This document shows, in pieces, positions 1 to 36,393 of a stretch of 36,393 nt of DNA. The position numbers and the translations under genes are program-made. Every line of letters starts with the position of its first letter. Positions within the stretch are counted from its first letter, which is position 1. The DNA comes from an uncultured Clostridia bacterium (GTDB lineage Bacteria; Bacillota; Clostridia; UBA1381), in contig CAJFVT010000087.1 in assembly GCA_904420525.1 (NCBI GenBank), forward strand, positions 1 to 36,393, written 5' to 3'. Under the pieces are notes generated by a model that saw nothing but the letters and a program-made list of their open reading frames with translations, made no database searches and was not told where the DNA came from.

Positions 1-3000
1 AATCATTCGGGATCACTTTTACAAACTGCTTTACCTTGCTTTCAAAATCATCCAGAATTTCACGTGCAATATCTGAGCCGGTATATTCAAAATGCTTCTC
101 AAGCATCGCTCTGAGCCTTCCGGCATCGGTCTTTGACAGCTTTTTGATGCTTACAAGCGCCTTATTGCAGTTTCCGTCAAGCTTCTTATCCTTGTCGTAC
201 ACATACGCTACACCGCCGCTCATACCCGCGGCAAAGTTTCTGCCCGTCTCGCCTATGACGGCTACGCAGCCGCCTGTCATATATTCACAGCCATGGTCTC
301 CCACGCCCTCTACTACCGCTGTCATACCGGAGTTCCTTACACAAAATCTCTCTCCGGCTATGCCTCTTATATATGCTTCGCCCTTTATCGCACCGTAGAA
401 GGCAACATTGCCGATTATGACATTTTCAGCCGGGTCAAATACTGACTCTGCCGGAGGCACAACTATGATCTTTCCGCCTGAAAGACCCTTTCCGATATAG
501 TCGTTCGAGTCACCCTCAAGCCTCATGGTCACTCCCGGCGCAAGAAACGCGCCGAAGCTCTGTCCTGCCGAGCCGAGGAAGCTGAGCATGATAGTATCGT
601 CCGGCAAGCCTGCCTCTCCATGCCTGCGCGCGATCTCTGAGGAAAGTATAGTCCCTGTTACACGGTCAGTGTTTCTTATGGCGAGCTTCGCCTCTATACG
701 CTTGCCGCTGTTTATCGCCGGCTCACAGAGCTTTAACAGAGTGTTGACATCAAGCGTTTTGTAAAGCTCGTGATCCTGCTCAACATTGTGATATCTTTCG
801 AAATCATTTGAGCATATCTTCGGCTGATACAGCAGTGATGAAAGATCCACCTTTTCGGCCTTCCAGTTACCCTCTACCGTCTTTTGTGAAAGCAGTTCGA
901 CATGACCGATCATTTCGTCCACCGACTTTACGCCTATCTTCGCCATCCATTCTCTAAGATCCTGGGCGATAAACCGCATGAAGTTCTCAACGTACTCCGG
1001 TTTCCCCGCAAATCTGGACCTGAGCTTAGGATTTTGCGTAGCAACTCCCACAGGGCAGGTGTCAAGATTACATACTCTCATCATAACACAGCCGATCGCG
1101 ATCAGCGGACCCGTAGCGAATCCGTATTCCTCGGCGCCCAAAAGCGCCGCTATCGCGACATCGCGTCCTGTGAGCAGCTTTCCGTCCGTCTCTATAACGA
1201 CCCTGTTCCTGAGGTTGTTCATAAGAAGCGCCTGATGCGTTTCCGCAACGCCAAGCTCCCACGGGAGTCCGGCATGACGCACACCCGTCCGCGGAGCCGC
1301 GCCTGTTCCGCCGTCATAGCCTGAGATCAGTATAACATCGGCTCTGCCCTTCGCAACTCCCACAGCGATCGTTCCCACGCCGGCCTCCGAAACGAGCTTT
1401 ACGGTCACTCTCGCGTCACGGTTGGCATTCTTAAGATCGGTTATGAGCTGCGCCAGATCCTCTATCGAATATATATCATGATGCGGCGGAGGTGAGATAA
1501 GGCTCACTCCGGGAGTTGAATGTCTCGCCTTTGCGATCCATGGATATACCTTTCCTCCCGGAAGATGTCCGCCCTCGCCGGGCTTTGCGCCCTGCGCCAT
1601 TTTTATCTGTATTTCCTTCGCATTCTGCAGATAGTGGATATGAACTCCGAAACGTCCCGATGCCACCTGCTTTATAGCGCTGCATCTCGAATCGCCGTTT
1701 TCATCAGGTATAAACCTATCCGGATTTTCTCCGCCCTCGCCGCTGTTCGATTTGCCGCCGAGCCTGTTCATCGCGATCGCCAGACACTCGTGCGCCTCGC
1801 CGGATATAGAACCGTATGACATAGCTCCGGTCTTAAATCTCTTCACTATGCTCTCAACACTCTCTACCTTATCTATCGCTATAGGCTTATCTATCGTCTT
1901 TATATTGAGCATGCCGCGTATATTGCACTGCTTGCCTCTGTGGCTGTCCATCTCCTCTGCATATTCCTTATACAGCTTATAGTTTCCGGTGCGGCATGCC
2001 TGCTGCAGCTTGTATATGGACGAAGGATTGAACATATGATATTCACCCTTTGCACGCCATTTATAATCGCCGCCGGCCTTTAGAGATCTCGCTGAGGATA
2101 TCTTGTCGAACGCGTTCTTTATACGCATCATGACCTCTTTTTCTATCTCCTCAAGTCCGAGTCCTCCTATCCTTGTCGCTGTTCCGGTGAAGTATTTGTC
2201 AACGACACTTTCTCGTATGCCAAGCGCCTCAAATATCTGCGCGCCCTGATAGGAAGCAATAGTCGAGATACCCATCTTCGACATGATCTTCACGATGCCG
2301 CTCGTTACCGCGCTGTTATATCTCTTTACTGCCTCATCGTGCGGATATGAGATCATGCCAAGCTCCTCAAGATGCTGTATCTCCTCATACACGAGATATG
2401 GGTTTATACCGTTTACGCCGTAGCCTACAAGACATGCAAAATGGTGCACCTCGCGCGGCTCCCCGGTCTCAAGAACTATCGAGACCTTCATTCGCGTACC
2501 CTGTCTTATAAGATGATGATGCAGACCTGAAGCGGCAAGCAGCGCCGGGATCGGGGCCTTATCCTTGTTCGCTCCCTTGTCTGAAAGTATGATTATGTTA
2601 TACCCATTCTCTACCGCTATATCCGCCGCCTCGAATATCGTTTCCATTGCGGCTTCCATGTCGTTTTCAGCGTGAGTGTTGAAAAGCGATGAAAGCGTTA
2701 TGCTTTTGAAGCCTTCAAGCTCTATCGTTCTGAGCTTTGCAAGCTCTTCATTTGAAAGTATCGGGCTCTGCGCGCGCACCTTACGGCAGTTCAGCTCAGA
2801 CGATGTAAGCAGATTTTGCTCACACCCAAACAGTGTGAATGTGGAGGTCACGACCTTCTCACGGATAGCATCGATAGGCGGATTTGTGACCTGAGCGAAC
2901 AGCTGCTTAAAATAATTATACAGCAGCTGCGGCTTTTCCGAAAGTACCGCTATAGGCGTATCCGTTCCCATAGCTCCCACAGGGTCCTCGCCCTTCTCAA

Positions 3001-4579
3001 CGATCTGCTTTATCGTCATGTTTATATCTTCCCATGTATAACCGTATATCTTCTCCTTCGTAAGCAGCGGAAGCCCGGCCTCGTCACCGTTTTCACGGTT
3101 AACAAACATATTGTCAAGGAAAAGCGCGTTCCTGAGCGCCATATCCTTATTTATAGAGTTCGCCGCGCTTGCCTTGATCTCGGATACGAGATCATGCCAC
3201 GACCTGCCGCTGCCTTCGTTTACAGGCAGATCCTCTATATCGACAAGCGTTTTCTTTACCCACTCCGCATACGGCTTATGCGCCGCCTCATACGCCTTTA
3301 TCTCATCATCCGATACTATCTTGCCCTGAGCCGTATCGATCAGCAGCATCTTTCCCGGATGCAGACGCTCCTTCGCTATTATCTTCGACGGATCTATATC
3401 AGTTACGCCTACCTCCGAGGCCAGGATTATCATATCGTCACTCGTAACATAGTATCTTGCCGGTCTCAGCCCGTTTCTGTCAAGCGTTGCTCCTACAAGA
3501 GTTCCGTCCGTGAAGGCTACCGCGGCCGGTCCGTCCCACGGCTCTGTTATACATGAATGATATTCATAAAAGCTGCGCTTCGCCGGATCCATGCTCTCGT
3601 TCTTCTCCCATGGCTCCGGTATAGTCATCATGACCGCGCGGGGCAGAGAAAAGCCCGACAGGTGCAGAAACTGGAGGTAGTTATCCAGCATTGCCGAGTC
3701 AGAGCCGTCCTCGTTTATCACCGGCAGGATCTTTTCCATATCTCCCTCAAATTCAGGCGTACTGAACATTCTCTCACGGGCCTTGACCCAGTTTACATTT
3801 CCGCGTATAGTGTTTATCTCTCCATTATGGATTATATATCTGTTAGGATGCGCCCTCTCCCATGACGGAAAAGTATTCGTTGAAAACCTTGAATGTACGA
3901 GCGCGATAGCTGTTTCAAGATCCTCATCCTTAAGATCCAGATAAAATTCGTTTACCTGATCGGGTGTAAGCATCCCCTTGTACACTATAGTACGTGTCGA
4001 GAAAGACGCAAAATAGAAGTAGTTGTCCTTCCCAGATTTTCTGATCCTTTTCTCCGCGATCTTATTTATTACATAAAGCTTTCTTTCAAAGCAGTCGTTA
4101 TCCATCTCTTTGCCCTTGCCGACAAATATCTGCATGATATACGGCATCGCTTCCTTTGCGCTTTCTCCTATGCAGACGTCATAGACCGGAACTGTACGCG
4201 CACCCAGTACCTTCTGCCCCTCCTGTGCTATTATGTCCTTTAGCTCCGAAAGGCTCTCATCTCTCGTTTCCTTATCCGGAGAGAGAAAAAGCATACCGAC
4301 GCCGTAATCACCCTGCTCCGGCAGCTCGAAGCCTTCGTTTTTGCATACCTTCCGCATGAATTTATGCGGCATCTGAATAAGTATGCCGGCGCCGTCACCT
4401 GTATCCGGCTCAGATCCGACTCCGCCGCGGTGCGCCAGATTTTTAAGTATCTGTATACCCTGATTTACCACCCCATGCGACTTCTTTCCCTTGATATTGG
4501 CTATGCAGCCTATACCGCATGCGTCATGCTCAAATTGAGGATCATACAATCCCTGCTTCTTCGGAAGTCCGTTTTCCAT
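1..4579 (-). CDS. gltB: Glutamate synthase large subunit (GltB-type), C-terminus beyond window start
   Basis: Not in ORF track because no stop lies inside the window. Reverse-strand reading from ATG at 4579 gives [38 protein letters not shown]...[25 protein letters not shown], typical of the GltB glutamine amidotransferase N-terminus. I decoded roughly the first 430 residues, not the whole frame. Confidence 0.93.
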   Translation of the reverse strand, partial: [1526 protein letters not shown]

Positions 4580-4639
4580 TTTATATACCTCATTCCTTTC
4601 CGTGCAGAAAGCACAAAATGTTTTTCACGCTTGTTATTA

Positions 4640-4700
4640 AAAAAGAAGGCATCTCAACGACACACCCGAATAAACGGGTATGTACATTGAGACGCCGTTG
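4640..4700 (-). terminator. Intrinsic terminator between dapL and gltB
   Basis: Minus strand GGCGTCTCAATGTACATACCCG-TTTATT-CGGGTGTGTCGTTGAGATGCC followed by TTCTTTTTT. Confidence 0.8.
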
Positions 4701-4737
4701 CCTCATTTGCCGGACGGCTGCGCCGTCCTGTTATATG

Positions 4738-5943
4738 TTAAAGTATAGCTGTGATCTTTTCCATCGCCTTTTCTGTGTTTTCCTTCGTTGAGAAAGCCGT
4801 AAATCTTATATAGCCCTCGCCGCTCGGTCCAAAGCCCGATCCGGGAGTGGTCACTACTCCGGCCTCATTCAACAGCTTATCAAAGAGATCCCATGACTTC
4901 ATGCCGTTTGGAGCCTTTGCCCATACATACGGTGAATTTACCCCTCCGTATACCTCAAGTCCCGCTTTTTCAAGCGCGGTCCTTATTATCCCGGCATTTC
5001 CCAGATAGTATTCTATATTCGCTCTGATCTGCTTCTGTCCCTCGTCCGAATACACCGCCTCGGCAGCCTTCTGGATCACATAAGGAACGCCGTTGAATTT
5101 CGTACACTGACGCCTGTTCCAAAGCCCGTTAAGACCAGTGCCGCCGATCTTAAGAGCCTTAGGCACTACCGTGTAAGCACAGCGTGTTCCGGTAAATCCG
5201 GCAGTCTTTGAAAAACTCCTGAACTCTATCGCTACCTCCTTAGCGCCCTCGACCTCGTATATAGAATGAGGAACATCCTCCTCGGTTATGAACGCCTCAT
5301 ACGCGCTGTCGTAAAGGATAACGCTTCCGTTCTCCCTGGCATAATCCACCCAGAGCTTCAGCTGATCCTTTGTCAATGTTTCTCCCGTAGGATTATTGGG
5401 GAAGCAAAGATAGATCATATCCACCTTTTCCTTCGGGAGCTCCGGCATAAAGCCGTTTTCCGCAGTACAGGGCATATAATACAGGTTAGACCAGCGCTCG
5501 CCGTCAAAATCGCCCGCTCTGCCGGCCATCGCGTTAGTATCCACATATACAGGATATACAGGATCACATACCGCGACCTTATTATCCGCGCCGAATATAT
5601 CTCCGATATTTCCGCAGTCGGATTTTGCACCGTCCGAAACGAATATCTCGTCCGGCTCTATCCCCAGTTCCGCATAGTCATGCTCCACTATCTTGTTTCT
5701 GAGGAAATCATAGCCCTGCTCAGGTCCGTAACCATGAAAGCCCTCCGGCGTTCCCATCTCGTCCACCGCCTTATGCATAGCCTCGATAACCGCGGGAACG
5801 AGCGGTCTTGTTACATCACCTATACCCATTCTTATGATCTCTCTGTCCGGGTTAGCCTCCTGAAACTCCGATACCTTTTTTGCGATCGTTGAAAAAAGAT
5901 AGCTGCCGGGCAGCTTTAAATAATTCTCGTTTATCTTTGCCAT
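4738..5943 (-). CDS. dapL: LL-diaminopimelate aminotransferase
   Basis: ORF protein [48 protein letters not shown]...; strong DapL family resemblance. Internal Met at 5943 preferred as start. Confidence 0.95.
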
Positions 5944-5972
5944 TTCTAAATTCTCCTCTGATAACATTATTT

Positions 5973-6001
5973 ATTGTACACCGTTTTCAAGACAAATTCA
6001 A
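5973..6001 (-). promoter_or_regulatory. Sigma-A-type promoter for dapL
   Basis: Minus strand TTGAAT - 17 nt - TACAAT, just upstream of the dapL start. Confidence 0.6.
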
Positions 6002-6093
6002 CTATTATTTTGCACAAAATTAACATCTGCAAACTTTTTTTGATTTGCTAAATTGTCCGACTTTGCAAGATCTCTTATATGATCACAGCCGCT

Positions 6094-6948
6094 TCAAAGC
6101 GTGATCTCCCCCTCAAAAACAAATTCCGCGGGACCTGTCATATATACATTATTGTCCTCTCTGTCCCATTTGATGTGCAGCGTGCCGCCCCTCAGCTCCA
6201 GATCGGCCTCGCCTTCGACCAGACCGCAGAGCGTCGCGGCGACAAGCGTAGCGCAGGCGCCGGTACCGCAGGCAAGAGTCTCTCCCGCCCCTCTTTCCCA
6301 GACCCTCATTTTTATCCTGTCCCTGTCAATTATCTTGGCAAATTCAGTGTTTATCCTGTTCGGGAACATCATATGATTTTCAAATCCCGGGCCTGTTTTT
6401 TCTATGTCCAGCCCATCCACATCATCTATAAAGGTCACAGCATGTGGATTGCCCATGGAGACCCCGGTGATCCTCCATTCCTTTCCGTCCACATCAACGG
6501 GCATATCTACAAAACGGTCTCCCTCCGCATCGATCGGGATCTTTTTCGGAACAAGCTCCGGCGCGCCCATATTTACCCGCACCGCAGCCGTTTCACCCTG
6601 CTCATCCAGCGTAAGCTCCAGTGTTTTTATGCCTGCCAGCGTTTCAAGCGTAAAGACCGTCTTATCGGTAAGCCCCTTGTCATGCACATATTTGCCGACA
6701 CATCTCGATGCGTTGCCGCACATTTCCGCCTGAGTGCCGTCACTGTTGTACATATCCATCCTGAAATCTGCCTTGTCTGAAGGGCAAATGAGAACGAGTC
6801 CGTCCGAGCCGACCCCGAAATGCCTGTCAGAGATCCTGCGTGCGGTCTCATTCGCATTTTCTATTTTTTTCTCCATGCAGTTCACGTAAACATAATCATT
6901 TCCGGCGCCCTGCATCTTTGTAAATCTTATCGTCTGCATTTTTTTCAC
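6094..6948 (-). CDS. dapF: Diaminopimelate epimerase
   Basis: MKKMQTIRFTKMQGAGNDYVYVNC..., MCGNASRCVGKY and ACGTGACAT catalytic Cys motifs. Confidence 0.96.
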   Translation of the reverse strand: MKKMQTIRFTKMQGAGNDYVYVNCMEKKIENANETARRISDRHFGVGSDGLVLICPSDKADFRMDMYNSDGTQAEMCGNASRCVGKYVHDKGLTDKTVFTLETLAGIKTLELTLDEQGETAAVRVNMGAPELVPKKIPIDAEGDRFVDMPVDVDGKEWRITGVSMGNPHAVTFIDDVDGLDIEKTGPGFENHMMFPNRINTEFAKIIDRDRIKMRVWERGAGETLACGTGACATLVAATLCGLVEGEADLELRGGTLHIKWDREDNNVYMTGPAEFVFEGEITL

Positions 6949-6958
6949 TCCCGCATTT

Positions 6959-7483
6959 TTATATTTCCAGTATCAATCTTGCTGTATCTATGAATTTTGC
7001 TCCGGTATCCATGCTCCGTTTCTGTATAAACCTATGCGCCTGCTGCTCGCTCATATGGAACCGCTCCCTCAGGAGCAGCTTCGCCTGCTGTATTATCCTT
7101 GCCTCCTCCGGATCACGCGCTGCTCTCCCGCGCGCAGAGGAAACATTGCCGGTGAATACCTCCAGAGACGAGATCAGCTTCTGTCTGCTCACTGGCAAAG
7201 GTATTATAAATATATCCTCATTTTCTATATCGTGCAAGCGTTCAGGCTTCACTATCGAAACGAGCTTTGAACCGTCCGGAAGACTCTCAAAGATCTCATC
7301 AGCTATCATATCAGGAAGCTTATATCCCATGACCGCTACCGCGTCATCATAGTTCTCCATCCTTCGTATAAGCTCCGCGCCGCTCCGGCATATGACATTG
7401 TCTATCTCAAAACCGGCGCCTTCAAGCATCAGACGGACTTTATCCGCAGCGCTGTCATTTGAAAATGCCAATACAATACGCAT
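6959..7483 (-). CDS. ANTAR-domain RNA-binding response regulator (antiterminator type)
   Basis: C-terminal AKLLLRERFHMSEQQAHRFIQKRSMDTGAKFIDTARLIL matches the ANTAR helical domain; N-terminal receiver-like region. Confidence 0.9.
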   Translation of the reverse strand: MRIVLAFSNDSAADKVRLMLEGAGFEIDNVICRSGAELIRRMENYDDAVAVMGYKLPDMIADEIFESLPDGSKLVSIVKPERLHDIENEDIFIIPLPVSRQKLISSLEVFTGNVSSARGRAARDPEEARIIQQAKLLLRERFHMSEQQAHRFIQKRSMDTGAKFIDTARLILEI

Positions 7484-7513
7484 AAAGTCCCTCCTCCTTT
7501 ACATAATAGCATT

Positions 7514-7549
7514 AGGTGATTGCGAAAGATTCGTTTCGCAATTACTTAG
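7514..7549. repeat. Dispersed palindromic repeat, family A copy 1
   Basis: GTGATTGCGAAA-GATTCG-TTTCGCAATTAC inverted repeat; related to 18008-18041 and 31019-31052. Confidence 0.75.
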
Positions 7550-7578
7550 TAACAGCATGTATAATTGACTGAATTGCT

Positions 7579-8910
7579 TTAATACTGCACTAAATATCTG
7601 TCAAGCTCCCATTTGCTAACAGTCCGCCTGTACTGATCATATTCAGCTTCTTTTTTAGCGATATAACTTTCCTTGAGCCTTGTACCCAGCAGCTCCTCCA
7701 CAAGCTCCGAATCCTTTGCTATCTGCAGAGCCTCGTTCAGACTTACCGGTATACGCTCTATGCCCAGCATCGTAAGATCGTTCTTTGAAAGCTCATTCAC
7801 GTTCATCCCTATGCTGGGCGGAAGCACTATGCTCTCATCCCTTATGCCCATAAGTCCCGCCTTCAGTATCGCCGCTATAGCAAGATACGGATTTGCCGTA
7901 GGATCCGGCGAACGGTACTCTATAGACGAGTTTTCCGGTATACGCGACTGTACCGCACGGATAAGCAGGCTCCTGTTGTTCTCAGACCACGATATATGAT
8001 ACGGCGCATCCGCTCCCGGTATAAATCTTTTATAGGAGTTTACCGTAGGGTTTGTAAGACACACTATCTCACGCGTATAATGAAGAAGTCCGGCTATAAA
8101 TCTATATGTCTCGTTCCGGAACTGTCTTTTGCCGGTATCATATGCGAATACATTCTCGCCGTCTTTTTCAAGATACATCGTCAGGTGCATGCCTGAGCCC
8201 CATTCATCAGCAAACGGCTTAGGCATAAACGTAGCATGCAGACCGTTGCGCTTTGCTATAGTCTTTACTACTGTTCTGAACGTTACGATCCTGTCCGCCG
8301 TTACGAGCGCGTCATCCGCCTTGAATACTATCTCGTGCTGACCGTGTGCCATCTCGTGATGCGATGCCTCTATAGTATACCCCATCTCTTCAAGTGTGAG
8401 ACATATATCACGCCGTACATTCTCACCGTTATCCAGAGGCGCCATATCAAAATAACTGCCTGAATCGTGCGTTTGCGTGGTCGGTCTGCCCTGTTCATCC
8501 GTGTTGAACAGGAAAAATTCTATCTCAGGGCCTATTTTGAGCTTATAGCCCATTTCCTCAGCTTCTTTTACCACCTTTTCTAAAACAAGCCTCGGATTAT
8601 ACTCCAACGGACGTCCGTCCGGAGTATACACATCACATATCAGCCTCGCCACCTTGCCGTTATGCGGACGCCACGGAAAAATCGCGAACGTACTCAGATC
8701 CGGATGAAGATACAGATCGCTTTCCTCAATATTGGCAAATCCATCTATCGCGGAGCCGTCAAATATACAGCGGTTTTCAAGAGCCTCCTCCAGTCTGTCC
8801 ACGGTTATAGCCATGTTTCTCATCTGTCCAAGCATATCTGTAAACTGAAGCCTGATAAATCTTACGTCCTCGTCCTCTACCCTTTTTAAAATCATCTCTT
8901 TCGGTGTCAT
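7579..8910 (-). CDS. glnA: Glutamine synthetase type I
   Basis: MTPKEMILKRVEDEDVRFIRLQFTDMLGQMRNMAI...FDGSAIDGFANIEESDLYLHPD; FMPKPFADEWGSGMH; YEYRSPDPTANPYLA-like motifs. Confidence 0.97.
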   Translation of the reverse strand: MTPKEMILKRVEDEDVRFIRLQFTDMLGQMRNMAITVDRLEEALENRCIFDGSAIDGFANIEESDLYLHPDLSTFAIFPWRPHNGKVARLICDVYTPDGRPLEYNPRLVLEKVVKEAEEMGYKLKIGPEIEFFLFNTDEQGRPTTQTHDSGSYFDMAPLDNGENVRRDICLTLEEMGYTIEASHHEMAHGQHEIVFKADDALVTADRIVTFRTVVKTIAKRNGLHATFMPKPFADEWGSGMHLTMYLEKDGENVFAYDTGKRQFRNETYRFIAGLLHYTREIVCLTNPTVNSYKRFIPGADAPYHISWSENNRSLLIRAVQSRIPENSSIEYRSPDPTANPYLAIAAILKAGLMGIRDESIVLPPSIGMNVNELSKNDLTMLGIERIPVSLNEALQIAKDSELVEELLGTRLKESYIAKKEAEYDQYRRTVSKWELDRYLVQY

Positions 8911-8969
8911 GTCAATAACCTCCCGTTATACTTGTGAGTCCTCTGACCGGGTCCACAATTAATTTTAGA

Positions 8970-9005
8970 AAATAAAAAAGGCACACGAAAAATAAGTGCG
9001 CCTTT
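8970..9005 (-). terminator. Intrinsic terminator inside the glnA 5' leader (candidate attenuator)
   Basis: Minus strand AAAGGCGCAC-TTATTTTTC-GTGTGCCTTT then TTTATTTT; 10-bp stem with one G-U. Confidence 0.85.
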
Positions 9006-9041
9006 GCAAAATCATCTCAAAGATCAGCTGAACTGCCGATC
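9002..9041 (-). promoter_or_regulatory. Candidate antiterminator hairpins upstream of glnA terminator
   Basis: Minus strand GATCGGC-AGTTCA-GCTGATC (7 bp, hexaloop), then CTTTG...CAAAG whose 3' arm overlaps the 5' arm of the terminator. Confidence 0.5.
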
Positions 9042-9060
9042 ACAGCTTCGATTCAATTTA

Positions 9061-9089
9061 ATTATACCACACATGAACATAATTTGCAA
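9061..9089 (-). promoter_or_regulatory. Sigma-A-type promoter for glnA
   Basis: Minus strand TTGCAA - 17 nt - TATAAT, about 150 nt upstream of the glnA ATG. Confidence 0.8.
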
Positions 9090-9173
9090 CACTTTTTTTG
9101 AAATTGTTACATGTGTATAATTTTTGGGGTATTATGCTATATAAAGCATTGCGTATCCACCAACCGACCGTGT

Positions 9174-9207
9174 AAACAGAAAAAGCGGACAGTCTTAACC
9201 ATCCGCT
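9174..9207 (-). terminator. Intrinsic terminator after pnp
   Basis: Minus strand AAGCGGA-TGGTTAAGACTG-TCCGCTT followed by TTTCTGTTT. Confidence 0.65.
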
Positions 9208-9217
9208 TATGCTTTTA

Positions 9218-11335
9218 TCACTGATTGTTTGAGCAGTCCTCGATCTCAAGCATTGCATCTCTTCTTGACAGAGATATCTTTCCTGTTTTCGGATCAATGT
9301 CCATTACCTTAACTATCATCTTGTCACCCTCATGGCAAACGTCCTCAACACGTTCTACTCGATGATTGTCAAGCTTTGATATATGGCAGAGTCCGTCCTT
9401 TCCGGGAAGTATCTCAACAAATGCTCCGAATGCGGTGATCGTTTTTACAGTACCGTTATATATCCTGCCGACCTCAGGCTCTTCAATTATTGCCTCTATA
9501 GCCTTTTTCGCAGCGTCTCCGCTTGACTGTGTCTCGGCGAAGATATGGATCGTACCATCCTCCTCGATATCGATCTTCGCTCCCGTATCTGCCACGATAC
9601 CCTGGATCACCTTACCTCCCTGTCCGATGACTTCTCTTATCTTTTCAGGATCAATCTTCATAGTTGTCACCTTCGGCGCATACTCCGAAAGCGATCCGCG
9701 GACCTCAGGTATCGCCTTCAAGAGAATGTCATCGATTATATGATAACGCGCATCTCTTGTTTTTCTGAGAGCCTCCTCTATGACCTCATAAGGAAGTCCG
9801 TCATTCTTTATATCGACCTGTATCGATGTGATACCCTTCTTGGTACCGGCCACCTTAAAGTCCATCTCACCATAAAAATCCTCAAGTCCCTGAATATCTA
9901 CCATTGTCGTGAAGCCTTCGTCTGTAGTTATAAGTCCGCATGATATTCCGGCAACCGGAGCCTTTATCGGAACACCTGCCGCCATAAGCGCAAGCGTTGA
10001 ACCGCATACTGATCCCTGTGAGGTAGAGCCGTTCGATGAAAGCACCTCTGACACGCAGCGGATAGCGTACGGGAACTCGTCCTCTGACGGAAGCACAGGC
10101 ACAAGCGACTTTTCAGCAAGCGCGCCGTGACCTATCTCACGTCTTCCGGGACCTCTTGACGGACGTGTTTCACCTACAGAATATGACGGGAAGTTGTACT
10201 GGTGCATATATCTCTTTGACTCCTCAAGGCCCAGTCCGTCAAGACGCTGCGCTTCTGAGAGCGGAGCGAGCGTTGCAACGGTGAGCACCTGAGTCTGACC
10301 TCTCGTGAACATACCTGAGCCGTGAACTCTCGGCAGCAGATCGACCTCAGCTGCAAGCGGTCTTATCTCATCAAGCCCTCTGCCGTCCACACGTCTGCCC
10401 TCATAGAGCCATGCGCGCACGATCTCCTTTTGCATCTTATACATTATCTCTTCAAGCTGCTCAGCTATATCAGGATATTCTTCACTGAGATTCTCTATTA
10501 TCCTGTCTGTTATAACGCCTATTCTTTCATCACGGACATTCTTGTCATCCGTATCAAGAGCATGCTGGATATTTTCATATTCATCGGCCTTTATCCTGTC
10601 ATATATCTCATGATCGATATCATGAGCCTCATACTCCATCTTCTCCCTGCCGATCTCAGCCTTTATCGATTCAATGAAAGCGCACATCTCCTTTATAACT
10701 CCGTGCGCGTACTTAAGTCCCTCGAGCATCACATCCTCCGGCACCTCGTTTGCGCCGGCCTCGATCATAACGATCTTTTCTTTTGTTCCGGCAACAGTTA
10801 CGTGCATCTGTGAGCCTTCACGCTCCGTGACAGTCGGGTTTATCATATAATTCCCATCCGCATCCAAGCCGAGCCATACTCCCGCTATCGGACCGTTCCA
10901 CGGAACATCTGAGATCGAAAGAGCTATGGACGTGCCTATAAGCGCGCAAATACCCGGATCGTTATCCTGATCATCAGAGAGCACCGTGTTTACTACAGAA
11001 ACATCGTTTCTGAGATCAGCCGGAAAAAGCGGTCTTATAGGACGGTCTATCATACGGCTCGTAAGGATCGCAGCCTCTGTCGGCTTGCCCTCGCGCTTTG
11101 TATATCCGCCGGGGATCTTTCCTACCGCATAAAGCTTTTCCTCAAAATCCACTGACAGAGGAAAAAAGTCAACGCCCTCACGCGGAGTTCTTGATGCCGT
11201 TACATTGCTCATTACTACAGTATCGCCGTAACGAACGATACAATGTCCGTTGGTAAGCTGAGCCATCTTTCCGGTCTCAATGACCAGAGGACGTCCGGCG
11301 AATGTGGTTTCAAATTTTCTGTAATTCTCAAACAT
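9218..11335 (-). CDS. pnp: Polyribonucleotide nucleotidyltransferase
   Basis: 705 aa, MFENYRKFETTFAGRPLVIETGKMAQLTNG...; RNase PH, KH (IREVIGQGGKVIQGI) and S1 (GRIYNGTVKTITAFGAFVEILPGKDGLCHISKL) motifs. Confidence 0.98.
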   Translation of the reverse strand: MFENYRKFETTFAGRPLVIETGKMAQLTNGHCIVRYGDTVVMSNVTASRTPREGVDFFPLSVDFEEKLYAVGKIPGGYTKREGKPTEAAILTSRMIDRPIRPLFPADLRNDVSVVNTVLSDDQDNDPGICALIGTSIALSISDVPWNGPIAGVWLGLDADGNYMINPTVTEREGSQMHVTVAGTKEKIVMIEAGANEVPEDVMLEGLKYAHGVIKEMCAFIESIKAEIGREKMEYEAHDIDHEIYDRIKADEYENIQHALDTDDKNVRDERIGVITDRIIENLSEEYPDIAEQLEEIMYKMQKEIVRAWLYEGRRVDGRGLDEIRPLAAEVDLLPRVHGSGMFTRGQTQVLTVATLAPLSEAQRLDGLGLEESKRYMHQYNFPSYSVGETRPSRGPGRREIGHGALAEKSLVPVLPSEDEFPYAIRCVSEVLSSNGSTSQGSVCGSTLALMAAGVPIKAPVAGISCGLITTDEGFTTMVDIQGLEDFYGEMDFKVAGTKKGITSIQVDIKNDGLPYEVIEEALRKTRDARYHIIDDILLKAIPEVRGSLSEYAPKVTTMKIDPEKIREVIGQGGKVIQGIVADTGAKIDIEEDGTIHIFAETQSSGDAAKKAIEAIIEEPEVGRIYNGTVKTITAFGAFVEILPGKDGLCHISKLDNHRVERVEDVCHEGDKMIVKVMDIDPKTGKISLSRRDAMLEIEDCSNNQ

Positions 11336-11397
11336 ATCTTCTTTTTCCTTTCCTTTATATTCCCAGGCTTATGCCCATGTTTGTTTACTATTTTTTA

Positions 11398-11481
11398 GGA
11401 GATATGTTTGCATATTAGCACATAAATACAACTGCCGACGCCATGTCGGCTGCTCTGTTTATCTGCTAATAACATATCTCC
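11398..11481 (-). promoter_or_regulatory. Long imperfect hairpin in the pnp leader / rpsO-pnp intergenic region
   Basis: GGAGATATGTT/AACATATCTCC (11 bp), ATTAGCA/TGCTAAT (7 bp), ATAAA/TTTAT and GCCGAC/GTCGGC stacked in one 84-nt structure. Confidence 0.7.
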
Positions 11482-11483
11482 CG

Positions 11484-11523
11484 AACGAAAATCAGGCAAA
11501 CAGATAAAATATCCGTTTGCCTG
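11484..11523 (-). terminator. Intrinsic terminator after rpsO
   Basis: Minus strand CAGGCAAACGGATA-TTT-TATCTGTTTGCCTG followed by ATTTTCGTT. Confidence 0.7.
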
Positions 11524-11530
11524 TCTATAA

Positions 11531-11797
11531 TTACTTTCTTAAGCCAAGCTTTGCAACCAAAGCTCTGTATCTTTCGATATCACGATTCTTAAGATAAGCC
11601 ATAAGTCTTCTTCTCTGACCAACCATCATAAGAAGACCTCTTCTCGAGTGATGATCCTTCTTGTGAACGCTGAGATGGTCATTATTCAGGTGATTGATCT
11701 TCTCTGTGAGCAATGCTACCTGTACCTCCGGCGAACCTGTATCGCCCTCATGTGTAGCGAACTCGTTGATTATCTCCTGCTTACGCTCCTTTGTCAT
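11531..11797 (-). CDS. rpsO: Ribosomal protein S15
   Basis: [80 protein letters not shown] upstream of the internal Met. Confidence 0.97.
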
Positions 11798-11828
11798 TGT
11801 AAAGTCACCTCCTATAATTATAACTATC

Positions 11829-11876
11829 ACCCTGTGCCGGGAAAGCGTTGGTGAATCGCGTTTCCAAGACGAGGGT
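11829..11876 (-). promoter_or_regulatory. Structured rpsO leader, candidate S15 autoregulatory RNA
   Basis: Minus strand ACCCT...AGGGT enclosing GGAAA-C-GCG-ATTCACCAA-CGC-TTTCC, immediately upstream of the rpsO RBS. Confidence 0.5.
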
Positions 11877-11913
11877 TCATCTGAAAAACATAAAATTGAT
11901 CATTACGGCAATA

Positions 11914-12123
11914 TCACTTCTTTGCCGATCTGTTGAAACGCTTATTAAACTTTTCAACTCTGCCGCCCGTATCAACAAGCTTCTGCTTACCGGTAAAGAA
12001 CGGATGACATGCGGAACAGATCTCGACCGTTATATTCTCAAGCGTGGAGCCGGTTTCTATAACATTGCCGCAAGCGCAGGTTATCGTTGTCTGCTGATAC
12101 TTCGGATGAATTCCCTGTTTCAT
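11914..12123 (-). CDS. rpmE: Ribosomal protein L31
   Basis: [63 protein letters not shown]; start at internal Met after AGGAGG. Confidence 0.97.
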
Positions 12124-12185
12124 AGCGTTACCTCCTTTTGAATTTAATGCAGACGGCAAATTTACCCGTCCAAGCACCATTTAGT

Positions 12186-12214
12186 AGTATATCACATATA
12201 TACGTGTTTTTCAA
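12186..12214 (-). promoter_or_regulatory. Sigma-A-type promoter for rpmE
   Basis: Minus strand TTGAAA - 17 nt - TATACT. Confidence 0.7.
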
Positions 12215-12274
12215 GTATTTTTTTGAAAATTTTTAGTTTTAATTTAAATATATTTTTATATGAATTGTCCAATC

Positions 12275-12934
12275 CTACGCCTGGAGAGGCTCCTCCCCGT
12301 CCGCCATCATGCGCCGCTTATGCGATGCCGTAAATGCAGGCTCAAAGCCGGGGCAATACTTTTTCATTGCGTCAACTACGGTCTCCGGCTTCAGATTATA
12401 CGCGCTGCCGCATGAGACGACCATGCGCACCGTCTGTATCCCGTCATTAAAGCCCATATCCTCAAGCTCAAATATGTGCGGGCGTATATCCGACTCCTTA
12501 ACACCGCTCTTCGTCTTCTTGGGAACTATCAGCTCCTTCTCATCCAGAAGCGACTCCGCGTCAGCCGGCGCTGGACATTCTATCTCGGTGATATATTCCG
12601 CCGAATTTATCCTTGTAAGGTCTATCTCCTTGCCCTTGAGCTTATACGCCCTGTAAACTTTAAAGCCCGGAGGCATACACCGGTTCAGCTCTGCCGTTAT
12701 CTCCCCGCATGACATGTCGGTTACAAATCCGACCTTCATATACTCACACTCGGACGTGACGCCTACCGGCAGAGGCTGTGCGACTGTCATGACCGGATGC
12801 GGATTAAAGCCCTGAGAGAAGACGAAGTTCAGCCCGGAACGCCTCACAGCTCTGTGAAAGCATCTCACAAAATCGAGATGGGATATATATTTTACCCTGT
12901 CATCGCGCCCGTATCTTAGGATATAATTGCTCAT
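12275..12934 (-). CDS. TIGR03936/DUF2344 family protein (radical-SAM-linked)
   Basis: MSNYILRYGRDDRVKYISHLDFVRCFHRAVRRSGLNFVFSQGFNPHPVMTVAQPLPVGVTSE...; start overlaps the upstream radical SAM stop (ATGA). Confidence 0.88.
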   Translation of the reverse strand: MSNYILRYGRDDRVKYISHLDFVRCFHRAVRRSGLNFVFSQGFNPHPVMTVAQPLPVGVTSECEYMKVGFVTDMSCGEITAELNRCMPPGFKVYRAYKLKGKEIDLTRINSAEYITEIECPAPADAESLLDEKELIVPKKTKSGVKESDIRPHIFELEDMGFNDGIQTVRMVVSCGSAYNLKPETVVDAMKKYCPGFEPAFTASHKRRMMADGEEPLQA

Positions 12935-14790
12935 ACGCGCGTACCTCTTTTCTCTGTGCATACCCCTGTTTTGAATCTCGCGGCACCGCAGTTTGAACAT
13001 TCCATCCTGCAGTGCGGTGTAGTTGCCGCCGCTTTCGCCTTTTCGTTTTCACGGATCAAAAACTCCTTTGTTATGCCCGCGTCTATATGATCCCACGGCA
13101 GCACCTCATCATAGGAGCGCTCTCGCGCCGTATAGAAATCGGGATCTATGCCGGTTTCCCTGAATGCCTGCATCCACAGCTCAAAATTGAAGAAGTCGTT
13201 CCAGCCGTCGAATTTGCAGCCAAGCTCAACAGCTTTTATTATCGTTTTGCACAGACGTCTGTCTCCTCTTGCGAACACCCCTTCAAGGTAGCTTGTTTTA
13301 TTATCATGATAAGTATAGCGTATCCTTTTTGACGGTATGTTATCCCTCAGAAGCCGCTGCTTTCTGACCAATTCCTCCCTTGAATCCATCGGGAACCACT
13401 GAAAAGCCGTAAACGGCTTTGGAACAAATGAGGATGTGCTCACGGTTATACTGATATTTTTCGCGCGCTCCTCCTTGGGTATGTCAAAATACACCGCCAG
13501 AACACGTCCCGCAAGCTCCGCTATGCCTTTTATATCCTCGTCCGCCTCCGTCGGAAGACCTATCATAAAATACAACTTGACATTCGTCCAGCCCCCGGCG
13601 AACAACAATGCTGTAGACTTTAAAATATCCTCCTCTGTGATATTCTTGTTTATCACATCGCGCAGCCGCTGTGTTCCAGCCTCCGGCGCGAACGTGATAC
13701 CTGTTTTCCTCACCTTCTGTACCTTTTCCATAAGCTCCAGTGAAAAATTATCTATCCTGAGCGATGGCAGCGAAAGGCCGATCTTCTTTTCCTCCGTCAC
13801 CTTTAAAAGCCCGTCCGTAAGCTCAGGCAGTCCTGAAAAATCGCTCGTGGAAAGAGATGAAAGAGATATCTCATCATAACCGCTGCAGCCCAGAAGCTCA
13901 TTTGCCAGCCCCAAAAGCGTTTCCGGCTTCCGTTCACGCAGAGGACGGTATATATATCCGGCCTGACAGAACCGGCAGCCGCGCATACAGCCGCGCATGA
14001 CCTCAAGCATGACCCTGTCATGAACGACCTCGCCGAACGGTACTATTATCTTGTCAGGCGCATACGCAGCGTCAAAATCCTTCATTATCCGCTTTTGTAT
14101 AACTGCCGGAGCATTCGGCTCATTAGGCGTTACGCTTTTTACAGTCCCGTCCTCATTATAATCCACATCATAAAATGACGGTACGTATATACCGCCTATC
14201 TTAACGAGCCGTGACAAAAGCTCTTTCTTCGAGCGTTTGCCCTCCTTCTTCCACTGCTTTATCACTTCTATGGTCTCGTTTATCTGCTCCTCGCCCTCGC
14301 CCAGCATAAAAAAATCGAAAATATCGGCTATTGGCTCCGCATTGTATGCGCACGGACCTCCGCCGTATACGAGCGGATGCTCTTCTCCCCGCTCTGCAGC
14401 AAGCAGCGGGACATCTGCCAGCTTCAGCATATTCACTATGTTTGAATATGAAAGCTCATACTGCAGGGTAAATCCGAGCACGTCAAAATGAGTGACCTCA
14501 TCGCCGGACTCAAGAGCGAACAGCTTCATGCCGTGCTCCTTCATCTTCTGCTCCATATCTCCCCACGGCGCAAACACCCTCTCACACCATGTGTCCTCAC
14601 GGTCGTTTAAAAGGTGATATATTATCTTCATGCCCAGATGCGACATTGCGATCTCATAAACGTCCGGAAAGCAAAAGCCAAAGCGTATATCGACTCTCGA
14701 CGCGTCCTTTATCACCGCGTTCAGCTCTCCGCCCGTATAGCGCGTAGGCTTCATTACCCCCGAAAGTATTTTATCCTTTAATGTAATCAT
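12931..14790 (-). CDS. Radical SAM protein, TIGR03960-like (B12-binding-like N-terminus)
   Basis: MRGCMRGCRFCQAGYIYRPLRER (CxxxCxxC); FAPEAGTQRLRDVINKNI; 619 aa. Confidence 0.9.
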   Translation of the reverse strand: MITLKDKILSGVMKPTRYTGGELNAVIKDASRVDIRFGFCFPDVYEIAMSHLGMKIIYHLLNDREDTWCERVFAPWGDMEQKMKEHGMKLFALESGDEVTHFDVLGFTLQYELSYSNIVNMLKLADVPLLAAERGEEHPLVYGGGPCAYNAEPIADIFDFFMLGEGEEQINETIEVIKQWKKEGKRSKKELLSRLVKIGGIYVPSFYDVDYNEDGTVKSVTPNEPNAPAVIQKRIMKDFDAAYAPDKIIVPFGEVVHDRVMLEVMRGCMRGCRFCQAGYIYRPLRERKPETLLGLANELLGCSGYDEISLSSLSTSDFSGLPELTDGLLKVTEEKKIGLSLPSLRIDNFSLELMEKVQKVRKTGITFAPEAGTQRLRDVINKNITEEDILKSTALLFAGGWTNVKLYFMIGLPTEADEDIKGIAELAGRVLAVYFDIPKEERAKNISITVSTSSFVPKPFTAFQWFPMDSREELVRKQRLLRDNIPSKRIRYTYHDNKTSYLEGVFARGDRRLCKTIIKAVELGCKFDGWNDFFNFELWMQAFRETGIDPDFYTARERSYDEVLPWDHIDAGITKEFLIRENEKAKAAATTPHCRMECSNCGAARFKTGVCTEKRGTRV

Positions 14791-14823
14791 GTCAGATCCC
14801 TTATCTATCGTAATTTATTATGA

Positions 14824-15210
14824 TCATTCTTCCCCGGTCTGCTTTTTTCTGAAAATACCGCTGATCTTATCGACCATCTCCGGAGCATAGTCTACGAGCT
14901 TTTCAACAACGCTCGAATTTTCAGCGGCTGCTGTAAAGCGCACATTGCCGTTGTTCGTTATAACAAGAAAGCCCTCCGGTCTTATCGACGCGCCCGCGCC
15001 GACTCCGCCGCCAAACAAATTATTGCCGTCCTTGTCCGTCTCCTTGAACTCGCTTCCGCCTCCGCCTACGCCGAATGAAACCTTTGCTATCGGTATTATC
15101 ATAGTGCCGTCCGGAGCAGTGACTGTTTCACCTATTATGCTCTCAGCCGTAAACATCCCGTCCATCGAATCAATGGCCGATTCTATAAGTTCCTTGATTT
15201 GATTTGCCAT
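14824..15210 (-). CDS. ytfJ: GerW/YtfJ family sporulation-associated protein
   Basis: MANQIKELIESAIDSMDGMFTAESIIGETVTAPDGTMIIPIAKVSFGVGGGGSEF... typical YtfJ. Confidence 0.88.
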   Translation of the reverse strand: MANQIKELIESAIDSMDGMFTAESIIGETVTAPDGTMIIPIAKVSFGVGGGGSEFKETDKDGNNLFGGGVGAGASIRPEGFLVITNNGNVRFTAAAENSSVVEKLVDYAPEMVDKISGIFRKKQTGEE

Positions 15211-15262
15211 AAATAGATCTCCTTTCACACCGCAGTCTGCTGCGCGTCTTTATCCCTGTTCT

Positions 15263-15334
15263 TTAGGGCATATATGAAAACCCGCCTTGTTCGGATATTT
15301 AAACCAATGATCGAAGTTTTCAGATACGCCTTAA
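15263..15334. repeat. MITE-like palindromic repeat, family C copy 1
   Basis: TTAGGGCATATATGAAAACCC ... AGTTTTCAGATACGCCTTAA; similar termini to 31078-31149. Confidence 0.7.
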
Positions 15335-15925
15335 TTTTCTGTAGAGCGGAAGCCCTTTTCTTATCGCTATTATACCCAAAACTGCAAGATGATATATATT
15401 TGTGCTTATTATAGTTTCAAATTCAATAAAAATATTCGGATCGTTAAAATCCGGCTTAAGGTCAACTCTATGCTCCTTGAGCCGCATATGCCTGTCCATC
15501 ACCCCGACGACATTATACACAAACGCCGCCTCCGCGCCGTAAAGCATCGCCGTTTCCATTGCATCATCGGTTCCGATAACTGTCCGCAGCGAAAGCAGGC
15601 GTATCTTTATCAAATGCCGGAACATATAGCCAAGCGCCGCATAAATCAGCTCCTTTATATCCGTTAGATTTTCCCTGACAAACGCGATAAGCTCCTCCGA
15701 GGATGGTCCATTTTCCTTTTCGGGCTCAGGCTCCCCGCCGCCGCTTTCCTCGCCCTTTCTCCTGTCTTTCTTCGTACGCCTCAGCCTTATACCCAGGATC
15801 TTTAGATATAGCTCCTTTGATATATCACTATTATTATAAGACACATACACCGATGCACTCACAGGAATAAGAAATACCAGTAAAACCAGCGCGGCGATCA
15901 CCGCCAGAATTATTACCGCCGTCAT
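15320..15925 (-). CDS. DUF2953-like membrane-anchored protein
   Basis: N-terminal hydrophobic segment MTAVIILAVIAALVLLVFLIPVSASVYVSY; position between ytfJ and scpB resembles the common spore-former arrangement. Confidence 0.7.
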   Translation of the reverse strand: MTAVIILAVIAALVLLVFLIPVSASVYVSYNNSDISKELYLKILGIRLRRTKKDRRKGEESGGGEPEPEKENGPSSEELIAFVRENLTDIKELIYAALGYMFRHLIKIRLLSLRTVIGTDDAMETAMLYGAEAAFVYNVVGVMDRHMRLKEHRVDLKPDFNDPNIFIEFETIISTNIYHLAVLGIIAIRKGLPLYRKLRRI

Positions 15926-15946
15926 TTAAAATCCTCCCATGCCGGA

Positions 15947-16546
15947 TCATTCCTCCGCGTTTTCCTTACCCTCCGCATGCGCGTCTCCGCCGGACTCAGC
16001 AGGCTTTGCTTCCGCCTCCGCGTCCTCCGGCATTATATTTCTGAGATTTATCTCCGGCAGATCGCCGGGACTGCTCAGTCCGAAGCAGCGCAGGAACGTA
16101 TCTGTAGTCTTGTACAGAACAGGTCTTCCGGGCGCATCCAGTCTTCCGGCTTCATCTATCAGTCCCCGCTCATAGAGCCTGTTTATGCATCCGTCAGAAT
16201 TGACGCCGCGTATCTTCTCCACCATGCCGCGTGTTACAGGCTGCTTGTACGCTATTATAGCAAGCGCCTCCATAGCTGCGTTTGAAAGCGGCTGGTTTCT
16301 CTGCTCGCCCAGGATCTCGCGTATATACGTGTAGTATTCCGGTCTTGAACAGATCTGGTATCCGTCCGAAATATCTATTATATCAAAGCCGCGGTGGTCT
16401 CTGGCGTATTCAGCTTTCAGCTCCTCCGCTGCCTCCTCTATCTCTGACACCTTCACGTCCAGCACTACCGCCAGTTTTGCGGCCTTGACCGGCTCTCCCG
16501 CGGCAAACAATATACCCTCTATGGCATATTTTATGTTATTCATCAA
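15947..16546 (-). CDS. scpB: Segregation and condensation protein B
   Basis: MNNIKYAIEGILFAAGEPVKAAKLAVVLDV...QPLSNAAMEALAIIAYKQPVTRGMVEKIRGVNSD. Confidence 0.95.
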   Translation of the reverse strand: MMNNIKYAIEGILFAAGEPVKAAKLAVVLDVKVSEIEEAAEELKAEYARDHRGFDIIDISDGYQICSRPEYYTYIREILGEQRNQPLSNAAMEALAIIAYKQPVTRGMVEKIRGVNSDGCINRLYERGLIDEAGRLDAPGRPVLYKTTDTFLRCFGLSSPGDLPEINLRNIMPEDAEAEAKPAESGGDAHAEGKENAEE

Positions 16547-16588
16547 AATTTATCCCTTCTGTGATAATATTCTGTCAAAAAATATAGC

Positions 16589-17329
16589 TTAATCAGCCTC
16601 CGGTACGCGCTTTGCGGCTGATATTATAAAATCGTGCCTGTCCTCATCATAATCGGCACGGATCCTGCTCAGCTTTATCATTTCCAATACCGCTAAGAAC
16701 GTCGCTATCATCTCCGGCCGTGAATCCTCCTCTCGGAACAATGAGCTGAAGCCGACACGTCTGCTGCGGTGCAGTATTTTGCACACCTTTTCGACCATAT
16801 CGTCCACCGATACCTTTTCACGTCCCACTATCCCGGAAAAGGCGCGCTTCTCGGGCTTGGCCTTTCGTATACGCCTCTGATATATACTGTTAAAGGCGTC
16901 CGCAAGCTCGCTCAGCTCGTGATGACGGCTGTATTCCGGTACCGGGAATTTTATCTTTTCCTCGTGCCTGAACACCATATACCGTGATGAAAATTCACTT
17001 TTCCGCATCTCCTGCGACGCTTCCTTGAACTGCTTGTACTCATAGAGCCTGCGCGCAAGCTCCTCGCGCGGATCCTCCTCGTCCTCCTCCTTCTCCTCTT
17101 TCGGAAGGAGCATTTTTGACTTTATATACAGAAGCTGTGCCGCCATGACTATAAACTCACTCGTATTCTCAAGCTCCGAGCTCTCTATCCCGTCTATCAT
17201 CTCAAGATACTGATCTGTTATCTCCACTATCGGGATATCCCATATGCTCACCTTATTTTTTTTTATAAGAGTAAGCAGCAGATCAAGCGGACCTTCAAAG
17301 CTGTCCAGCTTATATAATATCTCGTCCAT
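16589..17329 (-). CDS. scpA: Segregation and condensation protein A
   Basis: MDEILYKLDSFEGPLDLLLTLIKKNKVSIWDIPIVEITDQYLEMI; start overlaps upstream stop (TGATG). Confidence 0.95.
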   Translation of the reverse strand: MDEILYKLDSFEGPLDLLLTLIKKNKVSIWDIPIVEITDQYLEMIDGIESSELENTSEFIVMAAQLLYIKSKMLLPKEEKEEDEEDPREELARRLYEYKQFKEASQEMRKSEFSSRYMVFRHEEKIKFPVPEYSRHHELSELADAFNSIYQRRIRKAKPEKRAFSGIVGREKVSVDDMVEKVCKILHRSRRVGFSSLFREEDSRPEMIATFLAVLEMIKLSRIRADYDEDRHDFIISAAKRVPEAD

Positions 17330-17979
17330 CACACCACCAGCTGAAGTATCAAATTGCATATATGGATAATACCATTGAGAACCACTGATACGCCTGTCCC
17401 TATTATCCTTGAGAACACATTAAACAGTGAAAGCACAATGATAAGTATCATGCTGTAGCGCTCAAACTGCTGCAGCTTGAAATACGCGTTTGTCGACAGG
17501 AACAAGCCCAGCACACGCGATCCGTCGAGCGGAGGGATAGGGATCAGATTAAATACCATAAAGCTCAGATTTACCTGCGCAAACAGCAGTATAAAATTTA
17601 GTATAGCACCCATTGATCCGCCGAACAGCCCGGTCTTGTAATTGACGATCACTATTATCGTATACATGAGCATTGCGGCGAATGCCAGCACAAGATTTGA
17701 GATCGGTCCGGCAAGCGCCGTTACCGCCATACCCCATTTGGGGTTCTTATAATAACGCGGATTTATCTGAACAGGCTTTGCCCAGCCAAATCCGGTCAGT
17801 ATCATCAGTATAGTACCGACAGGATCCAGATGCGCGAGAGGATTGAGCGTCATCCTGCCCGTTAGCCGCGGCGTAGGATCGCCGAGCTTTGTCGAAACCA
17901 AGCCATGAGAAAACTCATGAAATGTAAGCGCTATAAGAACTATAGGCACCATTATCAGTCTTTCAATTAAATACGACAT
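17329..17979 (-). CDS. Site-2 protease family (M50) membrane metalloprotease
   Basis: LTFHEFSHGLVSTKLGDPTPRLTGRMTLNPLAHLDPVG (HExxH) and NLIPIPPLDGSRVL motifs. Confidence 0.92.
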   Translation of the reverse strand: MSYLIERLIMVPIVLIALTFHEFSHGLVSTKLGDPTPRLTGRMTLNPLAHLDPVGTILMILTGFGWAKPVQINPRYYKNPKWGMAVTALAGPISNLVLAFAAMLMYTIIVIVNYKTGLFGGSMGAILNFILLFAQVNLSFMVFNLIPIPPLDGSRVLGLFLSTNAYFKLQQFERYSMILIIVLSLFNVFSRIIGTGVSVVLNGIIHICNLILQLVV

Positions 17980-18007
17980 TACATTCCTCCGTACAGCTAT
18001 TTATATT

Positions 18008-18041
18008 AGGTGATTGCGAAACAGTCGTTTGCCAATTACCT
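18008..18041. repeat. Dispersed palindromic repeat, family A copy 2 (degenerate)
   Basis: AGGTGATTGCGAAACAGTCGTTTGCCAATTACCT; shares ATTAGGTGATTGCGAAA with copy 1. Confidence 0.7.
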
Positions 18042-18171
18042 ATCTATTTATATCTTTTTCGAATATATTATTTATATTATACCTTGTTAAGGGAAATTTG
18101 TAAAGTATTTTTTCGTTTTTTCTTAGATTTTTCCCTATACGATAACATGATGCTGTGTTAAGAACTTCACA

Positions 18172-18307
18172 GGGCTACTCGATTTTAGATGCAGAACGAA
18201 CGAAACGCACACGACGGCGTATGTGTATACTCCGAGTTGTGCGTTTCGTTCGTAGCTAAATGGCTTTATAAAGCTATTTAGCGATCTGCGCTAAAAGCGA
18301 CAGCCCC
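18172..18307. repeat. Composite palindromic repeat, family B copy 1, with nested inverted repeat
   Basis: Right part GCTAAATGGCTTTATAAAGCTATTTAGCGATCTGCGCTAAAAGCGACAGCCCC closely matches 35389-35465; contains ACGAACGAAACGCACA (18196-18211) / TGTGCGTTTCGTTCGT (18238-18253) perfect 16-bp inverted repeat. Confidence 0.8.
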
Positions 18308-18314
18308 ATGGGAT

Positions 18315-19460
18315 TTAATAATTTTTCATACCCGACATCAGATTATTCACGATCGCGTACCCGTAATACAGATCCGGGCACCATTTTCCGCCAAGGGCCT
18401 CAACATTCTTTACCGTTCCCGCCCATGGCATCGTTACGACTGAATTATATCTGCCGTGGACCTCGCCTATCGGCGCAAGCCCTACATAGGCGCACATATG
18501 ATTGAAATGCGCCCGAACTCCGTCCTCCTGAGTAGCGAACGATTCGTGATCGTCCTTTGCATCTCCTGTAGCTCCGTATTTCTTTATGCCCGCAAAGTTA
18601 TTCATATCCGCGGTCACCGCGCCTCCGTACTTTCCAAATCCGGTCTCCTTTGCAGCCTGCGCGTAAAGGACATCGGCACGTATACCTGTAAGCTCTCCGT
18701 ACTGCCAGTAGTAATCGGCAGCATCGATGAACAGCTGCGCCGCTCCGCGTGCCTCGGCCCATGCCTTTGCCGATTCCAACGATACCTCAGAGCTTCCCAG
18801 CAGCGGAGTATAGCTCTGTTTAACGCCAAGATCCTCCCATGTAAGAGTCAGATTTCCGTTGTTGTTTTCTATGACCCTATATATGAGCGCGCATACCTCC
18901 GCGCGCGTAAGAGCGTCTTTCGGACGCAGATATCCGTCCGAGCCTCTGAAATACGCTCTCTCAACGGCTATGGAAAGAAGCGTTTTATACTTTGAGGAGA
19001 CCTCCGATGCGTCCTCAAAATTTTCATCCAATATGCCTGAATTACGTATATTCGCGGCTGTGAGCCCGCTCGCCCTGACAAGTGTAGCGGCAAATTCCTC
19101 ACGGGTCACCGCCTCGCCGCCATTGAACTCATCTCCCGGCTCAGTCATATACTGCTTTATATCAAGCGCGTAATCGTAATACCAATCTCCCGGATCCACA
19201 TCCGAAAACTGCTCAGTGCCGCTGTCCGCCGTGCCTGACCTGTCAAAGCTTTCAACAAGCATTTTCGCCATCTGAGCACGCGTAAGAGTGCCGCCAGGAT
19301 CAAGCTCTCCTCTGTCATCACCTGTCATTATGCCATTATCATAGCAATATTCTATCTCAGTTTCAGCCCATGAATAATCGGCAGTACCGGCCGAAGCGCA
19401 AGCCGATACCTGCACACACATGATCGCCGCAGACACAGCGGCTGCGATTATTTTTTTCAT
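18315..19460 (-). CDS. Secreted SLH-domain protein with C-terminal glucosaminidase-like domain
   Basis: Signal peptide MKKIIAAAVSAAIMCVQVSACASA; SLH repeats (ELDPGGTLTRAQMAKMLVESF, YLRPKDALTRAEVCALIYRVI); C-terminal ADVLYAQAAKETGFGKYGG...NNFAGIKKYG. Confidence 0.85.
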   Translation of the reverse strand: MKKIIAAAVSAAIMCVQVSACASAGTADYSWAETEIEYCYDNGIMTGDDRGELDPGGTLTRAQMAKMLVESFDRSGTADSGTEQFSDVDPGDWYYDYALDIKQYMTEPGDEFNGGEAVTREEFAATLVRASGLTAANIRNSGILDENFEDASEVSSKYKTLLSIAVERAYFRGSDGYLRPKDALTRAEVCALIYRVIENNNGNLTLTWEDLGVKQSYTPLLGSSEVSLESAKAWAEARGAAQLFIDAADYYWQYGELTGIRADVLYAQAAKETGFGKYGGAVTADMNNFAGIKKYGATGDAKDDHESFATQEDGVRAHFNHMCAYVGLAPIGEVHGRYNSVVTMPWAGTVKNVEALGGKWCPDLYYGYAIVNNLMSGMKNY

Positions 19461-19530
19461 ACTGAATGATCATTCCCTTCCTGCTTTTTATCACGGGTCG
19501 TATCGGAGCGCCCGTCCCTGTTCTGTAGAT

Positions 19531-20136
19531 CTATATGCTGCGCCGAGTGCTTTTATACCCCTTGAACGTATCGATATAGTCCCTCGGACTGATACAGCGC
19601 ATAAAGCCGGACATAACACATACACCAGCCGCCCCGGCTGCTACAGGCTCAGGCGCGTTCTCCGGGGATATCCCGCCTATAGCGTATACCGGTATTTTTA
19701 CGGCTGCCGACACCTCCGAAATAAACCGCAATCCGCGCGGCTCCAGACCTTTTTTACAGTCGGTCGCAAACACATGACCGGCCGTTATATTATCGGCGCC
19801 CAGCGCTTCAGCTTCCTGAGCCTCGGCGGCTGAATGCACAGAGCTGCCGACAGACGAAATATCCGACACATTCCCGCTCCTAAGTATACCGAGCGGCAGA
19901 TGCACAGCGCTGCACCCGAAGCGTCTTGCCGCATCCGCATATGTATGCGCTGTGACCCGGCTGTCGCCTATCCTGCATAGCAGCGCGTAATATTCCTCTT
20001 CGTCAAGATCCTTCTCACGCAGGATCACGTCAATGCCGCAGCTCAGTATATCGCGGATCCGACTCTCGAACGAAGCGTTCTTTCCGAACACGTCATAAAA
20101 TATATGCCTGTTCGATACGCAGATAAGCTTATACAT
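19531..20136 (-). CDS. thiE: Thiamine phosphate synthase (ThiE/TenI family)
   Basis: AEALGADNITAGHVFATDCKKGLEPRGL...IPVYAIGGISPENAPEPVAAGAAGVCVMSGFM; adjacent thiH/thiG/thiF/thiS. Confidence 0.85.
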   Translation of the reverse strand: MYKLICVSNRHIFYDVFGKNASFESRIRDILSCGIDVILREKDLDEEEYYALLCRIGDSRVTAHTYADAARRFGCSAVHLPLGILRSGNVSDISSVGSSVHSAAEAQEAEALGADNITAGHVFATDCKKGLEPRGLRFISEVSAAVKIPVYAIGGISPENAPEPVAAGAAGVCVMSGFMRCISPRDYIDTFKGYKSTRRSI

Positions 20137-21286
20137 ATATATAATCGCTCATCACAGGCTGCATACCGGCCTTTTCTATGGCCTCGTATACCTCCTGCAC
20201 ACTCCTTCCGTCCGATATGTCGAACTGCTCATCGCCTTTCTCCTCTCCGTCCTCGCCGTGTCCGCCTATCCCGACGCTCACGCCCCCTGAGATCTTCGTT
20301 GCCGCTATCTTGATGATATTGTCACGAAATCTTTCGCACTCGCGCGTTGAGATCGTTATGCTCGCAAACGGCAGAAACATCCTGTATGCGCATATGACCT
20401 GCAGCAGCTGCTTCTCGTGTACATCCTTCGGATTTATAGTTTCATTATTGATTATCGGTCTGAGTCTAGGACACGATATAGCGATCTCCGCATGGGGATA
20501 TTTCTGCTGCAAAAGATATGCGTGATAGCCCGTCGCGAACGCATCTTTTCTGAAATCGTCCAGTCCCAGCAGCGCGGCAAAGCCCACACCGCGCATACCG
20601 CCCATAACGGCTCTCTCCTGAGCATAAAATCTGTACGGGAATATCCGCTTATGTCCCTCAAGATGCAGCGTCGCATACTTATCACTGTTATAGGTCTCCT
20701 GGAATACCGTTACATAGTCCACTCCGCACTCATGCAGATAATGGTATTCATCCGAGTTCATTGGATATACCTCAACTCCGATCACCTTGAAGTATTTTCT
20801 AGCTATTTTGCATGCCTCGCCTATGTACTTCACATCCGACATCCTCCTGCTTTCACCGGTCAGGATCAGGACCTCCTGCAAACCTGTCTTTGCGATCTCC
20901 TGAAATTCATGCTCTACCTCATTCATATCCAGCTTTGCCCTGCGTATTTTGTTATGGCAGTTGAAGCCGCAGTATATGCAGTAGTTTTCACAGTAGTTCG
21001 CTATATACACAGGCGTGAACATCATTACCGAGTTTCCGAAATGCTTTCTCGTCTCCTGCTGCGCCCGCTGTGCAAGCTCCTCTATAAACGGCTCTGCCGC
21101 CGGTGAGAGCAGCGCCTGAAAATCCCGCGGCGACAGCACCTCAGCCTGAAGCGCCGCCCTTACATCATCAGCTGTGAACGACGAGTAGTCATAACCGTCC
21201 ATAGCCGTCACTACCTTGTCAAGCATGTCTGACTCTATGACCTCCATATCCGGGAGGTACTTCATATGGTCAATTCTCTCCTGCAT
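20129..21286 (-). CDS. thiH: 2-iminoacetate synthase (radical SAM tyrosine lyase)
   Basis: VYIANYCENYCIYCGFNCHNKIRR (CxxxCxxC); ThiH-like throughout; next to thiG. Confidence 0.95.
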   Translation of the reverse strand: MQERIDHMKYLPDMEVIESDMLDKVVTAMDGYDYSSFTADDVRAALQAEVLSPRDFQALLSPAAEPFIEELAQRAQQETRKHFGNSVMMFTPVYIANYCENYCIYCGFNCHNKIRRAKLDMNEVEHEFQEIAKTGLQEVLILTGESRRMSDVKYIGEACKIARKYFKVIGVEVYPMNSDEYHYLHECGVDYVTVFQETYNSDKYATLHLEGHKRIFPYRFYAQERAVMGGMRGVGFAALLGLDDFRKDAFATGYHAYLLQQKYPHAEIAISCPRLRPIINNETINPKDVHEKQLLQVICAYRMFLPFASITISTRECERFRDNIIKIAATKISGGVSVGIGGHGEDGEEKGDEQFDISDGRSVQEVYEAIEKAGMQPVMSDYIYV

Positions 21287-21298
21287 CTATATCACACC

Positions 21299-22066
21299 TC
21301 AATCCTCAAGAAATCCTGTAAGCGGCGATGACGCTGAGGCTCCCTTTTCGAGCACACGTCCGGGCTTACTGAGATATGCGGTCCTGCCTGCCTCGATAGC
21401 CTTTTTGAACGCCTCCGCCATAGCAGGCACATCTCCCGCGGTAGCTATGGCTGTGTTTGCCATTACCGCAGCCGCGCCCATCTCCATCGCCTCGCACGCC
21501 TGCGAGGGTCTGCCGATACCCGCGTCAACTATCACCGGCAGCGGTATTTCATCGATAAGTATCTGTATGAACTCCTTTGTGCAAAGCCCCTTGTTTGTGC
21601 CTATAGGCGCGCCGAGCGGCATGATGCAGGCCGCGCCCGCATTCATCATATCCCTCGCAGCGTTCAGGTCAGGGTACATATAGGGCATTACAACGTAGCC
21701 CTCCTTTGCCAGTATCTCTGTAGCCTTTGCCGTTTCATAATTATCGGGCAAAAGGTATTTTGAATCACGAATGCACTCGATCTTTATAAAATCGCCGCAG
21801 CCCACCTCTCTCGCAAGATGAGCTATCCTTACTGCCTCCTCCGCGTTCCGAGCGCCGGAGGTGTTCGGCAGCAGCGTTACTCCCTCCGGTATGTAATCAA
21901 GGATATTTGCAACATTACCTGTCGCGGCACGACGCAGCGCAAGCGTTATGATCTGCGCGCCGGCGTTCTCAACCGCCGCCTTTATAAGGTCCAATGAATA
22001 TTTTCCGGAGCCAAGAATAAATCTTGATGTGAATTCACGATCTCCAAGCTTAAATACGTCTTTCAT
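21299..22066 (-). CDS. thiG: Thiazole synthase
   Basis: [19 protein letters not shown]...[22 protein letters not shown]...[32 protein letters not shown]. Confidence 0.97.
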
Positions 22067-22092
22067 AAATATATGATCCTTTCAATTTTTAT

Positions 22093-22743
22093 TTACGGCT
22101 CAGTTTCGCCGAGTATCAGTCTTAAAACCATATTGGCCTGATGATTGGCGCAGACCGCCACCCTCGGGGCCATTAGTCCGTTTGCGTCCTTTATATCGGT
22201 GATCCCGTCACCGGATATATACAGCCTGTCAAACACATGCCGGGTCACGATGCTGTTCGCGCTGAGCATCCCCGCCATACCTGAGCCTGACACTATGACC
22301 GTATCCGGACACTGCTCCAGCAGCGCGTTTATGAGCATAGCCTTTTGATCAGCTCTGTCAAACGCCTCGCAGACTATCTTGAAGTCTCCGAACAGCGCCG
22401 CCGCATTCTCCTCGGTCACACGCACTGTTTCTGTTTCTATCTCAAGATACGGATTTATACGCTCAAGCGAGCGCCTCAGCGCGTCTGTCTTGTACATCCC
22501 CAGATCGAGCGTGTCATACTGCTGCCTGTTCAGATTGCTCAGCTCTACTTTGTCATGATCTACAAGGAGCAGCTTTCCTATCCCCGCACGGGCAAGGGAC
22601 ACCGCTATATTCGAGCCGAGACCGCCAAGCCCCGCTACAGCCGCGGAGGCGTTCTTTAATTTTTCATATACAGGCCTGGTATGCCGTTCCGTCATTATCC
22701 TTTCAAATTCCGCCGCTGACGGTATAGCCGTGCTCTTATCCAT
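22093..22743 (-). CDS. thiF: ThiS adenylyltransferase ThiF
   Basis: AAVAGLGGLGSNIAVSLARAGIGKLLLVDHDKVELSNLNRQQY nucleotide-binding motif. Confidence 0.92.
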   Translation of the reverse strand: MDKSTAIPSAAEFERIMTERHTRPVYEKLKNASAAVAGLGGLGSNIAVSLARAGIGKLLLVDHDKVELSNLNRQQYDTLDLGMYKTDALRRSLERINPYLEIETETVRVTEENAAALFGDFKIVCEAFDRADQKAMLINALLEQCPDTVIVSGSGMAGMLSANSIVTRHVFDRLYISGDGITDIKDANGLMAPRVAVCANHQANMVLRLILGETEP

Positions 22744-22750
22744 ATATCCA

Positions 22751-22930
22751 TCAGCCTCCGCCTACAAAATTAACGATCTCGACCTTATCGCCGTCCTTCA
22801 GGGTGAAGCTTGCGTATTCATCCTTTTTAACGATAGCTCCGTTTACCTCAACAGCGATGAACACGGTCTTATAGCCGCGCTCACTGAGCAGTTCCGATAC
22901 CGTAATACCGTCCCTGCCGCTCACGGTCTC
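22751..22930 (-). CDS. thiS: Sulfur carrier protein ThiS
   Basis: ORF 22751..22975; internal Met MIKVNGETVSGRDGITVSELLSERGYKTVFIAVEVNGAIVKKDEYASFTLKDGDKVEIVNFVGGG; C-terminal Gly tail. Start choice uncertain: MRKTAGSDIMIKVNGE... possible, about 22946-22950 region. Confidence 0.88.
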   Translation of the reverse strand, partial: ETVSGRDGITVSELLSERGYKTVFIAVEVNGAIVKKDEYASFTLKDGDKVEIVNFVGGG

Positions 22931-22975
22931 CCCGTTCACCTTTATCATGATATCACTCCCCGCCGTCTTCCGCAT

Positions 22976-23090
22976 TTTATACAGAATATTTATTTTGTAA
23001 AAAAAGAGACCAAAACAAGAGCTTCGTACCCGTGGTGGTGCGCCCCCTTATTTGATCCCTGAATAAAAATATCAAATTTATTCTACCATG
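22976..23090 (-). promoter_or_regulatory. Structured thiS leader of unknown class
   Basis: Mutually exclusive helices ATTTGAT/ATCAAAT and GAATAAA/TTTATTC on the minus strand, GGGGGCGCACCACCACGGGTACGAAGCTC segment, then a T7 run; no TPP riboswitch core recognised. Confidence 0.35.
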
Positions 23091-23117
23091 AATAAATACT
23101 TTTGTCAAGTACAAAAT

Positions 23118-23639
23118 TCACGCCTGCTCCAGTATGAGTGTTTCAAAGCTGCCGTCACTGTACAGCATGCATTGATGCGCGCTGCCCTCCTTCGGTATCG
23201 ACACCGAGCCGGGATTTATGCACAGCACTCCGCCGCGCTCCTCATACATGGGTATATGCGTGTGCCCCTGAATTATCCCGTCACCGGGCTTTACGTTAGG
23301 GAAATTATCCGCCCCGTATCTATGACCGTGCGTGAGATAAAACAGCCTTCCGTCAAGAAATATGACCGCATAATCAGCCATGATCGGAAAATCAAGCACC
23401 ATCTGATCGACCTCCGTATCACAGTTCCCGCGCACGCACAGGATCTCGTCAGATATGCCGTTCAGAAGCTCTATGACCTTCTTCGGCGCATAATCCCTCG
23501 GCAGATCGTTGCGCGGCCCGTGATAAAGCAGATCGCCGAGCAGTATCAGCCGCTCCGCTCCGCTTCTGCGGTACGCGTCAAGCAGCAGCTTTGTATAATA
23601 CTCCGAGCCGTGAAGGTCGGACGCTATCATAAGCTTCAT
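23118..23639 (-). CDS. yfcE: YfcE-like phosphodiesterase (metallophosphoesterase)
   Basis: MKLMIASDLHGSEYYTKLLL...LILLGDLLYHGPRNDLP...VRGNCDTEVDQM...LTHGHRYG...GHTHIPMYE. Confidence 0.9.
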   Translation of the reverse strand: MKLMIASDLHGSEYYTKLLLDAYRRSGAERLILLGDLLYHGPRNDLPRDYAPKKVIELLNGISDEILCVRGNCDTEVDQMVLDFPIMADYAVIFLDGRLFYLTHGHRYGADNFPNVKPGDGIIQGHTHIPMYEERGGVLCINPGSVSIPKEGSAHQCMLYSDGSFETLILEQA

Positions 23640-23665
23640 AAATACCCCTCCTTATAATGTTTTGA

Positions 23666-23688
23666 GGGGGCTAAAAGCGACAGCCCCC
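23666..23688. repeat. Short hairpin sharing the terminal arm of repeat family B (remnant)
   Basis: GGGGGCT-AAAAGCGAC-AGCCCCC; contains CTAAAAGCGACAGCCCC, identical to the end of the 18172-18307 element. Confidence 0.6.
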
Positions 23689-23695
23689 AAGTTTT

Positions 23696-24118
23696 TCACT
23701 TTGTGTTCTTTTTGAAAACAAAAAATCTTTGCCCGACATAATTGCACGCCACAAACAGACATGAGCTTATAAACATCGATATGTTGTCAACTATCGTCTT
23801 AGACAGTCCAGAAAGGATGCGCGGCACCAGCACATCCGCTATGCAGTACGAAATTATATAGCATGCGATTATATTGACGATAAACTTCACTACAGAGCTT
23901 CCGGTGCTGCCCTTCTTTTTGAAGGTGAAGTTCTTGTTCAGAAAGAAGCTTACCGTGCTTCCAAAAACGATATTTATCGTAAACGCTATAAGTGTATTGT
24001 CGTTTACAAGGTTGTAATACAGATACATAGCGCCCATACCGACAGCAGTGTTTATAAGTCCCACCAGTATGAATTTCCAGAATGTTTCGTTAAAAAAGCT
24101 TTTTAAAAATTCCTTCAT
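23696..24118 (-). CDS. GtrA family membrane protein
   Basis: FVLVGLINTAVGMGAMYLYYNLVNDNTLIAFTINIVFGSTVSFFLNKNFTFKKKG-type GtrA signature (translated as FILVGLINTAVGMG...). Confidence 0.92.
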   Translation of the reverse strand: MKEFLKSFFNETFWKFILVGLINTAVGMGAMYLYYNLVNDNTLIAFTINIVFGSTVSFFLNKNFTFKKKGSTGSSVVKFIVNIIACYIISYCIADVLVPRILSGLSKTIVDNISMFISSCLFVACNYVGQRFFVFKKNTK

Positions 24119-24148
24119 ATTTTCGATCCTTCTTTGATCAATTTTTAA

Positions 24149-26233
24149 TTATAGCCAGAAAGCTATCATATACTGCAGCTTATAGTACACTGCCGGATCA
24201 GCTGCCCTTATCGAATCCTCTGTTCTCGCAAAAATGCTCAAGACCGCAAACGCAAGTGTAAGCAGGACAAGCGCCGTGATAACACACATAAGCGCCGAAT
24301 GCGACTCTGTGCCTTCGACCGCCGCGGATGACAGCGCAAATACTGTTAAAGAGCTTGCGATCATCATAAGCCACACAAAATCCAGATAGTATCTGGTAAG
24401 CAGCCCCGCCATCTGCGTGTCGGCGACCACTACCACAAGCGCCGCCGCCATGGCCGCACAGAGCATAACAAAGACGCGGCTGTCCTTAAACAGCTTCTTC
24501 TTAACAAGTCCGTACAAGCCAAAGCCCAAAAACGGATAGAGCCACAGAACACCGCCAAGTAATTTTTCACTGAGCGTAAGTCCCTGATATGCTGTCGCCC
24601 TGTCAAAATCATGTATGAAAGGGAACAGCGCGTCTATATGCATAGGCTGGAAAAGATATGTGAATATACCAAGTCCCGTCCTTCCCCAAACAAAGCCGCG
24701 TTTGGTCATATCATTCGTTGTGAGGTTATAGTTCGCGCCGAAATCAAACGGTGATCCGAACCTTGCGGCATTATATATCATAACCAGCGCCCCTATCACA
24801 ATAAACGGTATGCATACAGCAGCTGTAGCCTTCCATCCCTTTTTAGAGAACAGCTCTCTGGATCCGAAAACATACTTCCAGAACAGCACCACGCCGAATA
24901 CAGCGCTTATAAGGAACTGCGGGCGGCATCCCGCCGTCATGGCTATACATATCGATCCGGCACAAAGATAGTACGGACTAAGGCTCTGAACACTCCGTTT
25001 CTTCCCTACGGCCTTATCCCGCTCCGCCGCAAGCCAGAATGCCAGACCAAAAACGGAAAAGGTCAGTGCGGATATGATCGGTACCGCGTACAGATCCGGC
25101 TTATATAATATAAATGTGAGTACAGGCGCCACAAACGCCGCAGACGTCATCAAATATACCGGCATAGGTGTCTTGGGGAACCATTTTTTTATGATCTCCC
25201 ACAGCAAATACATTACCCCGGCTATAAAAAACAAAGCGAACACCGAGGCAGCCACATAATTCGGCAGATCAGCGCCGGTTATCAGATTATACGGAAGATA
25301 CAAAAGCACTACCGGCGCAGCACCGAAATATACATAGTATTTTCCGTCGTAATAAGCGTGGTCCCAATTGCTTTTGACATTATTTGCATTCCTTGCTCCA
25401 AGGTCATACGGGTTTTCCATCTCCTTTAACTCTTCGGACGGCTCCTCATTCAGATAAAAATGACCGTCCTTAAGAGCATCGACAAGAGAATAATACTGCT
25501 GGTGATTTACAGCTGACTTCGGTGACTGGAGTATCGCGTTATTCATTCTGACCGATCCCAGAAATGCCAGTGCCATAACAGTAGCCGCTATTATCGCCGC
25601 AGTTTGATGTGTGCTTTTGCTGAGATCTGTTTTTATCGAATAAACAAACGAGCGCGGCCTCAGGATATATACAGCAAACAGTACAGCCGCAAGCAGTATG
25701 ATCCTCGGCACCGATACCAGAAGCGGCACCGACCCGTTCAGCTCTATGCCTTCGCATACAGCGCTGCTGCCCGCTGTGCGCGACACCTTTATCGTCAGTG
25801 ACGAAACATTTCCGCTGAAATGCAGCGGGATATACTGGCTCGTCTCCGCGGCTGTAGTCACAGTTCGCTGAGGCGCCGTTACGGGCGAGGCGCTGTTTGC
25901 CTCATCATACGCGGATATCGTGACATCAAGTACCGCCGTATCATCAGCTTCTCTCAGCGGCAGGGACAGATATCTCAGCTTCTCATCTATATTATCTATC
26001 TGTATGGTCGCGCTCCCGCTCCCGAAGGTGATCTCACCATCATCGGCCGTGGCTCCCGATACTCTCATACTCGTTATTTCCACAGGATCGCTGAATATCG
26101 TGCTCACCCATTTGTAATTGAATACAAACAGCTCGCAAAGCACCGAAAATACGATCAATATAAGCGCTGCGGCCATATATTTTTCGGCCGTCTCCCTGCG
26201 CATAAATCCAATGAATGCCTTCAACCTATTCAT
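24149..26233 (-). CDS. Large polytopic membrane protein, GT-C glycosyltransferase-like, with extracytoplasmic N-terminal region
   Basis: 694 aa with many hydrophobic segments; flanked by GtrA and GT2 genes. No specific catalytic motif identified. Confidence 0.6.
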   Translation of the reverse strand: MNRLKAFIGFMRRETAEKYMAAALILIVFSVLCELFVFNYKWVSTIFSDPVEITSMRVSGATADDGEITFGSGSATIQIDNIDEKLRYLSLPLREADDTAVLDVTISAYDEANSASPVTAPQRTVTTAAETSQYIPLHFSGNVSSLTIKVSRTAGSSAVCEGIELNGSVPLLVSVPRIILLAAVLFAVYILRPRSFVYSIKTDLSKSTHQTAAIIAATVMALAFLGSVRMNNAILQSPKSAVNHQQYYSLVDALKDGHFYLNEEPSEELKEMENPYDLGARNANNVKSNWDHAYYDGKYYVYFGAAPVVLLYLPYNLITGADLPNYVAASVFALFFIAGVMYLLWEIIKKWFPKTPMPVYLMTSAAFVAPVLTFILYKPDLYAVPIISALTFSVFGLAFWLAAERDKAVGKKRSVQSLSPYYLCAGSICIAMTAGCRPQFLISAVFGVVLFWKYVFGSRELFSKKGWKATAAVCIPFIVIGALVMIYNAARFGSPFDFGANYNLTTNDMTKRGFVWGRTGLGIFTYLFQPMHIDALFPFIHDFDRATAYQGLTLSEKLLGGVLWLYPFLGFGLYGLVKKKLFKDSRVFVMLCAAMAAALVVVVADTQMAGLLTRYYLDFVWLMMIASSLTVFALSSAAVEGTESHSALMCVITALVLLTLAFAVLSIFARTEDSIRAADPAVYYKLQYMIAFWL

Positions 26234-27206
26234 TTCCCTTTTCCCCCTGTTCAGCTATGAGATCTTTATATTTGTCATGTACCTCGGTTAATTTAAACTC
26301 AAAATCATGTTTGTTTTTCTGGTTGATGGTAGAAAGGATCATTCCCGAAAAATACGACTGAAGCGCAGCTATCGCGGCAAATCCGCACATGACCAGAGTA
26401 GGTATCTTCGGGACAAGCCCCGTTTCTATAAAATCTATCAGTACCGGTATGAAAAATACAAGCGAAACAGCCATAAGCACTGCGGCTATGACCGAAAAAA
26501 AACGAAACGGATGATAGTTCTTATAGAGACGGATAATAGTTGCAAGCACTTTGAACCCATCTGAATAGGTGTTGAGCTTCGACTCGCTCCCGTCAGGTCT
26601 GTCCCTGTAATCTATAATAACATTTTTTACAAGCATACGCTTGTCCACAGCATGGATTGTCATCTCCGTTTCGATCTCGAACCCGTGTGAAAGCACGGGA
26701 AATGTCTTTACAAAACTGTAAGAAAATGCTCTGTAGCCTGTCATAACATCCTTGATGTCGCTTTTAAACAGGCAGTTGATGCTTTTTCTGACTATGGCAT
26801 TGCCAAAATTATGGAATTTGCGTTTATTCTCAGTAAAGTACGTTGAAGATAGCCTGTCTCCTACGACCATATCTGTTCCGTCATTCAGGATGCTGTCAAC
26901 CATCTCTCTGGCATATTCGGCGGGATAAGTGTCGTCACCGTCAGCCATGATATATGCCTGCGCATCTATCTCACGGAACATACGGCGTATGACGCTGCCC
27001 TTGCCCTGCATACGCTCATATCTGACTACCGCTCCCGCTGCCGCCGCTATCTCTGCGGTGTTGTCGGTCGAATTATTGTCATATACGTATACAACGGCCT
27101 CAGGGAGCCGCTCCTTAAAATCCTTAACGACCTTTCCTATTGTTTTCGACTCATTATAGCAAGGTATAAGAACCGCTATTTTATCCATTACCGTAAATCC
27201 TTTCAA
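26226..27206 (-). CDS. GT2 family glycosyltransferase (DPM1/GtrB-like, C-terminal TM helices)
   Basis: KIAVLIPCYNESKTIGKVVKDFKERLPEAVVYVYDNNSTDNTAEIA...YIMADGDDTYPAEYA; two hydrophobic C-terminal segments; overlaps next gene by 8 bp. Confidence 0.92.
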   Translation of the reverse strand: MKGFTVMDKIAVLIPCYNESKTIGKVVKDFKERLPEAVVYVYDNNSTDNTAEIAAAAGAVVRYERMQGKGSVIRRMFREIDAQAYIMADGDDTYPAEYAREMVDSILNDGTDMVVGDRLSSTYFTENKRKFHNFGNAIVRKSINCLFKSDIKDVMTGYRAFSYSFVKTFPVLSHGFEIETEMTIHAVDKRMLVKNVIIDYRDRPDGSESKLNTYSDGFKVLATIIRLYKNYHPFRFFSVIAAVLMAVSLVFFIPVLIDFIETGLVPKIPTLVMCGFAAIAALQSYFSGMILSTINQKNKHDFEFKLTEVHDKYKDLIAEQGEKGNE

Positions 27207-27242
27207 AAATTGATATCATACTGAGCTTCGGACAATTGATGT

Positions 27243-27938
27243 TCATCCTCTTATCAGCTTGGGCACAAACCGCAGATAATCGGATGAAACTAATATGTAT
27301 TCTATCCCGTCTACATCCGGCGCTATCCGGTTGCAGTGAGTATTTGCGTGAAGGTGTCCGTAAATACACTTTCTGACGCCGTAACTCTTCATCATATCGG
27401 TGAAGCTGTTACCCTCGCATGCCCGCGACATTGGCGGGTAATGCGTAAATACATATATCTCATCAGTTTCGGCGCATTTCAGCGACATCTCAAGCCTTGC
27501 CACCTCGCGTGAATGATATTTCCAGTCCGACTCACTGAAGCCGTCTGACGAAGGATAGATCCATCCCCGCGTCCCGCATATGGAAACGCCGTCCGCGGTA
27601 TATGAATTATTCTGCAGAAAATATATGCTGTCAAATCCGTGCAAGCTGACATATTCCTTCATCTTCGACATTGTTGTCCACCAATAATCATGGTTTCCCT
27701 TGACTATTATCTTTCGTCCGTTCAAGCGCTCAAGATATTCAAAATCGCGTTCCGCCTGCTCAATATACGTTGCCCAAGAGAAATCGCCGGGAATAACGAC
27801 AGTATCGTCCTGCCCGACCAAGCTCTGCCAGCTGTCAGCTATACGCTCAACATAATTATCCCACTGTTTTCCGAACTTGTTCATCGGCTTGTTGATGCCC
27901 AGCGGCAGATGAAGATCTCCCAAAGCGAATACAGCCAT
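27243..27938 (-). CDS. Metallophosphoesterase
   Basis: MAVFALGDLHLPLG...VVIPGDFSWATY...IIVKGNHDYWW...FTHYPPM...CIYGHLHANTH. Confidence 0.9.
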   Translation of the reverse strand: MAVFALGDLHLPLGINKPMNKFGKQWDNYVERIADSWQSLVGQDDTVVIPGDFSWATYIEQAERDFEYLERLNGRKIIVKGNHDYWWTTMSKMKEYVSLHGFDSIYFLQNNSYTADGVSICGTRGWIYPSSDGFSESDWKYHSREVARLEMSLKCAETDEIYVFTHYPPMSRACEGNSFTDMMKSYGVRKCIYGHLHANTHCNRIAPDVDGIEYILVSSDYLRFVPKLIRG

Positions 27939-27961
27939 ATATCATATCCTCCGTTCCGGAC

Positions 27962-28258
27962 CTACCTTATACCGGGTACACGCATTATCTGCTCTATAGA
28001 CGGCTCGCCGTTTGTGAGAGGAGCTATAAGATCTATGAACATTTTAAAATGCGGCGCCTCATTATGCTTTTCGATCGCCACATCATTAAGCCATTCCTCT
28101 ATAAAGGTGAATTTTGTTTCATCGTCTCTTGACTGGAAAACTTTATACGAGAGATTACCATTTTCCTTCCTCGTGCTTCTCGTGCAGTCACCTGCAAGCT
28201 TTATGAACTTATCCACGCAATCAGACTTTACATCAAAATTTGCCACGATAGTTATCAT
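27962..28258 (-). CDS. Antibiotic biosynthesis monooxygenase (ABM)-like domain protein
   Basis: MITIVANFDVKSDCVDKFIKLAGDCTRSTRKENGNLSYKVFQSRDDETKFTFIEEWLND. Confidence 0.85.
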   Translation of the reverse strand: MITIVANFDVKSDCVDKFIKLAGDCTRSTRKENGNLSYKVFQSRDDETKFTFIEEWLNDVAIEKHNEAPHFKMFIDLIAPLTNGEPSIEQIMRVPGIR

Positions 28259-28302
28259 TACCGGTACCTTTCCTTTCGTTCGATATATCAGTATACAAAA
28301 TC

Positions 28303-28704
28303 TTAATGGCAGCTGTGTCCTCCGCAGCCGTTCTGAGAACAGTTATGCTCTGCTCCGCCGTGCTCATGCCCATGATGGTCACAATGTACGTTTATATCAA
28401 AATCCAGCGTTCCGTCAAGCAAACTTTTCACCGCGTCATCAGCGCTGCCTGATACTCCTCCGTACAGCTTTATACCGGCTTCCTTAAGAGCGGTCTGCGC
28501 TCCTCCGCCTATGCCTCCGCAGATCAGTACATCAGCACCGTTGAGCGCCAGCAGTCCCGCCAGTGCTCCGTGTCCGCTGCCGTTCGTGTCAAGTATGCGT
28601 TCATCGACTATTCTTCCGTCCTCTGTATCATACAGCTTGAACTGAGCCGTATGTCCAAAATGCTGAAATATTTGTCCATTATCGTATGTCACCGCTATTT
28701 TCAT
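28303..28704 (-). CDS. NifX/NafY-like dinitrogenase iron-molybdenum cofactor family protein with His/Cys-rich tail
   Basis: MKIAVTYDNGQIFQHFGHTAQFKLYDTEDGRIV...ADVLICGGIGGGAQTALKEAGIKLYGGVSGSAD; tail HCDHHGHEHGGAEHNCSQNGCGGHSCH. Start at internal Met 28704. Confidence 0.85.
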   Translation of the reverse strand: MKIAVTYDNGQIFQHFGHTAQFKLYDTEDGRIVDERILDTNGSGHGALAGLLALNGADVLICGGIGGGAQTALKEAGIKLYGGVSGSADDAVKSLLDGTLDFDINVHCDHHGHEHGGAEHNCSQNGCGGHSCH

Positions 28705-28813
28705 AACAACATAACCCCTTTCATGGCTTCTATTATACATCATTTTACTCTCGATGTCAACACAATGCACCGCAAAAAAGTTTTTAATAGTACGCGCGTC
28801 ATCCATATAAAAT

Positions 28814-28852
28814 GCTAAAAAAGACCGCCGTCACCTGAGTGAAAGCGATCCT
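28814..28852 (-). terminator. Intrinsic terminator after M50 protease gene
   Basis: Minus strand GATCGC..TCAC-TCAG-GTGA..GCGGTC followed by TTTTTT. Confidence 0.7.
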
Positions 28853-28853
28853 T

Positions 28854-29636
28854 TCATTCCCCGCCGTATCCTGATGCCCGTTCTATTATCTCACATTCGC
28901 TGAGTAGCTCCGCTATACTTCCGTCAGCATCTGTGACCGCCGCTATGGTCGTACATGACGGCGATACCGTTTTTGCCGCCTTTAAAAGCGAATTATTTCC
29001 GTCCACGACTACCATTCGAACACGGTTCGTATTCTTTTTTACTCCTGAGGCAGCTATTATGAAGTCAACGTCATATTTTTCTCTTGATGTCAGCACATTG
29101 CCGAGCAGGAACAAAGCCATTGCGAGCATTGACAAATTCAGCCGTCCTAAATATATCCCCGCCGCTGCCGCGCCTGCGAATGAAAACGCCAGAAGGACCG
29201 ATGTGACTGTAAGTATCCGCCTCGCAGCGTAAGCGCCGACCCTGTAAGAGAGAAGGCGTTTTAATATGATACCGCCGTCAAGAGGTAGCACCGGCATCAA
29301 ATTCATGATAAATAGTGCCATATTTATCGTATAACCCCTCTCCCAGCCCATATGAAGTGCTGCAAACGCCGCAGCGCCGTTGACGAGCGGACCTGCCGCA
29401 TAGAGAATTATCTCGTCAGAGATCGAACGCACTATCTTATTTTTCAGCCTGAGATGAACACCGAACGGAGCAAATTCTATACTTTCAGGCTTCAATCCTA
29501 TCACCAGGGCCGCAGCGAGATGCGCCAGCTCATGGACTGTCATGACAGCGTAGGTCAATATGAGCATGCCCGCGCCGCCTGTGAACAGACTGATAACGAA
29601 CAATACCGCTGAAAGCGGATTTATCCTGATCCTCAT
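28854..29636 (-). CDS. M50 family membrane metalloprotease (SpoIVFB-like)
   Basis: MTVHELAHLAAALVIG (HExxH) and NLMPVLPLDGGIILKRLL; start at internal Met because the longer ORF runs through a terminator hairpin. Confidence 0.85.
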   Translation of the reverse strand: MRIRINPLSAVLFVISLFTGGAGMLILTYAVMTVHELAHLAAALVIGLKPESIEFAPFGVHLRLKNKIVRSISDEIILYAAGPLVNGAAAFAALHMGWERGYTINMALFIMNLMPVLPLDGGIILKRLLSYRVGAYAARRILTVTSVLLAFSFAGAAAAGIYLGRLNLSMLAMALFLLGNVLTSREKYDVDFIIAASGVKKNTNRVRMVVVDGNNSLLKAAKTVSPSCTTIAAVTDADGSIAELLSECEIIERASGYGGE

Positions 29637-29639
29637 AAG

Positions 29640-29677
29640 AAAAAACACCCCCGGATAAATTATATTTATCCGGGGGC
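29640..29677 (-). terminator. Perfect 12-bp hairpin plus T-run between galK and the M50 gene
   Basis: Minus strand CCCCCGGATAAA-TATAA-TTTATCCGGGGG-TGTTTTTT. Confidence 0.85.
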
Positions 29678-29700
29678 GCATTAATTACTTTTATTTGAGG

Positions 29701-30990
29701 TCATTCCGATATACGGCAGCCGCCTATCGGTCTGATCGCCAATACATGACACATTCCCTCACCGAGAACTGCCTCTATCTTTGTTTTGAATTCATCGAGC
29801 ATATCGTCAGGTACAAATGCCTGCACCGTTCCCGCAAAGCCACCGCCGTGTACTCTGTACGCTCCTCTGCTACCTAATATCTCATCGCACATTGCGAGCG
29901 TTACCGCAACAGCCTGCTGTTCCGGCATGCTTGCAGCGAATACATTTTGGAGATACATATATGACGACCTTCCGGAAAGCTTTACAAGCTCAAGAAAACG
30001 GTCAAAATCACCGTTTCTTATAGCCTCAGTCTCCAGGCATGCGCGGCGTGACTCGTTAAAGAAATGGTACGCGCGCAAAACTGCCCTGTCATTTCCCAGC
30101 TTCTCTCGTATCGGCTTTATATTCCTGAGAAATTCAGCTTCGTCTACCTCTCTTAAAACGCTTTTCCCGAAATACTCCGCTACCTGCTTCATCTCGGACG
30201 GTATGGATGCATATTCTCCCGTAAGATCCGCATGATCCGCTCCGGAATCCACTATGCATAGCGAATATCCATACTTCGCCAGATCAAACTCTACCTTGCT
30301 TATCTCCGGCTCCTCAGTGCATTTGAAATCTGCCGCCACGACCGCGCCTACAGACGAGGCCATCTGATCCAGCAGTCCGCTGGGCTTGTTATAAAAAACA
30401 TTTTCCGCGTACTGCCCTATTTTAGCTATCTCAACGGGATCCACCTCTCCGTTTGCGCAGAGATCATTTACGATAGTCCCTACAAGCACCTCAAATGCAG
30501 CCGATGAAGAAAGTCCGGACCCCTTCAGCACATTTGATTCCGTATAAGCGTTAAAGCCCCGAAGCTCATAGCCTCTATCCTTAAAGCTGCGCAGCACACC
30601 TCTTATAAGAGCTATAGCCTTATCAAACTGCTCAGGATGGATCTCAAGATCATCAAGATCTATAACGTCCATATCATATCCCTTGGATTTGATCCGCACC
30701 GTATTCTCACCGTTATATGCCGCTGCAGCGATCACATCAAGATCAACGCTTCCGGCCAGCACGCAGCCGTGCTGGTGATCTGTATGGTTACCGCCTATCT
30801 CCGTACGGCCCGGAGCTGAAAACAGCGCAAGCTCATCAGCGTTTCCGTATATTTCTTTGTAACCGTCTATAACTCCCAGAAACCTGTCCGCATACTTTTT
30901 CGTATCATCGCCGCACGAATATATGTATGACAGCTTTTCGTTCAGTGAGCCGTCAGCAAGGCATTTTACAATTTCCTCTGTTTTCTGCAT
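29701..30990 (-). CDS. galK: Galactokinase (GHMP kinase family)
   Basis: LFSAPGRTEIGGNHTDHQHGCVLAGSVDLD; LKGSGLSSSAAFEVLVG; YRVHGGGFAGTVQAFV. Confidence 0.92.
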   Translation of the reverse strand: MQKTEEIVKCLADGSLNEKLSYIYSCGDDTKKYADRFLGVIDGYKEIYGNADELALFSAPGRTEIGGNHTDHQHGCVLAGSVDLDVIAAAAYNGENTVRIKSKGYDMDVIDLDDLEIHPEQFDKAIALIRGVLRSFKDRGYELRGFNAYTESNVLKGSGLSSSAAFEVLVGTIVNDLCANGEVDPVEIAKIGQYAENVFYNKPSGLLDQMASSVGAVVAADFKCTEEPEISKVEFDLAKYGYSLCIVDSGADHADLTGEYASIPSEMKQVAEYFGKSVLREVDEAEFLRNIKPIREKLGNDRAVLRAYHFFNESRRACLETEAIRNGDFDRFLELVKLSGRSSYMYLQNVFAASMPEQQAVAVTLAMCDEILGSRGAYRVHGGGFAGTVQAFVPDDMLDEFKTKIEAVLGEGMCHVLAIRPIGGCRISE

Positions 30991-31018
30991 CTGCTACCTC
31001 CAAAATCATTATATTTTT

Positions 31019-31052
31019 ATGTAATTGCGAAACAAACGCTTCGCAATTACAT
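31019..31052. repeat. Dispersed palindromic repeat, family A copy 3
   Basis: ATGTAATTGCGAA-ACAAACGC-TTCGCAATTACAT, perfect 13-bp inverted repeat. Confidence 0.75.
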
Positions 31053-31077
31053 ACATTATATTTTCAAGCTTATATAA

Positions 31078-31149
31078 TTAGAGCGTATCTGAAAACTCCA
31101 TTCATTCGTCTGAATATCCAAATAAAGCAAGTTTTCAGATACGCCCTAA
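31078..31149. repeat. MITE-like element, family C copy 2
   Basis: TTAGAGCGTATCTGAAAACT ... AGTTTTCAGATACGCCCTAA, 20-bp terminal inverted repeats with one mismatch; 72 bp. Confidence 0.8.
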
Positions 31150-31184
31150 GAGGGGGCTGTTCTTAACGCGGCAGCCCCTCTTTC
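31149..31184 (-). terminator. Hairpin downstream of thrC (probable terminator)
   Basis: Minus strand AGAGGGGCTG-CCGCGTTAAGAA-CAGCCCCCTCT. Confidence 0.5.
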
Positions 31185-31194
31185 TTATTTCAAT

Positions 31195-32697
31195 TTATTC
31201 TACCTTAAGAAAATCACTGACTGTATTCTGCATTTGATCCTTTTCGACCACAGTATTGAATATAGGCGTACGATCCTTCAATTCCGCAAGTGAGTCCGGG
31301 ACCTTCATACCGCTCTTCTCTCTGAGCATATCGAGCAGCTCAAACTCGTCCTTTCCTGCGACAGCATTGTAATCCTCAAGCGCGATAAGCACGCTCTGAT
31401 TAAATTTGAACGGGCTTGCGGTCGATGCTATAACGGTCTTTGTTTTGTCTCCTGTCCTCTCAACATACTTATCATAAACGCATTTTGCCACTGCCGTATG
31501 TGTATCTATCACGTAACCGCTTTCTTCAAATGTTTTACGTATAGCCGCCATAGTTTCCTTATCATCGCAGCAATCGGCGTCAAACATACTCTGCATCGCT
31601 TCCTTTATCGGCTCAGGAACAGAATATTCGCCCTCGGTATTGAGCTTGTTCATAAGCTCCTTAACGATTCCGTCGTCACAGCCGGAAAGATCGTATAGAA
31701 ATCTTTCAAGATTTGACGAGATAAGAATATCCATTGACGGTGAAATGGTCGTATGGAAGCGTCTGTTTTTATTGTAAACACCAGTCTTTATAAAATCAGT
31801 CAATACATTGTTCTCATTCGATGCGCATATAAATTTTCTTATCGGCAGACCCATCTTCTTAGCATAGTAGGACGCAAGTATATTACCGAAGTTTCCTGTA
31901 GGCACTACCACATTGATCTCATCGCCTATAGATATCTCGCCGCCGTCTATAAGATCCGCATACGCGGAAAAATAATATACTATCTGAGGAACGAGCCTGC
32001 CCCAGTTTATCGAATTCGCGCTCGACAGCTTGAAGCCGTTTCTGTCAAGCAGCTTTTTATATTCTGTATCTGTAAAGATCTTTTTGACCCCATTCTGCGC
32101 ATCGTCAAAATTCCCCTTTACCGCCGCGACAGAAACGTTGTTGCCGCGCTGGGTGACCATCTGCAGCTTCTGTATCTCACTTACGCCGTTGTCGGGGTAA
32201 AACACGATTATTCTTGTACCGTTGACATCTCTGAAGCCCTCAAGCGCCGCCTTTCCCGTATCGCCCGATGTAGCAACGAGTATTATTATCTCCTCGTCCT
32301 CATTCGTCATTTTCATTGACGTTGTAAGAAAATGGGGCAGGATCTGCAGAGCCATGTCCTTAAAAGCGCACGTGGGACCATGCCACAGCTCAAGGAAATA
32401 TACCTCATCATTGAGCTTATATACCGGCGCGATAGCGTCCGTTCCGAATTTCTCCTTTGTATATGCGCTCGTGATACACTTTCTCAGATCCTCCTCGGTA
32501 AAATCCGTGAGAAACTTGCTCAGAACGAAATACGCCCTGTCATGATATGATTTACCGGCAAGATTTTCTATCTCATCAAGACTTACATGCGGAAAACTTT
32601 CCGGCACAAACAGTCCGCCCTCATCCGACAGGCCCTGCTTTATCGCCTGAGCCGAGCTGACGCTTATACTTTTATCCCTTGTACTATGATACTGCAT
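31195..32697 (-). CDS. thrC: Threonine synthase
   Basis: MQYHSTRDKSISVSSAQAIKQGLSDEGGLFVPESFP...LELWHGPTCAFKDMALQILP...ILVATSGDTGKAALEGF. Confidence 0.97.
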   Translation of the reverse strand: MQYHSTRDKSISVSSAQAIKQGLSDEGGLFVPESFPHVSLDEIENLAGKSYHDRAYFVLSKFLTDFTEEDLRKCITSAYTKEKFGTDAIAPVYKLNDEVYFLELWHGPTCAFKDMALQILPHFLTTSMKMTNEDEEIIILVATSGDTGKAALEGFRDVNGTRIIVFYPDNGVSEIQKLQMVTQRGNNVSVAAVKGNFDDAQNGVKKIFTDTEYKKLLDRNGFKLSSANSINWGRLVPQIVYYFSAYADLIDGGEISIGDEINVVVPTGNFGNILASYYAKKMGLPIRKFICASNENNVLTDFIKTGVYNKNRRFHTTISPSMDILISSNLERFLYDLSGCDDGIVKELMNKLNTEGEYSVPEPIKEAMQSMFDADCCDDKETMAAIRKTFEESGYVIDTHTAVAKCVYDKYVERTGDKTKTVIASTASPFKFNQSVLIALEDYNAVAGKDEFELLDMLREKSGMKVPDSLAELKDRTPIFNTVVEKDQMQNTVSDFLKVE

Positions 32698-32719
32698 TTT
32701 AACCTCCGAAAAACATGCA

Positions 32720-32752
32720 CGGAAGAAGCATAGATCCGCTATGCCTCATCCG
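32720..32752 (-). promoter_or_regulatory. Hairpin in thrC leader
   Basis: CGGAAGAAGCATAG-ATCCG-CTATGCCTCATCCG: near-continuous 14-bp stem about 20 nt upstream of the thrC RBS. Confidence 0.5.
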
Positions 32753-32821
32753 AACACCATATATTTTATTCAATTAAGACGGATCCTAAGTATACCTGTC
32801 CGATCCGTTTTTGACCGATAC

Positions 32822-33244
32822 TCAGATAAGACGCTTAACGTAGTCTGGAGCAGCGTCCGCGTCTATGCTTACGGTAAGAACAAATGTGATATTGAACTTC
32901 TTGCTTATCGACTCAAGCCTGTTAAGGAATGTCTCAAGTCCGTCAAGATTGTCGCTGTTATCCTTTTTTACTATCTTGAACAAGCCGTCTACAAAAATAT
33001 TTGTTATATCGTAATCTCCGCTTATTATTCCGCAGATGAAGCCCTCGAATTCACTGTAGTTAACGATATCGAAATCAGATGTATCCGCCATTCTCACACG
33101 TCTGGGGATATCGAACATGTTGCTCGTCGTATTATTAGATATAAACACCACGTTTCCCTTTGCAACCGACGCTGCAGCAGACACCTCCTGCAGAAGCGCC
33201 TTGGTTTTTCCTGTACCCTTTGTACCGATAAGTAATTTAACCAT
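32822..33244 (-). CDS. Small P-loop NTPase-like protein of unknown function
   Basis: MVKLLIGTKGTGKTKALLQEV Walker A (GTKGTGKT); no further recognisable family motif. Confidence 0.65.
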   Translation of the reverse strand: MVKLLIGTKGTGKTKALLQEVSAAASVAKGNVVFISNNTTSNMFDIPRRVRMADTSDFDIVNYSEFEGFICGIISGDYDITNIFVDGLFKIVKKDNSDNLDGLETFLNRLESISKKFNITFVLTVSIDADAAPDYVKRLI

Positions 33245-33286
33245 TTTAAATTCCTCCATTCTTAAGAAGCTGCCGCTTCATTAAAA

Positions 33287-34639
33287 TTATTTTTCAAGTC
33301 TTGCTTCAAGCTCAGCCTGCATATCCGTATATCCCGGCTTTCCGAGAAGCGCGAACATGTTTTTCTTGTACGCCTCAACACCGGGCTGATTGAACGGATT
33401 AACGCCGAGGATATATCCCGATATACCGCACGCCTTCTCAAAGAAATATACGAGCTTTCCGAAATAATATGCGTCAATCTTCGGAACTCTCACCGCGAGA
33501 TTAGGCACTCCGCCGTCAGTATGCGCAAGCGCCGTACCCTGTGAGGCCTTGAGATTTACAAAGTCTACCGACTTGCCCGCAAGGAAATTCAATCCGTCCA
33601 GATCGTCTTCATTTTCCTTTATAACTACATTTTTTCTCGGTTCGTCTACCAGCACGGCTGTCTCGAACATAAGCCTCTGTCCATCCTGGATATACTGCCC
33701 CATCGAATGAAGATCCGTTGAAAAATCCGCGGCAGCCGGGAATATCCCCTTATTGTCCTTTCCTTCGCTCTCGCCGTAAAGCTGCTTCCACCATTCACCG
33801 AAATAATGAAGAGCCGGCTCGAAGTTGATCATCATCTCTATAGTTTTGCCCTTCCTTGAAAGACAGTTCCTTACTGCCGCATACTGATAGCACATATTCT
33901 TAGACAGATCCGGATCATTATATTCCTCTCTACCGTCAGCCGCACCCTGCATCATAGCATCTATATCTATGCCTGCCGCCGCGATAGGAAGGAGCCCGAC
34001 TGCGGTCAGAACGCTGAAGCGTCCGCCTACATCGTCAGGAACAACGAAGGTCTCATAGCCTTCCGCGTCCGCAAGAGTCTTCAATGCCCCCTTCGCCTTA
34101 TCCGTTGTGGCATATATCCTGCCCTTTGCGCCTTCCTTACCGTACTTATCTTCAAGTATTTCCTTAAATATTCTGAAAGCTATAGCCGGTTCTGTAGTCG
34201 TACCGGATTTGGATATCACATTTACTGAGATATCCTTGCCCTCACATGCCTCTATGAGCTCTGCGAGATAAGTCGAGCTTATGCTGTTGCCCGCATAGAA
34301 TATCTGAGGGCCGTTCCTAAGCTCTTTAGATACGGCATTTGCAAATGAATGGGAAAGCATTTCTATCGCAGCTCTAGCTCCGAGATATGAACCGCCTATT
34401 CCGATCACCACAAGAACATCCGAATCAGATCTGATCTTTTCCGCCGCAGCCTTTATGCGAGCAAATTCTTCCTTATCATAATCCACCGGCAGATCTACCC
34501 AGCCGAGAAAGTCATTTCCCGCACCGGACTTGTTTGCGATCGTTTCATGCGCAGAACGGATAAAAGGCGCCATAGCGTCTATCTCCTCCTGTGAAACAAA
34601 ACCTGCAGCCTTTGAATAATCAAAAACCAAATTACTCAT
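33287..34639 (-). CDS. pgi: Glucose-6-phosphate isomerase
   Basis: [63 protein letters not shown]. Confidence 0.97.
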
Positions 34640-34781
34640 TATTGACCTCCTTTATTTTTATATTAGACAGCCGCACAGCCTTTCAACCGCCGCGCCGCTG
34701 CTTCATTTTTTTGATAGTCATATTGTATAACTCTATTTTACAACATTTCCACTAATAAATCAAGCTGTTTTTAGAAAAAAC

Positions 34782-34810
34782 TTTACTTCGCAAAAAAAAT
34801 ATGTTATACT
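34782..34810 (+). promoter_or_regulatory. Sigma-A-type promoter for smpB
   Basis: TTTACT - 17 nt - TATACT. Confidence 0.7.
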
Positions 34811-34845
34811 ATATATAATAAGAGTAAGGAAATTTTTATTGATCA

Positions 34846-34897
34846 CAGCGCTTTCAGCGGTATATCCCGGCTGTCGCGGGAATGTACCACAGCGCTG
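34846..34897 (+). promoter_or_regulatory. Structured smpB leader
   Basis: CAGCGCT/AGCGCTG enclosing GGTA/TACC and TCCCG/CGGGA; ends 3 nt before the GGAGG RBS. Confidence 0.5.
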
Positions 34898-34906
34898 ACG
34901 GAGGAA

Positions 34907-35380
34907 ATGATGGCAGAAAAGAAAGACAGTGTAAAAGTGATCGCGCAAAATAAAAAAGCCAGGCATGAATATTTTATTCTTGAGACCTATGAATGCGGGA
35001 TCGAACTTTTCGGAACAGAAGTTAAATCCATACGTCTTGGAAAAGTGAATATATCAGACTCTTACGCCGGAATAAACCGCGGCGAGGTCTGGATAAAAGG
35101 AATGAACATCAGCCCGTTCGAGCAGGGGAATATCTTTAACCGTGATCCGCTCCGCGAAAAAAAGCTGCTGATGCATAAGCGTGAGATCCTTAAGCTTTCA
35201 CAGCGGCTCAAAGAGGATGGATTATCCCTTGTTCCGCTCAAGGTCTATCTCAAGGGCTCGCTCGTAAAGGTCGAGCTCGCGCTGGTCAAAGGCAAAAAGC
35301 TCTACGACAAGCGTGAGGATATCGCCAGACGCGATGCAAAGCGCAGCATGGACAGGGCGGTAAAGCAAAGAAGATACTGA
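34907..35380 (+). CDS. smpB: SsrA-binding protein SmpB
   Basis: [66 protein letters not shown]...[13 protein letters not shown]. Start 34907 or 34910. Confidence 0.97.
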
Positions 35381-35388
35381 TAAGCTAA

Positions 35389-35465
35389 GGGGCTGTCGCT
35401 TTTAGTGCAGAACGCTAAACAGCTTTATAAAGCCATTTAGTTATCTGCGCTAAAAGCGGCAGCCC
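35389..35465. repeat. Palindromic repeat, family B copy 2, between convergent smpB and pfk
   Basis: GGGCTGTCGCTTTTAGTGCAGA / TCTGCGCTAAAAGCGGCAGCCC arms with inner CTAAACAGCTTTATAAAGCCATTTAG; 77 nt almost fully self-complementary. Confidence 0.85.
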
Positions 35466-35481
35466 ACTCTTGACTTTTAAA

Positions 35482-36393
35482 TTATTTATCTATAAACAAG
35501 TGCCTTGGGAGTCCGTCCACCATAAACGGCGACAGCTCACCTATGATAAGCGGTGATGCATATTCATTGAATTCCCTTGACACGTATGTACCATCATCTG
35601 TTATCCATTCAAGCGGTACACATTTTTCCACATTCGCCACGAGATTTACGTCATAAAGTCCCGTTTTCGTCTGATACGGCGCATTCGATATCCTTTCTAT
35701 CGTCACCATCTTGCCGGTCTCACCGTTAAGAGCCGCCTGAACAGCGTCAGCTCCCACGGTAAAGGCTTCTGTTATATCACGTCGCGAAACAATATGCGAT
35801 GCACACCGCTGCAGCGTTGAAAACACTATACCGCGCGATTTTATCCCTGTCTGCTCGCCGAGAAAATCTGCAAGATACAGAGCCGTGCCGCCCAATGCCT
35901 TATGACCGAATGAATCCTCAAATACATTCTTTTTATTAGCTTCGCATACATACATGCCGTCAGCCGTCTTTATCCCTTCCGATACCGCTATAACAACGGT
36001 GGTCTGATATTTCTTTATCTCCTCTATCTTCTTCAGGAACTTCTCATGGTCAAACTCCACCTCAGGCAGGTATATGAGATCCGGACCTGTACAGTCCTCT
36101 GCCCTCGACAGAGCTGCGGCGGCTGTGAGCCATCCGGCATTTCTTCCCATTATCTCTACTACAGTTATGGAATCAGTCGGATATGTTTTAGCGTCTCTTA
36201 TTATCTCCTTCATAGCCGAGGCGATATACTTCGCCGCGCTGCCGTATCCCGGCGTATGATCAGTTGCCGCCAAGTCATTGTCTATCGTTTTAGGAACACC
36301 CATGAACCTTATATCACTGTTTATTGATTTAGCGTAATTTGACAGTTTTTTTATCGTATCCATGGAATCATTTCCGCCGATATAGAAGAAATA
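35482..36393 (-). CDS. 6-phosphofructokinase, PPi-type signature; N-terminus beyond window end
   Basis: YFFYIGGNDSMDTIKKL (reading past the annotated ORF start to the window edge), FMGVPKTIDNDLAATDHTPGYGSAAKYI, VEIMGRNAGWLTAAAAL. Confidence 0.92.
   Translation of the reverse strand, partial: YFFYIGGNDSMDTIKKLSNYAKSINSDIRFMGVPKTIDNDLAATDHTPGYGSAAKYIASAMKEIIRDAKTYPTDSITVVEIMGRNAGWLTAAAALSRAEDCTGPDLIYLPEVEFDHEKFLKKIEEIKKYQTTVVIAVSEGIKTADGMYVCEANKKNVFEDSFGHKALGGTALYLADFLGEQTGIKSRGIVFSTLQRCASHIVSRRDITEAFTVGADAVQAALNGETGKMVTIERISNAPYQTKTGLYDVNLVANVEKCVPLEWITDDGTYVSREFNEYASPLIIGELSPFMVDGLPRHLFIDK

Follow-up and report, generated by a model that had tools for sequence, protein, structure and literature searches.

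A stretch of 36,393 nucleotides from an uncultured Clostridia bacterium (contig CAJFVT010000087.1; hereafter the window) was used for the analysis. On its - strand the genes and signals follow in the order pnp, pnp-end terminator, promoter, leader, glnA, ANTAR gene, dapF, aminotransferase and gltB. The features are as follows.

11335-9218, - strand: pnp
9208-9183, - strand: pnp-end terminator
9061-9089, - strand: sigma-70-type promoter, TTGCAA (9089-9084), 17 bp, TATAAT (9066-9061)
9022-9041, - strand: inserted hairpin GATCGGC-AGTTCA-GCTGATC, clade-specific, stem kept and loop variable
8997-9008, - strand: ANTAR-type hexaloop hairpin TGC-[AAAGGC]-GCA (loop 9005-9000), a predicted antiterminator that excludes the terminator
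8974-9005, - strand: intrinsic terminator AAAGGCGCAC/GTGTGCCTTT with T-tract at 8979-8974
7579-8910, - strand: glnA, type I glutamine synthetase, 443 aa (TIGR00653 455.7 bits, PF00120, PF03951)
6959-7483, - strand: ANTAR protein gene, 174 aa, with pseudo-receiver, low-confidence linker and ANTAR domain (PF03861), a putative antiterminator
6094-6948, - strand: dapF, diaminopimelate epimerase (PF01678), a conserved neighbour in a conserved gene order
4738-5967, - strand: class I/II aminotransferase (PF00155)
4688-4705, - strand: second ANTAR-type hexaloop hairpin TGAGGC-[AACGGC]-GTCTCA in the gltB leader
4639-4696, - strand: terminator GGCGTCTCAA/TTGAGATGCC with T-tract, overlapping the second hexaloop
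1-4579, - strand: gltB, glutamate synthase large subunit, running past the contig end (PF00310, PF04898, PF01645, PF01493)

The gene at 7483-6959 is the sole ANTAR match in the window's assembly (88% complete), and no GSIII glutamine synthetase was found in this assembly. A genus-mate of the window genome is Candidatus Ornithomonoglobus merdipullorum (G014, locus L128). The first-pass annotation, which had been made from the window alone, described a consensus promoter, an intrinsic terminator before glnA and an ANTAR-domain gene next downstream of glnA, and all three are borne out. The promoter lies at 9089-9061, and its 17-bp spacer is found in all 48 alignable glnA leaders of the window's family, which were collected and aligned on the start codon. 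The terminator lies at 9005-8974. In those family loci long enough to show it, an ANTAR gene follows glnA.

Comparison of the 48 glnA leaders revealed a motif, C[A A N G G Y]G, shared at the start of the terminator 5' arm in every leader; in the window it places the hexaloop AAAGGC within the 5' arm of the glnA terminator. C-1, G4, G5 and G+7 are invariant and A1 and A2 are each found in 47 of the 48 leaders, while the columns upstream of the hexaloop stem hold just 0.15-0.6 bits. The hexaloop stem is 89.6% paired, against 35-71% when slid, and none of 500 shuffles equalled it; shuffle tests take no account of relatedness, so that such counts lend support but are not to be read as probabilities. 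In the terminator stem 94.5% of pairs are kept, and seven of the ten pairs have changed on both sides. When three positions of the shared arm were tested for both alternative structures, at least two could pair in both structures in all 48 leaders and all three in 39, which is the signature of mutually exclusive structures. Folding energy alone gives no evidence, since the whole glnA leader is not unusually stable (folding z -0.80).

Two features of published ANTAR targets, a hexaloop with A at position 1 and G at position 4 (A1/G4) and a stem of at least 3 bp closing it, occur in both leaders of the window: the loops are AAAGGC (glnA) and AACGGC (gltB), and they are closed by no more than 3 bp in the glnA leader and by 6 bp in the gltB leader. 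A third, the overlap of the hairpin with an intrinsic terminator, is present in the glnA leader. A fourth, two tandem hexaloops with a short linker, is not shared by the family glnA leaders.

These results change the identity of the element that had been taken for the ANTAR site. The first-pass annotation had pointed to tandem hairpins, one at 9041-9022 (GATCGGC-AGTTCA-GCTGATC) and one a CTTTG/CAAAG helix, and had suggested that the recognition motif might be divergent, with G4 absent. Neither hairpin corresponds to the conserved element in the aligned family glnA leaders, and no divergent motif is needed because the overlooked loop AAAGGC fully satisfies A1/G4. The hairpin at 9041-9022 does exist, but as a recognition element it fails, its loop being variable and its occurrence confined to the closest relatives. 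The CTTTG/CAAAG helix loses two of its five pairs in locus L004 (GATTG/CAAGG) and is missing from leaders outside the window clade. The alignment of glnA leaders that had been proposed as a check gave covariation in the terminator and in the hexaloop hairpin; the CTTTG/CAAAG helix is not conserved.

Several glnA leaders depart from this pattern. Locus L012 (G002) keeps the glnA-ANTAR pair with a leader that has neither hexaloop nor terminator, an apparent loss. The glnA leaders of Caproiciproducens and relatives (L182, L185, L186, L187, L189 and L191) carry GACAAGGAGGTTC...ACCCTTGTTATTTT near +1, with a candidate divergent hexaloop, AAGGAG, overlapping a terminator. The possibility that some relatives encode a leader peptide from an ATG close to +1 was considered and rejected, as no such peptide is conserved (judged by eye).

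The position of the hexaloop relative to the promoter was analysed in the same 48 leaders. Loop position A1 starts 9-17 nt past the -10 box in 43 of them; in the five leaders of the window clade the distance from the -10 box to the loop is 53-55 nt because of the inserted hairpin. Transcription usually starts about 7 nt past the -10 box. With starts placed from promoter sequence in this way, the hexaloop 5' arm would lie at or near +1 in the 43 leaders, and there would consequently be no room for a second hexaloop hairpin (at least 12 nt) upstream. In these 43 leaders the first ~15 nt of the mRNA are thus predicted to make the hexaloop hairpin.

Searches for upstream A1/G4 hexaloops gave numbers at the level expected from shuffled sequence, both in the glnA leaders (2 against 2.9 expected) and in the other family leaders (2 against 2.1 expected). 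They were commoner in a set drawn mostly from other families of the class (4 of 16 against 1.1 expected). The test is able to find a second hexaloop, since it recovered a genuine dual one upstream of amtB in L273 (G095), GATGC[AACGAG]GCATC.

The inserted hairpin was not found in 43 of the 48 family glnA leaders. It has counterparts in L003, L004 and L009 only, and L005 has a different hairpin. Its stem is kept through compensating changes, with covariation in four species. Its loop in the nearest relatives reads AGUUCA, GAAAA, GGCGG or UUUU/UUUUUG, and A1 and G4 never occur together. In the window and in L003, L004 and L009 an insertion of about 42 nt between promoter and hexaloop (9053-9007 on the - strand of the window) consists of this free-loop hairpin flanked by invariant TTGAGATGATTTTGC.

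The inserted hairpin bears on the first alternative, a canonical dual-hairpin ANTAR attenuator in which it would serve as P1 with a divergent loop and P2 would overlap the terminator. The covarying 7-bp stem between promoter and P2 in the window clade fits this arrangement, and the amtB leader of L273 demonstrates that dual hexaloops do occur. We nevertheless regard it as unlikely: the inserted loop never combines A1 with G4 in relatives, 43 of the 48 leaders have no room for a P1, and the gltB leader of the window likewise has no upstream A1/G4 hexaloop.

A coiled-coil ANTAR type was also found beside a different glnA, in L237 (G012) and in the order-level loci L024-L028; in G012 the glnA that adjoins the coiled-coil ANTAR gene has a single-hexaloop leader some 5 kb upstream. 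The idea that a single hexaloop always accompanies loss of the coiled coil is weakened by G012, which combines a coiled-coil ANTAR protein with a single-hexaloop leader.

The conserved element is not confined to glnA. In the window, a hexaloop with an overlapping terminator occurs twice, before glnA and before gltB (hexaloop position 4699), against 0.025 expected from 200 dinucleotide shuffles. The gltB hexaloop and terminator (4639-4705, - strand) lie between the aminotransferase gene and gltB, with no obvious promoter of their own. Genus-wide, the simple pattern GCAANGGYG..CCNTTTT was little above control except at glnA, and a covariance model of the element (R1) was therefore used. R1 describes the terminator pairs only and leaves out the hexaloop stem; it was searched over 70 family genomes, and within the family it was trained on most of the leaders that it then recovers. 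Beyond glnA, its family matches precede gltB, the aspartate-ammonia ligase gene asnA and genes for GSIII glutamine synthetase (18 leaders retrieved), and likewise genes for aspartate aminotransferase (in L207 and L224), for a C26 peptidase and for an ATP-grasp protein of the circularly permuted kind. In distant families of a class-wide sample, matches were found before amtB, glnA, GSIII, gltB and C26 peptidase genes. The element was also matched before glnQ-like genes.

Analysis of 38 distinct non-training sites, at other genes or in other families, found the hexaloop stem to be 87.3% paired, with 40 both-side changes and none of 500 shuffles equal to it. The stem is conserved at these sites though it is absent from R1, the model behind most of them. 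We propose, on the comparative evidence, that the same switch before gltB, GSIII, asnA and other nitrogen genes forms a nitrogen-assimilation regulon.

Two of the matches concern genes of less certain function. In L197 and L205 (G085 and G051) the element precedes a circularly permuted ATP-grasp (DUF404/407-like) gene, which suggests a nitrogen-linked role for this enzyme. In L223 (G082) a weak match, which may be due to chance, lies upstream of a CTP synthase-like gene, whose product is a glutamine-using enzyme.

The distribution of the element was compared with that of the ANTAR gene. Within the family, 49 of 50 genomes with this ANTAR type have an R1 match at E <= 0.011, against 2 of 12 genomes without a detected ANTAR (G060 and G041), an association that is partly circular because R1 was trained there. 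The ANTAR gene of G060 is truncated where its contig stops, and the G041 assembly is 69% complete. Outside the family, ANTAR is encoded in 21 of the 25 genomes with a match against 122 of the 234 sampled class-wide, a difference with a probability of about 1 in 1000 by binomial arithmetic; this class-wide comparison is not circular.

The 174-aa ANTAR protein matches PF03861 with 48.2 bits (E 9e-13, cut-off 27.3). A profile search recovers Rv1626, EutV, NasR and AmiR; in a fold search, Rv1626, EutV (6ww6/6wsh) and AmiR rank with the top matches. In the AlphaFold2 model (mean pLDDT 84.5), residues up to 111, where a helix ends, adopt a receiver-like fold, residues 113-122 are unstructured (pLDDT < 50) and the ANTAR helices begin at residue 125, whereas EutV has a continuous coiled coil; the alignment is 6 residues shorter than EutV. 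Order-level relatives have the coiled-coil ANTAR type and the window's family has another sequence type. Among the RNA-contact residues of EutV, Glu160 and Met172 are kept, and Y164, N173, R175 and R177 are replaced by H, D, G and K. The phospho-acceptor aspartate of EutV (Asp54) and Rv1626 aligns to Gly53, a residue that hardly varies across the family. Switching by phosphorylation is for this reason unlikely, and the signal is probably contact with a protein or a ligand.

The association with ANTAR speaks against a second alternative, namely that the terminator is regulated otherwise, by a metabolite-binding RNA, by another RNA-binding protein or by start-site or NTP effects at the +1-proximal hairpin. 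In relatives the element lies so near +1 that initiation-linked mechanisms are conceivable, and the ANTAR protein is a putative partner. Against this, gathering and E-value searches of the leader with Rfam gave no family that reaches the cut-off and only implausible weak matches, a hairpin of 15 nt is smaller than any known ligand pocket would require, and loop signature, synteny and co-occurrence all indicate ANTAR; regulation of this other kind is very unlikely. A constitutive 5' stem-loop that stabilises the mRNA or terminates in part, and that owes its conservation to terminator constraints alone, is highly improbable. In its favour, the U-tract and the G+C stem show strong conservation, and the hexaloop shares its 3' arm and half of its loop with the terminator, so that terminator needs could account for some of its conservation. 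Against it, the nearly invariant bases C-1, A1 and A2 fall outside the predicted terminator stem, as does the hexaloop 5' arm, which covaries with the shared arm; terminator constraints do not readily account for this.

Overall, our analysis suggests as the best explanation, and one that we hold to be highly probable, a single-hexaloop ANTAR attenuator of glnA together with a nitrogen-assimilation regulon. The glnA leader would be a default-off transcription attenuator, in which the leader, once transcription has begun at the promoter, would by default fold into the intrinsic terminator as it emerges from RNA polymerase. The ANTAR protein encoded downstream of glnA would capture the hexaloop hairpin AANGGY (UGC-AAAGGC-GCA in the window), which uses the terminator's own 5' arm and, once captured, would block the terminator. 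Readthrough, presumably in response to a nitrogen signal, would result in transcription of glnA and of its own regulator, a positive autoregulation. This binding mode is proposed from published ANTAR work, in which the protein binds an A1/G4 hexaloop and so keeps the terminator from forming (PMC3369931, PMC8934654).

The first-pass proposal that the neighbouring ANTAR protein antiterminates glnA is thus well supported by the overlap of an A1/G4 hexaloop with the terminator, by synteny, by the other nitrogen genes and by ANTAR co-occurrence, and this protein very probably controls the glnA leader switch. We lean, with more reserve, towards a wider reading: a gut Clostridia family would possess an ANTAR class for whose nitrogen regulon one hexaloop, built from the first ~15 nt of the transcript, would suffice without a P1 or a phosphorylated coiled-coil dimer.

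ANTAR targets have been described as dual hexaloops with A at position 1 and G at position 4 (PMC3369931, PMC8934654), surveys of such targets required two hexaloops (PMC8164766) and EutV is reported to need both hairpins and dimerisation (Walshe 2022, PMC8934654). The same study redefined the minimal binding motif as one hexaloop and asks whether single sites function (PMC8934654). The compact set of natural single-hexaloop sites identified here, with the protein gene adjoining, makes that question directly testable. No report of single-hexaloop ANTAR attenuators was found in a literature search in which subscription papers, for example Stutz 2007, were beyond reach. The set also shows that a search model built on dual hairpins would overlook many targets. 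That ANTAR proteins control nitrogen genes, the one for glutamine synthetase among them, is an established theme (PMC3369931). NitR of Clostridium saccharobutylicum is a reported antiterminator of GS/GOGAT genes (PMC6316151, citing Stutz 2007), a report echoed for C. thermocellum (PMC4676874). This study proposes such control of glutamine and glutamate synthesis for a large group of uncultured gut Clostridia.

Compared with known systems, the locus appears to work like a published ANTAR system but fails the dual-hairpin feature. It resembles the EutV/eut leaders of Enterococcus faecalis in the A1/G4 hexaloop overlapping an intrinsic terminator and in a protein of REC-like and ANTAR domains with a matching fold. 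It differs in having one hexaloop, at the mRNA tip in most relatives, whereas eut leaders have two in tandem, both required. Unlike EutV, a coiled-coil dimer phosphorylated at Asp54, the window protein has Gly at that position and a linker that is unstructured in the model. In Clostridium saccharobutylicum nitR adjoins glnA. The window is like the NitR system in having an ANTAR gene by glnA; NitR is proposed to antiterminate GS/GOGAT under nitrogen limitation.

AmiR/amiE of Pseudomonas aeruginosa and NasR/nasF of Klebsiella are systems of ANTAR antitermination of nitrogen genes, as is predicted for the window, and AmiR shares with the window protein a pseudo-receiver and a His at the EutV Tyr164 position. 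NasR carries a NIT sensor domain, and AmiR is controlled by AmiC. Unlike the leaders described here, the AmiR and NasR targets are both dual hairpins, which were in the seed of the Ramesh 2012 model (PMC3369931). The predicted regulons of Ramesh 2012 (e.g. Desulfotomaculum; PMC3369931) were found with that dual-hairpin model, which single-hexaloop leaders would match poorly; like the regulon proposed here, they have elements before glutamine and glutamate synthases, ammonium transporters and PII genes.
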